From NCBI RefSeq assembly GCF_001423295.1, contig NZ_LMNG01000033.1, positions 62,001 to 126,000 on the forward strand: a stretch of DNA of 64,000 bases. The letters are read 5' to 3'. The notes under the pieces were generated by a model that was given only the letters and a program-made list of their open reading frames with translations, made no database searches and was not told where the DNA came from. Made by a program: the position numbers and the translations under genes. Position 1 is the first letter of the stretch. Every line of letters starts with the position of its first letter. Source of the stretch: Methylobacterium sp. Leaf112. Lineage in GTDB: Bacteria; Pseudomonadota; Alphaproteobacteria; Rhizobiales; Beijerinckiaceae. This document shows positions 1 through 64,000 of this stretch, piece by piece.

Positions 1-503
1 ATCCAAGGCCGCGCCCGCGGCATGCCATGGCGGCGGCGGGCTTGGCGGCCGAACTCGGCCACCCCTTCGGTCGCGGACGTGGGGGGCCGGGCGGCTGGAT
101 CTTCATGGTCGAGCCGGAGCTTCACCTGGGGTCCCACGTCGTGGTGCCGGATCTGGCAGGATGGCGCCGCGAACGCCTCTCCGCCGAGCCGGAGACCGCC
201 TATATCGAGACCCCGCCGGACTGGGTCTGCGAGATCCTTTCGCCCGCCACCGCGCGCCTCGATCGCGGCCCCAAGCGCCGCATCTACGCGGAGGCCGGTG
301 TCGGCTATCTCTGGCTCCTCGATCCCGGCGACGGGGTGCTCGAAGCCTTCGCGCTCACCGGTCGGCAATGGCTTCTTCTCGGAACGGTCGAGCGCGGCGA
401 GACCGTGGGCCTCCCGCCGTTCGACGCCGTCCCGTTCCCCCTCGACAGCCTGTTTCCCTTCGACGATCCGGCCGCCCCGCCGCCCCCCTCGCTCGAGACC
501 TGA
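1..503 (+). CDS. Uma2-family putative endonuclease (5' end cut by window edge)
   Basis: The reading frame (codons in phase with position 3) is open to the left edge and ends at a TGA at 501-503. It gives about 166 visible residues, so roughly the first 20-30 residues of a typical 180-200 aa Uma2/DUF820 protein are probably missing. An internal ATG at 27 has no ribosome-binding site. Visible family features are [18 protein letters not shown], a downstream D-x-G-x-K-x-x-x-Y stretch and [10 protein letters not shown], which form the PD-(D/E)xK-like core. The molecular function of this family in vivo is unsettled; many genomes carry dozens of copies. It ends only 4 nt before pdhC, so the two are almost certainly co-transcribed. 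Confidence 0.8.
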
Positions 504-507
504 TGCC

Positions 508-1896
508 ATGCCGATCAACGTCCTGATGCCCGCCCTGTCGCCGACGATGGAGAAGGGCAACCTCGCGAAATGGCTGAAGAAGGAGGGCGACGCAGTGAAA
601 TCCGGCGATGTCCTCGCCGAGATCGAGACCGACAAGGCGACCATGGAGGTCGAGGCCATCGACGAGGGGATTCTTGCCAGGATTCTGGTGCCCGAGGGCA
701 CGGCCGACGTGCCGGTCAACGACCTCATCGCCATCATCGCGAGTGAGGGAGAGGACCCGTCGAGCGTCCAGGCCGGCGGGGCACCGAAGGCCGAGGCGCC
801 GAAAGCCGAGGCATCGAAGGACCCCGTCGGCGAGAACGCGACGCCCGGCGGCGGCCAGATGTCCTATGCGCGGGTGAACGAGGCACCGGACGGCGCTCAG
901 CCCGCCGCCACCCAGGGGGAGGGGGCCCGCGTCTTCGCTTCGCCGCTCGCCCGCCGCATCGCCAAGCAGGAGGGCATCGACCTCGCCGCCGTGACGGGCT
1001 CCGGCCCGCGCGGCCGCGTGATCGAGCGCGATGTCCGCGCCGCCAAGGCCGCCGGCCCCGCGCAAACCAAGGCTCCGGCCCTCACCGAAGCGCCGGCTCC
1101 CGCTGAGCCGCCGAAGGCGGCGCCCGCGCCCGCCAAGGCCGCGAGCCCGGCCGGCCTGTCCGTCGATCAGGTGCGCGGCTTCTACGCCAAGGGCACCTAC
1201 GAAGAAGTGCCGCTGGACGGCATGCGCAAGACCATCGCCAAGCGCCTCACCGAGGCGACGCAGGTGGCTCCGCACTTCTACCTCACGGTGGATTGCGAGC
1301 TCGACGCCCTGATGGCCCTGCGCGAGCAGCTCAACAGGAGCGCCGGCCAGGGCAAGGACGGCAAGCCGCTGTTCAAGCTCTCTGTCAACGACTTCGTCAT
1401 CAAGGCCATGGGCCTCGCGCTCATGCGCGTGCCGGCCGCCAACGCCGTCTGGGCCGAGGACCGCATCCTGCGGTTCGACAACGCCGAGGTCGGCGTGGCG
1501 GTCGCCATCGACGGCGGTTTGTTCACGCCGGTGATTCGTAAGGCCGACCAGAAGACGCTCTCCACCATCTCCAACGAGATGAAGGATTTCGCGGGCCGCG
1601 CGCGGGCCAAGAAGCTCAAGCCCGAGGAGTACCAGGGCGGCGTCACCTCGGTGTCCAATCTCGGCATGTTCGGCATCAAGCACTTCACGGCGGTGATCAA
1701 CCCGCCGCAATCCTCGATCCTCGCCGTGGGTGCGGGCGAGAAGCGCATCGTGGTGAAGGACGGCCAGCCGGCCGTGGCGCAGGTGATGACCGCGACACTG
1801 TCCTGCGACCACCGGGTGCTCGACGGTGCCTTGGGGGCGGAGCTGATCTCGGCGTTCAAGAGCCTGATCGAGAGCCCGATGGGCATGCTGGTCTGA
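508..1896 (+). CDS. pdhC: Pyruvate dehydrogenase E2, dihydrolipoamide acetyltransferase
   Basis: This 462-aa protein transfers the acetyl group from E1-bound hydroxyethyl-ThDP, via its lipoyl arm, to CoA in the cytoplasmic pyruvate dehydrogenase complex. Residues 1-80 are one lipoyl domain with the lipoylation lysine in [10 protein letters not shown] (Lys43). An Ala/Pro/Lys-rich linker follows. A peripheral-subunit-binding domain lies near residues 140-178 ([15 protein letters not shown]). The catalytic domain ends with the DHRVLDG active site (His435, Asp439). The start is the ATG 4 nt after the Uma2 stop. The same frame stays open further upstream, but that part is the Uma2 gene in another phase. 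The neighbouring lpdA (E3) and lipA make the assignment to PDH, rather than 2-oxoglutarate dehydrogenase, very likely. Confidence 0.96.
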
Positions 1897-1964
1897 GCTA
1901 AGTCCGCCTCACCTGAACCAACCCCGGCCCATTCCCGCAGAGGGGAGGGGCGTAGGAGCGCACA

Positions 1965-3404
1965 ATGGCCGACACCTACGACATCCTCGTCATCGGCGCC
2001 GGACCCGGCGGCTACGTCGCTGCGATCCGGGCGGCGCAACTCGGGTTTAAGACGGCGGTGATCGACCGCGAGCACCTCGGCGGCATCTGCCTGAACTGGG
2101 GCTGCATCCCGACCAAGGCCCTGCTGCGTTCGGCCGAGATCTACCATTACATGCAGCACGCCTCCGATTACGGCCTGTCGGCGGAGAAGGTCGGGTTCGA
2201 TACGGCCGCCATCGTCAAGCGCTCGCGCGCGGTCTCGACGCGCCTCAACGGCGGCGTCGGCATGCTGCTGAAGAAGAACAAGGTCGACGTGATCTGGGGC
2301 GAGGCCACCATCGCGGCGGCGGCCAAGGGCAACGCGCCCGGCAAGGTGACGGTGAAGGAGACCGCCCGCGCCCCAGCCCCGAAGGGGGCGCTCGCCGCCG
2401 GTTCGTATTCGGCCAAGCACATCATCGTCGCGACCGGAGCGCGGCCCCGTGCGATCCCGGGCATCGAGCCGGACAGACACCAGATCTGGACCTACTACGA
2501 GGCCATGGTGCCGGAGGCGATGCCGAAGTCGCTTCTCGTCATGGGCTCGGGCGCCATCGGCATCGAGTTCGCCTCGTTCTACCGCACCATGGGCGCCGAG
2601 GTGACGGTGATCGAACTGCTGCCGCAGATCCTCCCCGTGGAGGATGCCGAGATCGCCGGCCTCGCCCGCAAGCGCTTCGAGAAACAGGGCATCAAGATCC
2701 TCACGGGTGCCAAGGTGACGAAGGTGGAGAAATCCGCTGACGCGGTCACCGCCACCATCGAGACCGGTGACGGCAAGAGCCAGCAGCTCACGGCCGAGAA
2801 GCTCATCTCGGCGGTGGGCGTCGTCGGCAACATCGAGGGGCTCGGCCTGGAAGCACTCGGCGTCGGTATCGATCGTGGGATCGTGGTCACGGATGGCTTG
2901 GGCCAGACCAACGTGCCCGGCCTCTACGCCATCGGCGACGTCGCCGGGCCGCCGATGCTCGCCCACAAGGCAGAGCACGAGGGCGTGCTCTGCGTCGAGA
3001 CCATCAAGGGCCTGCCGACCCATGCCATGGACAAGGCGAAGATCCCCGGTTGTACCTATTGCCAGCCGCAGATCGCCTCCGTTGGCCTCACGGAGGCCAA
3101 GGCCAAGGAGCTAGGATTCGCCGTCAAGGTCGGCCGCTTCCCGTTCGCGGGCAACGGCAAGGCCATTGCGCTGGGCGAGCCGGACGGTCTGGTGAAGACG
3201 GTGTTCGACGCGAAGACCGGCCAGTTGCTCGGCGCCCACATGGTCGGTGCCGAAGTCACCGAGCTCATCCAGGGCTACGTCGTCGCGATGAATCTCGAGA
3301 CCACGGAAGAAGATCTGATGCACACGGTCTTCCCGCACCCGACCTTATCGGAAATGATGCACGAGAGCGTGCTCGACGCTTACGGCAAAGTGATCCACTC
3401 CTGA
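1965..3404 (+). CDS. lpdA: Dihydrolipoyl dehydrogenase (E3)
   Basis: This 479-aa FAD flavoenzyme re-oxidises the dihydrolipoyl arm of E2 with NAD+. An N-terminal FAD-binding GAGPGGYVAA motif is followed by the redox-active disulfide GGICLNWGCIPTK (Cys42, Cys47). A central NAD-binding GSGAIGIEFAS motif comes next. The C-terminal dimer-interface domain ends with HPTLSE (His458/Glu463 dyad). A good ribosome-binding site (GGAG) lies just upstream of the ATG, 68 nt after pdhC. The length is normal for the family. A strong hairpin follows the stop, so the pdhC-lpdA transcript probably ends here. Confidence 0.97.
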   Translation: MADTYDILVIGAGPGGYVAAIRAAQLGFKTAVIDREHLGGICLNWGCIPTKALLRSAEIYHYMQHASDYGLSAEKVGFDTAAIVKRSRAVSTRLNGGVGMLLKKNKVDVIWGEATIAAAAKGNAPGKVTVKETARAPAPKGALAAGSYSAKHIIVATGARPRAIPGIEPDRHQIWTYYEAMVPEAMPKSLLVMGSGAIGIEFASFYRTMGAEVTVIELLPQILPVEDAEIAGLARKRFEKQGIKILTGAKVTKVEKSADAVTATIETGDGKSQQLTAEKLISAVGVVGNIEGLGLEALGVGIDRGIVVTDGLGQTNVPGLYAIGDVAGPPMLAHKAEHEGVLCVETIKGLPTHAMDKAKIPGCTYCQPQIASVGLTEAKAKELGFAVKVGRFPFAGNGKAIALGEPDGLVKTVFDAKTGQLLGAHMVGAEVTELIQGYVVAMNLETTEEDLMHTVFPHPTLSEMMHESVLDAYGKVIHS

Positions 3405-3417
3405 TTCGGCAAAACGA

Positions 3418-3449
3418 AAGGCCGTCCATGCGCAGGCATGGACGGCCTT
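3418..3449. terminator. Bidirectional hairpin between lpdA and the PRC-barrel gene
   Basis: A perfect 13-bp inverted repeat (AAGGCCGTCCATG, then its complement) surrounds a 6-nt loop at 3431-3436. It lies between two convergent genes. The arms start with AA and end with TT, but no long U tract follows, so it is inferred as a terminator or RNA-stabilising hairpin usable from both strands. Confidence 0.75.
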
Positions 3450-3486
3450 GAACGGTCGAACGACGGCGCTTGAGGCGCCGAGAGAC

Positions 3487-3927
3487 TTACTTCTTCTTCG
3501 AATACTCGAAGGCCGGGGCGGACTTGAGCGTGTCCTTGTCGGTGTCGATGAGGGCGCGAAGGGTGTTGTCCTTCTTCGCCAGGGTGATGCTCGACGGGCT
3601 GACCGAGACGTAACGCTCGCCCATGCCGAGGAAGCCGCCGACGCCGAGGATCACCGCGCTCACGGTCTTGCCGTCGACGATCACCAGGTCCTCGATCTCA
3701 CCGACCGTCTCGTTGGCGTTGTTGTAGACGTTGAGGCCGATGAGCTTGGACGACATCACGTCGGCGGGCTGCGCGGTCACGTAGGTCACCTTCACGCTGG
3801 CCTTGTCGGCCATGGTCATGCCGCCGGTGGTCGCGACGGGCACGGCCGGCTTCACCGTCTCCTGGGCGGAGGCAAGCGTCGGCAGCGCCGCCACGAGGGC
3901 AGCGGCGAAAATGGTCTTCAGGGCCAT
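3487..3927 (-). CDS. Exported PRC-barrel domain protein
   Basis: A 146-aa protein with a clear Sec signal peptide (MALKTIFAAALVAALPTLASA) and a C-terminal half matching the PRC-barrel fold: a 'KLIGLNVYNNANETVGEIEDL' type strand set, then VDGKTVSAVILGVGGFLG. PRC-barrel proteins of this exported type are common in rhizobiales and methylobacteria. Their role is unknown, and many are stress-induced. The ATG at 3927 has an AGAAGG ribosome-binding site. It is transcribed opposite to the pdh genes from its own promoter, which matches the EcfG consensus (separate entry), so a general stress function is a reasonable inference. It ends with a Lys-rich tail. Confidence 0.85.
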   Translation of the reverse strand: MALKTIFAAALVAALPTLASAQETVKPAVPVATTGGMTMADKASVKVTYVTAQPADVMSSKLIGLNVYNNANETVGEIEDLVIVDGKTVSAVILGVGGFLGMGERYVSVSPSSITLAKKDNTLRALIDTDKDTLKSAPAFEYSKKK

Positions 3928-3983
3928 GGGGTTAACCTTCTGGGGCAGCTCGCAGCGCTCATCGCCGCGGAAACGCGGTCTGT

Positions 3984-4008
3984 AACGGGTTCGCCCGTGG
4001 TCGGTTCC
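3984..4008 (-). promoter_or_regulatory. EcfG (PhyR general stress response) type promoter
   Basis: Read on the minus strand, this is GGAAC, exactly 16 nt, then CGTT. That is the -35/-10 consensus described for the alphaproteobacterial general-stress sigma factor EcfG, including in Methylobacterium extorquens. It points at the PRC-barrel gene; transcription would begin near 3977, giving an untranslated leader of about 50 nt before the ATG at 3927. The match is read directly; its use by EcfG is inference. Confidence 0.75.
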
Positions 4009-4170
4009 CCCGATCGACGGCGATATGCGCACGGATTGTGCAGCCAAGCGCGACTGACAGATCGGCCCGGGCGTTTGCGAACCCCCCGGGCTCGGTTTGC
4101 GATCGACCCGGCGACCCCTTAAGTCTGGCCTGTGGCACCCGCCGTCGCGGGCGCACCCTGTTGGTGTGAG

Positions 4171-5145
4171 ATGGCCGTCGTTCTCGATCTCCTGCGCAAC
4201 GATCAGCGCCCCCGGCACCCGGAAAAGGCGCACCGGCCCGACAAGCCGATCCAGCGCAAGCCGGACTGGATTCGCGTCCGGGCCCCCGGTTCCCCCGGCT
4301 GGGCCGAGACGAGCCGCATCGTCCACGAGCACGGCCTCGTCACCGTGTGCGAGGAAGCCGGCTGCCCCAACATCGGCGAGTGCTGGGAGAAGCGCCACGC
4401 CACCTTCATGATCATGGGCGACACCTGCACGCGGGCCTGTTCGTTCTGCAACGTTCGCACCGGCCTGCCGAAGGGTCTCGACGCCGACGAGCCCGAGAAG
4501 CTCGCGGATTCCGTGGCCAAGCTCGGGCTTCACCACGTCGTCGTCACCTCGGTCGACCGGGATGACCTCGCCGATGGCGGCGCCGAGCATTTCGCCCGCA
4601 CGATCCGGGCGATCCGGCGGATGAGCCCCTCCACCACCATCGAGATCCTGACACCCGATTTCCTGCGCAAGGACGGCGCCCTGGAGGTCGTGGTCGCGGC
4701 GCGGCCCGACGTGTTCAACCACAACATGGAGACGGTGCCGGGCAAATACCTCACCGTCCGCCCCGGAGCCCGCTACTTCCATTCTGTGCGCCTGCTGCAG
4801 CGGGTGAAGGAGCTTGACCCGACGATCTTCACCAAGTCCGGCATCATGGTCGGTCTTGGCGAAGAGCGGAACGAGGTGGTTCAACTCATGGACGATCTGC
4901 GCTCGGCCGACGTCGACTTCCTCACCATCGGTCAGTACCTCCAGCCGACGAAGAAGCATCATGAGGTGGTCCGTTTCGTGCCGCCCGACGAGTTCAAGGG
5001 CTTGGAGACCACGGCCTATGCCAAGGGCTTCCTCCTCGTCTCGGCGACACCCCTGACCCGCTCCTCCCATCATGCCGGCGAAGACTTCGCTCGTTTGAAG
5101 GCTGCGCGGCTTGCCCGCTTCGCGCCGGAGATGGTGCACGCTTGA
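4171..5145 (+). CDS. lipA: Lipoyl synthase
   Basis: This 324-aa radical-SAM enzyme inserts two sulfurs into protein-bound octanoyl groups to make lipoyl cofactor, as needed by the E2 encoded just upstream. Both iron-sulfur sites are visible: the auxiliary-cluster motif [12 protein letters not shown] (Cys60, Cys65, Cys71) and the SAM-cluster motif CTRACSFC (Cys86, Cys90, Cys93). The conserved C-terminal [11 protein letters not shown] segment supplies the serine ligand of the auxiliary cluster. The ATG at 4171 gives the usual length. A start 39 nt upstream in the same frame would add 13 residues that do not look conserved. The ribosome-binding site is weak. Confidence 0.97.
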
Positions 5146-5146
5146 C

Positions 5147-5187
5147 GCATCGGCCGGAAAACCGGTTCCCACCCTCCGGACCGATGC
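5147..5187 (+). promoter_or_regulatory. Structured lipA/COQ10 intergenic hairpin
   Basis: An outer 7-bp inverted repeat (GCATCGG at 5147, CCGATGC at 5181) encloses an inner CCGG-AAAA-CCGG stem-loop (5154-5165). It begins just after the lipA stop and ends 14 nt before the next ATG. It could attenuate or process the transcript; no function is proven. Confidence 0.4.
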
Positions 5188-5201
5188 TGTAGAAGCCCCG
5201 C

Positions 5202-5660
5202 ATGCCGTCTTTTCGTATCGACCGCCTCGTGCGGCACAGCCCGCGCGCGATGTACGACCTCGTCGCCGATGTGGAGCGCTACCCCGAGTTCCTGCCGCTG
5301 TGCGAATCCTTACGCGTCCTGCGTCGGCAGTCGGGTGAGAACGGCACCGAGATTCTCGTGGCCGAGATGGGGGTCGGCTACAAGGCGATCCGCGAGCGCT
5401 TCACAACCCGGGTGACCCTCGATCCGGCGAACCTGAAGATCATTGCCGAATACATCGACGGCCCGTTCCGCCACCTCGAGAACCGCTGGTTGTTCAAGGA
5501 GGCGGACGGGCGTGGGTGCAACGTCGACTTCTTCATCACCTATGAATTCAAGAGCCGGACCCTCGGCCTCCTCATGGGCACGATGTTCGACCGGGCTTTT
5601 CGCAAGTTCACGGATGCTTTCGAAGCCCGCGCCGACAAGGTCTACGGCGCCACCGCCTGA
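5202..5660 (+). CDS. COQ10/RatA-type START-domain protein (ubiquinone-binding)
   Basis: A 152-aa single-domain protein of the polyketide cyclase/START fold. The N-terminus VRHSPRAMYDLVADVERYPEF and the central VGYKAIRERFTTRV and IDGPFRHLENRW blocks are diagnostic of the COQ10/RatA family. Mitochondrial COQ10 binds ubiquinone and aids electron transport. The E. coli relative RatA was described as a ribosome-association toxin, and databases often carry that name over. A quinone-chaperone role is more likely in an alphaproteobacterium, but the sequence cannot decide. It lies 56 nt downstream of lipA in the same direction and may share its transcript. Confidence 0.88.
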   Translation: MPSFRIDRLVRHSPRAMYDLVADVERYPEFLPLCESLRVLRRQSGENGTEILVAEMGVGYKAIRERFTTRVTLDPANLKIIAEYIDGPFRHLENRWLFKEADGRGCNVDFFITYEFKSRTLGLLMGTMFDRAFRKFTDAFEARADKVYGATA

Positions 5661-5801
5661 CCGTCGCGGATTGCGTTGCGCATCACGGCGATCGCCCGGG
5701 TGCCGGGCGCGAACGGAGCTACGGGGCCCGTCGCCAGTTCCGGCGAGCCATCTGTCACGACGTCGCGGTCGGCGTGCGTCGGGGTGTTCGACGGAGATCC
5801 T

Positions 5802-7325
5802 TCAGGGCAGGGGGCCTTCGACCGCCTCCAGGGGCGCCCGCATGCCGCGCAGGGCCCGCACGGCCCGATGCCAGCCATCGAGGCGCACCGAACGGTCGGC
5901 GTCCGGCATGGCGGGAGTGAAGCGGCGGTCCAGGTGCCAGAGGCCCGCGAAGTCGTCGGGTTCCGGATACAGTCCGGCGTGCCATCCGGCGAGGTAGGCG
6001 GCCCCCAGCGCAGTGGTCTCGCGCACCACCGGCCGGTCGACGGGTAGGCCGAGGAGGTCCGCGAGGCGCTGCATGGTCCAGTCCGAGGCGGCCATTCCGC
6101 CATCGATACGCAGGACTGTTCCGGTTTCCGCGTGCGGCCAGTCGGCCCGCATGGCCGCGAGGAGATCGTGGGTCTGGTAGCAGACGCTCTCGAGGGCGGC
6201 GCGTGCGAGGTCCTTCGGGCCCGTGTCGCGGACGAGGCCGAACAGGGCGCCGCGCACGTCGGGCTCCCAATGCGGTGCGCCGAGGCCGACGAAGGCCGGC
6301 ACGAGATAGATCTCGGAGGCCGGGTCGGCCCTTGCGGCGAGGGGGCCGCTCTCGGCCGCGTCACGGATCACACCCAGCCCGTCGCGCAGCCACTGGATCG
6401 CGGCGCCGGCCACGAAGATCGAGCCTTCGAGGGCGTAGGTGCGCCGACCGGCGAACTGATAGGCGATGGTGGTGAGGAGGCGGTTGGTGGAGGCGCGGGG
6501 CTCCGCGCCGGTGTTGAGAAGGGCGAAGCACCCGGTGCCGTAGGTGGCCTTGACCATGCCGGGAGTGAAGCAGGCTTGCCCAATGGTCGCCGCCTGCTGA
6601 TCCCCCGCGACCCCCCGGATGGGGATCGCGGCGCCGAACAGGTCGGCCCGCGTGCTGCCGAAATCCCCGGCGCAGTCGCGCACCTCCGGCAGCAGGGCGC
6701 GGGGAATGCCGAACAGGCCCAAGAGATCGTCGTCCCAGGTCCCGCGATGGATGTCGAACAGGGCGGTTCGGGCGGCGTTCGTGGCGTCGGTGGCGTGAAG
6801 GCCGCCGGTGAGGCGCCACAGCAACCAGGAATCCACCGTACCGAAGGCCAGTTCGCCGCGCTCGGCGCTGGCGCGGGCGCCCGGCACCGTGTCGAGGAGC
6901 CAGGCGATCTTGGTGGCCGAAAAGTAGGGGTCGAGGATCAGGCCGCTGCGGGCGGTGACGAGGGGCTCGTGCCCCTCGGCCTTCAGGCGCGCGCAAGCAT
7001 CGGCCGTGCGCCGGTCCTGCCAGACGAGGGCCGGATGGATCGGCGCACCGGTGGCGCGATCCCAGATCAGCGTCGTCTCGCGCTGGTTGGTGATTCCGAG
7101 GGCGGCGACGGACGCCGCCGTCACCCCGGCGCGGGCCAGCACCGCCCGGACGGTGGTGAGCACGCTCGCCCAGATGCCCTCTGGATCGTGTTCGACCCAG
7201 CCCGGGGCCGGATAGGATTGGGCGATCTCGGCCTGTGCGATCCCGGCCACTGAAAGGTCGGGCCGGAACAGCATCGCCCGCGTCGAGGTGGTGCCCTGGT
7301 CGATGGCGAGGACGAAAGTGGGCAT
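5802..7325 (-). CDS. glpK: Glycerol kinase
   Basis: A 507-aa FGGY-family kinase that phosphorylates glycerol to sn-glycerol 3-phosphate with ATP. The N-terminus has the phosphate-binding [14 protein letters not shown] motif. Substrate and hinge motifs such as [25 protein letters not shown] and the C-terminal DGGMAASDW are all present. The ATG at 7325 is preceded by a GGAGG ribosome-binding site and lies 20 nt after the glpD stop, so glpD and glpK form an operon. The length and motifs are complete, so the gene looks functional. No glycerol facilitator gene is adjacent. Confidence 0.96.
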
Positions 7326-7345
7326 GGGCGAGCCTCCGATCGGCG

Positions 7346-8851
7346 TCAGGCCGCGCTGGCGACACGGTGGAGATAGGCGTCGAGGGTGGCAACCTCGGAC
7401 GGCCGGACGCGCAATCCGAGCTTCGAGCGTCGCCAGAGGATGTCCTCGGCGGTGCGCGCCCATTCGACCCGCACGAGGTAGTCGACTTCGGCCCGCGTCA
7501 GGTCGGCGCCGAAGACTTCGCCGAGGCCGGCTGGAGCGGTGGCGGTCCCGAGAATTTCCCTCGCGCGGGTCCCATAGGCCCCTGCCAGCCGCGCTGCATG
7601 CCCCGGGGCGAGCCATGGCGCCGCGCCCCGAAGCCTTGCGACCAGGGCCGGCATCCCGTCGCGTGAGAAATCACCGCCCGGAAGCGTGCTTCCTGCTGTC
7701 CAGGCCGGGGCAGCGGGAAGGTGGACTTTCAACCGGTCGAGGGCGTGCTCGGCGAGGCGCCGATAGGTGGTGATCTTTCCGCCGAACACCGACAGCAGTG
7801 GCGCTTCGCCATCCGGTGCATCGAGGTCGAGCCTGTAGTCGCGCGTGGCCGCCTGGGCCGCGCCGGCCCCATCGTCGTGGAGCGGGCGCACCCCCGAGAA
7901 GCTCCGGACCACGTGCTCCGGTCGTACGGGTGCGCGAAACCACCGGCTCGCCGCATCGCAGAGATAGGCGATCTCCTCGGGGCCCGCCGCGACCTGGGCC
8001 GGGTCGTCGGCATAGTCGCGGTCGGTGGTGCCGATGAGGGTGAAATCCCCCTCGTAGGGTATCGCGAAGACGATGCGCCCATCGCCGTTCTGGAACAGGT
8101 AGGCGCGGTCATGGGTGAACAGGGCCGGTACCACGATATGGCTGCCCTGGACGAGGCGGATGGCGGCCCGCGTGTTGCGGCCGACGATCCCCGACAGCAC
8201 GTCCGCGACCCAGGGGCCGGCGGCGTTGACGAGCACCCGGGCACGCACGACGGCGTTTCCTCCGGCCGCCCCCGTCTCGATCTCCCAGAGACCGTTCGTC
8301 CGGCGCGCCCGCATCACTTTCGTGCGGGTGTGGATCGCGGCACCGCGCTCGGCGGCATCCAGGGCATTCAGAACGACGAGCCGGGCATCGTCGACCCAGC
8401 AATCGGAATACTCGAATGCCCGCGACGGTCCGGCCCGCAGGGGCGATCCGGCGGGATCGCGGGCGAGGTCGAAGGCGCGGGTCGGGGGCAGGTCACGGCG
8501 GCTGCCGAGATGGTCGTACAGGAAGAGCCCGAGGCGCAGGAGCCAGGCCGGGCGCTGCTCTGCCGTCTGCGGCAGGACGAACCGCAAGGGGCGAATGATG
8601 TGCGGGGCCATGCCCCACAGAATCTCGCGCTCGATCAGCGCCTCGCGGACGAGCCGGAAAGCACCCTGTTCGAGGTAGCGCAAGCCGCCGTGGATGAGTT
8701 TCGTCGAGGCCGACGAGGTGGCGCCCGCGAGATCGCCCTGCTCGAAGAGAACGACGCGCGCGCCGCGCCCCGCTGCGTCCCGCGCGATACCGCAGCCATT
8801 CACCCCGCCGCCGATGATGGCGAGATCGTAGGGATGGACGTCCTCCGTCAC
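7346..8851 (-). CDS. glpD: Aerobic glycerol-3-phosphate dehydrogenase
   Basis: A 501-aa FAD-dependent, quinone-reducing enzyme of the inner membrane face that oxidises glycerol 3-phosphate to dihydroxyacetone phosphate. The N-terminal dinucleotide-binding motif is [16 protein letters not shown], followed by the family signature [13 protein letters not shown]. The start is a GTG at 8851 with a good GGAGG site 8 nt upstream. It is the first gene of the glpD-glpK pair, which together convert glycerol to a glycolytic intermediate. Database names sometimes call it a homodimeric or anaerobic form, but the single-polypeptide layout fits GlpD. Confidence 0.96.
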
Positions 8852-8968
8852 GAGACCTCCGGGCCGAAATCGCTTCCCCGGGCCGGTGTCGCGCGCGACG
8901 GAGACCGGACCGCCCGCATCCTTCCACGAGGTCGGCCCCGTCGTCGACCGTGACGGAAACGCCCGGTT

Positions 8969-9214
8969 TCAGGCGGCCAGGGGCAGGACCAACGGTTCGG
9001 CCTCGACGGTCGAGACGGCAGCGGCGCAGCGGGGGCCGAACAGCGCGGCGTAGAGAGCCGTCGGGTTGTGGCTCCGCCCACTCGCATCGACGATGCGGAC
9101 ATCCGACATGCCGGCGGTGAGGAGGGACAGCCCCTGCTCGAGGGCACTGACGATCGAACCGTGCTGGTAGGAGAGCGCGCGCAGCGAAATCCGCGCGTGG
9201 ACGGTGAAGCTCAC
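8969..9214 (-). CDS. Small conserved-looking hypothetical protein (81 aa)
   Basis: An 81-aa reading frame with a GTG start at 9214, an upstream AGGATCT-like ribosome-binding site, and codon usage like that of neighbouring genes. The sequence has a helical first half (ISLRALSYQHGSIVSALEQG) and a YAALFGPRCAAA segment. No signal peptide, metal motif or recognised domain is visible. It sits upstream of glpD in the same direction, 117 nt away. No function is proposed. Confidence 0.5.
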   Translation of the reverse strand: MSFTVHARISLRALSYQHGSIVSALEQGLSLLTAGMSDVRIVDASGRSHNPTALYAALFGPRCAAAVSTVEAEPLVLPLAA

Positions 9215-9630
9215 GGTTCAGATCCTATGATGGCCGCCGAGCCGGCACGGGGCCGGCCCCGATGCAGGGTGTGGAAAACGACGGGGAAGGGAGCGTTCGA
9301 TATCGGCCCGTTCGATCCGGTGGATCGTTGCGGCGGCCGGCCGTGCATGTGACCGGCAATAATGTCCAAGTCTTGACGAAGTCCTTACGAAATCATGGTG
9401 CCCGCCCATTGAACTTCACGAACCGCTGGATCTGTCAGGCGTGCTGTCTGGCCACGCAGGGGGTCGCCGGTTCTGCAGGGGGGATAGGTCGATGCGCGGG
9501 GGGGAAGGATTTTCCGCGCGCCTCAAACGTGCGCGGATAAGCACAACCGATCGGCCTTTGGCGTTGATCCGAAAGGAACTTTTGCCCCCATGCGGGCGTC
9601 ATCGACCGCCGATCACAGCGGGAGATGCGG
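9215..9630. other. Divergent intergenic region upstream of the SMP-30 gene
   Basis: About 415 nt with no convincing gene. It separates the small minus-strand gene from the SMP-30/GH15 pair. It holds a candidate EcfG-type promoter near its right end (separate entry). The middle (9355-9420) is a little richer in A/T. Confidence 0.5.
9575..9600 (+). promoter_or_regulatory. Candidate EcfG-type promoter (imperfect -10)
   Basis: GGAAC at 9575-9579, a 17-nt spacer, then CGTC at 9597-9600, against the GGAAC-N16/17-CGTT consensus. The last -10 base deviates. Position and strand fit the SMP-30 start at 9631. Confidence 0.4.
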
Positions 9631-10524
9631 GTGACGACCGAACCGACGATCCGTGTTCTCGACGCCCCCCGGTGCCATCTCGGCGAGGGGCCGAGCTACG
9701 ACCCGGCAACGGATACGGCCTGGTGGGTCGATATCCTGGACCGACGCCTGTTCGAAATGCCCCTTTGGGAGGGGGCCGGGCCCGTACGCGTCCACGACCT
9801 GCCGTTCATGGCTAGCCACATCGCCGCCATCGACGGAGCGCGCCACCTCCTGGCGGGTGAGGACGGTCTCTATGTCCGCACGCTCTTAGATGGCCGTCTG
9901 ACGCGTCACTGCGCCCTGGAGGACGACGATCCGTCCACCCGTGCCAATGACGGCCGCGTGCACCCGAGCGGTGCCCTCTGGATCGGCACCATGGGACGCG
10001 ACGCCGAGCGAGGGCGCGGCGCGATCTATCACGTCGCCGGCACCAGGGTGACGCGGTTGTATTCCGGGATCACGATCCCGAACGGCATCGCGTTCTCGCC
10101 CGATGGCCAGGTCGGATACTTCGTCGATACAATGGAGGGCGTGCTTCGGCGCGTCGCCGTCGATCCCGCCACCGGTATTCCGGTGGGGGAGCCGGACACC
10201 CATTACCACCACGGCGACGGCACGGGTGGCATCGACGGGGCGGCGGTGGACGCGGACGGGGTGATCTGGACGGCGCGCTTCGGTGCTGCCTGCCTCGACG
10301 CCTATAACCCGGCGGGAGACCGCATCCGCACCGTTCCGGTGCCGCCGCGCCAGCCGACCTGCCCGACCTTCGCCGGGCGCGACCTCGACCAGCTTTTGGT
10401 GACCTCGGCCTACGAGGGCCTGGACGAGGCGGAGCGTGCCGCAGACCCGGAGCACGGCCGGACGCTCCTCGTCGGCATCGGTGCACGCGGGCTGCTCGAA
10501 CCGGCGTTCCGTCTCACCGCCTGA
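9631..10524 (+). CDS. SMP-30/gluconolactonase-family lactonase
   Basis: A 297-aa six-bladed beta-propeller protein of the SMP-30/LRE family, metal-dependent enzymes that open sugar lactones such as gluconolactone. Seen are the N-terminal CHLGEGPSYDPATD (metal-binding Glu), WWVDILDRRLFE, the RANDGRVHPSGALWIGTM block with the NDG metal ligands, and IPNGIAFSPDGQ. The start chosen is the GTG at 9631, because GGGAG ends 6 nt before it. An ATG at 9625 lies inside that spacing and would add only two residues. It lies 73 nt upstream of the GH15 gene in the same direction, and the pair probably acts together in sugar breakdown. Confidence 0.87.
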   Translation: MTTEPTIRVLDAPRCHLGEGPSYDPATDTAWWVDILDRRLFEMPLWEGAGPVRVHDLPFMASHIAAIDGARHLLAGEDGLYVRTLLDGRLTRHCALEDDDPSTRANDGRVHPSGALWIGTMGRDAERGRGAIYHVAGTRVTRLYSGITIPNGIAFSPDGQVGYFVDTMEGVLRRVAVDPATGIPVGEPDTHYHHGDGTGGIDGAAVDADGVIWTARFGAACLDAYNPAGDRIRTVPVPPRQPTCPTFAGRDLDQLLVTSAYEGLDEAERAADPEHGRTLLVGIGARGLLEPAFRLTA

Positions 10525-10597
10525 CTGAACCGGTGTTCCGCATCCCACATTTCCACAGAGCGGGCGGCCGCCGAGCAGTGCCCCGCACAGGATCCCC

Positions 10598-12424
10598 ATG
10601 ACAGCGTTCGGCGACCGGCCCTACCAGCCCATCGAGGCCTATGCCCTCATCGGAAACTGCGAGGGCTGTGCCCTCGTCGCCCGCGATGGCGGTATCGACT
10701 GGGCCTGCCTCGAACGCTTCGACGCGGACCCGACCTTTTCGCGGCTCCTCGACCGGACGCGCGGCGGATACTTCACCCTTCAGCCAGCGGAGCGATTCGA
10801 GACGGCGCGGCAGTACGTGAGCCGCACCAACATCCTGGAAACGACGTTCACCACCCCGAGCGGCCTCGTCACCGTGCACGACTTCATGGTTCCGAGGCAG
10901 GCCGGCGTGGACCGCCCCCGCCTCGTGCGCCTCGTCACCGGTGTGTCCGGCGCCGTCCCGATGGTGGCGCTCTACCGCCCCCTCGACGGATTCGCGGAGA
11001 GTTTCGCGGATCTGATGATTACGGACGGCCAGGTGACTGCCCCGGATCACCCCCATCTCGTGTCCGATGCGGCGTTCACCGTCGAGGACGGCATCGCGGT
11101 GGCCCGCTTCACCGTGGAGGGCGGCCAAGATGTCGGCTTCGCGCTCTATCTCCATGCAACCCCGGCTGCCCTGCCGAAGCTGCGCGACCTGCTGCAGGTG
11201 ACACGTCGGGCCTGGTCGCTGTGGACGGAGGACGCGGCCTATCGTGGGCCGCTCGCCGATGAACTCATCCGCTCCGCCCTGGTCCTCAAGGCCCTGACCT
11301 ACGAGCCCACCGGCGCCATCGTGGCGGCGGCCACGACCTCGCTGCCGGAAGAGATCGGCGGCATTCGCAACTGGGATTACCGCTTCTGCTGGATCCGCGA
11401 CGCGTGCCTGTCGTTCTACGTCCTGAAGAAGTTCGGCATGATCGGAGAGGCGGAGGCGTTCTTCGGCTTCGTGGCCGATCTGGCCGACCGCAACACCGGC
11501 GCCCTCGCGCCGCTCTATAGCATCGCCGGCGAGGCGGATCTCACCGAGCGCACCATCACGCATTTCGAGGGCTGGCGCGGCAGTGCGCCCGTGCGCCATG
11601 GCAACGAGGCGGCCGAGCAGCACCAGAGCGACGCCTACGGTCAGGTGCTCGATCTCATCTATCTCTACGAGCGCCTCGGCGGCACCCTGAGCGGGTCGAT
11701 GCGGGCGCACGGCGCGAAACTCGCCGACTTCTCGGCCGCGTATTGGAACGAGCCCGATGCCGGCCTGTGGGAGCCGCGCAAGCCGGAGCAACGCTACCTC
11801 CATGCCGCGATCATGAACTGGGTCGCCCTCGACCGGGCGATCCGTCTTTTCGGCGAGCGGCCGGACTGGTGTCGTGAGCGCGACCGGATCGTCGCCTGCG
11901 TCAACGGAAAGGCGGTTCACGCGGCGGGTTACTATCCGCAGTTCATCGGCAGCGACGATGTCGATGCCGCGCTCCTCATCGCCCCCATGGTGGGTTTTCC
12001 CGTGGACGAGGCGGTGTTCGCCCGCACCGTCGACGAAATCATCGCCCGCCTCGGGCACGATCATCTGGTGTACCGTTACAAGACCGACGACGGGCTGCCG
12101 GGGCATGAGGGCACGTTCGTGATCTGCGCGTTCTGGCTCGTCGACGCCCTGCTTTGGCTCGGGCGCGACGGCGAGGCCCGGACCCGCTTCGAGGCCCTGC
12201 GCGCCCTTCAGAACGATGTCGGGCTCTACGCCGAGGAGGTGGCGGAGGACGGGACGTTCCTCGGGAACTTCCCGCAGGCGTTCAGCCACCTCGCCTTCAT
12301 TCACAGCGCGCTGATGCTCGACCTGTTCGACCATGGCGGCCGTGCGGCCCTGAAGGGCACCTACGCCGACCGCTCCTTGCGCGAGACCGCGGCGCGGCGG
12401 GCACCGAGCTTGACCACGGCCTAA
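10598..12424 (+). CDS. Glycoside hydrolase family 15 protein (glucoamylase/trehalase-like)
   Basis: A 608-aa protein with a GH15 catalytic (alpha/alpha)6-barrel and an N-terminal beta domain (residues about 1-210). Characteristic blocks are YALIGNCEGCALV at the N-terminus, TTSLPEEIGG and NWDYRFCWIRDACL, which builds the active site, and the C-terminal GHEGTFVICAFWLVDAL. Bacterial relatives include trehalases and glucoamylase-like enzymes; the exact substrate cannot be read from sequence. There is no signal peptide, so it should act in the cytoplasm on trehalose, glucan or a similar alpha-glucoside. It follows the SMP-30 gene and ends 23 nt from a convergent gene. Confidence 0.9.
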   Translation: MTAFGDRPYQPIEAYALIGNCEGCALVARDGGIDWACLERFDADPTFSRLLDRTRGGYFTLQPAERFETARQYVSRTNILETTFTTPSGLVTVHDFMVPRQAGVDRPRLVRLVTGVSGAVPMVALYRPLDGFAESFADLMITDGQVTAPDHPHLVSDAAFTVEDGIAVARFTVEGGQDVGFALYLHATPAALPKLRDLLQVTRRAWSLWTEDAAYRGPLADELIRSALVLKALTYEPTGAIVAAATTSLPEEIGGIRNWDYRFCWIRDACLSFYVLKKFGMIGEAEAFFGFVADLADRNTGALAPLYSIAGEADLTERTITHFEGWRGSAPVRHGNEAAEQHQSDAYGQVLDLIYLYERLGGTLSGSMRAHGAKLADFSAAYWNEPDAGLWEPRKPEQRYLHAAIMNWVALDRAIRLFGERPDWCRERDRIVACVNGKAVHAAGYYPQFIGSDDVDAALLIAPMVGFPVDEAVFARTVDEIIARLGHDHLVYRYKTDDGLPGHEGTFVICAFWLVDALLWLGRDGEARTRFEALRALQNDVGLYAEEVAEDGTFLGNFPQAFSHLAFIHSALMLDLFDHGGRAALKGTYADRSLRETAARRAPSLTTA

Positions 12425-12447
12425 CGCGGATCAGGTCCTGACGCGGA

Positions 12448-14061
12448 TCAGGTCATGGCAGCGTGACGCTCGGCGGCTTGGTGTCCGGCGGGTGCGATCG
12501 TTGCGCGGGGCGCCTGCACGGTGGCGGTGCGCCGGTTCGCACCCGGCCCCTGGTAACGTCCGACCTTGCGGGCGCAGAGGGCGAACAGGGCGGCGAGCGC
12601 CAGCAGAACGCCGTCGAACCACAGGAAGAGCGCGGCATCGCCCGTCCCCGTGCGGAGAGGGTGCGCGGGCATGGTGGCGACGTCGATCACCGGCACCGCG
12701 AGGGTGAGCATCGCCAGCACCGCCATCGCCTCGACCCAAGCCCTGCGCTGCGGCCGGGCGAGGGGAAGCAGGATGGCGAGCGCCCAGGTGCAGAAGAAGG
12801 CGTAGACCTCCCAATCGGCCCGGCCGACCAACCCGACGGGCAGGAGACGGTTGGCGAGGAAGTAGGCGGCGATGCCCCCCGGCAGGCCCGCGACGGTGCC
12901 GATGTTGAGGGCCTGGACGAGACGCAAGCCGAGGAACGGCTGCGTGCCGGGCTTCGGCAGGCGCGCCACCGACCACAGGATCAGACCCGTCGCCACCATG
13001 GCGCTGCCCATGAGGCCGCAGACGAAGAACAGGATACGCAGGGCCGTGCCGGCGAAATGCGCCTCGTGCAGGCCGACCATGGTGGTGAAGGTCTCGGCTG
13101 CTGGCTTGAGACCACCCTGCAGGACCTCCACGACGGCCCCCGTCGTGCCGTCGAAGGCGACCTGCGGATGCGCGTGCGACAGGCCGTGCGGCTCCTCGAA
13201 CACCGCCACCACGGTGGCGTTGGCGTCCTTCGGGTTGATGACGGAGAGGCGTTCGAGGGGCTCGGAGACGAGTGCCGTCGCCCGGGTCACCATTGGTCCG
13301 ACGGGTGCGAGCTGTCCGGGGCGCCCGGCGGCTGGGCGTTGCGCCGTGATCTGTCCGCTCTCGGCGTAGAACGTCTGATTGTCGCCCCGATACGCGGTGG
13401 TCACGCCCCACGGCATGTACATCAGCGCGAGGGTGACGATTCCCGTGTAGGTGATCATCAGGTGGAACGGCAGGGCGAGCACGCCGGTGACGTTGTGGGC
13501 GTCGAGCCAGCCGCGCTGGGCCGACTTGTCCCGCCGCAGGGTGAAGAAATCCGCGAAGATCCGCCGATGGGTGACGATGCCGGACACGATGGCCACCAGC
13601 ATGATCATCGCGCAGATGCCGACGATCCAGCGGCCCCAGAGGGGCGGCATGTGCAGTTCGAAGTGGAATCGGTAGAGGAAATCGCCGCCCTTGGTGTCCC
13701 GCATGAGGGCCGGGGCACCGGTCACCGGGTCGAGGACGGCATGGCCCGGTGGCGTGCCGGGCTTCGTGCGCCAGAACAGATCGAGGACGGGGCTCTCGGC
13801 CCGGGGCAGGCCGATGAACCAGATCCGGGCGTTCGGCGCGTGCTCGGTCATGTAGGCGACGCCGATCTCGGCGGCCTTCGCCAAAGCGGCCGGATCGGTG
13901 GCCGCCGAGACATGCTGCAACTCGGGCCGCATCCAGCGCGAGAGGTCGGCCCGATAGTAGCTCGCCGTCCCGGTCACGAAGACCGCCAACAGCACCCAGC
14001 CGACGATGAGGCCGGCCCAGGTGTGCAGCCAGGCCATGGATTGGCGAAAGCCGTTCTTCAT
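12448..14061 (-). CDS. PepSY-associated TM helix protein (putative siderophore reductase)
   Basis: A 537-aa inner-membrane protein. Its first helix, MAWLHTWAGLIVGWVLLAVF, is the typical PepSY_TM start with a conserved His. More helices follow near residues 150-170, 205-225, 355-375 and in a cluster in the last 150 residues. Periplasmic loops carry the PepSY-like regions. Proteins of this type next to TonB-dependent siderophore receptors are thought to reduce or release ferric siderophores at the inner membrane. The gene lies 17 nt downstream of such a receptor and is clearly in its operon. The last ~70 residues are Ala/Arg-rich and cytoplasmic. Confidence 0.85.
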   Translation of the reverse strand: MKNGFRQSMAWLHTWAGLIVGWVLLAVFVTGTASYYRADLSRWMRPELQHVSAATDPAALAKAAEIGVAYMTEHAPNARIWFIGLPRAESPVLDLFWRTKPGTPPGHAVLDPVTGAPALMRDTKGGDFLYRFHFELHMPPLWGRWIVGICAMIMLVAIVSGIVTHRRIFADFFTLRRDKSAQRGWLDAHNVTGVLALPFHLMITYTGIVTLALMYMPWGVTTAYRGDNQTFYAESGQITAQRPAAGRPGQLAPVGPMVTRATALVSEPLERLSVINPKDANATVVAVFEEPHGLSHAHPQVAFDGTTGAVVEVLQGGLKPAAETFTTMVGLHEAHFAGTALRILFFVCGLMGSAMVATGLILWSVARLPKPGTQPFLGLRLVQALNIGTVAGLPGGIAAYFLANRLLPVGLVGRADWEVYAFFCTWALAILLPLARPQRRAWVEAMAVLAMLTLAVPVIDVATMPAHPLRTGTGDAALFLWFDGVLLALAALFALCARKVGRYQGPGANRRTATVQAPRATIAPAGHQAAERHAAMT

Positions 14062-14078
14062 GTCCGGCTCCCTGAACC

Positions 14079-16406
14079 TTACCAGCGGTAGCGCAGGGTC
14101 GCGTAGACCGTGCGCGGCAAGCCGTAATAGCAGCTCGTGTAGCCGTTACACCCACTGACGTAGCGCTCGTCGAGGAGGTTGGTGGCGTTGACCTGCATGG
14201 AGAAGCCCTGGAGCGAGGGATCGAGATACTTCAGGTCGTAGGAGGCCGTCGCATCCACCAGCACGCTCTCGGGCACCTTGAAGGTGTTGGCGGCGTCTCC
14301 CCAGGACGGTCCGAGGTAGCGCACGCCGCCACCGATCTCGAGGCCGAGCATCGGTCCGTCGAGGAAGCGGTAGGTGGCCAGCAGCGAGGCGGTCTTGTCC
14401 GGCACCAGTACGGGACGGCGGCCTTCGAGGGCCACGTTCTGCTGGGTTAGGTCGTTCAGGGTCCTTCCGTCGTCACGCACGTTGACGGCGTCGAGAACCG
14501 AGAAGCCGCCGATGAGGCTGAGACCTTCGGCGAGGTTCGCCCGTGCCTCGAACTCGAAGCCCTGCACGCCGACCTGCCCGGTCTGCAGCACGAAGCCGGT
14601 GGGACGGCCGAGGGTCGTGTCGGCTGTGGTCCGGTTCGACTGGCGGATGTCGAAGGCCGCCGCGGTGAGCAGGATGTCGGTCCCGGGGGGCTGATACTTG
14701 ATGCCGGCCTCGTACTGGTCGCTCAGTTGCGGGTCGGGGATACGCCCGACGCTGCCGAAGGCGGTGTCGAAGACGCGACCTGCGACGATGGGCTCGAAGG
14801 CCTGACTGTAGGAGACGTACGGGGCCACGCCGGAATCGAACAGGTAGAGCAGGCTCGCCCGGCCGGTGAAGGCGTCGGCCGGCGCATCCTGGAGCGTCAG
14901 CGTGCTGGTGTTCGCCGCGAGGTTGAAGGATCGGGTCGGACCGGTCTGGCTCGCGACATCGTAGCGTCCGCCCAACGTGAGGACGAGACGGTCGAACTTC
15001 GCTTGGTCCTGGAAGTAGACGCCGGTCTGCTGCGCATCGACACGCGATGCGGTGTTGAAGGCCGGGAACGCGATGTTCATCGCGTAGTCCGGCGCGAGGG
15101 CGTTGAGGCTCGGCGCCGTCGGGAACGGCGTCCCGAGGGTCCGGGTGCTGAAGGTACGGTGGTCGACGCCCACCAAGGCCGTATGGGCGATGAAGCCCGT
15201 GTCGAAGGTCATCACCGCGTTGGTGTCCATGGTGTAGGCTTCGGCATCGACCTGTGTGCCGATGACCGCGCGCGGCAGCAGCGGGCCGGACGCGAAGGGC
15301 CCGTTGAGTGGGCTGAAGGCGCTGTAGACGCTGCGGTAGTCGCCCTGCGTGCGCAGGTACCGGCCGGCGGAGTGGAACCGGAGGTTCTCGTTCACGCTGT
15401 GGTCGAACAGGTACTCGATGGAGGCCTGGGTGCGGTCGGAGCGCTCGATGTTGCGGTCGCCGTCATAGAAGTTGACGGGGAGGCGACCGATGACGCCGCT
15501 GCCGAAGTTGCGCGGGAACACCGTGCCGACCGCCGGGAAGCCGCCGTAGAAGCCCGAGAACGGATCGCGCTGGTAGTTGCCGATGATGGTCAGCGAGGTG
15601 TCGGAGGACGGACGCCACGTCACGCTCGGGTTGATCAGCACACGCTCGACGCGTGTCGTGTCCACGGGGCCGTCGCCGTTCCAGCCGAAGCCGACGATGC
15701 GATAGGCGAACTGGTCGGCGAGACCGGGCACGTCGGAATGGATCGGGCCGCCGACATCGACGCCGCCGCGGACCTCGTTGAATCCCCCGCCCTGCACGAA
15801 GATCTCGCCGTGCTCCACGAAGCGCGGCACCTTCGAGACGAGGTTGACGATGCCGCCTGGACCCGACTGGCCGTAGAGCACCGAGGCCGGGCCCTTGATG
15901 ACGTCGATGCGCTCCAAGCGGTAGGGATCGACACTGGCGTTGGCATCGCGCCCACCGAGCAGCGCCATGCCGTCGAGGAAGACCGGAGCGTTGAAGCCGC
16001 GAATGAGGAACTGTTCGAGGCGGGTCGAGCCGGCTCCGCCGCGTTGCTCCGTGGTGACGCCGGGCGTGTAGCGCAGCGCTTGGTTGATGGTCAGCGCGTT
16101 GGCGTCCTCGATCTGCTTGCGCCCGATCACCGAGACCGATTGCGCCGTCTCCAGGATCGGCGTGTCGGTCTTCGTGGCGACCACGCTGCGAGAGGCGACG
16201 TAACCCGGCACGGCTCCGAGGGCGCCCCCCGGATCGGTTCCGGCGACGGCCGGCCCGCGGCCAACCCCCTCGACGGACAGGGTATCGAGCGTCACGGTCT
16301 GGGCAGCGGGCTGAGCAGAAGCCCCGCCGGCGGACAGGCCGCTCATGGCGACGCTCGAAAGCAACACCAGGACAATCAAGCGTTGACCGCTCGGTTGCAT
16401 CCGCAT
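14079..16406 (-). CDS. TonB-dependent siderophore receptor (FhuA/FoxA-like)
   Basis: A 775-aa outer-membrane receptor. It has a signal peptide (LIVLVLLSSVAMSGLSAGGASA), a TonB-box-like segment after it (TVTLDTLSVEG), a plug domain at residues about 70-180 (QSVSVIGRKQIED, RYTPGVTTEQRGG, GPASVLYGQSGPGGIVN) and a 22-strand-type barrel. The C-terminus NLLDERYVSGCNGYTSCYYG, followed by a final aromatic Trp, matches the ferrichrome/hydroxamate receptor subfamily. The start at 16406 is chosen for the signal peptide; a second ATG two codons later is equally possible. It is the first gene of an operon with the PepSY protein and is probably iron-repressed. Confidence 0.93.
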   Translation of the reverse strand: MRMQPSGQRLIVLVLLSSVAMSGLSAGGASAQPAAQTVTLDTLSVEGVGRGPAVAGTDPGGALGAVPGYVASRSVVATKTDTPILETAQSVSVIGRKQIEDANALTINQALRYTPGVTTEQRGGAGSTRLEQFLIRGFNAPVFLDGMALLGGRDANASVDPYRLERIDVIKGPASVLYGQSGPGGIVNLVSKVPRFVEHGEIFVQGGGFNEVRGGVDVGGPIHSDVPGLADQFAYRIVGFGWNGDGPVDTTRVERVLINPSVTWRPSSDTSLTIIGNYQRDPFSGFYGGFPAVGTVFPRNFGSGVIGRLPVNFYDGDRNIERSDRTQASIEYLFDHSVNENLRFHSAGRYLRTQGDYRSVYSAFSPLNGPFASGPLLPRAVIGTQVDAEAYTMDTNAVMTFDTGFIAHTALVGVDHRTFSTRTLGTPFPTAPSLNALAPDYAMNIAFPAFNTASRVDAQQTGVYFQDQAKFDRLVLTLGGRYDVASQTGPTRSFNLAANTSTLTLQDAPADAFTGRASLLYLFDSGVAPYVSYSQAFEPIVAGRVFDTAFGSVGRIPDPQLSDQYEAGIKYQPPGTDILLTAAAFDIRQSNRTTADTTLGRPTGFVLQTGQVGVQGFEFEARANLAEGLSLIGGFSVLDAVNVRDDGRTLNDLTQQNVALEGRRPVLVPDKTASLLATYRFLDGPMLGLEIGGGVRYLGPSWGDAANTFKVPESVLVDATASYDLKYLDPSLQGFSMQVNATNLLDERYVSGCNGYTSCYYGLPRTVYATLRYRW

Positions 16407-17045
16407 CTCGCAAGACTTCGCAGGAACGTTATCCACGGGATTTCTGACTCGCACTGGAACTCGATGAACGCCTGCGCCGGATTGGAATAGTTCTACTTGA
16501 GGCATCGGCGCACTCTTTTCATTGGCCATGGCTGCCGAGCGCTGCAAGCGCTATGTTCTGGATCTATTCCAAATCCAAAATACAAAATCATGCCTCGTCC
16601 GGGCCTATGCCCTCCTCCATGCGCGGCCTCTGAATGGCGGCTGCGACGGGGGCGCCGGTTCTGCCGGCGCAACGTGCGTCCGCGCGATACCAGAGCGGAT
16701 CCCGGTGCGGCGGCCTGCACCGAGTCGGCTCGATATGCCCGGGACCGGTACGGCGGTTTCGTGACTGGAACGAGCGTATTCGCCCAGGAAAAAAGCTCTC
16801 GCCCGCCTCAAGGCGGAGGTTTCCCTACATCGTCATCGGCTCGGTTTTCGGTGTCGCCGATGCATTTATGCATCGCCCAGGTGACGCCAGCGGTGGATAA
16901 CTCTTGATTGGCCGAACGCGACGTTCACCGGCCGGTGGTTTCGATCAGATAACCATCCAACGATGCGCGCCCCCACCGTGCCCCTGAATTTCACCGGTCG
17001 GTCTACCTGGCACGTCGATGCCGAGGGATGTCCTGACGACCGCGT
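16407..17045. other. Intergenic region upstream of the siderophore receptor
   Basis: About 640 nt without a convincing gene. The part nearest the receptor is relatively A/T-rich and holds a 9-bp inverted repeat pair and a short palindrome (separate entry). A small CCGCC-TCAA-GGCGG hairpin sits at 16803-16816. The right end abuts the 3' end of a broken second receptor. Confidence 0.5.
16482..16572 (-). promoter_or_regulatory. Possible operator region of the siderophore receptor operon
   Basis: TTGGAATAG at 16482-16490 is exactly complementary to CTATTCCAA at 16564-16572. Between them lies AGCGCT-GCA-AGCGCT (16538-16552). This is just upstream of the receptor start and is A/T-rich for this genome. 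It does not match a Fur or Irr consensus well enough to name the regulator. Confidence 0.35.
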
Positions 17046-17695
17046 TCAGAACGCCAGCTTCATCCCACTGCCGATGTTGCGTGGGGCACCGGCGAGGAGC
17101 GAGCCGGGCGTGGCGGCGAGCACCGCGGCCGCGTTCTGCAGGCAGGTTCGGGGATCGACGCTGTTGGCGAGGTTCTGGGCCGAGGCCGCGTAGGTGCGGT
17201 CGAGGAGGTTGCGGGCTGCGAGATAGAGGATGACTCGCTTGGCATACGGGCCGGGCAGATCGACGGCGTAAGGCACGCTGGCGTTGAGGATCATGTCGCT
17301 GGGGGTCGTGAGCAGATCGGCGCTGTCGAGGAAGGCCCCGTCCTGGGCCACGGCCTCGACGAACGTTCCGAACCCATTGAATGGGCCACCGGCCTGCTCG
17401 TAGCCGAGCCGCGCCAGACCGTGGTGGTTGTCCGGGGTCGGTGCCGACTTCGTAGCCGTCGATCTCGCGGCTCGTCGGGGTGCGCAGGGCGATGGCGCCG
17501 CCGGTGGAATAGTTGCCGAACAGCGCCGATTGCGGCCCCCGGAACACGTCGATGCGTTCGGAGTTGCGGGGATCGACAGGGTCGAGGCGCGACACGCCAT
17601 CGGGCTGGATCAGGGGAAAGCCGTCTTCCAGAGCGACGGTGTTGCGCATGACGCGTGCGGCGCGGGGGGCTGCCGCGGATGTGCGCGGAATGGTG
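17046..17695 (-). pseudogene. TonB-dependent receptor remnant (internal deletion and frameshift)
   Basis: Two fragments of one receptor gene lie in different frames. The 5' piece (about 17695-17430) encodes plug sequence: MRNTVALEDGFPLIQPDG, then NSERIDVFRGPQSALFGNY and STGGAIALRT. Near 17430 the frame changes. The next frame carries the end of a barrel: LARLGYEQAGGPFNGFG, then NLLDRTYAASAQNL, ending in GMKLAF with the usual terminal Phe. Most of the roughly 600-residue barrel and the signal peptide are absent, so this cannot be a working receptor. Its 5' end touches the truncated AraC-type frame on the other strand. Confidence 0.8.
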
Positions 17696-18289
17696 TCGCC
17701 GTTCATCAATCTCCACGGCTTGGTGCTGTCAGCGAGCGGGAACGCCCTGTTTCGGGATCTTCTGCAATCTTTGGCGCGCACTGGTGCGACCACGGGAGAC
17801 CGGACGGAGGCGACCGCCACCGCGACCTTAGGCGCCCTGCTTGGCACGACCCTGGGAGTCAGTGCTGGAAACGTGAGCGGCATGCCGCTTTTTGATGCAG
17901 CAAAGCGCAGCCAGATGCCCGGCTCCATCGAAGCGAACCTCGCTCGCCTCGATCTCATCGCCGAGTTGATCGCGTTGCGGACGGGTGTGTCGCGCAGCGT
18001 GCACTACCGCATGTTCGAGCCCCTCGGCGGCTTCGCGACTCGGGTGCGGCATCGCCGGCTCCACCCGATGCGCCGGGCCCTGTCCCGTGGGGACGACGTG
18101 CGTTCACTCCGGGAGGTCGCCTGGACCACCGGCTTCACCAGTGCGAGCCACGCCAATCGCAGTTTCCTGGAGGCGTTCGGGATGACGCCGGGCGAGTTCC
18201 GCCTGTGCATCGTGGTCGCTGGTGCAGGTCCTGCCCGGGATGCTTCGCCGAAAGCGAGCTTCAAGCGCTGGTTCGTCGAGGTCCGCTAA
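17690..18289 (+). pseudogene. AraC-family regulator remnant, N-terminus missing
   Basis: About 199 residues in frame. The first half (LVLSASGNALFRDLLQSLAR onward) resembles the linker part of AraC regulators with an AraC-binding-like N-terminal domain. The second half has both helix-turn-helix motifs (LIALRTGVSRSVHYRMFEPL and VAWTTGFTSASHANRSFLEAF) and the closing MTPGEFR signature. Intact relatives are about 320 aa, so about 120 N-terminal residues are missing. The frame continues open upstream only through antisense of the receptor remnant. Such regulators often sit divergent from siderophore receptors and control them, which fits the neighbour. It might still be translated from the ATG at 17690, but is probably inactive. 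Confidence 0.65.
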
Positions 18290-18451
18290 TCCGTCTCCGC
18301 GAAGGCGGACCGCATGTTTGGGATGTATCGCGATCAGAATGGAACGTTGAGGCAACGCCAATCGATTGCTGCGTTCCCGACCGATCCCTAGAAGAAGCTT
18401 CTCCACCGCTGAGCAGGCCTGTGCTTCTCGGCGTTCCGAGGAGTGTGTCCC

Positions 18452-18690
18452 GTGTATCGTCTCCAAATCAGATCCGCCGACGCGATGGTTTGGCGTGCCC
18501 CCCAGACCCTCGAAACCTCGCTCCTCGCCGACGCGATGCAACTGGCCGATCGGCTGGCCCGGGCCTGCCGCTGGACGGCGCCGCCGAGCCGCAATGCGAC
18601 GCGGACCTGAGTCGTCGAACTCACCGATGAGACCGGCGGCACCTTCTATCGCGCCCCGGTACTTCAGGCCTTCAGCCGCCAGTCCCGTTT
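18452..18690 (+). pseudogene. Small hypothetical gene interrupted by an in-frame stop
   Basis: A GTG at 18452 has a very good GAGGAG site 8 nt upstream and opens 52 codons (YRLQIRSADAMVWRAPQ, then ETSLLADAMQLADRLARACR) up to a TGA at 18608-18610. The same frame continues with protein-like sequence VVELTDETGGTFYRAPVLQ before losing character near 18690. The composition suggests a small cytoplasmic protein broken by one nonsense change. Alternatively a genuine 52-aa product is made. No function is known. Confidence 0.4.
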
Positions 18691-18753
18691 CACTCATCGA
18701 TCGTTGCCGGCCGGCGGATTGGTGCCATCGTCTCGCATAGGATGTTTCCGCCC

Positions 18754-19020
18754 ATGGCTCGCCTCACGAAGACACTTCTCGTTCTCGGTCCCCTTCTGGT
18801 TCCGACCGTCGCGCAAGCGGATCCCTCGGCGATCCGCGAAGTTCTCAAGCGGTCCTGTACGGGGGATTACCTCGAGCATTGCGGCGACCACGCGCCGGGT
18901 GGTCCTGAGGTGGAGGCCTGCTTCCGGGAGAACATCAAGAAGCTCACGCCCGCCTGCGCTTCGGCGATCACGGCCTACAAGCGCGAGCAGAAGGTCAAGC
19001 GCGCGACGGAAGTGCATTGA
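18754..19020 (+). CDS. Small exported Cys-rich repeat protein
   Basis: An 88-aa protein with a signal peptide (MARLTKTLLVLGPLLVPTVAQA) followed by one cysteine-rich motif: Cys-x7-Cys, then Cys and Cys at VEACFRENIKKLTPAC. This resembles a single GLG1/FGFR-type Cys-rich repeat as found in many rhizobiales periplasmic proteins. The four cysteines probably form two disulfides in the periplasm. The start at 18754 has an AGGAT site 10 nt upstream. An ATG at 18742 would add four residues (MFPP), but that site overlaps it. Its role is unknown. Confidence 0.75.
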   Translation: MARLTKTLLVLGPLLVPTVAQADPSAIREVLKRSCTGDYLEHCGDHAPGGPEVEACFRENIKKLTPACASAITAYKREQKVKRATEVH

Positions 19021-19195
19021 CACGGGCACCCGTCGCAGGCGCCGTCGCCTGACCGGAGAGTCCAGGGGTCGGTCCGGTGACCCGTTCCACCCCGTTCGGG
19101 CCGTGGGCGCGGTGGCATGACCCTTGATGACAGGTTGGTCCGCACATGGATGCCGCCCCTCGCGGCGCTGCGACCGCGACAATCTGGAGACGAGT

Positions 19196-19684
19196 ATGAA
19201 GCGTGAAGACCTCACCGAGAAGCTCCTCGACATCAAGCGCGAGAAGGGCTGGACCTGGAAGCATATTCAGGCCGAGATCGGTGGCATTTCGCCGATCCTG
19301 ATCACTGCCGCGTGCATGGGGCAGATGAAGCTGCCGAAGGCACAGGCGGCGAAGGCGGCGGCCCTGTTCGGCCTCACCCAGGCCGAGGAGCGGATGCTCA
19401 ACGAGGCACCGTATCGCGGCTCGATTCCGCAGATGCCCCCCACCGACCCCCTGATCTACCGCTTCTACGAACTGGTGATGGTTTACGGTACCACCTGGAA
19501 GGAGCTGATCCAGGAGGATTTCGGCGACGGCATCATGTCGGCCATCGACTTCAACATGACCATGGAGCGTGAGCCGAACAACAAGGGCGACCGGGTGAAG
19601 ATGAATCTCTCGGGTAAGTTCCTGCCCTACAAATATTACGACAACGAGGACGGTGTGCCCGAGTACGGCTTCAAGGAAAGCTGA
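19196..19684 (+). CDS. cynS: Cyanate hydratase (cyanase)
   Basis: A 162-aa enzyme that converts cyanate and bicarbonate to ammonia and carbon dioxide, detoxifying cyanate or using it as a nitrogen source. The N-terminal helical part (TEKLLDIKREKGWTWKHI) resembles a DNA-binding fold. The C-terminal domain carries the catalytic triad residues Arg89, Glu92 (in YRFYELVMVYG) and Ser115 (in GIMSAIDFN), equivalent to Arg96, Glu99 and Ser122 of the E. coli enzyme. The ATG at 19196 follows a GGAGA site. No cyanate transporter or cynR regulator gene is adjacent, so it appears to be a single-gene unit. Confidence 0.97.
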   Translation: MKREDLTEKLLDIKREKGWTWKHIQAEIGGISPILITAACMGQMKLPKAQAAKAAALFGLTQAEERMLNEAPYRGSIPQMPPTDPLIYRFYELVMVYGTTWKELIQEDFGDGIMSAIDFNMTMEREPNNKGDRVKMNLSGKFLPYKYYDNEDGVPEYGFKES

Positions 19685-19704
19685 AATCGCGCACTCGATA
19701 GCGA

Positions 19705-19741
19705 GAGGCGGGGTCCGGGCGTTCGACCGGATGCACGCCTC
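19705..19741. terminator. Imperfect hairpin between cynS and the GGDEF-EAL gene
   Basis: The outer arms GAGGCG (19705-19710) and CGCCTC (19736-19741) and the inner CCGG/CCGG arms lie between two convergent genes. No U tract is seen. A small CTCG-ATAG-CGAG stem precedes it. Confidence 0.4.
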
Positions 19742-19753
19742 CCGCAACCGCAA

Positions 19754-21979
19754 TCAGGCGGCGAGCCGGACCGGACCGCCTTCGATCAACCGTGCGATAT
19801 CCTTGGCCGGTTGCGGCGGATGGAACAGGAAACCCTGTACATCGGTGCAGCCCGCCGCCCGCACGAAGGCCAACTGCTCCTCCGTCTCGACGCCCTCGGC
19901 GGTCACCCGTGCTCCGAGATCCACCGCCAGCGCCACGATCGCGCGCGTGATGGCGACGGTCCGTGGATTCGACATGCCGACGACGAAAGACCGGTCGATC
20001 TTGATGGTGTCGAAACTGAAGTTGTGCAGGTAGCTCAGGCTCGAATACCCGGTTCCAAAATCGTCGAGGGCGATGCGGACCCCGAGTTTGCGCAGGCGCC
20101 GCATGGTCCGGCTCACCGTTTCGGTCTTCTGCATCAGGATCGTCTCGGTGATCTCGAGTTCGAGGCGGTGCGGTGGCAGGCCCGAGGCCGCGAGGGCGTG
20201 CAGGACCGTCTCTTCCATGCTGATCTGCTGGAATTGCAGCGCCGAGACGTTGACCGCGACCCGCACGTGGTCGGGCCACGCGGCCGCCTCCCGGCAGGCT
20301 TCCTTCAGGACCCAGGCGCCGAGGGAGATGATGAGGCCGCTCTCCTCGGCCAGCGGAATGAACTCGCTCGGCGCCAGTTCGCCCCTGCGGGGATGGCGCC
20401 ACCGCATCAGGGCCTCGAACCCCGCGATGGTACCCGTCGCCAGGTCTATGATGGGCTGGTAGTTCAGCAGGAAGCCACCCCGCTTCATCGCGCCCTGCAT
20501 CTCCGCCTTGAGGGGACCCGGATGCGTCGACGCCGGATCGGCCGCCGGATCGTGGAAGCGGTGGGTGTTCCGCCCGGCGGCTTTCGCCTGATACAGGGCC
20601 ATATCCGAGCGCTTGAACAGCGCCACGGCATCGAGGGCGCCCCCGCTTTCGAGGGCGATGCCGATGCTGGCCCCGACGCTCATGCTGTGGCCGTTGAAGC
20701 CGATGGGGCGGTTGATCGCCTCGATGATGCGCCTTGCGAGGATGCTTGCATCGTTCCGCGTCTCGATCCGGCCCAGGATGATGGCGAATTCATCGCCGCC
20801 GAGGCGGGCCACCGTGTCGGTTTCGCGCACGACGGCGAGGAGGCGCGCGGCGATGATCTGCAGCAGGTGGTCTCCGGCGGGATGACCGAGGGTGTCGTTC
20901 ACGAGCTTGAACCGATCGAGGTCGCAGGTGAGGACGGCGACCCGGGTGCCGTGCTGCGCCGCGTAACGGGTCTCCTCCGCCAGACGTTCCCAGAACAGGG
21001 TTCGGTTAGGCAGGTCCGTCAGGGGATCGTGCAGGGCGAGATAAGCGATGCGCCGTTCATCGGCCTTGCGCTCGGTGATGTCGCGCAGGGAGGTCACGTA
21101 TCCGGCCGGTGCGCCCGTCATGGGATCGCGCGCGAGGCTCTGCGACACGTCCATGAACACCCACGTCCCGTCCTTGCGCCGGTAGCGCTGGCAGGTGGAG
21201 GCATGCTCCACCCGGCCGCTGGTGAGGTCGTCGAGGACGCGGCTGAAGTTCCCCGCATCGTCGGGATGAACGAAGTCGAGGGGTTTCGTGCCCAGCATTT
21301 CCTCGGGCGTGTAACCGAGTACCGTCCGGATGGAGGGCGAGACGTACAGACGCGTGGTATCGAGCCCCGACCACAGGATCACATCCGTAGTGGTCTCGGC
21401 CAGGAGCCGGAAGCGTTGCTCGCTATCCCGCAAGGCGCTCTCCGCCTTGAGGCGCCTGGCCGCGTCCGCCTCACCGTCGACCCGAGCCTCGTGAAGGCGC
21501 AGGTGTGCTTCGACGATGAGGGCCAGGTCCCTGAGTTGGCGCGCGTGTCGCTCGGTGAAATCCGGCCTCGGCGTACAGTCCATGATGCAGAAGGTGCCGA
21601 GGTTGAACCCGGAACCCAGGGCGAGCGGCACGCCGGCATAGAAGCGGGCATTGGGTGGCCCGGCCACGAGCGGACTTTCGGCGGATCGGGGATCTCCCGT
21701 GAGATCGTGAATGATCAGCGGTGAACCGGCTTGATTCTGGATCGTCAGATCGCAGAACGCACCCTCTCGGTCGATGCCCTCCCCGTCGACACCCCACTTG
21801 GCCTTGAACCAGACGCGCGTCTCATCGACGAGGAGCACCAGGACCATGGGCACGTCGAACATGTCGGAGGCGATGCGGCACACGGCGTCGAGATGCGGCT
21901 CGGGCGTGGACCCGAGGATGCGCAGGCGATGCAGGGCGTCCAACCGTTCCTGCTCGTGGGTGGGATGCACCATGGACAT
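19754..21979 (-). CDS. GAF-PAS-GGDEF-EAL c-di-GMP signalling protein
   Basis: A 741-aa soluble protein. A GAF domain covers residues about 10-165 (IASDMFDVPMVLVLLVDE) and a PAS domain about 185-305. A GGDEF domain, about 310-470, has an intact RLGGDEFAII motif, and an EAL domain, about 485-735, has an intact FEALMRWRHP motif plus DDFGTGYSSL. Both active-site signatures are complete, so it may make and break cyclic di-GMP in response to GAF/PAS inputs. The ATG at 21979 has an AGGAG nearby; a TTG at 22006 would add nine residues. There are no transmembrane segments. Its proximity to the adhesin/secretion genes invites, but does not prove, a link with attachment. Confidence 0.93.
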   Translation of the reverse strand: MSMVHPTHEQERLDALHRLRILGSTPEPHLDAVCRIASDMFDVPMVLVLLVDETRVWFKAKWGVDGEGIDREGAFCDLTIQNQAGSPLIIHDLTGDPRSAESPLVAGPPNARFYAGVPLALGSGFNLGTFCIMDCTPRPDFTERHARQLRDLALIVEAHLRLHEARVDGEADAARRLKAESALRDSEQRFRLLAETTTDVILWSGLDTTRLYVSPSIRTVLGYTPEEMLGTKPLDFVHPDDAGNFSRVLDDLTSGRVEHASTCQRYRRKDGTWVFMDVSQSLARDPMTGAPAGYVTSLRDITERKADERRIAYLALHDPLTDLPNRTLFWERLAEETRYAAQHGTRVAVLTCDLDRFKLVNDTLGHPAGDHLLQIIAARLLAVVRETDTVARLGGDEFAIILGRIETRNDASILARRIIEAINRPIGFNGHSMSVGASIGIALESGGALDAVALFKRSDMALYQAKAAGRNTHRFHDPAADPASTHPGPLKAEMQGAMKRGGFLLNYQPIIDLATGTIAGFEALMRWRHPRRGELAPSEFIPLAEESGLIISLGAWVLKEACREAAAWPDHVRVAVNVSALQFQQISMEETVLHALAASGLPPHRLELEITETILMQKTETVSRTMRRLRKLGVRIALDDFGTGYSSLSYLHNFSFDTIKIDRSFVVGMSNPRTVAITRAIVALAVDLGARVTAEGVETEEQLAFVRAAGCTDVQGFLFHPPQPAKDIARLIEGGPVRLAA

Positions 21980-23140
21980 CGCGCTCCTGCCTTGCGTGTC
22001 TTGCAACCAGGACGCAGCCTGAGTGCGAACTTCTAGCTTCGATCGAACCTGATCGATGTTAGTGTGAAGTTATGGAAGAGAAACTCGCCTTTCAGTTGAT
22101 CTGCGACTATGGTTTGAAAGTGCTTAAGATCGTGAGGCTACAAGCATCGGGGCGGTCGTCGCGTACCCCCGATGGCAGGCCGAGCGGTCGTGGTTAAGTG
22201 CCTGATCGATCTCGATCATCGCGTGGTCCGGAGGGGCACCAGAAACACGGCTGGTTGGCTCTGGCAACATCCAAGCCTTCCGTTGAAGAATGTTCGGGGA
22301 TGTGGATAGCGATTCATCTGGCGATACATGTCGCCTCAGTAGCATTCGCCAGATGTACTATTTCAAGCTTTCTCGTACGCCACGAAAGGGCGCGAATCCG
22401 ATGCGGATGTTGCTGCGGAGCACGGGACGTTCGACGGCTCTTGCATCGGGCAGGCGGCGCATTTGCAACGGAGGGGTGAGAACGACGCGCCTTGTGCGCC
22501 CGTCCAGGGCATTGGCCGCTCCGTCCAATCCATTATAATTTTACACCTTTTCGAAATACCGCAAAAAAATAAACTCAACCGCTGGCGCCGTTTGCCATAC
22601 CCTCCAAATCATGGCTGTTTCCCGATCCAAATTTCAATTTGTTTGTCTTGATCTTAGTATCAGGTCATCCTGAACCTAGTTTATTTTGAGGATTGCTTGC
22701 TACCTAAGTATTTTGAAGTTTACTCCAGACCGAGTGGCATGCTGGCCTTCGGGCTTATTTGCCTGTAGGAGTGCCGGTCATACCTGGGCGGGCGAAGTCC
22801 GTGCACATCGAATGGCCGGGGGGCTTGGTATTCAGCGTCGACCAAGTCTCCATACACGCAAAACTTGCATTATCCGAAGCGAGGATGTAGCAAAGACAAT
22901 AATGGTGAGTTTGCGGCAAAAAGTTCGATCGGTGAATTTAACCTATGATCGGGTATCTGCTGGCGAACACCTTAATGTGAAACCCGGGTTGGATTGGCGC
23001 TTCGCTGTTTCTCCCTTACAGCTCGCCGCGGATCAGAGTTCCAGGCATGTGCGAGGCTTGGAGAACGTGACGAATGGGTTTCTGGTAACTGGACGGCGTT
23101 CGTGAAGCCAGTGACAAAGACCAAGATCGAGCAAGACGTT
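21980..23140. other. AT-richer 1.16-kb intergenic stretch
   Basis: There is no recognisable gene of normal codon usage. A/T content rises sharply around 22530-22740, unlike the flanks. A possible 41-codon frame starts with ATG at 22072 and stops at 22197, with a poor ribosome-binding site and an Arg/Ser/Gly-rich end; it is not called as a gene. The region contains the promoters of the divergent GGDEF-EAL and XRE genes. Confidence 0.5.
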
Positions 23141-23536
23141 ATGGCTGAGCCGAACAAAGAGTTTGCCGCAGGTGAGATTGGTCACCGCATCAAATCCTTG
23201 CGGCGTTCGGCTGGCCTGAGCCAAGCCAATCTCGGTAACGCGCTCGGCGTGACGTTCCAGCAGGTCCAGAAGTACGAAAGCGGTCGTAGCCGGATCGCGG
23301 CCGATAAGCTTCACCAGATCGCTCAGACGATGGGTGTCGATATCAGCTACTTTTACGATGGAAAGCCCGAGAACAGCGCAGCCGAGCGGGGCGCTTTGGC
23401 TTCTCCCGTGAGCTCGAGCGCCAATGCAGAGGATAAGATCTTCAGGGATTCGTTCGAGAAGATCCGGGATCCGCGCGCACGCTATCTCCTGTCCGAGCTT
23501 GCCCGCGTGATTTGCGAGATCGAAGCCGGACGGTAG
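23141..23536 (+). CDS. XRE-family helix-turn-helix regulator (PraR/SinR-like)
   Basis: A 131-aa protein with a lambda-repressor-like DNA-binding domain at residues about 10-68: IGHRIKSLRRSAGLSQANLG, then GVTFQQVQKYESGRSRI. The C-terminal region has a short Ser/Ala-rich linker and an amphipathic helix ending ARYLLSELARVICEIE. The FQQVQKYESG block is typical of the short rhizobial regulators that control quorum sensing, biofilm or attachment genes. The ATG at 23141 gives the family length; the frame is open further upstream but in AT-rich non-coding sequence. The adhesin export operon lies convergent, 207 nt away. The target genes are unknown. Confidence 0.87.
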   Translation: MAEPNKEFAAGEIGHRIKSLRRSAGLSQANLGNALGVTFQQVQKYESGRSRIAADKLHQIAQTMGVDISYFYDGKPENSAAERGALASPVSSSANAEDKIFRDSFEKIRDPRARYLLSELARVICEIEAGR

Positions 23537-23653
23537 CGTACTGAGGCCGGTCCGGCCCGCCGCGAAGTCACGGACGCGTGCGCTGGGGCGAGCGTGGTCC
23601 GCTTCACCCTCCCGTCTTGCGAGTCCCCCTCCGTTTCTCCGAACCGACAGCGA

Positions 23654-23675
23654 GCCCCTCGGTTGCCCGAGGGGC
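23654..23675. terminator. GC-rich hairpin downstream of the XRE gene
   Basis: A perfect 9-bp stem GCCCCTCGG/CCGAGGGGC with a TTGC loop, between convergent genes. No U tract follows. Confidence 0.55.
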
Positions 23676-23685
23676 GAAGCGGCGC

Positions 23686-23721
23686 GGTACTGAGCCGAAC
23701 CCCCGGGCTCGCCTCAGTACC
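23686..23721. terminator. Second hairpin, end of the type I secretion operon
   Basis: Arms GGTACTGAG (23686-23694) and CTCAGTACC (23713-23721) are perfectly complementary and enclose a C/G-rich loop that can pair further. It lies 22 nt past the HlyD stop, seen from the minus strand. A third copy of GTACTGAG lies at 23539, just after the XRE stop. Confidence 0.55.
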
Positions 23722-23743
23722 ATGACCGGACGAAAGCCACGGT

Positions 23744-25114
23744 TCAGCGTTCCCGCCAAGCCTTGGCGACCTGATCCCCCAACGGCTTGAGGAGATACGA
23801 GAGGACCGAGCGCTCGCCGGTTTGGATGTAGGCTTCCACCGGCATGCCTGGTACGAGGCGCACCTTGCCCAGGCGATCACGCTGTGCCTCGGGCACGCGG
23901 ATCCGGGTGGTGTAGTAGCTGACCCCGGTTTTCACGTCCTGGCTCACATCCGCCGAGATGCGGGTCACGAGACCGTCGATCTCGGGTGTGACCCGCTGGT
24001 TGAAGGCGGGAAACCGCAGCACGGCCTCCTGATCGAGATGGACGTTGTCGATCTCCTGCGGCTGGATCCGCACCTCGACGGCGAGGCTGTCGGCATCGGG
24101 CACGATCAGCATCGCGGGTTCGCTCGGGACCACCAGGCCGCCGACGGTGTGCACTGTCATCTGATGCACCACGCCGTCCTGCGGCGCGCGCAGGTCGGTG
24201 CGTTTGAGCTGGTCCAGGGCCGCGACGCGCTTCTCCGCCAGCTCGGACCAGCGCCCGCGAATGTCGGCGAGTTCCTTGCCGACTTCGCCGCGCATGTCCT
24301 GATCGATCTGCAGGATCTGCAGCTCCGTCTCGGAGATCTTGCCCCGTGCCTGAGCCTGCGCGGCGATGAGCTGACCGCGCTCGCCCTTGAGACGGGCAGC
24401 ATCCCGCTCCAGGGCCGTCACCCGCGAGAGGGCGACGAGGTTCTTCGCCCGTAACTCATGGACGCCTACGAGTTCGTCACCGATGAGGGTGATCTCCTGC
24501 GCCTTGGCGGCGGCCTGTTCGGTCAAGCCGCCGATCTCCTGCCGGATCTGGAGGACCCGCTGCTCCAGCTGAGCCTTCTGGCCCTCGCGCCCCGACCGCC
24601 GCGTCTCGAACAGGCGAACCTCGCCGTCGATGAGCTGGGCGACGGCGGCGTCCGCGGATCGGCGGGCGACGAGTTCGTCGGGAAACCGGATGTACGGGGT
24701 CCCGTCCCGTTCGGCCTCGTTCCGGGCCCGGCGGGCGCTCAGCTCGTCCATGGCCTTGAGGACGATGTCGAGGTTGGCCCGAATCTGGGTCTCGTCGAGG
24801 GTGATGAGGATGTCGCCGGCGGTGACCCGGGATCCGTCGCGGACTCGGATCGTACCGACCACGCCGCCGGTCGGATGCTGGACCTTCTTCACGTCGCTCT
24901 CGACCACGAGTTGGCCCGACGCCATGACGGCTCCGTGGATGGGGGTGAAGGTGGCCCATCCGCCGACGCCGAAGACCAGCACGGAGATCACAGCGGAAAC
25001 GCTGAGAAGGTGGACGCCGATGGATCGATCCGCGTCGAACGGCCGGGCACCGGCCCCGCTGGGAGACGGAACCACCGGAGTGGGGATTGTGGGATTGGGG
25101 ATCGCGGAGGTCAT
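23744..25114 (-). CDS. HlyD-family type I secretion membrane-fusion protein
   Basis: A 456-aa periplasmic adaptor that links an ABC exporter to an outer-membrane channel. It has a short cytoplasmic Pro-rich N-terminus and one transmembrane helix at residues about 35-58 (LLSVSAVISVLVFGVGGWA). A lipoyl/barrel-sandwich half-motif follows (VVESDVKKVQHPTGG). Long coiled-coil hairpins span about 120-290, and then come the second lipoyl half (LRAPQDGVVHQM) and the beta-barrel end (GMPVEAYIQTGERSVLSYLL). The last block is the signature of the PrtE/HlyD type I family. Its ATG overlaps the stop of the permease gene by 4 nt, so translation is coupled. Confidence 0.94.
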   Translation of the reverse strand: MTSAIPNPTIPTPVVPSPSGAGARPFDADRSIGVHLLSVSAVISVLVFGVGGWATFTPIHGAVMASGQLVVESDVKKVQHPTGGVVGTIRVRDGSRVTAGDILITLDETQIRANLDIVLKAMDELSARRARNEAERDGTPYIRFPDELVARRSADAAVAQLIDGEVRLFETRRSGREGQKAQLEQRVLQIRQEIGGLTEQAAAKAQEITLIGDELVGVHELRAKNLVALSRVTALERDAARLKGERGQLIAAQAQARGKISETELQILQIDQDMRGEVGKELADIRGRWSELAEKRVAALDQLKRTDLRAPQDGVVHQMTVHTVGGLVVPSEPAMLIVPDADSLAVEVRIQPQEIDNVHLDQEAVLRFPAFNQRVTPEIDGLVTRISADVSQDVKTGVSYYTTRIRVPEAQRDRLGKVRLVPGMPVEAYIQTGERSVLSYLLKPLGDQVAKAWRER

Positions 25115-26880
25115 GCGCGTGCCTTGAGGTTCGCTTGCGGGGCGGGGTCGGCCTGGACCGCGGGGGGGCGTTTCGATGCGCGGACGCTCGGCACGGCCGT
25201 CGGGCGCATCAGCTGCTTCATGATCTCGTCCTTGGGGCCGAAGGCTCGCGCCCGGCCCTCTTCCATGACGAGGAGGAGATCGACGGCCGCGAGGGCGCTC
25301 GGCCGGTGGGCGACGACGACGACGATGCCGCCGCGCTGCCGCACGCTGAGCATGGCGCGGGTGAGAGCGAGCTCACCCGGCTCGTCGAGGTTGGCATTGG
25401 GTTCGTCGAGGACGACGAGGAACGGATTGCCGTAGAGCGCGCGCGCCAGCCCGATCCGCTGGCGCTGGCCGGCAGAGAGGTTCGCGCCGCTCGGTCCGAT
25501 CTGGGTCTCGTAGCCCTCCGGCATCCGCAGGATGAGATCGTGCACGTCGGCCGTGCGGGCGGCGGCGATCACCGCCTCCGCATCGGGGGAGGGGGACAGC
25601 CGGGCGATGTTCGACGCGATGGTTCCGGCAAAGAGCTCGGCGTTCTGCGGGAGGTAGCCGATATGACGGCCGAGGCTGTCCGCGTGCCACTGGTCTAGGG
25701 TGGCGCTGTCGAGGCGGATCGAACCGCGGGCCGGGGTCCAGACACCCACCAGAGCACGCGCGAGGGTGGATTTGCCCGATGCGCTCGGGCCGATGATCCC
25801 GACGCCCTGACCGGCCTTCAGTCCGAAGCTCATGTCGGAAACCACCACCCGTTGGGTGCCGGGCGGCACGAGACAGGCCTGCTCCACGGTCAAAGCCTCG
25901 CGCGGGGCGGGAAGCTCCAGGGTGCCGGCCTCCGGGGCGAACCGGGTCAAGATCTCGTTGAGTCGGGCCCATCCCTGTTGGGCGGCGACGAATCCCTTCC
26001 AATGGGCGATGGCGATCTCCGCCGGGGCCAGGGCCCGGGAGACGAGGATCGACGATGCGATGATGATGCCGCCCGTGGCCTGGCCCTGGATCACCAGATA
26101 AGCGCCGAGCGCCAGGACCCCGGACTGCAGGATCATGCGAAACACCTTCGAGGCGGTGCCCAGCGCCCCGGCGATGTCCGAGACGCGGCGCTGTCGGCTG
26201 AGGTAGGATCTGCTCTCCTCGCTCCAGATCCGTGCGAGGTTCCGTTGCATGCCCATGGCGTGCAGCACCTCCGCATTGTGGCGCCCCGCATCCGAGAGTT
26301 CGTTGCGGCGTGCGCCGTGCCGGGTGGCCTCGCGCTGCGGCTGCCGGGTGAGCCGGTCCGTCAGCAGGGTCAGCACCGCCAGGATCACCGCACCGGCGAA
26401 AGCCGCGAGCCCGATGAGCGGATGGAACAGGAAGCAGATCGCGAGGTAGACCGGCAGCCAGGGCAGATCGAAGAACGCCGTCGGTCCGAGGCCCGAGAGG
26501 AAATTGCGGATCTGGTCGAGATCCCGCAGCGGCAGCAACCCGTCGCCACCGGTCGGTGACTTCAGCGGGTAGCGCACGACCGCGTCGAACACACGGGGCG
26601 CGACTGCCTCGTCGAGGGAGCATCCGATCCGGGCGAGCACCCGTCCGCGGATGAGCTCGATAATCCCCTGGAACAGGAACAGGGCGAGGGCGAGGGCGCC
26701 GAGGCCGATGAGCGTCGGAATGGAACGGGCCGGGATCACACGGTCGTAGACCTCCAGCATGAAGAACGACCCCGTCAGGTACAGGACATTGACGACACCG
26801 CTCATGACCGCGACGCCGAGGAAGGCACGTCGGCAGCGCAGGAGCGCTCGCCTCAACTCGGATGTTTGATCCGCTCGCAT
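25111..26880 (-). CDS. Type I secretion permease/ATPase (PrtD-like)
   Basis: A 589-aa ABC half-transporter that powers one-step export of an unfolded substrate. The N-terminal membrane domain (residues about 10-300) starts RRALLRCRRAFLGVAVMSG and has five to six helices. The nucleotide-binding domain has Walker A (GPSASGKSTLAR), the Q-loop, the signature LSAGQRQRIGLARAL, Walker B (FLVVLDEPNANLD) and the H-loop His in VVVAHRPSA. No N-terminal peptidase C39-like domain is present, so it is of the PrtD/RTX-protease rather than LapB/HlyB type. The ATG at 26880 was chosen; one at 26928 adds 16 residues and also has a possible ribosome-binding site. Confidence 0.94.
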   Translation of the reverse strand: MRADQTSELRRALLRCRRAFLGVAVMSGVVNVLYLTGSFFMLEVYDRVIPARSIPTLIGLGALALALFLFQGIIELIRGRVLARIGCSLDEAVAPRVFDAVVRYPLKSPTGGDGLLPLRDLDQIRNFLSGLGPTAFFDLPWLPVYLAICFLFHPLIGLAAFAGAVILAVLTLLTDRLTRQPQREATRHGARRNELSDAGRHNAEVLHAMGMQRNLARIWSEESRSYLSRQRRVSDIAGALGTASKVFRMILQSGVLALGAYLVIQGQATGGIIIASSILVSRALAPAEIAIAHWKGFVAAQQGWARLNEILTRFAPEAGTLELPAPREALTVEQACLVPPGTQRVVVSDMSFGLKAGQGVGIIGPSASGKSTLARALVGVWTPARGSIRLDSATLDQWHADSLGRHIGYLPQNAELFAGTIASNIARLSPSPDAEAVIAAARTADVHDLILRMPEGYETQIGPSGANLSAGQRQRIGLARALYGNPFLVVLDEPNANLDEPGELALTRAMLSVRQRGGIVVVVAHRPSALAAVDLLLVMEEGRARAFGPKDEIMKQLMRPTAVPSVRASKRPPAVQADPAPQANLKARA

Positions 26881-27333
26881 GCCAGATCGCCTCTCGATGG
26901 TGATGATGCGGGAGTATGGCGAATGCATTCGCCTCTATATCGTTAATTTGAGCGAATTCGGTTGTGCTAATTCGCCTAGAGCAGAGATGGGCACAACCAT
27001 GACGAACGGGCGACTGTTAAGACATTCCTAAAATGCCGACCCGTGAACCGGAAAATCCGAACACGATCGGCAGTTAAAATCCGATCTTTACCGTTCATTC
27101 ACAATAATTGGGACGAGTAGCGTACAGATCGGCAAAATCAGGAAAAATAATGGCTTAGGCCCGGATCGGGCTTGAGGCCGGACTGTTCTTCTGTAGGTTG
27201 ATATATGCAACCGGGCCGTGGATGCTTCGAGGCCCGCCGAGACGCGCACCAAGTTCATTCAGGCATCGTCATCCCCGCCCGGAGGTCCCTCCGCGGCGCA
27301 TGCGGGAACGTGCCTCAGAAACGGGAAATGCAG
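26881..27333. other. Divergent promoter region of the secretion operon and giant gene
   Basis: About 450 nt, with a marked A/T-rich section at 26930-27150. No gene is evident. It contains repeated ATTCGCCT-type words (26926, 26969 region) and a small GCCCG-GAT-CGGGC stem (27159-27171). Promoters for both directions must lie here; none matches the EcfG consensus. An in-frame ATG at 27205 gives a Arg/His-rich lead with no signal character and was rejected as the start of the giant gene. Confidence 0.5.
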
Positions 27334-30300
27334 ATGGCCGGCACCCTCGCACTTGTCCTCGCCCCGACGAGCGATACGGGCCTTCCGCTCGATGGGCTCA
27401 CCCGGCGCAACGGCGTCGATGTCGGCATCGTCGGCCTCAATCTCCTTGGTGGTCCGATCACGATCTTCGACGATCGCGACAACAGCGGCACCCCCGGGAC
27501 CGGCGAGATCCTCGCGACCGTTCCGGCGGGACTCCTCGGCACCTCACTCTCGTCCGTGCGCCTCAACTTGTCGGAGGGCACGCACAACCTGCGTGCAACC
27601 CAGAGCGCGACCCTGCTCGGCATCACCACGACGACGACGTCGTTGGCGCTTCCCGTCCGCGTCGACACCACCGGACCGACCATCGTCTCGGTCAACCAGC
27701 TCGATACCCTCGATCCCCTGGGTCTTCTCGATCTCGTCGGTGTGCTGCGCTACGAGGTCACCTTCTCGGAGCCTGTGCTCGGCCTCACGGCCAACCTCTT
27801 CCAGGCGACGGGAACGCTGCCGGGCATCCACCTCGTCACCCTCCTCCCGACCCTGAGCCCCAACACCTACATCGTCAGCGTCGGCCTCGGCCTCGACGGC
27901 GTCAGCCTCGACCGGCGCGCCGGCACCCTGGGTCTCGCGCTCAATCCGTCGAATCTCTCGGGCGTGACGGACCTTGCCGGCAACGGCCTGCGCGGCGCCG
28001 ATTTCGCTCTTCTCGCCCCGGTCAACATCGGTCCGGCGCGTGAGACTGCGACGGCCGACTTCAACGGCGACGGGCTCGGGGATGCGGCCTTCCTCGTCAA
28101 CAACACCGTGGTGGTGACGCGGGGCACCGGCACCGGTTCGCTCGGTGCGACCCAGACCGTGACCATCGCGGCGGGGCAGAACACCATCGCGACGGGCGAC
28201 ATCACGGGCGATGGCCTCGCCGATATCGTCACCGCCGGCAATGGCACGGTTCAGATCCTGAAGCAGGGCACCGACGGCACCTTCACGGTCACCAGCCGCG
28301 CGACCGCGAACGCGGACGGCGCCTTGATCGCCGACGTCAACGGCGATGGCTACGCCGACCTCGTCGTGAAGGGTCTCGCGGGCGGCACCGCCACCGTGCT
28401 GACGAACAACGGCACCGGAACCTTCAGCGCCGGGACGGCACAATCCTTCGGGGTCCGCCCCGATGCCTTCGTGGCCGCCGACTTCAATGGAGACGGTCGC
28501 ATCGATCTCGCGGCCCTGGCGGACAACGGCACCCAGATCGCGGTTCTCACCCAGGCGGCCAACGGCACGTTCGCACGCTCGACCCTGACCGTCGGCGCCA
28601 GCGCCGGCGGCCTTGCGGCCGGCGACCTCAATGGCGACGGCCGGGCCGAGATCGTCTCGTCCGGCACGGGCGGCACCCTCGAGATTCGCGGCAGCTCCGC
28701 CGCCGGGACGATCCAGACGACCCTTCAGGCCGGGGCGGCCGCCACGGATATCCGCATCGGCGACACCAACGGCGACGGTCGCCAGGACATCCTCTACGCC
28801 GGCGCGGACGGCAATGTGCGGGTCGTCTACGGCGACGGCGCCGGCAACTTCTCCGCCCCGGTCATCCTCGAGACCCAGGCTGGCCTCGGCGCCCTCGCCC
28901 TCCTCGACATCAACGGCGACGGCCGCCAGGATCTCGCCCTGGCGAGCGGCACCACCGGCACCCTGCAGGTCGGCACCGGCATTCCGGTCGCGGGTGTGCT
29001 CGGCTCCGTCTACAACCTCGTCGCGCCGGGGCCCGTTCAGACGGTCACCGCCGTGCGGGTGGCAGGCGACAACGTGGTCAACATCGCTGAGGCGGCCGCC
29101 GGAACCGTCCCCGTCACCGGGACCCTCGCGGGGCCGCTCGGCGCGGGCGAGACCCTGGCCGTCCGTCTCGGCGGCACCGTGACGCCGCTCACGGGTGCCA
29201 CGGTCGTGACGGCGAACGGCGTCACGACCTTCTCGGGCATCATTCCGGTCCTGCAGGCGTCCGGCGACGTCAGCGTCCTCGTCCAGCGGACCGACGGCGC
29301 CACCTCCGCCGCCCTGAGCCAGGCGGTTACCGTCGATCTCGTGAGGCCCACCCTCTTGAGCGTCACCTCACCGGACGCCGCGTTGACCAAGGACACGGTG
29401 ATCGATTTCACCCTGACCTTCTCCGAGGCCGTCACCGGCCTGACCGCGGCCAATCTCGGTCTCACGGGTACGGCCGTCACCACGACCCCCGGGGGCCTCG
29501 TTCCCACCGTCGTGACGGCGGATGGCGGGCGCACCTACACGGTCACGGTTCCGGCCGCCACCGCCGAAGGCACACTCGGCCTCACCTTCAACCCCGCCGG
29601 GATCGTCGATGCCGCCGGCAACGCCCTGCCGGGCGTGTCCGCGCCCGTCGGCCCCATCCTCACCCTCGATCGCACCGCGCCGGTCCTGTCCGTCCAGCCC
29701 ATCGCCGGGAACGGCGTCCTCTCCCAGGCCGAACTCGCTGCCGGCGTGGTTCTCGAAGGGACTGCGGCCGGTCTCGCCGCCGGCGCCACCGTGACGGTGA
29801 CCATCACCAACGGCGCCGGCACCGCGGTTCTCACCACGACTGCAGCCGTGATCGACGGCGCTTTCGCCCTGCCGCTGGCGGCGGGGGCGGGCACGGCCCT
29901 GACGGACGGATCCTATGCCGTTTCCGTCAGCGCCACCGATGCCGCGGGCAACGTCGCCATCCCGGCGCTCGCCAATCTCACCATCGATCTCACCGCCGAT
30001 GCCGGCACACCCTTCACCCTCGGCGTCAACGGCGGCCTGCCTGTCGGTGCCGGCGTGATCGCCGCCGTGCCGGTGGCGGTGAGCGGTCTCGATGCGGGCG
30101 CCATCGCCGCCGTCACCTTCACGGATGTGAACGCAAATACGGTCACCGCCACCCTGGGGTCGAACGGCAGCGCCCTGGTTAACCTCTCCGGCCTCCTTGG
30201 TCCGGTCACCTCGTCGATCGTGCTCACCGATCCGGTGGGCAACACCGCGCCCCTCACGGGCCCGGCCCTGACAATCGATCTCATCGCCCCCGTCGGCACG

Positions 30301-33300
30301 GCTGTCCTCGGCGCTCGGGCGGCCGCAACGGTCTCGTTCGACGTGACCTTCCCCGAGACCGTCACGGGGCTCGACACAACCGACTTCCAGGTCGTCGGGA
30401 CCGGATCCATCGTCGGCACCGTCACCCAGGCGACAGCGAACGGAGCCGGCGGCTACACCGTCGTGGTCGGCAACCTCTCGGGTGCCGGAACCCTCGGCCT
30501 CGCCCTGTCCGCCAACGCGAACATCGTGGACACCGCCGGCAACCTCGCGACACTTTTCCCAGTCGTCCCGGTGTCCCTCGATCTCGTGCCACCGCCGAGG
30601 CCCGTCATCACGGGTCTGGTGAGCGACGGTGGTGGGGTTCCGAACGGTTTCCTCACGGTGGACACCACCCCGACCCTGTCCGGCACCACGGAGGCGGGAA
30701 GCACCGTCACGGTGACCTACAAGGGGCCCGGCGGAGCGACCGGGATCCTCGCGGCCACCGTCGATGGGGCCGGTAACTGGACGGCCACGGTGCCGACCGC
30801 CCTCGCCAATGGCGGCTACGCCTTCACGGCGACGGCCCAGGATCTCGCGGGCAATGTCAGCCTTCCCACTGCGCCGAAGGTCGTCACCATCGACACGCCG
30901 ACGGCTCTCCCCTTCACCCTCGCCATCGATTTCGACGGCAACATCATCAACCGAGCGGATGCGGCGGGCCTGTCCTATACCCTCGGCGGTCTGCCCCCCG
31001 GCGCCGTCCTGTCGGTGACCTTCACGGACGCGGACGGAACGCAAGCCGTGGTCCCGCTCGTCAACGGAGGCGGTACCCTCGATCTGTCGGCCCTCGACGG
31101 CCTCGTGACCTCGAGCCTCACCTATACGGTCCAGAACGGCATACCCGCAATTCTCGTCGGGCCGGGCGCGATCTTCGACACGGTGCTGCCGACCGTCCCG
31201 ACGATCCAGGGCTTCGCCTCCGCCGGGCCCGTCGCGGTGACGGCGACGAACGATCAGACCCCGATCCTCGTCGGCACCGGCGAAGCCGGGTCCATCGTCA
31301 CCGTGGTGGTCGGTGGACAAACCCTGACGGCGGAGGTCGACACCAGCGGCAACTGGCGCATCCCGGTGACCACGGCCCTCGGCGCCGGGACCGTGAGCCT
31401 GACCGCGACCGCACAGGACGCCGCCGGCAACGTCAGCGCCCCGTCCGTCGGCCTGCCCGTGACCATCGATCTCCTGGCCGACGGGGATGCGACACCCCTC
31501 AGCGTCACCCTGAATCTGCCGGCCGACCGCCTTCTCAATGCTTCGGAGGCCGCAGCCCTCGTCGGAACCGTCTCGGGCATCGATAGCGATGCCACCGCGA
31601 CGCTCACCTTCACGGGGCAGGGCGGAACCGTGTCCGTCGTCCTCACCAATGGACCGCTCCCGCCCGTCGACCTGTCCGGCCTCGGCGGGACCGTGACGGC
31701 GAGCGTCTCCGTGGTCGACCTTGTCGGCAACCGTGCGACCCTGCCGCTCGACCCCATCACCATCGATGCCGTGGCTCCGGCGGCCATCATCGTGGCCGAC
31801 CCGGCCGCCCCCGCCGGCGCCACGAGCCTCACCTACACGGTCACCTTCCCGGAGGCGGTGGCGAACCTCGACCGTACCGATTTCGTCCTCACGGGCTCCG
31901 GGACGGCGGCCGGTACGATCGTTTCCGCGACGGAGATCAACGGCACATATGTGGTCACGGTCGGCAATGTCACCGGGACAGGGTCCCTCGCCCTCGGGCT
32001 CGCGGGCTCGTCCAACATCGCGGATCTCGCCGGCAACGCCGCCATCGTGGCCCAGGCCGGTCTGCATCTCGTCAACGTCCCCGTGGTGGTCCAGCCGGGC
32101 GATCTACCCGTCATCGCCGCCATCACGGCCGATTCCGGCGCCCCTGGAGATTTCATCACCAACGATGCGGACCCCGTCGTCAGCGGCACCGCTCTGGCCA
32201 ACGGCACGATCACGCTGACCTATACGGATCAGGCCGGTGTGCCGGCCAGCGTGACCGTGCGGGCCAATGGCAGCGGCGAATGGTCGGTCCCGCTGCCGTC
32301 CCTCGGCGACGGCACCTATGCGCTGACGGCGACCCTCACGGACGCCTTCGGCAACGTGCTCGGCACCTCCGCCAGCCGTCCCCTGGTGATCGATACCGTC
32401 GCCGATGCGGGCTTGCCGGTCAGCCTCGCCGTGTCCGCCACCGCCGATGGCGTGATCGACGCGACCGAGGCGACCATGGTCTCCTACACGGTGGCCGGCC
32501 TCGACGTCGGCAGCACGGCCATCGTCCGCTTCGCCCTCGGCGCATTGGTCAAGGACGTTCCGATCTCTGCCGACGGTACCTTCATGGTCGATCTGTCCGG
32601 CTTCGACGGAACGGTCGCCACCAGCCTGATCGTCACCGATCCGGCGGCGAACACCGCGACAGTCGCGGGCAACGCCATCCGGGTCGAGACCACGCCGACG
32701 GCCCCGCCCATCATAACGGCCGTGGTCACCGACACCGGTACGCCCGGGGACGGGATCACCTACGACAACACGCCGGTCCTCACCGGCACGGCGGAGGCGA
32801 ATGCCGCAGTCCTGGTCACCGTGAGCGGGCCGGGCGGTGTCCAGACGATTCCGACCATCGCCACTGGCGGCGTCTGGAGCGTCACGGTGCCGACCCTCGT
32901 CGACGGCGCCTACACGGTGACCGCGTCGGCCACGGGTCCCAGCGGCCTGCCGAGCGCCAGCACGGCGCCGTTCGCCCTCACCATCGACACGAACGCGGAC
33001 GTGGTCCCCCTGGTGGCCGTGCAGTTCGCCTCCGGCGATACCCGCCTCGGCGCAAACGAGGCCGGTGCCGTGACCTTCGAACTCACGGGCCTCGACACCG
33101 GATCATCGGGAAGCATCCTGTTTACAGACGGCCGGACCACCGTCACGGTTCCGATCGCCGCCAACGGGACTTACACGGCCAATCTCTCGACCCTGTCCGG
33201 TTCCATCACGGCGGAGGTGGTTCTGGCCGATGTCGCCGACAATTCCACTAGGGCAAATCTCGCCCTGCCGGCGGGTCTGACCGTGGACGTGGTGGCTCCG

Positions 33301-36300
33301 CAGGGCACGGCCGTGGGCGATCCTTCCGGCGGCGTCACGGTGGCGAGCTTCACCTACGCGGTGACCTTCTCGGAGGCCGTCGCGAACGTCACGGCAGGTG
33401 ATTTCGCCCTGTCCGGCCCCCCCGGTCTCACCGGCGAGATCACGTCGGTGACGGGCTCCGGTGCAAGCTACGTGGTCACGGTGGCGGGCATCCAGGGAAC
33501 CGGGCTGCTGACCCTCGGCCTGGCATCCGACTCCGACATCGCCGATCTCGCCGGCAACCTCGCCACCCTGGTACCGGCCACCCGCCTCGTCACCGGCGTC
33601 GCTCCGGTCCAGCCGGTCATCACCGGCTACACCGTCGACACCGGCGTGCAGGGCGATGGCGTCACGTCCGACCAGGCTCCCACCCTGTCGGGTATTGGCT
33701 TGGCGAACGGGACCGTCACCATCACCGATACGGCGTCGCCCGGATCACCGTCCGTGCAGGCGACGGTCGCGGCGAACGGCACCTGGAGCGTCACGCTCCC
33801 GACCCAGTCGGACGGCGCCCACGCGTTCGTGGCGAGCCTCGCCGATGCGAACGGCGCCCCCATCGGGACGTCGGCGCCGCTTCCCCTGACCATCGACACC
33901 ACCGCCGATGGTGGTGCCGTCGCGACCCTGTCCGTGGATCCCGGCGGAGATCAGAGGATCGATGCCGCCGAGGCCGGAACCGTGGCCTTCACCGTGGCGG
34001 GCCTCGACCCGGACGCCATGGGAACGGTGACGTTCCGCGACGTCACCCATGGTCTGACGGTCATGGATGTCCGCAACGGGACCTACACCGTGGACCTGTC
34101 GAGCTTCGCCGGTCCGGTTTCCTCCGTCCTGGCCATTCAGGACGCCGCCGGGAACTCGATCACCCGTGACGGCACCGCGGTGGTCGTCGACGCGGTCGCT
34201 CCGATCGGGACCGCCATTCCGTCCACGCCGACGGACACCGGCGCCACCGGGTTCACCTACACGGTGACCTTCCCGGAAACGGTCCTCGACGTGACCCTGG
34301 ACGACTTCGTCCTCGCGAGCACCGGGACCGCGGCGGGGCGGATCGTCTCCGTCAGCGGCACCGGCGGCACCTATGTGGTGTCGGTGCTGGACGTGACCGG
34401 CACCGGTACCCTGTCGCTCGGCCTCGCCGGCACTTCGGACATCGCGGACGGGTTCGGCAACGGCGCCACCCTGTCGGCGACGTCGCGATCGGTGGCGATC
34501 GGCGCCACCCCGCCACCGGCGCCGACCTTCATCACCGGCTATGACGTGGATAGCGGCATCCCCGGCGACGGCATCACGCGCGACACCACCCCGATCCTCT
34601 CGGGGACCGCCGCGCCGGGTGGCACCGTCACGGTCGTCTACGTCGAGGCCGGCGTGCCGAAATCCGTGACCGGTCCGGTGGACGGCACCGGTCAATGGAC
34701 CCTCGCGATCCCAACCCTGACCGATGGCAGCTACAGCTTCACGGCGTCGGCGGTCACGGCCGCGAACGTTCCCTCCGGAACGTCCGTGCCCCTGGCTCTG
34801 ACCATCGACACCATCGCGGATGCGGTGCCGGCCGTGTCGCTCAGCGTGAACGGCCCAGCGGGCGGTAGCCTGACCCCGGCCCAGGCGGCGGCCGTAGGAT
34901 TCACGGTCGCGGGCCTCGACGCCGGCTCCTCCGCCCTGGTCACCTTCACCGACGGGTCGAATACGGTGCGGGTCAACGCCGGGGCGGACGGCACCTATCA
35001 AGCCGACCTGTCGGGACTGACCGGAACCGTCACCTCCACCTTCGCGGTCTCCGATACTGCCGGCAACACCGCATCGGGCAGCGGCAACAGCCTCGTCATC
35101 GGTCAGACCGGCACAAACCCCCAGAACCCCAACCCGCAGAACCCCAACCCACAGAATCCGAATCCTCAAGACCCCAATCCCCAAGATCCGACGACTCCCC
35201 CGATCGTGCCTCCCGGCACGGGCACGGAGCCCGGTCAGAACGCTCCGCCCTCCGTCGTCGCCCCGGTGGTCGTCGGCCTCCAGCCCGACACGGGTGTTCC
35301 CGGCGACGGCATCACCAGCGATCCGACGCCGACCGTGACGGGAACCGGTACGCCCGGTGCCCTGGTCACGGTGACCTACACCGACGGGACCGGCCCCCGC
35401 ACCGTCACGGTGCCGGTCGGTGCCGACGGCAGCTTCACGGCGCCGCTGCCGAATCTGGCCGATGGGAACTACAGCGTGGTCGCCGCAGGGCGTGACGCGG
35501 CGGGCAATGTACTGCAGGCCGGCCAGCCCTTCACCGTCGTCGTCGACACGGTGGCGGATACCGGCCCGGCCGTCGCCCTCAGCATCGAGCCGACTGCGGA
35601 CGGGGTGATCAACGCCCGGGAGGCCATCGACACGGCCTACACCGTGTCCGGCCTCGATGCCGCAGCGGTCGCCCTGGTGACGTTCACGGACGGGACGCAC
35701 GCGCTCACCACCCGGGTCACCGCCGATGGACGCTACGCCGTCGACCTGACGGGCCTGAATGGGCCGGTGACGAGCGCCGTGCTCGCCACCGACGCCGCTG
35801 GGAACGAAGCCCGGGCCACCGGCAACGCCGTGACCCTCGACACCGTCGGCCCCGCCGCTCCGGTGGTCACGGGCTTCACCGAGGATACGGGACTCGTCGG
35901 CAACGGCGTCACCGCCGATACGACGCCGACGCTTCTCGGCGCCGCCGAGCCCGGCAGCACCGTGTTCATCGCCTATGAGACGCAGGGCGGACCCCGGACG
36001 GCCACGGTGGTGGCGGGAACCGACGGTCTCTGGAGCGTCGAACTGCCGCCGTTGCCGGAGGGAAGCTACGCCTTCACGGCCAGCGCGACTGATGCGGCGG
36101 GCAACCGCGGTCCGGCCTCGATCCCCTACGGCCTCACCATCGATCCGCGCGACGCCGGACCGGTGGGAAGCGGTGGCGGGAATGCGACGGACGGCGGCAA
36201 CCTCGCGCCCACACCGGTTTCGGATGGGATCGCGACCGCGACCCACGCGGCTGCGGTGATCGGCAACGTGCTCGCCAACGATACCGACCCCAACGCGGGT

Positions 36301-37464
36301 GACAGCCTGCACGTCACCGCCGTGCGGTTTGCCAGCGGCATCACCGTGGCGGTCCCGGCGGACGGTACGACCACGATCCTCGGCGAGCACGGGACGCTGC
36401 ACATGGCGGCCGATGGCAGCTACAGCTACCAGGCCATCGGTTCGAGCAACCTCGGTGCCGGCGGGCAGTACACCGAAGTCTTCACCTACACGGTCTCGGA
36501 TGCGAAAGGCTTGTCCACTTCGGCGGGGCTTTCCGTCTCCCTTGGCAGCGCGGTTCCGCCACAGAATCTCGCGTTCGGCTTCGCCTTCAGCGAGGCGCGG
36601 GTCGACCTGAAGGGGGAAACCCTGGTTCTCACGGCCCCCGACGGGACCCAGCACGACCTGAATGGAATCGGGACCTTGACCTTCACCGACGGGTCGATCC
36701 GGCAGAACGACGGGCACGGAGTGGTGGACGACGTCTGGTACCTGTCGCACAACCTCGATGTCTGGGCGGCGAAGATGGACGCCGACACCCATTACGCCAC
36801 GTATGGCTGGCAGGAGGGGCGAGACCCCAACGCCTACTTCTCGACCCTCGAATACCTCGGCACGAACACGGATGTCGCGGCTGCCGGCCTGAACCCCCTC
36901 GAACACTACGTTACGTACGGCGAGCGGGAAGGGCGCAGCCCCAGCGCGCATTTCTCGGCGGATGCCTACCTCTCCCTTAACCCGGATGTGGCGGCGCACG
37001 GTGACAACGCCCTGGAGCATTACTTCCAGTACGGGCGCGGCGAGGGCCGGAACGTTCAGGAGGGGGAGAACGACCGCGGCCATACCGGGGCCTTCGATCC
37101 AGGATTCTACCTCACGCAGAACCCCGACGTTGCCGCAGCGGCGGCCGCGGCTGCGCCCCTGACCGTCACCCCGTCGGACTACGCCTTCCGGCATTACCTG
37201 AACTACGGCGCCGACGAGGGGCGCGCTCCGAACGCCCTGTTCGACCCGGGCGCCTATCTCACCGCCTACACGGACGTGGCGGAGGCGGGCCTCAATCCCC
37301 TCCTTCACTACGAGGAGTTCGGCTGGCGCGAGGGGCGCAACCCCGGCCCGGCTTTCGACACCAACGCCTATCTCGAAAACAACCCTGACGTGGTGGCCGC
37401 CAATATCGATCCGCTCCAACATTTCCTCGATTACGGGATGAAGGAGGGACGCCTGCCGGGTTGA
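27334..37464 (+). CDS. Giant Ig-repeat surface/adhesin-like protein, putative type I secretion substrate
   Basis: About 3,376 residues. There is no Sec signal, which fits type I export by the divergent operon. In order: a short N-terminal domain and one Ig-like unit (1-215); seven FG-GAP/VCBS-type repeats (about 243-552) with the Ca-binding core D-x-N-G-D-G; a long array of Ig-like domains (about 570-2940) with repeated VDTTAD-, GLDAGS- and AGN-type ends; a NPQNP linker near 2595-2620; a VCBS/cadherin-like domain (about 2956-3070, VLANDTDPNAGDSLHV); and six C-terminal repeats of the form YLxxNPDVAAxGxxPLxHYxxYGxxEGR (3130-3376). No RTX GGxGxDx nonapeptides were found. The start at 27334 has GGGA 7 nt upstream. 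The likely role is adhesion or biofilm. It is very acidic and poor in Cys and Lys. Confidence 0.88.
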   Translation: MAGTLALVLAPTSDTGLPLDGLTRRNGVDVGIVGLNLLGGPITIFDDRDNSGTPGTGEILATVPAGLLGTSLSSVRLNLSEGTHNLRATQSATLLGITTTTTSLALPVRVDTTGPTIVSVNQLDTLDPLGLLDLVGVLRYEVTFSEPVLGLTANLFQATGTLPGIHLVTLLPTLSPNTYIVSVGLGLDGVSLDRRAGTLGLALNPSNLSGVTDLAGNGLRGADFALLAPVNIGPARETATADFNGDGLGDAAFLVNNTVVVTRGTGTGSLGATQTVTIAAGQNTIATGDITGDGLADIVTAGNGTVQILKQGTDGTFTVTSRATANADGALIADVNGDGYADLVVKGLAGGTATVLTNNGTGTFSAGTAQSFGVRPDAFVAADFNGDGRIDLAALADNGTQIAVLTQAANGTFARSTLTVGASAGGLAAGDLNGDGRAEIVSSGTGGTLEIRGSSAAGTIQTTLQAGAAATDIRIGDTNGDGRQDILYAGADGNVRVVYGDGAGNFSAPVILETQAGLGALALLDINGDGRQDLALASGTTGTLQVGTGIPVAGVLGSVYNLVAPGPVQTVTAVRVAGDNVVNIAEAAAGTVPVTGTLAGPLGAGETLAVRLGGTVTPLTGATVVTANGVTTFSGIIPVLQASGDVSVLVQRTDGATSAALSQAVTVDLVRPTLLSVTSPDAALTKDTVIDFTLTFSEAVTGLTAANLGLTGTAVTTTPGGLVPTVVTADGGRTYTVTVPAATAEGTLGLTFNPAGIVDAAGNALPGVSAPVGPILTLDRTAPVLSVQPIAGNGVLSQAELAAGVVLEGTAAGLAAGATVTVTITNGAGTAVLTTTAAVIDGAFALPLAAGAGTALTDGSYAVSVSATDAAGNVAIPALANLTIDLTADAGTPFTLGVNGGLPVGAGVIAAVPVAVSGLDAGAIAAVTFTDVNANTVTATLGSNGSALVNLSGLLGPVTSSIVLTDPVGNTAPLTGPALTIDLIAPVGTAVLGARAAATVSFDVTFPETVTGLDTTDFQVVGTGSIVGTVTQATANGAGGYTVVVGNLSGAGTLGLALSANANIVDTAGNLATLFPVVPVSLDLVPPPRPVITGLVSDGGGVPNGFLTVDTTPTLSGTTEAGSTVTVTYKGPGGATGILAATVDGAGNWTATVPTALANGGYAFTATAQDLAGNVSLPTAPKVVTIDTPTALPFTLAIDFDGNIINRADAAGLSYTLGGLPPGAVLSVTFTDADGTQAVVPLVNGGGTLDLSALDGLVTSSLTYTVQNGIPAILVGPGAIFDTVLPTVPTIQGFASAGPVAVTATNDQTPILVGTGEAGSIVTVVVGGQTLTAEVDTSGNWRIPVTTALGAGTVSLTATAQDAAGNVSAPSVGLPVTIDLLADGDATPLSVTLNLPADRLLNASEAAALVGTVSGIDSDATATLTFTGQGGTVSVVLTNGPLPPVDLSGLGGTVTASVSVVDLVGNRATLPLDPITIDAVAPAAIIVADPAAPAGATSLTYTVTFPEAVANLDRTDFVLTGSGTAAGTIVSATEINGTYVVTVGNVTGTGSLALGLAGSSNIADLAGNAAIVAQAGLHLVNVPVVVQPGDLPVIAAITADSGAPGDFITNDADPVVSGTALANGTITLTYTDQAGVPASVTVRANGSGEWSVPLPSLGDGTYALTATLTDAFGNVLGTSASRPLVIDTVADAGLPVSLAVSATADGVIDATEATMVSYTVAGLDVGSTAIVRFALGALVKDVPISADGTFMVDLSGFDGTVATSLIVTDPAANTATVAGNAIRVETTPTAPPIITAVVTDTGTPGDGITYDNTPVLTGTAEANAAVLVTVSGPGGVQTIPTIATGGVWSVTVPTLVDGAYTVTASATGPSGLPSASTAPFALTIDTNADVVPLVAVQFASGDTRLGANEAGAVTFELTGLDTGSSGSILFTDGRTTVTVPIAANGTYTANLSTLSGSITAEVVLADVADNSTRANLALPAGLTVDVVAPQGTAVGDPSGGVTVASFTYAVTFSEAVANVTAGDFALSGPPGLTGEITSVTGSGASYVVTVAGIQGTGLLTLGLASDSDIADLAGNLATLVPATRLVTGVAPVQPVITGYTVDTGVQGDGVTSDQAPTLSGIGLANGTVTITDTASPGSPSVQATVAANGTWSVTLPTQSDGAHAFVASLADANGAPIGTSAPLPLTIDTTADGGAVATLSVDPGGDQRIDAAEAGTVAFTVAGLDPDAMGTVTFRDVTHGLTVMDVRNGTYTVDLSSFAGPVSSVLAIQDAAGNSITRDGTAVVVDAVAPIGTAIPSTPTDTGATGFTYTVTFPETVLDVTLDDFVLASTGTAAGRIVSVSGTGGTYVVSVLDVTGTGTLSLGLAGTSDIADGFGNGATLSATSRSVAIGATPPPAPTFITGYDVDSGIPGDGITRDTTPILSGTAAPGGTVTVVYVEAGVPKSVTGPVDGTGQWTLAIPTLTDGSYSFTASAVTAANVPSGTSVPLALTIDTIADAVPAVSLSVNGPAGGSLTPAQAAAVGFTVAGLDAGSSALVTFTDGSNTVRVNAGADGTYQADLSGLTGTVTSTFAVSDTAGNTASGSGNSLVIGQTGTNPQNPNPQNPNPQNPNPQDPNPQDPTTPPIVPPGTGTEPGQNAPPSVVAPVVVGLQPDTGVPGDGITSDPTPTVTGTGTPGALVTVTYTDGTGPRTVTVPVGADGSFTAPLPNLADGNYSVVAAGRDAAGNVLQAGQPFTVVVDTVADTGPAVALSIEPTADGVINAREAIDTAYTVSGLDAAAVALVTFTDGTHALTTRVTADGRYAVDLTGLNGPVTSAVLATDAAGNEARATGNAVTLDTVGPAAPVVTGFTEDTGLVGNGVTADTTPTLLGAAEPGSTVFIAYETQGGPRTATVVAGTDGLWSVELPPLPEGSYAFTASATDAAGNRGPASIPYGLTIDPRDAGPVGSGGGNATDGGNLAPTPVSDGIATATHAAAVIGNVLANDTDPNAGDSLHVTAVRFASGITVAVPADGTTTILGEHGTLHMAADGSYSYQAIGSSNLGAGGQYTEVFTYTVSDAKGLSTSAGLSVSLGSAVPPQNLAFGFAFSEARVDLKGETLVLTAPDGTQHDLNGIGTLTFTDGSIRQNDGHGVVDDVWYLSHNLDVWAAKMDADTHYATYGWQEGRDPNAYFSTLEYLGTNTDVAAAGLNPLEHYVTYGEREGRSPSAHFSADAYLSLNPDVAAHGDNALEHYFQYGRGEGRNVQEGENDRGHTGAFDPGFYLTQNPDVAAAAAAAAPLTVTPSDYAFRHYLNYGADEGRAPNALFDPGAYLTAYTDVAEAGLNPLLHYEEFGWREGRNPGPAFDTNAYLENNPDVVAANIDPLQHFLDYGMKEGRLPG
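28063..28990 (+). repeat. Seven FG-GAP/VCBS-type coding repeats
   Basis: D-x-N/T-G-D-G cores are encoded near 28063, 28198, 28330, 28480, 28621, 28762 and 28906, spaced 132-150 nt (about 47 residues). They would form a calcium-binding beta-propeller in the giant protein. Confidence 0.85.
29690..36150 (+). repeat. Higher-order Ig-domain array (about 300-bp units)
   Basis: Three unit types of about 100 residues alternate. A starts P-x-I-T-G-x-x-x-D-T-G, B contains VAGLDxGSxAxVTFTDG, and C contains YTVTFPEAVxxVTxxDFxL and ends GLAGxSDIADxAGN. A units start near 30601, 31198, 32105, 32703, 33613, 34525, 35260 and 35860. A-B blocks are about 600 bp and A-B-C blocks about 910 bp. Confidence 0.85.
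35116..35190 (+). repeat. 15-bp tandem repeat encoding a Pro-Asn-Gln linker
   Basis: Five copies of a 15-bp unit encode NPQNP (last two NPQDP) with varied synonymous codons. They are followed by a Thr/Pro-rich stretch. This is an extended hinge between Ig blocks, not a CRISPR array. Confidence 0.9.
36724..37461 (+). repeat. Six C-terminal ~40-residue YLxxNPDV/HYxxYGxxEGR repeats
   Basis: Imperfect repeats built on YLxxNPDVAA, then PLxHYxxYG, then EGRxP; one copy has an Ala-rich insertion near 37135. Repeats like these end several alphaproteobacterial secreted proteins. They may form the export signal region or a surface-binding module. Confidence 0.85.
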
Positions 37465-37482
37465 TCGGAGAATCATCCCCAA

Positions 37483-37512
37483 CGGCTCGGGGATAGGTCC
37501 ATCGCCGAGCCG
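37483..37512 (+). terminator. Hairpin after the giant gene
   Basis: CGGCTCGG (37483-37490) pairs with CCGAGCCG (37505-37512), 18 nt after the stop, with inner GAT/ATC pairing. No U tract. A further perfect ATGCTCG-ATG-CGAGCAT stem lies at 37588-37604 in A/T-rich sequence. Confidence 0.55.
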
Positions 37513-37762
37513 CTGCCGGGTGCCATTCGAACCATCGCTGTCGATCAGTCTTCAGGGCAGCGAATTCAAAGCAGATAAATGGATAAAATGCTCGATGCGA
37601 GCATGATGAGCAGAAATATCGCTTAAACTGCAATAATTAACGGTCGTATTAACTATCCTATGGCTTTGACGGGCACATGTTGTTCCACCAGACGTTGAGA
37701 TGGGGACGCGTATTCAAGGGTTCTAACTTCATAAATCGAAACACGCGATCTGGAGTTTGCTG

Positions 37763-37978
37763 ATGTCGTATTCGATTTTTGTCAGACGAATCGATCCTGC
37801 CCAATGTTGCATGCCGGAGGTTCTGGCCTGCGAAATCGAGAGCGAGGGAGAAGCCTCTCGGATCGTGCGGCACCTCGCGACCTCGTTCGGAGAATTCGGC
37901 CTCGACACGTGCCGGAGCGTCTACTGGTTTCGCAACACCGGTGGCCTGCACGAGATCTGGTCTGCCGCTTCGGCTTGA
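37763..37978 (+). CDS. Small hypothetical protein (71 aa)
   Basis: A 71-aa frame starting at the ATG at 37763, with a GGAG site 8 nt upstream. It begins MSYSIFVRRIDPAQ and contains EIESEGEASRIVRHLATSFG and a WFRNTGGLHEIW ending. It has mixed alpha/beta character, no signal peptide and no recognised domain. Codon usage is ordinary for the genome, and it lies alone between the giant gene and a convergent PAS gene. No function can be assigned. Confidence 0.6.
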   Translation: MSYSIFVRRIDPAQCCMPEVLACEIESEGEASRIVRHLATSFGEFGLDTCRSVYWFRNTGGLHEIWSAASA

Positions 37979-38073
37979 GGCCAAACGGCGACTAGAGCGA
38001 AGAAATACGCGAGCTTTCGAGGGGGTTCGATGGTCTCGCAACGAACCTCCGGAAGTCATCGCATCTTGACGGG

Positions 38074-38622
38074 TCAGGGCCTCGATCTCCGCGCCAGGAC
38101 GCATCCGATCTCCAGCAGGAGCATGTCGACCATGAGGGCCAAGTGGGTGTCACCGCTCCGCCGGATCGCCGCATGGGCGCGCATGCAATGGTCGGCGGCC
38201 TGATGAAGCGGGTCGGTGTCGGCCTCGACATCGGGCGGCGCCAGGGCCCGGTGGGCGTCCGTTGTGTCGATGTAGGTTCCATGTCCACGCATCACACCGG
38301 TCGCGTCGCGGTGGAGATGCCCGCGGTTCAGGATCCACCGGATTTCACCGGATGCGGTCAGGACACGAAACTCGGCCGCAACGGGGCCGCCGATCTCACG
38401 CACATGGCGGACCCATGCGAACACCCACTCGCGGTCGTCGGGGTGGATGCGTGCGAACGCGACATCGAGGGGGATCGGCTTGCCCGCGATATCGGGATTC
38501 CCCGCAAGCAAGGCGGCGGCCCCCTCGTCCAGCAGGGAGAGGCCCGCGGCGACATCGGTGTTCCAAGTTCCGACGATGCCCGCAGCCTCGGGGGCGAAAA
38601 CGTTCGTCATCGCTGATAACAT
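38074..38622 (-). CDS. Single PAS-domain sensor protein
   Basis: A 182-aa protein that is essentially one PAS fold-3 domain (residues about 10-130): GTWNTDVAAGLSLLDEG, then IHPDDREWVFAWV, then FRVLTASGEIRWI with the PAC motif. The C-terminal helix MRAHAAIRRSGDTHLALMVDMLLLEIG may mediate dimerisation. No output domain is attached, so it would have to act through a partner protein. The ATG at 38622 follows a GAGGGA site. Single-PAS proteins like this often pair with histidine kinases or diguanylate cyclases, but none is adjacent. Confidence 0.8.
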   Translation of the reverse strand: MLSAMTNVFAPEAAGIVGTWNTDVAAGLSLLDEGAAALLAGNPDIAGKPIPLDVAFARIHPDDREWVFAWVRHVREIGGPVAAEFRVLTASGEIRWILNRGHLHRDATGVMRGHGTYIDTTDAHRALAPPDVEADTDPLHQAADHCMRAHAAIRRSGDTHLALMVDMLLLEIGCVLARRSRP

Positions 38623-39632
38623 CCGTCCCTCGCTGTTCTAGATCAAACCGTCTTTCCAAATCTGTTTCGACGGGCCCTCGACTACCGGGCACCGCATTAC
38701 GCTGGGCACGATTGTTGCGGTGTTCGGTCTCGCCCATGCGTCGATCGGACGCCGTTCTGTAGCCGTCGGATCGGTGCACCACGTTGAAATACCAACCGTG
38801 GATGTCGGCCAATCATCGAAGTCTCGCCCATGACCCTGACCTCAGAAATGCGTGTTCTTAGGCATCGGCACCGGTTGGGATATCCACCGATGAGATCTGC
38901 AATGAACCCATGATGTGCGAAAAATTTTCCAATCCGATTTATACTCAGCAATTGCAACGCGCCAGAGCGTCGCTTGGTACCAAAAAGTCTACCAACTCTT
39001 TAATGTACAAAATCGTACATGAATACGATTTGGATAAACTTGATTGTTTCTCCGAATCTTGGCGATTATTTTATCGAATCGACCTGCCTCATAGCACTCG
39101 GCGATGCCGAACCACTTGTAACGTTCGAGATAGTCGACCTCTCGAAAGCATTGAATCATAGCATCGCGGAATCTACGCAAGGGCTTGACAGCACGATGCA
39201 CCAATCGGAGGTTCCGTCGTCAATAAGCCGGAGAAAAAATCAAATGATCGTACCGTCAGAATAACGGTAAACGATTGTAGACGCAGGTCGCCCACGCCGA
39301 ATTGATTAGCGAAAATTTATAAACGGGCCTGCCGCGTCGTCGAACACAGGGCCTCGGCCCGGGTGGCCCCCGCGTTACCCGGCCTCGCCGGGCTGGTGGA
39401 CAGGCATCTGCGACCCTTCGTGGCCCTTGCGCCATGCCCGCTCGGGGATAGCCCCCGTGTCTGGTGCGGCGGCGCCGGCTGCGTTAGGAGCCCCCGGGAC
39501 AAACCGTGTCCCCCGTGCCGGCGGCCGCCGACGGCGGCGCACCAGTTGCCTGCGCCACCGGCTTCCGTGCCTGACCATCTGCGGGAGGGCCTGTTCCGCC
39601 CTTCACTCTCCAAACGCCTGACCGGGTTTCCG
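38623..39632. other. 1-kb intergenic region with an AT-rich island
   Basis: No supported gene. About 38890-39320 is much richer in A/T than the genome around it, including stop-rich frames, as if acquired or degenerate. A short inverted repeat occurs at 39003-39020 (separate entry). 39350-39620 is again G/C-rich; a frame there is open into the ABC transporter but looks non-coding. Confidence 0.5.
39003..39020. promoter_or_regulatory. Short palindromic site in AT-rich DNA
   Basis: ATGTAC-AAAATC-GTACAT, perfect 6-bp arms with a 6-nt spacer, resembling an operator half-site pair. No gene start is near enough to name a target. Confidence 0.25.
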
Positions 39633-41357
39633 ATGCTGAAGGCCTTTTTCGCCTATTACCGGCCGCACCGGACCCTTTTCCTCGCGGATTTCGGCTGCGC
39701 CGTCCTGTCCGGCCTGTTCGAGCTCGGCTTCCCCATGGCGGTGAAAGCTTTCGTCGACGTGCTGCTGCCGCGCCAGGACTGGCAACTCATCCTGCTCGCT
39801 GCCCTCGGCCTGGGGCTGGTCTACCTGGCCAATGCCGGCCTGATGGTGGTGGTGACCTACTGGGGCCACGTGCTCGGCATCAACATCGAGACCGAGATGC
39901 GGGCCCGCGCCTTCGACCACCTGCAGAAGCTCTCGTTCCGGTTCTACGACAACCAGAAGACCGGCCACCTCGTCGCCCGCGTGACCAAGGACCTGGAAGA
40001 GATCGGCGAGGTCGCCCATCACGGCCCCGAGGACCTGTTCATCGCGGTGATGACGCTCTTTGGCGCCTTCGCCCTGATGCTGTTCGTGCACCCGCCGCTC
40101 GCCCTGATGACGGCCGCGATCCTGCCCGTGATCGCCTTCGTGACGCTGCGCTACGGCGGACGCATGACCCGGAACTGGCAGGCGCAGTACGGCCGCGTCG
40201 GCGCCTTCAATGCCCGCATCGAGGAGAATGTCGGCGGCATGCGCGTGGTCCAGGCCTTCGCCAACGAGCCGCACGAGCGGCGTCTCTTCGCCTCCGACAA
40301 CGCGCGCTACCGGTCCACCAAGCTCGAAGCCTACCGGATCATGGCCGCCAGCCTGTCGATCAACTACCTCGGCATGCGCCTCGTCCAGATCGTGGTGCTG
40401 CTCGGCGGTGCCGCCTACGTGGTGCGGGGCGAACTCACCCCCGGCGGCTTCGTCGGCTTTCTCCTGCTGGTCGGGGTGTTCTACCGGCCCCTCGAGAAGA
40501 TCGGCGCCGTGGTCGAGACCTACCCCAAGGGGATCGCGGGGTTCCGGCGCTACGCCGCGCTCCTCGCCACCGCGCCCGACATCGTCGACCGCCCGGGCGC
40601 CGTCGCGGCGCCGCCCTTGCGCGGCGACATCCGCTTCGAGGGCGTCCGGTTCGGTTACGCGGAGGACCGTCCGGTCCTGTCCGGCCTCGACCTCGCCATC
40701 CGGGCGGGCGAGACCGTGGCGTTCGTCGGCCCCTCGGGCGCGGGCAAGACCACCCTGTGTTCCCTGATCCCGCGCTTCTATGAGGTCGACGCCGGGCGGA
40801 TCACGGTCGACGGCTTCGACATCCGCGACGTGACCCTCGCCTCCCTGCGCCGCCAGATCGGCATCGTGCAGCAGGACGTGTTCCTGTTCGCCGGTTCGAT
40901 CCGCGAGAACATCGCCTACGGCCGCCTCGATGCCGACGATGCGGCTATCCGCGCGGCCGCGAGCCGGGCTCGCCTCGACGGGCTACTCGCCGGCCTGCCC
41001 GAGGGGCTCGATACCCTCATCGGCGAACGTGGGGTCAAGCTTTCCGGCGGCCAGAAGCAGCGCCTCGCCATCGCCCGCGTGTTCTTGAAGAACCCGCCGA
41101 TCCTCATCCTGGACGAGGCGACTTCGGCCCTCGACACCGAGACCGAACAGGAGATCCAGCGCTCGCTCACGGACCTCGCCCGGGGCCGAACCACCCTGGT
41201 CATCGCGCACCGCCTCGCCACCATCCGGCAGGCCGATCGCATCGTCGTCGTGGGAGAGGCCGGCATCGTCGAGCAGGGGCCGCACGAGACCCTTCTGGAG
41301 GCCGGTGGCGCCTACGGGAAGCTCTACGCGGCGCAGTTCGCGCAGGGGCGGCGGTAG
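39633..41357 (+). CDS. MsbA-type ABC exporter (fused membrane and ATPase domains)
   Basis: A 574-aa half-transporter, likely a homodimer in the inner membrane. Six transmembrane helices lie in residues about 15-310 (opening FFAYYRPHRTLFLADFGCAV). The ATPase domain has Walker A (GPSGAGKTTLC), signature LSGGQKQRLAIARVF, Walker B (ILILDEATSALD) and H-loop IAHRL. Such exporters flip lipids, lipid-linked glycans or drugs. Its place at the head of a glycosyltransferase cluster suggests a glycan or glycolipid cargo. The start chosen is the ATG at 39633; the longer open frame upstream lacks coding character. Its stop is 8 nt from a convergent gene. Confidence 0.92.
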   Translation: MLKAFFAYYRPHRTLFLADFGCAVLSGLFELGFPMAVKAFVDVLLPRQDWQLILLAALGLGLVYLANAGLMVVVTYWGHVLGINIETEMRARAFDHLQKLSFRFYDNQKTGHLVARVTKDLEEIGEVAHHGPEDLFIAVMTLFGAFALMLFVHPPLALMTAAILPVIAFVTLRYGGRMTRNWQAQYGRVGAFNARIEENVGGMRVVQAFANEPHERRLFASDNARYRSTKLEAYRIMAASLSINYLGMRLVQIVVLLGGAAYVVRGELTPGGFVGFLLLVGVFYRPLEKIGAVVETYPKGIAGFRRYAALLATAPDIVDRPGAVAAPPLRGDIRFEGVRFGYAEDRPVLSGLDLAIRAGETVAFVGPSGAGKTTLCSLIPRFYEVDAGRITVDGFDIRDVTLASLRRQIGIVQQDVFLFAGSIRENIAYGRLDADDAAIRAAASRARLDGLLAGLPEGLDTLIGERGVKLSGGQKQRLAIARVFLKNPPILILDEATSALDTETEQEIQRSLTDLARGRTTLVIAHRLATIRQADRIVVVGEAGIVEQGPHETLLEAGGAYGKLYAAQFAQGRR

Positions 41358-41365
41358 ACCGTCCG

Positions 41366-42022
41366 TCAGCCCTCCGGCGTCCCCGAGATCCAGAGCGCAT
41401 GCGCCGGTCCCGTCGCCGTGTCGGGCTTCGCCGCCCCGATGAACACGATCAGCGGCCCGTACGCGGTCTTGGGCGGATGGTAGAAGTCGAGCAAGCCGGG
41501 ATGCAAGGCCTGCAGGAATCGCGGTGGCCGCTCGGCCGCGCGCAGGAAATGGTCGATGACGACCTGATCCCCGTGCACGGCGTTCGGCACCGGGCCGCAC
41601 GAGCCCGGCGCCATCCAGTGCTGCGGATCGGTGGCGAACCGCTCGTACAGGAAGGCGAGATCGTCCGCGTGCCACCGCACGAAGGCGCTGGAGACCCTGC
41701 CCTTGTGGAAGTAGTCCTCCATGGTGGCAAAGCCCGGTTCGGCCAGCGCAGACGCATCGCCCGCGAACACCGTGTCGAGGTCGCACAGCACCGTGGTACC
41801 CGTCGCAAGGCCCGGCCGGAACGCCTCCATCTTCGACCACCAGGTGGGCCAGTCGTGCCGCAGCGGCACGATCTCGACCCCCGGACAGGCGATGGTGCGA
41901 TCGGTCAGGCAGACGATCCGGTCGAAGGCCGGTGCGAACCGGCGGGCGCCGGCAGCGAGACGCTCGACCCAGACCGCATCGTAGCGGCCCCCATGCTTCA
42001 GGACAGTGAGGAGGGTGGCCAT
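41366..42022 (-). CDS. Putative glycosyltransferase (GT8-like, DxD motif)
   Basis: A 218-aa protein with a GT-A look. An N-terminal MATLLTVLKHGGRYDAVWVE strand is followed by RIVCLTDRTIACPGVEIVPL, WWSKMEAFRP and TTVLCDLDTVFAG, where the DLDT is a DxD-like metal/nucleotide-sugar motif. Later HGDQVVIDHFL and a C-terminal YHPPKTAYGPLIVF complete it. Proteins of this size with WWSKMEAF...DLD blocks are annotated as glycosyltransferase or hypothetical. The donor and acceptor are unknown. It is the second gene of a two-gene minus-strand unit (28 nt gap) with the GT29-like gene. Confidence 0.65.
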   Translation of the reverse strand: MATLLTVLKHGGRYDAVWVERLAAGARRFAPAFDRIVCLTDRTIACPGVEIVPLRHDWPTWWSKMEAFRPGLATGTTVLCDLDTVFAGDASALAEPGFATMEDYFHKGRVSSAFVRWHADDLAFLYERFATDPQHWMAPGSCGPVPNAVHGDQVVIDHFLRAAERPPRFLQALHPGLLDFYHPPKTAYGPLIVFIGAAKPDTATGPAHALWISGTPEG

Positions 42023-42050
42023 GGGCGATCCGGGTGAAAGGGAGCGGACG

Positions 42051-42659
42051 TCAGGACGCGATAGGCGGATGGAGTCGCAGGCGCCCGTCCGCCTGGGCTT
42101 CTTCGAACCAATGCCGTTCGGCGTCCCACGGGTGCCCCGGCCACCCGGCGAACCCGAATCCGTAGACATCGATGGGCGGCAGCGACGGGGCGCGCGCGTC
42201 CAGGATCGCAAGGGCGACGAGCAGACCCGTGCTGGGGTTCGGCGGCCCGGAGGTTCGAGGCGCCAGCACGGCGTGAGCGCGCGCATGCAGCGCGCGGGTC
42301 AGGGTATGCACGGGGCGGCCGGTAAGGCGGTCCCGAAGGGGCGCCGTCCAGCACACGCGTTCGGACGCGCCTTCCTCGTCGGGCGCGAGTTCGGGAAACG
42401 GCAGCAGGAACCGCGCGGCTCGCCGGATAGCCGGGCGTGCGGTAAAGCCGTCCTCCTCGACCCAAGCCCGAGCCTGCCCGCCGCGATTGACGAGGGCGAG
42501 GAGGGTCACGCGCGTGCCCGCCGGGCCGCCGAAACCGGGTGCGTTGTTGAATCGCACGATCGATGCCGACGCGTCGATGGCCTGCCCCCGGTCGCCGAGC
42601 TCGGGGGCATTGCCCACGAGGGCGAGGCTCGGGGCGTTGAAATCCGGGATGGACGGCAT
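42051..42659 (-). CDS. GT29 (sialyltransferase)-like glycosyltransferase
   Basis: A 202-aa protein. The N-terminal LALVGNAPELGDRG and IDASASIVRFNNAP blocks correspond to the L-sialylmotif arrangement (GNxx...D...VVRFN). The later NPSTGLLVALAIL and IDVYGFGF match the S-motif region, and a C-terminal RHWFEE supplies the usual His-x-x-E. It is shorter than animal sialyltransferases and has no membrane anchor. Bacterial and plant GT29-like proteins exist whose donors are often unknown, so transfer of sialic acid itself is not implied. The start at 42659 is plausible but weak. Confidence 0.65.
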   Translation of the reverse strand: MPSIPDFNAPSLALVGNAPELGDRGQAIDASASIVRFNNAPGFGGPAGTRVTLLALVNRGGQARAWVEEDGFTARPAIRRAARFLLPFPELAPDEEGASERVCWTAPLRDRLTGRPVHTLTRALHARAHAVLAPRTSGPPNPSTGLLVALAILDARAPSLPPIDVYGFGFAGWPGHPWDAERHWFEEAQADGRLRLHPPIAS

Positions 42660-42778
42660 GGAACGGGACGCCTGCGGACCTGAAAGTCGAGCCGGGTCAT
42701 AAGAGATGCGGGGTTCGCCCCGACAGTGTACGCAGCGTCGCGCCGAACAGTCGGGCAGGGGCAGGAGCGACCGGAACC

Positions 42779-43762
42779 ATGCGACGCTGTTTCGTCTGCC
42801 TGGCCGATACCCTGGAGCCGACGGACCGATCGATCGCCTACGAGGACGGTGTCCGGCGGAGGTTTCCGGTCGCCTGCGCCTCCTGCGGTGTACTGTTCGA
42901 GCGCGGTGCCGACGAAGCGGCATGCTGGGACCACCTCGCGGCGCATCTCGCCGGTGAGACGTTCCGACTCGCGCCGGACGCGCCCTACGGCCTCGACCTC
43001 TACACCTTGCGCACCGCCGCGACCCGGCTCGCGCGGGGCATCCGTGCCCTGAGCGAGGACGACCGCGCGGCGCTTCTGCGACCGCATGCCGAGCGTGCGG
43101 CCCGCGGCGGCCTCGTCGACCTCGCGGCGATGCCAAAGGCCCCGGTTTCCCTCGGGGTTCTCTGCCGACCCGACGACCTGCAATCCGTCCTGGGTGGCCT
43201 GCCGCCGCACGCGGCCTGGACCCGGGACGTGGCTGTGCTCGTCGATGCGCCGGAGGCTCCGCCGGAAACCAGCGCGCTGGCCGGATTTCCGCCCGGCGCG
43301 GTACGGGTTGCGGCGCGTCCCCTCGCGGGTGATTTCGCGGCCCAGCGCAACGCGCTCCAGGCCCTCGCGCGGCAGACCTGGATGCTCCAGCTCGACGCCG
43401 ACGAAGCGCTGTCGCCCGCCACCGCCGGGCTGCTTCCGGCGCTCGCCGCGCTTGCGAAGGAGGGCGCCGCCGTGTCCATCGGACTGCCCCGGCGCAATGT
43501 CGTCGATGGCGTGCTGTCGGACGTGTACCCGGACGTGCAGTACCGCCTCAACCACGCGACGGTGCGCTTCCAGGGGCGCGTGCACGAGCGGCCGGATCTC
43601 GGCGGCGACTGGCGCCGAAGCATCATCGCCCTTCACGGCTCCATCGATCATCGTCTGTCGCGCGCCCACGTGGCGGCGCGCTCGATCCGGTACGAGGCCC
43701 TGGACCCCGGCCGCGGACGCGTCGAGGAGGCGGCGGCCCTGTTGCAGGTCTATCGACTCTGA
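42779..43762 (+). CDS. GT2-like glycosyltransferase with N-terminal zinc-ribbon
   Basis: A 327-aa protein. Residues 1-60 contain CxxC (CFVCLAD) and CxxC (CASCGVLF) pairs plus a Cys/His cluster, which looks like a zinc-binding ribbon. The C-terminal ~200 residues have a reduced GT2 fold: GDFAAQRNALQALARQ, then MLQLDADEAL (the DxD-type motif), LPRRNVVDGV and a RFQGRVHERPDL block seen in GT2 enzymes that act on glycans. The central helical segment (70-120) is unassigned. It is divergent from the GT29-like gene, and its last 13 nt overlap the end of the convergent GT4 gene. Confidence 0.75.
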   Translation: MRRCFVCLADTLEPTDRSIAYEDGVRRRFPVACASCGVLFERGADEAACWDHLAAHLAGETFRLAPDAPYGLDLYTLRTAATRLARGIRALSEDDRAALLRPHAERAARGGLVDLAAMPKAPVSLGVLCRPDDLQSVLGGLPPHAAWTRDVAVLVDAPEAPPETSALAGFPPGAVRVAARPLAGDFAAQRNALQALARQTWMLQLDADEALSPATAGLLPALAALAKEGAAVSIGLPRRNVVDGVLSDVYPDVQYRLNHATVRFQGRVHERPDLGGDWRRSIIALHGSIDHRLSRAHVAARSIRYEALDPGRGRVEEAAALLQVYRL

Positions 43763-44949
43763 CGCGCCGCCGCGATGGCGCGCTCGTAGAGCGCCAAAGT
43801 CTCGCTCCCGAGGCGCGCCCGGTCGAAGGCCCCGCTCGCCGCCAGGGCCCGCGCGCGCAGTTTTGTGCGCAGGTCCGGGTCCCGAAGCAGCGGCCGGATG
43901 GCGTCGGCCAGCGCCGCACCGGTCGCTTCCTGTGCGAGCAGGCCGGCTCCCGGCCGCCCGACGAAGGCGCGGGCGCTGGCATCGGCTGCGCAGGCCACCA
44001 CCGGGCGGCCGTAAGCGAGGGACTCCTGATAGACGAGGCCGAAGCTCTCGTAGCGGGAGGGCGCCAACACGAGGTGCGCTCGCCCGTAGGATTCGGCGAG
44101 GGATGCCGCGTCGATGCGACCGAGGGGGCGCAAGTGCCGTCGTGCCAAAGCCGAAACGCCCTGCGGAAGGTCGGCTTCGGAGACGCCCACGAGATCGACG
44201 ACGAAGGGCGGTACGATGCCGGCCTCGCACTCGGCCCCGAGCAGCGCGGCGGCATCGAGGAGAAGGTCGAAGCCCTTCCGGGCCTCGGCCCGGCCGACGA
44301 ACAGCAGCCGCACCGGAGCCTCCACGGCATCGGGGTAGGGTGCGGTCCGGCCGCGTTGGAGCATGTCCGGCGGCAGGCTCAGGCCGATCACGGCGTGAGC
44401 CTGCCGGGGCGGGATGCCGTAGAGGCTCGCGATCCGGGCCGCGTGGTCGTCCGTGTTCGAGATCAGGCCGTCGCTGCCGCGCGCCTGCCAGCGCTCCAGC
44501 CGGTCGGCGGTACGGCCGTCGAGGCGGTCGCGGAGGGACGTCGCGGGACCGCGCGTGAACGCGGCCGGGGTCGAGTTGCGTGTGACCAGCGGCGATCCCG
44601 ACCGCGTCAGGAAGGCGGCCGGCGCATACCAATTCGTGGCCTCGATGCAGTCGAAGGGCTGCCGTGCGTGGGCATCCAGAACCGCCCGGTAAAACGCCAG
44701 CGGCGCGGCGAGGTGTCCGGCCGAGCCCCACAGGCGCAAGCGCGCCAGGGCCGAACCCGGCACGAGGCCGATGCCCCGCACGGCGACACCGCCGGCCTCG
44801 CCCATGCCGATGCGGTCGAGGGTGAACACCGTGACGGCCACATCCCGAGCCGCCAGGCTTTCGGCGATCTCCCGCGCGGCGGTGGAGAGGCCGCTCGGGG
44901 CCGGCGGGTAGTCCCAGGCGAGCAGCGCCGTGCGCACGATTTCGCTCAC
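43750..44949 (-). CDS. GT4-family glycosyltransferase
   Basis: A 399-aa GT-B enzyme. The N-domain opens LLAWDYPPAPSGLSTAAREI, and the C-domain has VRLLFVGRAEARKGFDLLLDA and the donor-binding SRYESFGLVYQESLAYG (E-x7-E motif). Retaining GT4 enzymes transfer sugars from nucleotide sugars to glycans or lipids; the specificity is unknown. Translation starts at a GTG (44949) that overlaps the TGA of the upstream GT4 gene in a GTGA, so the two are coupled. The same frame is open upstream through the other gene; that extension is not coding. Confidence 0.9.
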   Translation of the reverse strand: MSEIVRTALLAWDYPPAPSGLSTAAREIAESLAARDVAVTVFTLDRIGMGEAGGVAVRGIGLVPGSALARLRLWGSAGHLAAPLAFYRAVLDAHARQPFDCIEATNWYAPAAFLTRSGSPLVTRNSTPAAFTRGPATSLRDRLDGRTADRLERWQARGSDGLISNTDDHAARIASLYGIPPRQAHAVIGLSLPPDMLQRGRTAPYPDAVEAPVRLLFVGRAEARKGFDLLLDAAALLGAECEAGIVPPFVVDLVGVSEADLPQGVSALARRHLRPLGRIDAASLAESYGRAHLVLAPSRYESFGLVYQESLAYGRPVVACAADASARAFVGRPGAGLLAQEATGAALADAIRPLLRDPDLRTKLRARALAASGAFDRARLGSETLALYERAIAAARQSR

Positions 44950-46010
44950 GCGGAGAGCAGCCGGCGGTAGATCGAAAGGTAATCGGCTGCCATGCGCTCG
45001 GATGTGAAGCGTGCCTCGAAGCGCTTCCGGACGCGCGCCCGGTCGAGGTCTCCCACGCGGGCGAGCGCCGCCACTGCCTCGGCCTCGGACGAGACGATGA
45101 AACCCGTGATGCCGTCCTCGATGATTTCCGGCACGGAGCCACGATTCCAGGCGATCACCGGCGTCCCGCAGGCCATGGCCTCGATCATCACCAGGCCGAA
45201 GGGCTCGGGCCAGTCGATGGGAAACAGGAGTGCCCGCGCATCGCCAAGCAGCCGACCCTTGGCGGCGTCGTCCACCGGACCGACATAGACCGCGTCGTCG
45301 GCGAGGAGCGGACGCACGGCCCGGTCGAAGTAGTCGGGGTTGCCGACATCGACCGTGCCGGCGAGACGGATGGGCAGGCCCGCCGCACGTGCGACGCGAA
45401 TCGCCGTATCGGGGCGCTTCTGATCGGTCATCCGGCCGACGAAGGCGAGGTGGCCCTTCGGATTCGAATTCAGGGCGTAGCGGTCGCGGGCGATGCCGTG
45501 GTGGACGATGCCGGCCCTGTTCGCCGCCGGGACGCCGGCTTCCTGTGCCGCCGAGATCGCCGCCACCGGCAGATCGGGGAAGCCGGCGAAGAACAGTGCC
45601 CGGTCGCGCTCGTCCACCCGCCAATGCACCGTCGTCAGGCTGCGGCATCGGCGCGCGCCGAGGATCGCCGCATGGGCGAATTCGCCGTGGCAATGCACGA
45701 TGTCGAAGCTGTCGAGCCGGCGGGCAAGCGCTTCCATCTGCAGAGCTTCCAAAGCGGAGGGCACCCCCGGTGCGACCTGGCCCTCGCGGGCTTCGAGGGC
45801 GGCGAGACTGGGGTAATCCCCGACCCTTGGTATATCTGTCGCACTGTCGGACGGCGCGAACAGCGTTACCTCCACGCCGAGGTTCTGTAGGGCTACGCTC
45901 AGATCGTGAACGACGCGCTCCGTCCCCCCATGGTGCAGGGGCGGCGTCGGAAAGATGTTGGGGGCAACCTGTGCGACACGGATCGCGGATGATATTTCGG
46001 CTTTAGACAT
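44946..46010 (-). CDS. GT4-family glycosyltransferase
   Basis: A 354-aa GT-B enzyme with N-domain IFPTPPLHHGGTERVVHDL, a mid-region CHGEFAHAAILGA, and C-domain GHLAFVGRMTDQKRPDTAI and PEPFGLVMIEAMACGTPVIA (E-x7-E). The pattern resembles glycosyltransferases of exopolysaccharide or glycolipid synthesis. The ATG at 46010 was chosen; a GTG at 46031 would add seven residues. It is the first gene of the minus-strand pair, and its start is only 48 nt from the divergent SPS-like gene, so one small region drives both arms of the cluster. Confidence 0.9.
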   Translation of the reverse strand: MSKAEISSAIRVAQVAPNIFPTPPLHHGGTERVVHDLSVALQNLGVEVTLFAPSDSATDIPRVGDYPSLAALEAREGQVAPGVPSALEALQMEALARRLDSFDIVHCHGEFAHAAILGARRCRSLTTVHWRVDERDRALFFAGFPDLPVAAISAAQEAGVPAANRAGIVHHGIARDRYALNSNPKGHLAFVGRMTDQKRPDTAIRVARAAGLPIRLAGTVDVGNPDYFDRAVRPLLADDAVYVGPVDDAAKGRLLGDARALLFPIDWPEPFGLVMIEAMACGTPVIAWNRGSVPEIIEDGITGFIVSSEAEAVAALARVGDLDRARVRKRFEARFTSERMAADYLSIYRRLLSA

Positions 46011-46058
46011 GAATTTCGTCGAGTTTCCCACGCGTCATCTTGTGACACCTTGCCTTTG

Positions 46059-48113
46059 ATGTTCGTTCTTCATATCGCGCTTCAGGGTTGTCTTCGTGGC
46101 GAAGATGTCGCTTACGGGCTCACGGCGGATACGGGCGGTCATATCCGCTACCTACTGGATCTGGTCGAGGCCTGCGCGCAGGACACCGAGATCGCCCGGA
46201 TCGTGATCGCGACCCGCCTGTTCGGAAGCGCGTTCGGCGACGCCTACGCCGTGCCCGAGGAGCCCGTGTCGAGCAAGGTGACCATCGTGCGACTCGCGAG
46301 CGCGTCGCCGGGCTACCTGCCGAAGGAGGCGCTCCACGCCGAGGTGGAGAGCCTGTCGGACGCTCTGGTCGCCTGGATCCTGGCGCAGCCGACCCGTCCC
46401 GACGTGATCCACGCCCATTATGCCGATGCCGCCGTCGTCGCGGCGAACGTCGAGGACCGACTCGGCATTCCGTTCGTGTTCACGGCTCATTCCCTCGGGC
46501 GTGTGAAGGCGAGGGCGCTCGGATGCCCGGCGACGGACACGCCGGCGCTCGACCACCGCATCGCGGCCGAAGAGACGGGTCTCGCGCGCGCGGCCCTCGT
46601 CATCGCGTCGTCCCGCGACGAAGCGGAGGTCCAGTACGCGACCTACGCAGCCTACGATGCCGGCCGCATTCGCGTCCTGCCGCCGGGAAGCGACCTCGCA
46701 CGCTTCCAGTCGGCTCGGACCTGCGCGCGGGTGGACGCCACCCTCGACCGGTTCCTGCGCGAACCCGGGAAGCCGGCACTGCTGGCGCTCGCCCGTCCGG
46801 TGGCGCGCAAGAACCTCGCCGCCCTGGTCACGGCCTACGGAGAGAGCCCCGAACTTCAGGCCCGCGCCAACCTGATTCTCGTCGCGGGAACCCGCGAAAA
46901 CCTCGATGACCTCGACGGCGGCATGGCCGAGACCATGCGCGAGTTGCTCGTACTCATCGATCGTTACGATCTCTACGGGCGGGTGGCTTATCCGAAGACC
47001 CACCGCCCGGAGGACGTGCCGGCGATCTACGCCTATGCCCGCACCCGGGGCGGGGTCTTCGTCAATCCGGCCCTGAACGAGCCTTTCGGCCTCACCCTGC
47101 TGGAGGCTTCGGCCGCAGGGCTCCCCCTGGTGGCGACGGACAGCGGCGGTCCCAACGATATCGTCGAGACCTGCGGCAACGGGCTCTTGGTCGATCCGCG
47201 CGCGCCCACCGAGATCGCGCGGGCCTGCCTGCGGATCCTCGACGAGCCGGGCCTGCGCGAGCGTTTCGTCGCCGGTGGCGCGCGGGCGGCCGCCGCCTAC
47301 GATTGGGACCGGCACGCCGCGCGCTATCACGCCCTGTTGCGCGCCCTTTCCGTCGCCGAGCCGCCCCTCAGCAATCCGCGCCAACTGCTCATCTGCGATA
47401 TCGACAACACCCTGGTCGGTTGCGAGGCGGGCCTGAAGGCCTTCAGTCAGTGGCGCAGCGAGCAGGAAGGCCTGGCCTTCGGTGTCGCCACCGGGCGCTC
47501 GTTCCACAGCGCCATGGCGATCCTGGAGCAGCAGGCGAGCCCGCGACCCCAGGTGATGATCACCTCCGTGGGGTCGGAAATCTATCACCTCGACCCCAAC
47601 GGGGTGAGCTACACGGCCGACCGGACTTGGCGGGATGTGGTGTCCCGCGGCTGGGACCGGGCGCGCGTCCACGCGGCGCTCGCCGAAGTCGCGGGCCTCG
47701 TGCCGCAGGGGCCCCTGGAGCAGCGGACGCACAAGCTCAGCTATTTCGGGGACGTCGCCACCGCCCGGCAGGTGCAGGCGCGGCTCGACACGGACGGCCT
47801 CGCGGCCACGATCATCCACAGCCATGGCCGCTACCTGGACGTCCTGCCGCCGGCGGCCTCGAAAGGGACCGCCGTCGATCGCGTCCGTGCCCTCTACGGT
47901 CTCGCTGAAGCCGATGTGTTCGTGGCGGGCGATTCCGGCAACGATGTCGAGATGCTGCGTGCCCGACGGCAGGCGATCATCGTGGCGAATTTCTCCGACG
48001 ACCTCGCGAGCCACGCGGCGCTCGCCCATTCCTACGTCGCCCGCGCCACCCATGCGCGCGGCGTCATCGAGGGCGTCGCCCATTTCCGGAAAAGTCCGGC
48101 GCATGCCATCTGA
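46059..48113 (+). CDS. Sucrose-phosphate synthase-like GT4 fused to a HAD phosphatase
   Basis: A 684-aa two-domain enzyme. Residues about 1-430 are an SPS-type GT4 domain: HIALQGCLRGEDVAYG, then TADTGGHIRYLLDLV, then NEPFGLTLLEASAAG. Residues about 440-680 are an S6PP-like HAD-IIB domain with CDIDNTLVG (Asp447, Asp449), the conserved Lys in THKLSYFGD and SKGTAVDRV, and GDSGNDVEML (Asp625, Asp629). The fusion suggests synthesis of a disaccharide phosphate followed by dephosphorylation to a free sugar such as sucrose or mannosylfructose. It could equally build a glycan precursor. No classical ribosome-binding site is seen. It overlaps the next gene by 11 nt. Confidence 0.88.
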   Translation: MFVLHIALQGCLRGEDVAYGLTADTGGHIRYLLDLVEACAQDTEIARIVIATRLFGSAFGDAYAVPEEPVSSKVTIVRLASASPGYLPKEALHAEVESLSDALVAWILAQPTRPDVIHAHYADAAVVAANVEDRLGIPFVFTAHSLGRVKARALGCPATDTPALDHRIAAEETGLARAALVIASSRDEAEVQYATYAAYDAGRIRVLPPGSDLARFQSARTCARVDATLDRFLREPGKPALLALARPVARKNLAALVTAYGESPELQARANLILVAGTRENLDDLDGGMAETMRELLVLIDRYDLYGRVAYPKTHRPEDVPAIYAYARTRGGVFVNPALNEPFGLTLLEASAAGLPLVATDSGGPNDIVETCGNGLLVDPRAPTEIARACLRILDEPGLRERFVAGGARAAAAYDWDRHAARYHALLRALSVAEPPLSNPRQLLICDIDNTLVGCEAGLKAFSQWRSEQEGLAFGVATGRSFHSAMAILEQQASPRPQVMITSVGSEIYHLDPNGVSYTADRTWRDVVSRGWDRARVHAALAEVAGLVPQGPLEQRTHKLSYFGDVATARQVQARLDTDGLAATIIHSHGRYLDVLPPAASKGTAVDRVRALYGLAEADVFVAGDSGNDVEMLRARRQAIIVANFSDDLASHAALAHSYVARATHARGVIEGVAHFRKSPAHAI

Positions 48114-48978
48114 TCGAGCGGCCGGCGTCAGCGTCCTCACCCTGGTGCGAGGCCGCGACGCGCACCTGCGTAACCTCATGCTCGGGCTCGCCGGGCAGAC
48201 GATGCCCCCCCTGGAACTCGTCATCGCCTGGATGCAGCCGGAGCCCGCGCTGGATCTGCCGGATGCCGGCTGTCCCGTCCGCCACCTCCACGTGCCCGGG
48301 GAGCCGATGCCGCTCGCCGCCGCCCGCAACAGGGCCGCCGCTGCGGCGCGGGGCGAGCGCCTGATCTTCCTCGACGTGGACTGCATCCCGGGCCCGGGGC
48401 TGGTCGCGGCCTATGCGGGTGCCGAGGCGGAGGGGCTTTTGCTCGGCGAGGTGCTCTACCTTCCCGAAGGCGCCATCGGTCCGCACCTCGATTGCGCAGC
48501 CCTCGACCGGGTCGGGCGGGTGCATCCGGCCAAACCCTCCATTCCCGCCAGCGGCCTGCGCCGGGAACCCGAGGCGAAGGAACTCTGGGGCCTGTCCTTC
48601 GCCCTTCCGGCCCGCGCCTACGCGAAGATCGGCGGCATGGATGAGGGCTATGTCGGCTACGGTGGCGAGGAGACGGATTTCGCCGTGCGTCTGGCCGCGT
48701 CCGGCGTGCCGACCGACTGGATCGCCGGCGCGCGCGCCTATCACCAGCATCACCCCGTCCACGTGCCGCCCCTGCCGCACTTCGATTCCATCCTGCGCAA
48801 CGCCGCCCGCTTCCACGCCCGGCACGGGACATGGTGCATGGAGTACTGGCTCGGCCAGTTCCGCGACGCCGGGCTCATCGGTTGGGATGCGGACGCGCCC
48901 GCGATCCGCCGTCTGCGCGCGCCGTCGCCTGCCGAGATCGCCGCCGCCCGCCGGCCCGGCACCTGCCTGTTCTCCTGA
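48103..48978 (+). CDS. GT2-family glycosyltransferase (first of a paralogous pair)
   Basis: A 291-aa GT-A enzyme. Motifs in order are SVLTLVRGRDAHLRNLMLGL, PLAAARNRAAAAARG, LIFLDVDCIPGP (the DxD site) and LLLGEVLYLPEG, then GGMDEGYVGYGGEETDF (the GT2 acceptor/ED motif) and YHQHHPVHVPPLPH. It is predicted to add a sugar from a nucleotide donor. Its ATG lies inside the end of the SPS-like gene (11-nt overlap), so translation is coupled. The same set of motifs recurs in the gene at 50107, so the two are paralogues separated by a GT28-like gene. Confidence 0.9.
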   Translation: MPSDRAAGVSVLTLVRGRDAHLRNLMLGLAGQTMPPLELVIAWMQPEPALDLPDAGCPVRHLHVPGEPMPLAAARNRAAAAARGERLIFLDVDCIPGPGLVAAYAGAEAEGLLLGEVLYLPEGAIGPHLDCAALDRVGRVHPAKPSIPASGLRREPEAKELWGLSFALPARAYAKIGGMDEGYVGYGGEETDFAVRLAASGVPTDWIAGARAYHQHHPVHVPPLPHFDSILRNAARFHARHGTWCMEYWLGQFRDAGLIGWDADAPAIRRLRAPSPAEIAAARRPGTCLFS

Positions 48979-48992
48979 CCCGCCCGAGGCCC

Positions 48993-50102
48993 ATGCCGAA
49001 ACCCATCGCCTTCTTCGTCCACCATCAGGGGCGCGGCCACGCCAACCGCACCCGCGCCCTGGTGGCCGAATTCTCCGCCGCGCGGCCGGTTTCGGTGCTG
49101 ACTGCCGATCCCGGCCTGTTCGACGGCTTCTCTCGCGACATCGAGATCATCGCCCTGCCCAACATGATCGGCGCCGCCGTGCCGACGGCGCGCCTGTTCG
49201 CCGAACCGACGCCGCAGGTGATGCATTGCGTGCCGCTCGGCGTCGCCGAGACCCGCCGGACCATGCGGACGATCCTCGACCACCTCGACGACCGGCAGGT
49301 CGGTCTGTTCGTGGTCGACGTCTCGGCCGAGATCGCCCTGCTGGCCCGCGCCGCGAGCGTGCCGGCCGTGCAGATCCGCATGCACGGCGACCGCTCCGAT
49401 ATCGGCCATATCGGGTCCTACGAGGCCTGCGTCGGCATGCTCGCGCCGTTCGACCCGCGCCTGGAACAGGACGACTACCCCGCCTACCTGCGCGCCAAGA
49501 CCTTCTACAGCGGCGGTCTGTGCACCAGCGTCGATCCGGTGCCGTCGCGCGCTGACGCCCGCGCCCGCTTGCGGCTCGACCCCGACCGCGAGATCGTCGT
49601 CGCCGTCACGGGAGGCGGAGGCAGTGGTACGCCCTACGCGCCGCTGACGGTTGCCGCGCGGGCCGTCCCGGACGCCCTGTGGCTGACCCTCGGACCGACC
49701 CATCGCGAAGGTCACGAAACCGATTTCGCCAACCTGCGCGAGCTCGGCTGGGTCCCATCCGTCACCGATTACCTCGCGGCCGCCGACATCGTCATCGCTT
49801 CGGCCGGCGACAACACGGTCCACGAGGTCGCACGGGTGGGGGGACGGCTCGTGGTGATGCCGGAATGGCGCTACTTCGGCGAGCAGACGCGCAAGGCCGA
49901 CGCCCTCGTACGTCTCGGCGCAGCCGTGCAGGCGCCGAACTGGCCCGGTGACCTCCAGGGCTGGCGCGACCTCCTCGACCGCGCCCGCCGCCTCGACGGC
50001 GAAACCCTGCGCCCGCTCCATGCGCCGGACGCCGCAACCCGCGCCGCGGGCTGGCTCGAGAGCCTCACCGACGACCTCTGGGCCGGCGCGCCCGGCGTGT
50101 GA
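48993..50102 (+). CDS. GT28/MurG-like glycosyltransferase
   Basis: A 369-aa GT-B protein with N-terminal FFVHHQGRGHANRTRALVAE and a C-terminal donor-binding part GGGGSGTPYAPL, YLAAADIVIASAGDNTVHEVA and MPEWRYFGEQTRKADAL, which match the GT28 C-terminal domain. GRGHA resembles the GGHxA loop of MurG. It probably transfers a sugar to a lipid- or glycan-linked acceptor. It starts 14 nt after the previous gene, with GAGG upstream, and ends 4 nt before the next; it is in the middle of one tight operon. Confidence 0.85.
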   Translation: MPKPIAFFVHHQGRGHANRTRALVAEFSAARPVSVLTADPGLFDGFSRDIEIIALPNMIGAAVPTARLFAEPTPQVMHCVPLGVAETRRTMRTILDHLDDRQVGLFVVDVSAEIALLARAASVPAVQIRMHGDRSDIGHIGSYEACVGMLAPFDPRLEQDDYPAYLRAKTFYSGGLCTSVDPVPSRADARARLRLDPDREIVVAVTGGGGSGTPYAPLTVAARAVPDALWLTLGPTHREGHETDFANLRELGWVPSVTDYLAAADIVIASAGDNTVHEVARVGGRLVVMPEWRYFGEQTRKADALVRLGAAVQAPNWPGDLQGWRDLLDRARRLDGETLRPLHAPDAATRAAGWLESLTDDLWAGAPGV

Positions 50103-50106
50103 TCGT

Positions 50107-51075
50107 ATGCTCAACTCCAGCTCGGACCCGCAAAATATGTCGACCGTTTCTGTCGTGACGCTGGCCAAGGGGCGGCCGGAGCATCTCGCCAACGTGGTGC
50201 GGGGCCTGATGCGCCAGACCCGAATGCCGGACGAACTCATCGTCGCATGCATGCAGGAGCAGCCCTACGATTTGCCGGAGACGCCGTTCCCGATCAGCCA
50301 GATCGTGATGGCCGGCGATCCGCTGCCCCTGGCGGCCGCGCGCAACCGCGCCGTGGCGACGGCGTCGGGCGGGGTGATCGTGTTCCTCGACGTCGATTGC
50401 ATCCCGGCGCCGTCCCTTGTCGCGGATTACACCCGTCATCTCGAAGAATTCGACGGCCTGCTCATGGGCGAGGTGCTCTATCTCCCGGCCGGTGCCACCC
50501 TGGGCGACTGGACCTACGAGGCCTTCGCGGCCGTCGCCGAGAAGCACTCGGACCGGCGCGGACCACCGGCCGAGGGCATCGAGGTCTGCGGCGACTACCG
50601 CTGCTTCTGGTCGCTGAATTTCGCAATGCTGCGCGCGACTTTCTTGCGGCTCGGCGGCTTCGACGAGCGCTACTCCGGCTACGGCGGCGAGGACACGGAT
50701 TTCGGAAAGACCCTGGATGAACGCGGCATCGCCATTGCGTGGTTGAAGGGTGCGCTGGTCTATCACCAGTACCATCCGCACCATATGCCGCCGATTCACC
50801 ACATCGCCAGTGTGGTGCGCAACGCCGAGCTGTTCGAGGCCAAGTGGGGCTACCGCACCATGGGCCACTGGCTCTACGCCTTCCGCCTCATGGGCCTGAT
50901 CGACGATACGCCCGGCCAGCCGATCCGCATCCTGCGCGAACCGGATGCCGACGATCGCGCACTCACGGGCCAGCATGGCCACCAGCCCTATACCAACACC
51001 GCCTCGGTCATCCGCATCCTCGATGCGCGAATCGCGGCCGGGCAACCCGCAGGTACGGAGCCCGCGGCCGCATGA
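50107..51075 (+). CDS. GT2-family glycosyltransferase (second paralogue)
   Basis: A 322-aa GT-A enzyme closely resembling the gene at 48103: SVVTLAKGRPEHLANVVRGL, PLAAARNRAVATASGG, VFLDVDCIPAPS, LLMGEVLYLPAG, GGFDERYSGYGGEDTDF and YHQYHPHHMPPIHH. An extra Cys-containing segment (EVCGDYRCFWSLNF) and a longer C-terminal tail distinguish it. The start at 50107 is 4 nt after the GT28 stop; an internal ATG at 50137 would also give a plausible N-terminus (MSTVSVVT). Its stop overlaps the start of the next GT4 gene (ATGA). Confidence 0.9.
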   Translation: MLNSSSDPQNMSTVSVVTLAKGRPEHLANVVRGLMRQTRMPDELIVACMQEQPYDLPETPFPISQIVMAGDPLPLAAARNRAVATASGGVIVFLDVDCIPAPSLVADYTRHLEEFDGLLMGEVLYLPAGATLGDWTYEAFAAVAEKHSDRRGPPAEGIEVCGDYRCFWSLNFAMLRATFLRLGGFDERYSGYGGEDTDFGKTLDERGIAIAWLKGALVYHQYHPHHMPPIHHIASVVRNAELFEAKWGYRTMGHWLYAFRLMGLIDDTPGQPIRILREPDADDRALTGQHGHQPYTNTASVIRILDARIAAGQPAGTEPAAA

Positions 51076-52139
51076 GGATCGCCCTCCTGGCGCATGTGCG
51101 CCAGCCCATCGCGCCGCCGTTCCGGGGGGGCATGGAGGCCCATAGCTGGCACCTCGCCGAGGGGCTCCGGGCGCGCGGCCACGACGTCGTGCTGTTCGCC
51201 TCGGGGGACAGCGACGGGCGTTTCGCGATCGATCCGGTGCTGCCCGAGCATCAGGAAAAGTCGTTCCCGGGCGAGGAGCACACCGGCAATCCGGCGCTCA
51301 TCGCCCATCTCGACGCCGGCTATGCGGCAGCCTGCGACCGCATCGCCGCCGGTGGCTTCGATGTCCTGCACAACAACAGCCTGAGCCGCCTGCCCCTGGA
51401 ACAGCGGCGGACGCGGGCCGTGCCGACGGTCACATCGCTGCACGTTCCGCCCTACGACGCCCTGCGCTGGTTCGTGCAGAACAGCATCTCGCCCGTGCAC
51501 CGCATCACCGCCACGTCGCACGGCCAGATGCATGCGTGGTTTCCGCAAGGAAGCCCACCGGAGGTCTCGGTGCTGCACAACGGCGTCGATCCGTCGGCCT
51601 GGCCGTATCGCGACCACGGCGATGGTAGCGCGGTCTGGTGCGGCCGGATCACCCCCTTCAAGGGCACGCATCTGGCGATCCGAGCCGCACGGCGCGCCGG
51701 CATCGCCCTGACCCTGTTCGGCTCGACGGAAGACACCGCGTACTGGGAAGGCGTGGTCTTGCCCCTACTCGGCGGCGCGATCCGCTATGGCGGGCACCTC
51801 GACGGTCCATCCCTGGCACGGGAAATCGGAAAGGCCTCCGTATTTCTGTTCACGCCGTGCTGGGACGAGCCGTTCGGCCTCGTCACCATCGAGGCCATGG
51901 CGTGCGGGCTTCCCGTCGCCAGCATCGATCGGGGTGCGGCCCGCGAAGTCATCGGCGAGGCGGGGGCCTTCGCCCCGTCCGGCGACGAGGACGCCCTGGA
52001 GGCCACCTTGGCCGGTGCCATCGCGGAGGCTCTCGCGATCCCTCGCCGAATCGCGCATGCGCGCGTGCGACAAAACTTTACCCAGAATCTCTGGCTCGAC
52101 CGCTGCGAGCGTCTCTACGCGGAAGCCCGCAACGCATGA
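51072..52139 (+). CDS. GT4-family glycosyltransferase (last gene of cluster)
   Basis: A 355-aa GT-B enzyme: N-terminal LLAHVRQPIAPPFRGGMEAH, a C-domain VLHNGVDPSAWPYRDHG, then VWCGRITPFKGTHLAIRA, and DEPFGLVTIEAMACGLPVA (E-x7-E). It may be the enzyme that completes the glycan made by the plus-strand arm. It is translationally coupled to the upstream GT2 by a 4-nt ATGA overlap. No terminator is obvious downstream. Confidence 0.9.
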   Translation: MRIALLAHVRQPIAPPFRGGMEAHSWHLAEGLRARGHDVVLFASGDSDGRFAIDPVLPEHQEKSFPGEEHTGNPALIAHLDAGYAAACDRIAAGGFDVLHNNSLSRLPLEQRRTRAVPTVTSLHVPPYDALRWFVQNSISPVHRITATSHGQMHAWFPQGSPPEVSVLHNGVDPSAWPYRDHGDGSAVWCGRITPFKGTHLAIRAARRAGIALTLFGSTEDTAYWEGVVLPLLGGAIRYGGHLDGPSLAREIGKASVFLFTPCWDEPFGLVTIEAMACGLPVASIDRGAAREVIGEAGAFAPSGDEDALEATLAGAIAEALAIPRRIAHARVRQNFTQNLWLDRCERLYAEARNA

Positions 52140-52519
52140 ATCCATGCTGGCGTACAGCGATGTGATCTCGACCGTAGAACAATCCGAGCGTATTGCCCCT
52201 ATATCCATTTTCGCGTGTGCCCTGCGGGCGAAGATTCCGTGAATCTTCGTAGGCCACTTCCGGTCGCCGCTGACGGTCAGGCGGCCTCGAACCTGTCGCG
52301 GCGGCTTTTTGCGGCCGACCGAGGGCGTCGCCGTCTGGAGCGCAGGCCTGTTTTGCGGCAAGAGACGCCTATGGAACGACGCCCGCTCTCCGATATTCGC
52401 TTGCCACCGTATTCCCGTCCCACGGCCGGCCGCATCGACGCGGGGTGCAAGATTTGGCCGTGCCCGTCCGAAGCGCTCGCTGCTCAAGTCATCCGCTGCG
52501 CCCCTTCGAGCTCGTCCGT
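52140..52519. other. Intergenic region before the hybrid kinase
   Basis: About 380 nt. No gene or clear hairpin is seen. An early segment near 52150-52210 is slightly A/T-rich and may hold the kinase promoter. The same frame as the kinase is open from a GTG at 52445, but those 25 residues lack conservation character. Confidence 0.5.
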
Positions 52520-55474
52520 ATGACGGGTCCGGAGGCTGCCGAACTCCTGCAGCGTGCCGACGCCCTCGCGGAGGAAGCCGCGCGGTTGCGTGCTCAGGTG
52601 CACGGGCAGGTGCCCTGGGCCAAAGTCCCAACGACCGTGCCGGAGTCCGGGATCTCCCCGCCTGGGCCGGGAGAGGCCGAGGGGCACGCGCGAGCGATCC
52701 TCGACAGTACCACCCGCATCGCCATCATCGGCATGGACCCGGACGGACGCGTCACCGACTGGAATACGGGCGCCGAGCGCATCTTCGGCTGGACCCGCGA
52801 GACGATCCGGGGCCAAGCGATCGAACGGCTGTTCACGCCGGAGGATGTCCTGTCCGGCCACCCCGCAGCCGAGCGGCGCCGCGCCCATGACCAGAGCCGT
52901 GCCGACAGCGAGCGCTGGTATCTGCGGGCGGACGGGTCCCGGTTCTGGGCGTCCGGGGAGACGACGCCACTGCGCGATCCCGGTGGCGACCTCATCGGCC
53001 TCGTGAAGGTCCTGAGCGACCGCACCGAGGAGCACCGGATCGGCACCGCCCTCGAAGAGACCGAGACGCGTCTGCGCCGGGCGCAGGAAGCCGGCGGCAT
53101 CGGGGTGTTCTCCGTCGGGATCGACGACGCCATCCTCTACACCACGCCGGAATTCTGCCGCCTCTACGGCTTGCCCGAGCGGGCGACCTATCCGGCGGCG
53201 GCGTTCGAGGTTCTGATCATCCCTCAGGATTCACACCTCGTCTCGACGGCGGAGAGCCGCCGGCGCGGGGACCTGATCCGTGACGTCGAGTACCGGATCC
53301 GGCGACCCGATACGGGGGAACTCCGCTGGATCGCCCGCCGGGGCGAGATCGAGCGCGACGGCACCGGCCGTCCGGTCCGCTTCTCCGGCGTGGCGCGCGA
53401 CATCACCGAACAGCGCTATGCCCGCGATGCGCTGGCTACGAGCGAGGCACGGTACCGCGCGCTGTTCGAGGCCATCGACGACGGCTTCTGCATCATCGAG
53501 TTCTTCGACGGGCCGCACGGACCTGCGAGCGACTACGTCCACGTCGAGGCGAACCCTGGCTACGAGCGCCATACGGGCATCCCGAACATCGTCGGCCGTA
53601 CCCTGCGCGATCTTGCGGCCGCCGAAGCGGATGGCTGGCTCGACCTCTACGGAGGCGTCCTGCGGACGGGCGAATCGATCCGGTTCGAGCGCGCCTTTCC
53701 GGCCGCCGGGCGCCACATCGAGGTTTCCGCCGCCCGGATCGAACCGCCGAGCCGGCGCCAGGTCTCCGTGCTGTTCCGGGACATCTCGGCACGGCGCGCG
53801 GCCGAGGACGCCCTGCGCGCCAGCGAGGCCGTGGCCCGCGAGAACGTCGAGCGCGTGCAACTGGCGTTGGCCGCCGGTGCGATCATCGGGACCTGGGTTT
53901 GGGATCTCGCCGCCGACCGCTTCAGCGTGGACGAGGCCTTCGCCCGCAGTTTCGGCCTCGATCCCACCGTGGGACGCGAAGGCCTGAGCCTCGCCCAGGT
54001 CATCGAGACCGTGCACCCGGACGACCGAGACGCCCTGACGGCGGCGATTGGCACGGCGTTGGCGCAAGGCGGGCCCTACGCGCACCAATACCGCACCAAG
54101 CGTGCGGACGGGCTCTACTACTGGCTGGAGGCGAACGGGCGTGTCGAGCATGCTCCGGACGGCACGCCGTTGCGGTTTCCGGGCGTCCTGATCGACGTCG
54201 AGGAGCGACGCGCCGTCGAGGCCGAGCGCGAGCGCGTCACCGAGCAGCTCCGCCGCCTCAACGAGAACTTGGAGCAGCGCGTCGTCGAGCGGACGGCCGA
54301 GCTGATGCGGACCGAGGAGGCCCTGCGCCAGTCCCAGAAGATGGAGGCCGTCGGGCAATTGACCGGGGGCCTCGCCCACGACTTCAACAACATGCTCGCG
54401 GGCATCGTCGGTTCGTTGGAGCTGATGCAGACCCGACTGCTCCAGGGCCGGGTCGGCGATATCGAGCGCTACATCGCCGCCGCACAGGGCGCGGCCCGCC
54501 GCGCCGCCGCCCTGACCCATCGTCTTCTGGCGTTCTCGCGTCGTCAGACCCTGGCCCCGAAGCCCATCGATGCGAACCGTCTGGTGGAGGGCATGGAGGA
54601 GCTGGTGCGCCGCACCGTCGGGCCGGCGGTCTCCGTCGAGGTCGTGGGGGCGGCAGGACTGTGGTCGACCCATGTCGATCCGAGCCAACTGGAGAACGCG
54701 CTCCTCAACCTGTGCATCAACGCGCGCGATGCGATGCCGGACGGCGGGCGCATCGTCATCGAGACCGGCAACCGCTGGCTCGACTCGCGCAGCGCCCGCG
54801 AGCGGGACCTGGAGCCGGGCCAGTACATCTCCCTCTGCGTCTCGGACAACGGCACCGGCATGACGCCGGACGTGGTCGCGAAGGCCTTCGACCCGTTCTT
54901 TACCACCAAGCCCATGGGGGAGGGCACCGGCTTGGGGCTCAGCATGATCTACGGATTCGCCAAGCAATCGGGCGGGCAGGTGAGGATCTATTCCGAGCCC
55001 GGCGAGGGCACCATGGTGTGCCTGTACCTGCCCCGTCATCTCGGGGAGGCGGAAGGGGTGGAGGTGGTCCCGGACCTGTCCGAGGCGGCACGGGCGCGGG
55101 CGGGCGAGACGGTGCTGGTGGTCGACGACGAACCGACCGTCCGGATGCTCGTCACAGAAGTGTTGGAGGATCTCGGCTACGCGGCCATCGAGGCGGCCGA
55201 CGGCGCTTCCGGGCTGCAGGTGCTGCAATCGGATGTGCGCATCGACCTTCTGGTCAGCGATGTCGGCTTACCCGGTGGCATGAACGGCCGGCAGATGGCG
55301 GAAGCGGCGCAACTCTCGCGGCCTGGCCTGAAAGTTCTCTTCATCACCGGCTACGCCGAGAATGCGGCCCTCAACCACGGCCACTTGGCACCCGGCATGC
55401 AAGTCATGGTCAAGCCGTTCGCCCTCGAAGCACTGGCCGCCCGAATCCGCAACCTCATCGAAGGCACGGGTTGA
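52520..55474 (+). CDS. Hybrid histidine kinase with multiple PAS domains and receiver
   Basis: A 984-aa cytoplasmic sensor. Four PAS/PAC domains are recognisable, roughly at residues 55-170, 175-290, 310-425 and 445-570 (for example DPDGRVTDWNTGAERIFGW and QRYARDALATSEARYRALFE). A coiled-coil follows, then the HisKA phosphoacceptor GGLAHDFNNMLAG (His620), an HATPase_c domain with NALLNLCINARDAMP, DNGTGM and GTGLGLSMIYG, and a C-terminal receiver with VLVVDDEP and the phospho-Asp in VSDVGLPGG (Asp914). This layout resembles blue-light/FixL-type hybrid kinases, but no LOV cysteine motif was noted. No separate response regulator gene is adjacent. Confidence 0.93.
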   Translation: MTGPEAAELLQRADALAEEAARLRAQVHGQVPWAKVPTTVPESGISPPGPGEAEGHARAILDSTTRIAIIGMDPDGRVTDWNTGAERIFGWTRETIRGQAIERLFTPEDVLSGHPAAERRRAHDQSRADSERWYLRADGSRFWASGETTPLRDPGGDLIGLVKVLSDRTEEHRIGTALEETETRLRRAQEAGGIGVFSVGIDDAILYTTPEFCRLYGLPERATYPAAAFEVLIIPQDSHLVSTAESRRRGDLIRDVEYRIRRPDTGELRWIARRGEIERDGTGRPVRFSGVARDITEQRYARDALATSEARYRALFEAIDDGFCIIEFFDGPHGPASDYVHVEANPGYERHTGIPNIVGRTLRDLAAAEADGWLDLYGGVLRTGESIRFERAFPAAGRHIEVSAARIEPPSRRQVSVLFRDISARRAAEDALRASEAVARENVERVQLALAAGAIIGTWVWDLAADRFSVDEAFARSFGLDPTVGREGLSLAQVIETVHPDDRDALTAAIGTALAQGGPYAHQYRTKRADGLYYWLEANGRVEHAPDGTPLRFPGVLIDVEERRAVEAERERVTEQLRRLNENLEQRVVERTAELMRTEEALRQSQKMEAVGQLTGGLAHDFNNMLAGIVGSLELMQTRLLQGRVGDIERYIAAAQGAARRAAALTHRLLAFSRRQTLAPKPIDANRLVEGMEELVRRTVGPAVSVEVVGAAGLWSTHVDPSQLENALLNLCINARDAMPDGGRIVIETGNRWLDSRSARERDLEPGQYISLCVSDNGTGMTPDVVAKAFDPFFTTKPMGEGTGLGLSMIYGFAKQSGGQVRIYSEPGEGTMVCLYLPRHLGEAEGVEVVPDLSEAARARAGETVLVVDDEPTVRMLVTEVLEDLGYAAIEAADGASGLQVLQSDVRIDLLVSDVGLPGGMNGRQMAEAAQLSRPGLKVLFITGYAENAALNHGHLAPGMQVMVKPFALEALAARIRNLIEGTG

Positions 55475-55507
55475 GAGGCAGGTCCGTCGCGTCGGCGTGA
55501 CCGTCCC

Positions 55508-55547
55508 GCGTGAAGGGCCGGCACGCTTCTGCGCCGGCCCTTCACGC
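55508..55547. terminator. Strong bidirectional hairpin between kinase and YidB genes
   Basis: A perfect 15-bp stem (GCGTGAAGGGCCGGC and its complement) with a 10-nt loop at 55523-55532, between convergent genes. There is no clear U tract, but it is the longest perfect stem noted in the window. Confidence 0.75.
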
Positions 55548-55560
55548 GCCCTGCGGGACG

Positions 55561-56031
55561 TCAGGCCGGCTGGCGGCCGTCCTGGGCGTAGCGGTCGATG
55601 GCCGAGGGCAGGTCGCGCGACAGGCGCGAGAGAATGTCGGCCCGGCTCAGCCCGGTCTGCTTCTGCAGCCCATCGAGGGTCTCGGCGCCGATGGCTTTCT
55701 CGAGGTCCGCTTCCGGGATGTCGCGGTTCTGGCCCTGGTTAATCCAGGACTTCGCAGTCTCGCCATGGCCGCCCTTGGTGAAATGGTCGACGAGTTCGCT
55801 CAAGCCGCTGGCGATGAGGCCACCGACGCCGGCCGTACCGACTCCGCCGAGCAGGCTGCCGAGATTCCCGAGGTTGCTCGACCCGCTGCCCTGTGGAACG
55901 TGCGGAACGGTGCCGTGCGCGGCACCGGCGCTGCCGCTCTTCAGCAGCTCGGCGATCTTGTCACGGTTCTGGTAGCCGGCGACAGCCAGCAGACCCAGAA
56001 GGGCGGTCATCGAGGGGTAGCCCTTGCTCAT
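55561..56031 (-). CDS. YidB-family (DUF937) protein
   Basis: A 156-aa protein. It begins MSKGYPSMTALLGLLAVAGY, continues with a Gly/Ser-rich linker (QGSGSSNLGNLGSLLGG), and has the family core SGLSELVDHFTKGGHGETAKSW followed by IGAETLDGLQKQTGLSRADIL and a DGRQPA end. YidB/DUF937 proteins are small and abundant, and their role is uncertain (sometimes grouped with stress or envelope proteins). The ATG at 56031 has an AAAGGA site. It is the last of a run of small stress-type genes on the minus strand. Confidence 0.85.
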   Translation of the reverse strand: MSKGYPSMTALLGLLAVAGYQNRDKIAELLKSGSAGAAHGTVPHVPQGSGSSNLGNLGSLLGGVGTAGVGGLIASGLSELVDHFTKGGHGETAKSWINQGQNRDIPEADLEKAIGAETLDGLQKQTGLSRADILSRLSRDLPSAIDRYAQDGRQPA

Positions 56032-56130
56032 GGTGGTGTCCTTTTCGTCTGAACGGGATCGTCTCGGTGGCACGTCGGGCCCGAAAGGGGCGGGCGACGA
56101 CGAGACCTTGGACTAGGATGGAGGACTGGA

Positions 56131-56514
56131 TCAGCGAGACGGGCGCAGCAGCCAACCGGCGGCGAAGGCCAACGCGGCCAGGGCCAGCACCGTTGCGCCG
56201 CGATTGGCGTCGGCGTAACCGACCGCCTTTCGCCCGTAAGCCTCACCCCGGCGACGGGTCTCGCGGGCGTAGCGGCTGCCGTCGTCGAGAAGGCGCTCGC
56301 CGCGGCGGCGTGCCTCGTGAGCGAGGTGGCTGCCGTCCTCGATCCAATCCTCCGCACGGTCGCGGGCCTGTCCGTAGGCGTATTGCGCACCTCCGGCGAC
56401 CTGATCGACGGCGCCGCGCACCTGACGCGCGGGATCACCCGTGATGCCGCCGAGGGTCGATTGCGCCCGACCCTTGAGATGGCGCGTGGCGCCTCGGAAC
56501 TGGTCGCTGTTCAT
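56131..56514 (-). CDS. CsbD/ElaB-like protein with C-terminal membrane anchor
   Basis: A 127-aa protein. The N-terminal DQFRGATRHLKGRAQ and GGITGDPARQVRGAVDQ resemble a CsbD-type helical domain. The middle is a charged Arg-rich helix (RAEDWIEDGSHLAHEARRR). The C-terminus carries one transmembrane helix (ATVLALAALAFAAGWLLRP), as in ElaB/YqjD ribosome-associated membrane proteins. The ATG at 56514 has an AGGAG site. It is likely made in stationary phase or stress and held at the inner membrane. Confidence 0.72.
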   Translation of the reverse strand: MNSDQFRGATRHLKGRAQSTLGGITGDPARQVRGAVDQVAGGAQYAYGQARDRAEDWIEDGSHLAHEARRRGERLLDDGSRYARETRRRGEAYGRKAVGYADANRGATVLALAALAFAAGWLLRPSR

Positions 56515-56561
56515 GGTCGGCTCCTATCGGGACAGGTAACTTCAATGGGCAAATCGTAAGG

Positions 56562-56586
56562 GCGGGACGGCGCGATGCCGTCCCGC
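56562..56586 (-). terminator. Hairpin after the short CsbD gene
   Basis: A perfect 9-bp stem GCGGGACGG/CCGTCCCGC with a 7-nt loop lies 12 nt past the CsbD stop on the minus strand. The sequence beyond it on that strand turns A/T-richer. Confidence 0.6.
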
Positions 56587-56597
56587 GAGGCGCACGA

Positions 56598-56801
56598 TCA
56601 AATCTTGCTCTTGACCTTGTCGGTGAGGTTCTGGGCGCCGTCCTTGACGTCGCCGACGGTCTTCTGAGCTTCGCCCTTCAGTTCCTGGGCCTTGCCTTCC
56701 GCGACGAGCTTGTCGTTGCCGGTGACGTTGCCAGCGGCCTGCTTGACGTTGCCGACGGCCTCGTTGGCCAGGCCCTTGATCTTGTCGGTGGTGCTGCTCA
56801 T
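56598..56801 (-). CDS. CsbD-family stress protein
   Basis: A 67-aa hydrophilic helical protein: MSSTTDKIKGLANEAVG, then KQAAGNVTGNDKLVAEGKAQ and KGEAQKTVGDVKDGAQ. The repeated KxxGxxxxxxGxxTGxxxLxxEGxxxxxxG pattern is the full CsbD domain. Members are induced by general stress in Bacillus, E. coli and alphaproteobacteria, but their biochemical role is not known. The ATG at 56801 has an AGGAG site 9 nt upstream. Its own hairpin terminator follows. Confidence 0.88.
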   Translation of the reverse strand: MSSTTDKIKGLANEAVGNVKQAAGNVTGNDKLVAEGKAQELKGEAQKTVGDVKDGAQNLTDKVKSKI

Positions 56802-56864
56802 CGAAAAAACTCCTGTGCTGCGAGGGGGGTGAACGGACCGGTCGATCCCAACCGGCGGAGGGTC

Positions 56865-56886
56865 CGGCCCCGGGGAACCGAGGCCG
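56865..56886 (-). terminator. Hairpin with GGAA loop after the anchored CsbD region
   Basis: CGGCCCCGG (56865-56873), loop GGAA, CCGAGGCCG (56878-56886): eight pairs with one mismatch. On the minus strand it starts 6 nt after the TGA at 56895-56893. Confidence 0.55.
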
Positions 56887-56892
56887 AAGGGA

Positions 56893-57033
56893 TCAGGCGC
56901 GACGCGCGTCGTAGCGGTCGGCCACGGCGCCATCGTCCTGCTTATGGTCGTCGTCGGTCTGCGTCTTCGCCTGATCGCCCGGGATGCCCCGCGTCTTGCC
57001 GAGGGCGTCCCACGCGGCGGCGCCGGATATCAG
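56893..57033 (-). CDS. 46-codon coding-like tail in the -1 frame of the anchored CsbD gene
   Basis: This reading frame overlaps the TGA of the upstream gene (CTGA at 57033-57030) and runs to a TGA at 56895-56893. It encodes a hydrophilic tail including GAAAWDALGKTRGIPGDQ and DDDHKQDDGAVADRYDARR. About 41 of its 46 codons end in G or C, like real genes here. No ATG, GTG or TTG starts it (only one GTG, ten codons from the end). It could be the product of a -1 frameshift, of CTG initiation, or the end of a gene broken by a single-base change. Confidence 0.4.
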   Translation of the reverse strand: MISGAAAWDALGKTRGIPGDQAKTQTDDDHKQDDGAVADRYDARRA

Positions 57034-57374
57034 CGACGGGAATGGATCAGAAGGGCGAGGCCGTAGCCGACGGCGCCGGCGATCAGGAGCGCGACGAGTG
57101 GGCTTTCCTCGACTCGGTGGGCCACGGCACGCCGGCCTTCGCGAAGGTAGTGGCCGGAATTCTCGTAGGCGTGCTCGGCGTAAGCCTGCGTCTGGTCGGC
57201 TGCATGCCCGACGCTATCCTTCGCCTGGTCGTAGAGATTCTCGGCGCTACCCTGCGCTTCGCGGAAGCGGCCTTCGACGGAGTCGCTCTTAGACCCGATG
57301 AGATCACCGATGGTGCCCTGAGCCTTTCCGGCGAGTTCCCGGGCAGCACCCGTCACGCGGTCCGTATCGACCAT
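57030..57374 (-). CDS. CsbD-like protein with C-terminal membrane anchor
   Basis: A 114-aa protein. It has a CsbD-type N-terminus (DTDRVTGAARELAGKAQG, IGDLIGSKSDSVEGRFREAQ), a long amphipathic helical part (NLYDQAKDSVGHAADQTQAY) and one transmembrane helix (PLVALLIAGAVGYGLALLI) before the ending HSRR. The arrangement matches the other anchored paralogue at 56131. The start at 57374 has AGG at a good distance; an ATG at 57383 would add three residues. The stop is immediately followed by a coding-like tail in the -1 frame (separate entry). Confidence 0.78.
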   Translation of the reverse strand: MVDTDRVTGAARELAGKAQGTIGDLIGSKSDSVEGRFREAQGSAENLYDQAKDSVGHAADQTQAYAEHAYENSGHYLREGRRAVAHRVEESPLVALLIAGAVGYGLALLIHSRR

Positions 57375-57431
57375 GATGTTCATCCTGTTGGTTGTTGTTG
57401 CGTTGGAAGCATTCGCTTCTGGCGGTTCGGG

Positions 57432-57617
57432 CTACGACGAGCGCGCCGAGCCGGACTTTCCCTCGGGCGTCCCTTCGGACTCGGAGGAAATCTTTTCGGC
57501 CTTGCCCTCGGCTTCGACCTTCACATCACCGGTCAGCTTGCCGATGGCCTCCTTGATGGACGCCTTGGCGACGGAATTCTTCTCCTTCTCAGAGGTCGGC
57601 TTGCGCGTATCGGTCAT
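57432..57617 (-). CDS. Short CsbD-family protein
   Basis: A 61-aa, highly charged, helical protein: MTDTRKPTSEKEKNSVAK, then KASIKEAIGKLTGDVKVEAEG and KAEKISSESEG. The GKLTGDxKxEAEGKAEK part is a CsbD core, with a Ser/Gly-rich tail. The ATG at 57617 has a GGGGAC site. It is first in the run of small genes after the PAS-LuxR gene, 96 nt away, with no clear terminator between, so read-through from the EcfG-type promoter at 59.2 kb is possible. Confidence 0.78.
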   Translation of the reverse strand: MTDTRKPTSEKEKNSVAKASIKEAIGKLTGDVKVEAEGKAEKISSESEGTPEGKSGSARSS

Positions 57618-57713
57618 GTCCGTCCCCAAGGGCGATGCACTGGTCACGATGGTCAGATGGACCTTCGTGGACTTGGCGCAATAATACGGATGTACTGGTA
57701 TCTTGGCTTTTTG

Positions 57714-59171
57714 TTACGGGGCGGTGGGGTTCGGAAATCCGTTGTCGCGCCCCCACACGATTACCTCCGAGCGCTTGTGAAGACCGAGCTTGCGGTAGAG
57801 CGCGGCGGTGTGGTTGCGGACCGTGTTGCGCGAGAGGTTCAGGCGCTTGGCGATGGCGTCGTCGCTCAGTCCGGAGCAGACGAGGCCGAGCATCTGTCGC
57901 TCTCGGACCGTGAGGGTGAGGGTCGGATCGTCCCCAGTCCGCTCACCCGGCTGGCGCAGGTTCGCGAGCTTTTCGATGAGTCCGCGGCTGAACCACGACG
58001 TGTCGGCCATCACCGCCTCGATGGCGGTGAACAGATCGCGCTCGGAGCGTTTGCGCTCCGTGATGTCCTGCAGGACGATGAGCACGAAAGCCTCGTCGGC
58101 GATGGTCACCCGCTCCGCCGAGATCATGCAGTCGAGTTCGCTGGGCTCCTGGGAGCTCAGGCAGGTCTCCAGCCCGAGCACGTAACCGGTTCGGGTCAGT
58201 GCCGCCTCGAATCGGACGCGGGCGGCTTCGTTGACCCAGAGGCCGATCTCCTCGGGGGTGCGGCCGGTGACCTTGTCCTGTCCGTAGCCGAACACCCGGC
58301 TGAAGGCTTCGTTGACGCCCGTGATGGAGAAGCCATCGGCCCGGCACAGCATGGTCGGAACGGGCGTGAGCTGGAATGCCTTGGCGAAACGCTCCTCGCT
58401 CTGCCGCAGGGCGGTCTCGGCTTTCTTGCGCAACTCGAGGTCCGCGAAGGTGAACAGCATGCAGGGCTCGTCACCCATCTCGATGGGCTGCCCGGCGACG
58501 ATGACGAAGCGGGTCCCGCCATCGGGCAGGGTCAGGCACGCTTCCATCTGCGGAATGGTGCCGCCCGCGTTGAGCCGGGCAATGGCGAGGTCGCGGCTGC
58601 GGGCACCGGCCAGCACGTCGACCTCGTAGACGTTGCGGCCGATCACGGCGTCGCGGGTGTGCCCGGTCATTTCGAGGAACCCGGCGTTCACCTTGACGTG
58701 GCGCAGATCCGACAGCCGGGTGATCACCGCGGGCGCCGGATTGGCATTGAAAGTTTTCTCGAATCGTTCCTCCGCCTCGAACTGATCGGACACGTCCTTG
58801 AGGATCAGGGCGAGGCAGCTCGGACGTCCCTCCCGGTCCGTGGCCACGAGGCTTCGCAGGGAGTGCACGAAGGCGACGTCCGGACGGTCGGTCCGCTTCA
58901 CGTCGACCACGACATCGTGGAACGTCTCGCCCGAAACGACGCGCTCCATCGGGTAGTGCTCGGGTGCACGGTTGTTGCGATAGCGGAGGGAGAAGCGCTC
59001 GCGGTAGGCGTCCACGGTGGCGCCGAGTTCTTCCAGGGCGTCGGCGCCGTGCATCGCCAACGCGGCCTCGTTGGCGTAGGTGATCGACTGATCTGGCTCG
59101 ACCAGGATCACGCCCTCGCTGAGGCCGGCGATGATCTGCCGGAGTTCATGTCTGTCGACGCCAGACGTCAC
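57714..59171 (-). CDS. Multi-PAS LuxR-type transcriptional regulator
   Basis: A 485-aa protein with three PAS-type sensor domains (roughly residues 10-125, 135-250 and 260-380; for example LSEGVILVEPDQSITYANEA and FNANPAPAVITRLSDLRHVK) and a C-terminal LuxR DNA-binding domain (about 425-478: TVRERQMLGLVCSGLSDDAI, LNLSRNTVRNHTAALYRKL). It should bind DNA in response to a PAS-sensed signal. The start is a GTG at 59171, because the promoter (GGAAC-N16-CGTT) ends at 59215 and an upstream TTG at 59234 lies inside that promoter. It is likely EcfG-dependent and heads the small-stress-gene run. Confidence 0.88.
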   Translation of the reverse strand: MTSGVDRHELRQIIAGLSEGVILVEPDQSITYANEAALAMHGADALEELGATVDAYRERFSLRYRNNRAPEHYPMERVVSGETFHDVVVDVKRTDRPDVAFVHSLRSLVATDREGRPSCLALILKDVSDQFEAEERFEKTFNANPAPAVITRLSDLRHVKVNAGFLEMTGHTRDAVIGRNVYEVDVLAGARSRDLAIARLNAGGTIPQMEACLTLPDGGTRFVIVAGQPIEMGDEPCMLFTFADLELRKKAETALRQSEERFAKAFQLTPVPTMLCRADGFSITGVNEAFSRVFGYGQDKVTGRTPEEIGLWVNEAARVRFEAALTRTGYVLGLETCLSSQEPSELDCMISAERVTIADEAFVLIVLQDITERKRSERDLFTAIEAVMADTSWFSRGLIEKLANLRQPGERTGDDPTLTLTVRERQMLGLVCSGLSDDAIAKRLNLSRNTVRNHTAALYRKLGLHKRSEVIVWGRDNGFPNPTAP

Positions 59172-59586
59172 GGGTCCGCTTCGCTCCCCGCCGCCAGGGT
59201 GGCAGCGGGCGTCCAACGGACCGCACCCGGGCAAGTTCCGAATCGCCTCAAGGAAATCTGGTACCTGCGTATCAAACGCTTAGGACGCCTTGACGAAAGC
59301 GCCTCCGGCATCGGCCCTGTGCACCGTGGAGTTCCGGGGCTGGCGGACCGGCTCGGACAGACGGTTTGCCGGTCGCGCCTGGGTTGCGCTCGCCGGCCTG
59401 TCACCCGTTTCCGACACAGCCGGTGCGGGAGCACACCGCCCGGCACCGGCGGCTGTAGACCGCGTCGCCTTCGGCGTTCACCTTGGCCGTGAAGTTGACC
59501 GAATCCCTTCCGCGGATCCGGTCCCACCATTCCGCCGCCGCGAGGGTTTCGGAAGAGGCCAAGCTCGTTACAGGCCCGAGGCTAAC
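59172..59586. other. Divergent intergenic region (PAS-LuxR / hydrolase)
   Basis: About 415 nt without a gene. The left end holds the EcfG-type promoter of the PAS-LuxR gene. Nothing comparable was found for the plus-strand hydrolase. A frame open into the hydrolase from 59290 looks non-coding (no signal peptide and an Arg-rich sequence). Confidence 0.5.
59215..59239 (-). promoter_or_regulatory. EcfG-type promoter of the PAS-LuxR gene
   Basis: On the minus strand: GGAAC, exactly 16 nt, CGTT. A perfect match to the PhyR-EcfG general-stress consensus, with a predicted transcript start near 59208, 37 nt before the GTG at 59171. Confidence 0.78.
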
Positions 59587-60669
59587 GTGACCCACGCCGA
59601 CGATGTCGCTCCCGTATCGCCGGCCGGTCCCGTGGGCCCACGCACGGGCAACGGGGGCCTGACGCGCCGTCGCGTCGGCGCCATGCTGCTCGGTGCCGGT
59701 GCGGGAGGGCTGCTCTCGGGGCTTCCAGCCGCGTCGGCGCCGGCATCGGACGTGACCCGGTTCGTCGATTTCGAATGGGTCGATCCCGCACGCGGCCGCG
59801 CGGTACCGGCGCGGCTGTACTGGCCGGGCGCCTCGGCCCGAAAGGGGCCGGTGCCGCTCATCGTGTTCTCCCATGGCCTCGGTGGCTCGCGGACGGGCTA
59901 CAGTTACCTCGGCGAAGCATGGTCTGCGCAGGGCACGGCGAGCCTTCACATCCAGCACGTCGGAAGCGACCAGACCTTGTGGCAGGGCAACCCGATCCTG
60001 CTCCTCGACCGCCTCGACAGCGCGGCCGACGAACGCGAGGCCATCGAGCGGACGCACGACGTGAGCTTTGGCCTCGACCAGTTGCTCCAGCGCGGCAATC
60101 CCTTCCACGCCGCCATCGACCGGAAGCGCATCGTCGCGGCGGGGCATTCCTACGGGGCCAACACCACGCTGATCCTCACGGGCGCCCAGGTGATGCGCGA
60201 TGGAAAGCTCCTCGGCTTCCGCGACCCGCGCTTCTCGGCCAGCATCGTCATCTCGGCCCCGCCCTTCTACGGCGAGACCGACCTCGCGGCAGTCCTTGCC
60301 TCCGTCGACGTTCCCACGCTCCACGTGACCACGACGGAAGACACGATCCGCATTCCCGGTCGCTACTCCCCCGTCCAGGACCGCCTCGACGTCTATGCGG
60401 CGATCCCGACGCAGCAGAAGGCCCTCGTGGTGTTCCAGGGCGGCTCGCACAGCGTGTTCACCGACCGATCGTTGAGGAACGGTGGACCGCTGAACCCGCT
60501 GGTGAAGCGTGCGACGGCGGAGGTCGGCCTGGCCTTCCTCGATCTGGTCCACCGCTCCGCTCCCGTTCCGCTCGAAGAATGGGGTGCCACGTGGAAGCCG
60601 ATCCTGGCGGCGGCACCGACGCCGTTTCCGGTTGCCGCACAATTGGCGAACCATAAGCGCCGGGCCTGA
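59587..60669 (+). CDS. Tat-exported alpha/beta-hydrolase (dienelactone hydrolase-like)
   Basis: A 360-aa protein with a twin-arginine-type signal (LTRRRVGAMLLGAGAGGLLS, then LPAASAPA). The hydrolase fold follows: PLIVFSHGLGGSRTGY (oxyanion region), a nucleophile elbow GHSYGANTT and a C-terminal HSVFTDRSL supplying the likely His. It resembles platelet-activating-factor acetylhydrolase/dienelactone hydrolase-type esterases; the substrate is unknown. The GTG at 59587 has a GAGG site. A hairpin follows the stop and separates it from the convergent Crp gene. Confidence 0.85.
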   Translation: MTHADDVAPVSPAGPVGPRTGNGGLTRRRVGAMLLGAGAGGLLSGLPAASAPASDVTRFVDFEWVDPARGRAVPARLYWPGASARKGPVPLIVFSHGLGGSRTGYSYLGEAWSAQGTASLHIQHVGSDQTLWQGNPILLLDRLDSAADEREAIERTHDVSFGLDQLLQRGNPFHAAIDRKRIVAAGHSYGANTTLILTGAQVMRDGKLLGFRDPRFSASIVISAPPFYGETDLAAVLASVDVPTLHVTTTEDTIRIPGRYSPVQDRLDVYAAIPTQQKALVVFQGGSHSVFTDRSLRNGGPLNPLVKRATAEVGLAFLDLVHRSAPVPLEEWGATWKPILAAAPTPFPVAAQLANHKRRA

Positions 60670-60683
60670 AGCGAGGTCGGATG

Positions 60684-60704
60684 CCGTCCCCGCGTTGCGG
60701 ACGG
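60684..60704. terminator. Hairpin between hydrolase and Crp-family gene
   Basis: CCGTCC (60684-60689) pairs with GGACGG (60699-60704) around a 9-nt loop that can pair further (CGC/GCG), between convergent genes. An A-rich run follows on the plus strand. Confidence 0.5.
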
Positions 60705-60764
60705 AAACGGGAAACCCACTCACCGACGCGAAAGCCGCGCGCGCTCGATCACCCGGCCGCCCAT

Positions 60765-61499
60765 TCAGGCATCGAACCGCGCGCCGACCCGGTCGAGATG
60801 CAGGTAGTTCGGGTTGAAGGACGCGACGCGTTCCAGGGCCGGCAGGTCCGGGATGGTCAGGCGGCGCCCCCTCAGTTCGAGCAGCCCTTGCCGACGCAGG
60901 GACTGCAGGGTCCGGTTGACGTGGACGGGTGTGAGGCCGGCGACCTCGGCGAGATCCGTCTGCGTCAATGGTAGATCGCAGCCTCCGTCCTGCATGTGGC
61001 CGATCCCGCGCAGGCGATAGAACAGCTCGCAGAACAGGTGGGCGAGGCGCTCCACCGCGTCCCGCCCGCCGAGGTTGAGGATCCACTCGCGTTGCGTCGC
61101 CGCGTTCACGAGGGATTCCCACCACAGCGCCCGCGTGACCCGTGGACGGACCGTCATCATCTCCTCGAACGCGGGCGGCGGGATCTCGACGAGCGCGACG
61201 GGGCTCAATGTTCCGATGGAGTGATCCATCTCGGACAGCACGAAGACGTTGTGGTCGCATAGGTCGCCGGGCAAAAAAAGCGCCACGATCTGGCGACGTC
61301 CGTTGGGGAGTTGCTTGTAGCGGCAGGCCCACCCGGACAGGATGAGGCGCACTGCCCGCGGAGCCTCACCTTCGCGGACGATGTCCGCACGCGAGGCGAA
61401 GCGGCGAACCGGGCCCTCGGTGAGGATCTCGAGTGTCCGCCGATCTTCGTCGGACAGACGACTGAACTGCTCCAATTTGGCGATCAGAGGGTGATCCAC
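60765..61499 (-). CDS. Crp/Fnr-family transcriptional regulator
   Basis: A 244-aa regulator. An N-terminal cyclic-nucleotide-binding-like domain (about 20-130: RFASRADIVREGEAPRAVRL, LFLPGDLCDHNVF) is followed by a dimerisation helix and a C-terminal winged helix (LPLTQTDLAEVAGLTPVHVN, then RTLQSLRRQGLLELR). The four-Cys cluster of Fnr is absent, so it is not an oxygen sensor of that type; the effector is unknown. The start chosen is the GTG at 61499, behind a strong GGAGG site. An ATG at 61577 would add 26 poorly conserved residues. It is divergent from the DUF6894 gene. Confidence 0.9.
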   Translation of the reverse strand: MDHPLIAKLEQFSRLSDEDRRTLEILTEGPVRRFASRADIVREGEAPRAVRLILSGWACRYKQLPNGRRQIVALFLPGDLCDHNVFVLSEMDHSIGTLSPVALVEIPPPAFEEMMTVRPRVTRALWWESLVNAATQREWILNLGGRDAVERLAHLFCELFYRLRGIGHMQDGGCDLPLTQTDLAEVAGLTPVHVNRTLQSLRRQGLLELRGRRLTIPDLPALERVASFNPNYLHLDRVGARFDA

Positions 61500-61650
61500 G
61501 GTCCGGTCCTCCGTTTCCGACTTCCATCCATGTGCGGAACGCGGACACTGCGCCGCACCTGATCCAGGTAAGGTCATCGAGCCATCACCTGTGTTAGCGT
61601 TCTTTTGCCGTAACGCCGCCCGTGCGGCTCAGACCATCGCGAGCCCGCTC

Positions 61651-62016
61651 TTGCCACAGTTCCACTTCCACCTGCGTACGCCGGCCGGCCTCGACCCCGA
61701 CGATGACGGCCTCGCCCTGGCCGACCTCGACACCGCTTACCTCGAAGTCTGTGCTTCGATCCCCGACATGGCGGCGGAATTCGCGCGCAAGGGGCTCAGT
61801 CCACTGCCCTACGCCTTCGTCATCGCCGATGCCGCCGGCATTCCCCTGATGGAAGTACCCTTCGCGGAGCGTTTGAACAGCCTGCGCAAGTCGGCCCGGC
61901 CCGGGCAACTGGCACGGGCGCGCCAGTTGTCGGGCGAGATCGCCGAAGTGATCCGTGCGGCGCGTGAAACCACGGAACGGTCGCGGGAGATCCTTGCCCG
62001 GTCGCGGGCGTCATGA
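61651..62016 (+). CDS. Small DUF6894-type protein
   Basis: A 121-aa protein that begins PQFHFHLRTPAG, the usual opening of these proteins. It continues DDDGLALADLDTAYLEVCAS, shows a central LPYAFVIADAAGIPLMEVPF strand pair, and ends in a long Arg-rich helix (ARQLSGEIAEVIRAARETTE). A TTG at 61651 is taken as the start by family resemblance, with only a weak GCGAG site. A GTG at 61591 would add 20 residues without that character. Many copies occur in methylobacteria; the function is unknown. Confidence 0.65.
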   Translation: MPQFHFHLRTPAGLDPDDDGLALADLDTAYLEVCASIPDMAAEFARKGLSPLPYAFVIADAAGIPLMEVPFAERLNSLRKSARPGQLARARQLSGEIAEVIRAARETTERSREILARSRAS

Positions 62017-62071
62017 TGGCGCCCCGGTCGAGGGTGCCCGGCGAGCACGTGCCCCCCGTCGGAGACGCGCG

Positions 62072-64000
62072 ATGATCGGGCCCGCGCGCTTCCCTGTGGT
62101 CGGCATCGGCGCTTCGGCCGGTGGAATCGAGGCGCTGGAGACGCTGTTCTCCGGCCTCGGCCTCGACGGCGACCTTGCCTACGTGGTCGTCACCCATGTC
62201 AGCCCGGACAGAGAAAGCTTGCTGCATGAGGTGCTTGGCCGCTTCACCAAACTCCCGGTGATCGTGGCGGAGGACGGGATGCCGGTGGAGCCGGGGCGCA
62301 TCTATGTGCTTCCGGCCAGGATGCTGCTCGGCATCGCCGATGGCCGTCTCAGACTGCGCGAGCACGACCCGGTTCAGCGCGAGCGCAACCCGATCGACCT
62401 GTTCTTCAGCGACTTGGCACGGGCCTACGGCGAATACGCCGTCGGCGTGGTCCTCTCCGGCGGTGGCACGGACGGGACCCTCGGCATCAAGGCGATCAAG
62501 GAGCGTGGCGGTTTGACCTTCGCGCAAGGATCGGACGGCACGGTGCCGCGTCATCCGGACATGCCTGCCAGCGCCATCGCCACCGGGCTCGTCGATTTCG
62601 AGTTGCCGGCCGACGCCATCGGCGCCCAACTCGCCGAATACGCCCGCAGCTTCGGTGTGATCGAGGGGTTGGAGACGGCGGCCGCCGAGGCGGCCATGTC
62701 CGAGATCCACGCTTTGCTGCGCGATCAAGTCGGACACGACTTTTCGGGTTACAAGCCGAAGACCTTTGCCCGGCGGGTCCAGCGCCGGATGCAGGTGGCC
62801 CGCCTCCACCGGATCGAGAACTACGTCGAGCGTCTGCGTGCGGACGGGACCGAAGTCACCGCGCTGTTCCGCGACCTGCTCATCAACGTCACTAATTTCT
62901 TCCGCGACGGCGACGCGTTCGAGGCCCTGAAGCTGCGGGTGTTGCCCCGCCTGTTCGAGGGGCGCGGAGCAGGCGACACGATCCGGGTTTGGGTGCCCGG
63001 ATGCGCCACGGGCGAGGAGGTCTACTCCATCGCCATGTTGATGCGCGAGCACATGGACGGCCTGCGCGCCGTGCCGCGCGTACAGATCTTCGCCACCGAC
63101 ATCGACGATCCGGCCCTGGCCGTCGCCCGATCCGGACGCTACCCGGAGGCGCTTCTCGACACCGTCTCGCCCGAACGCCGTCGTCGGTTCTTCTCGGCCG
63201 AGGGCGGTTCCTACGTCGTGGTCAAGGCGGTGCGCGAATTGTGCGTCTTCTCGCCCCACAGCGTGATCCGCGATCCACCGTTCTCACGTATCGATCTCGT
63301 CTCGTGCCGCAATTTGCTGATCTATTTCGGCCCGGTCGTGCAGGCGCAGGTGATCCCGATCTTCCACTACGCTCTGCGCCCGCGCGGGCACCTTTTCCTC
63401 GGCACGGCCGAGAACGTCAGCCAGTTCGGCGACCTCTTCACGCCGATCGACAAGAAGCACCGCATTTTCCAGGCACGCGACACCGAGCGGTCCGGCGCCG
63501 CGCTGCCGCTCGCGATCAACGGCACGCAACTCGCCCCGTTCGCGCGGCGCTCCGGCCAAGCCGTGCGCCCGCCTCCCTTCAATCCGGAATCCGGCGCGTC
63601 CGTGCGGCAGGCGGTCGAGAGCCACGTCGTCGAGCGTTTCGCCCCGGCCCACGTCGTCGTCGACCGCGAAGGCGACGTGGTCCACTACTCCACCCGCACC
63701 GGAAAGTATCTGGAGGCGCCCGCCGGGCTGCCCAGCCGCCAGCTCCTGACCCTGGCGCGCCGGGGCCTGCGTCTCGATCTGCGCTCGGCCCTGCGCGAGG
63801 CGATCGAGTCGCACGGCCCCGCCTTCCGCTCGGATATCGCCGTCGAGGGCGAGGAAGGGCGTATCCAGGTCGTCTCGATCACCGTCGAGCCGCTACCCCT
63901 GCGCGAGGGTGCCGATCCGCTCCTCGTCGTGCTGTTCCACGATCAAGGGCCGTCCTTGAGCCGGAGCGACGCCGAGCAACGCGACGCGCGGCCGAAGCCC
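62072..64000 (+). CDS. CheB-CheR fusion, PAS-linked (3' end cut by window edge)
   Basis: 643 codons are visible, and the frame is open to the right edge. Residues about 8-190 are a CheB methylesterase domain with the triad Ser15 (GIGASAGG), His42 (VVVTHVSPD) and Asp134 (GGGTDGTLG). Residues about 215-480 are a CheR methyltransferase: LRDQVGHDFSGYKPKTFARR, TNFFRDGDAF, the SAM site VWVPGCATGEEVYS, FATDIDD and CRNLLIYF. A linker and a PAS-like domain (FAPAHVVVDREGDVVHYSTR) follow. Full-length relatives continue with PAS, kinase or coiled-coil modules. It has no receiver domain in front, so it is not a classical chemotaxis CheB. The ATG follows GGAGA. Confidence 0.92.
   Translation, partial: MIGPARFPVVGIGASAGGIEALETLFSGLGLDGDLAYVVVTHVSPDRESLLHEVLGRFTKLPVIVAEDGMPVEPGRIYVLPARMLLGIADGRLRLREHDPVQRERNPIDLFFSDLARAYGEYAVGVVLSGGGTDGTLGIKAIKERGGLTFAQGSDGTVPRHPDMPASAIATGLVDFELPADAIGAQLAEYARSFGVIEGLETAAAEAAMSEIHALLRDQVGHDFSGYKPKTFARRVQRRMQVARLHRIENYVERLRADGTEVTALFRDLLINVTNFFRDGDAFEALKLRVLPRLFEGRGAGDTIRVWVPGCATGEEVYSIAMLMREHMDGLRAVPRVQIFATDIDDPALAVARSGRYPEALLDTVSPERRRRFFSAEGGSYVVVKAVRELCVFSPHSVIRDPPFSRIDLVSCRNLLIYFGPVVQAQVIPIFHYALRPRGHLFLGTAENVSQFGDLFTPIDKKHRIFQARDTERSGAALPLAINGTQLAPFARRSGQAVRPPPFNPESGASVRQAVESHVVERFAPAHVVVDREGDVVHYSTRTGKYLEAPAGLPSRQLLTLARRGLRLDLRSALREAIESHGPAFRSDIAVEGEEGRIQVVSITVEPLPLREGADPLLVVLFHDQGPSLSRSDAEQRDARPKP

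Follow-up and report, generated by a model that had tools for sequence, protein, structure and literature searches.

A coding-like tail overlapping the stop of a CsbD-like gene in Methylobacterium sp. Leaf112 is very probably the deletion remnant of a PhnA-like gene

In Methylobacterium sp. Leaf112 the stop codon of a CsbD-like gene is overlapped, in the −1 frame, by an open and coding-like stretch of 46 codons that contains no ATG, raising the question of how such a sequence came to lie there. The locus sits in a window of 64,000 nucleotides (contig NZ_LMNG01000033.1, positions 62,001 to 126,000), within which all coordinates below are given. With a probability of about 0.94 the tail is a remnant, that is a degraded pseudogene, of a neighbouring PhnA-like gene that is mostly deleted here and whole in relatives. 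The features of the locus are as follows.

57383..57030, minus strand: CsbD-like gene of 117 codons, ending in CGC TGA
57033..56893, minus strand: 46-codon tail, very probably the C-terminal remnant of a PhnA-like gene, with the original stop and no ATG (matches, alignments)
57010..57029, minus strand: junction of the first deletion (alignment with the relative L062, flanking sequences of relatives)
56915..56926, minus strand: junction of the second, in-frame deletion, position approximate (alignments)
56863..56888, minus strand: GC-rich hairpin, the stem of which starts 4 nt past the stop of the tail (folding)
56598..56801, minus strand: next gene, a 67-aa CsbD (Pfam CsbD, E 3.2e-18), a neighbour also present in L062

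The tail reads CTG ATA TCC ... GCC TGA on the minus strand, corresponding to LISGAAAWDALGKTRGIPGDQAKTQTDDDHKQDDGAVADRYDARRA followed by the stop at 56895..56893. It begins at the last C of the CGC codon and overlaps the TGA of the CsbD-like ORF (57032..57030). G or C ends 41 of its 46 sense codons, ATG and TTG are absent, CTG is codon 1 and the sole GTG is codon 37, confirming the coding-like −1 frame, with the same codon count and no canonical start, that was reported in the preliminary description. At the local composition an open frame of 46 codons is ordinary and means little by itself. The probability that such a frame is open is ∼0.47, among all stretches of 46 codons in the window 54–59% are open, and the frame of the tail is open over 106 codons, reaching back into the CsbD gene. 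What stands above chance is the likeness of the tail to a real protein, with an E value of 4.4e-5 for a paralogue from its own genome and values as low as 4.7e-7 among relatives.

The tail corresponds to the C-terminal portion of a ∼303-aa protein, with tail residues 5–41 matched. A search of 99 genomes, including that of the window, returned matches (E ≤0.001) in 35 of the 98 relatives, comprising 35 of the 58 from the same genus and none of the 40 others. Apart from the window's own, all of the matches listed lie in open frames of at least 123 codons with no internal stops. In its own genome the tail has one match besides itself at this threshold, on contig C31 (58% identity over residues 7–39, E 4.4e-5), located in an ORF of 306 aa between a CsbD-like gene upstream and a gene for a 67-aa CsbD downstream. 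The ∼303-aa parent is labelled ‘PhnA-like protein’ by the annotators of several plasmid records, the matches to which cover query residues 19–243, the first 80%, and not the last part of the protein. Neither the 303-aa protein nor the tail matches a Pfam family, and NCBIfam returned none for the tail and only matches far below the cut-offs for the 303-aa protein. Whole or partial matches to the 303-aa protein occur in 106 of 110 further genomes of the genus, and seven times in the genome of the window. Two of the copies in this genome are interrupted. The copy at C22:5100-7500 is broken at a single N (base 621) adjoining a repeat of ∼33 codons, which looks like an assembly join. In the copy at C25:5200-7600, on the minus strand, a stop codon lies within an extra stretch bordered by a repeat of the codons for VDQAKAQIQ, which may reflect either a small insertion or faulty assembly.

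Gene order in relatives identifies the position from which the tail derives. Among 80 loci from named genomes, fetched with the CsbD protein, all nine in which CsbD identity was at least 71% have the PhnA-like gene next, as a separate frame, starting 44–102 nt past the end of the CsbD match (the start being extrapolated from the protein match). At CsbD identities of 66% or less the PhnA-like gene was found within 600 nt in two of 71 loci and was absent from 69. The nine closest loci overlap with genome stretches that were fetched separately. In eight such stretches, L062–L069, the downstream gene has an ORF of its own, the first start codon of which lies 29–46 nt past the CsbD stop, and, as this spacing varies, the phase of the downstream gene relative to CsbD is not fixed. 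The single continuous frame in relatives that the preliminary description had named as a refuting result is not what L062–L069 contain; they have separate genes and a spacer. The 67-aa CsbD gene lies downstream within 500 nt in three of the nine closest loci and was not found in the other six; L069 likewise carries it. A query of 301 bases spanning the junction was run against 111 genomes of the genus, including that of the window (six candidates scored per genome, the stronger matches listed). Of the matches listed, the window's own is the only one to extend from the end of CsbD into the tail. The others cover either the CsbD end, reaching no further than query base 132, or the tail and what follows it, from base 113 onwards.

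The CsbD-like gene itself (Pfam CsbD, E 7.5e-12) is intact. Its 117 codons are counted from the first ATG, and a start at 57374 (MVDTDRV) fits the relatives. The protein is 80% identical to that of L062, the nearest relative, and both end in LALLIHSRR. The possibility that the tail is the broken end, or an extension, of this gene was rejected on the basis of this common C-terminus.

Pairwise alignment of the window with L062 is collinear on both sides of the locus and interrupted by two large gaps. Between the CsbD stop and the codons for DALAK there are 20 nt in the window and 689 nt in L062, indicating the loss of ∼669 nt, made up of the spacer together with the start and ∼215 N-terminal codons of the PhnA-like gene. 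The second gap, after AVAD, amounts to ∼144 nt (48 codons) against L062 and 150 nt against the 306-aa type, and the lost segment is hydrophobic as judged by eye. Past this gap the window resumes at CGTCGCGCCTGA, and then continues through the hairpin to the gene for the 67-aa CsbD, which is 92.5% identical to L062 2185-2385. The stop and the residues that precede it (RRA, YDARRA) are common to the tail and the relatives. With relatives standing in for the ancestor, the endpoints of the deletions are placed to within a few bases only.

With the homology, the gene order of relatives, both gaps and the retained stop and a hairpin established, the ancestral order was probably CsbD (117 aa), PhnA-like (∼303 aa), hairpin, CsbD (67 aa). 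A deletion ending a few bases past the upstream stop would have taken out the spacer, the start codon and ∼215 N-terminal codons, and another, in frame, would have removed ∼48 codons near the C-terminus of the PhnA-like protein. The ∼40 codons left would retain the old codon composition, the stop codon and the downstream hairpin, and their position in the −1 frame relative to CsbD would be accidental. How and in which order the deletions arose is our inference, as is the absence of a protein product of the tail. Such a history explains the coding composition of the tail, its lack of a start and the placement of the hairpin near its own stop and not near that of CsbD. Counting against this reading are the lack of an internal stop in the tail, an inner deletion that is in frame (a one in three occurrence by chance) and the presence of the 67-aa CsbD gene downstream in just three of the nine closest loci.

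The closeness of the hairpin to the stop of the tail, to which the preliminary description had drawn attention, is upheld, although the stem starts 4 nt and not 6 nt past that stop; the zero-frame stop, placed more than 140 nt from the hairpin, lies 141 nt from the stem. Folding of the window and six relatives revealed that in the relatives, too, stems closely follow the stop of the whole gene. These start within ∼6–8 nt of the stop in L062, L065, L066, L068 and L064, with weaker outer pairing enclosing those of L066 and L064, while the stem of L063 is different and longer. Fold energies are only moderately below those of shuffled sequences for several (z −0.8 to −4.3), and at such GC content folds on their own prove little. 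The stem in the window may act as a terminator; the terminator scan did not flag the minus-strand hairpin and the stem contains no T run.

Against L062 the 30 codons of the tail that could be aligned display 13 nonsynonymous and seven synonymous differences (pN/pS 0.54), compared with pN/pS values of 0.25 and 0.16 for the flanking CsbD genes. The tail is not different from neutrality (P 0.14), whereas the neighbouring CsbD genes are (P 6e-9 and 9e-4); direct contrasts of the tail with these neighbours on 30 codons gave Fisher P values of 0.13 and 0.08. Comparison was extended to 19 whole genes from 20 fetched stretches, a set that leaves out L080 and includes loci besides the direct counterpart, among them L070, the paralogue from the same genome. 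Of the 14 residues invariant across these genes four are changed in the tail, against 0–2 for each whole gene when left out. Between the tail and the individual whole genes pN is 0.18–0.27, while the 170 whole-gene pairs have a mean of 0.10 and a maximum of 0.185. The pN/pS of whole-gene pairs scatters up to 6.4, and the ratio on 30 codons is too noisy. These data appear to favour relaxed constraint on the tail, which is unproven, the signal being not significant on so short a stretch.

Of the three options offered by the preliminary description, frameshifting, initiation at CTG and a broken gene, the last is retained, the broken gene being a neighbour that is whole in relatives; the other two are not supported. 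Ribosomal frameshifting by −1 at the stop of CsbD, yielding a fusion of CsbD and the tail, would fit a tail that is open and coding-like in this frame. Genes with programmed −1 frameshifts, such as dnaX, have a second open frame that overlaps the stop in the −1 phase. The tail resembles these only in that respect, as inspection by eye identified no slippery heptamer at TCC CGT CGC TGA, relatives L062–L069 carry two genes set apart by a spacer of variable length, with no conserved overlap, and the composition of the tail is accounted for by descent, making recoding exceedingly improbable. Equally hard to credit is a new small gene that starts at the CTG of the remnant or at another weak start. 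Its frame is still open, GC3 is retained at 90% in the 30 aligned codons and read-through transcription from the CsbD gene may occur. However, the CTG falls within the first bases of the deletion junction and none of the relatives compared has an equivalent codon. Residues that do not vary across the family are altered in the tail and, as judged by eye, the piece lacks the hydrophobic segments of the parent. It is only slightly less doubtful that the shortened piece is still translated, through reinitiation past the CsbD stop or from CTG, the in-frame inner deletion having been kept for a use of the hydrophilic peptide in its own right.

An assembly error, in which the gene is still whole in the genome and two stretches were dropped by the assembler, is unlikely, if less so than the readings that require translation. 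The sequence derives from one draft assembly of 34 contigs for a single strain of the species, and copies of the same family on C22 and C25 carry the assembly-like blemishes described above. There is, however, no N in the window, and two separate gaps would both need to be wrong. In addition, the tail has its own substitutions and the only other match in the genome (E ≤0.001) is 58% identical; therefore it did not arise by collapse with that copy.

The probable deletion remnant shares with the PhnA-like gene of Methylobacterium and other bacteria the stop, the hairpin that follows and the upstream neighbour, and differs in lacking the start, the ∼215 N-terminal codons and the ∼48 C-terminal codons. 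Bacterial pseudogenes eroded by deletion are, in general, startless gene pieces that keep the old stop and the hairpin behind it; the tail is likewise startless with a stop and hairpin, and there is no notable difference. The literature on CsbD in Methylobacterium, or on CsbD together with pseudogenes, deletions or frameshifts, held nothing bearing on the tail in the portions available to us. Similarity and gene order point to a deletion remnant and account for the coding-like tail without recoding, and the locus cautions that coding composition beside a stop codon can be an inheritance from a lost neighbour. One copy of a multi-copy CsbD/PhnA-like cluster would have decayed in one Methylobacterium lineage. 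The minus strand of the window carries four consecutive CsbD-like genes between 56131 and 57647, encoding proteins of 127, 67, 117 and 71 aa, the last of which scores 32.0 bits against a Pfam cut-off of 40.
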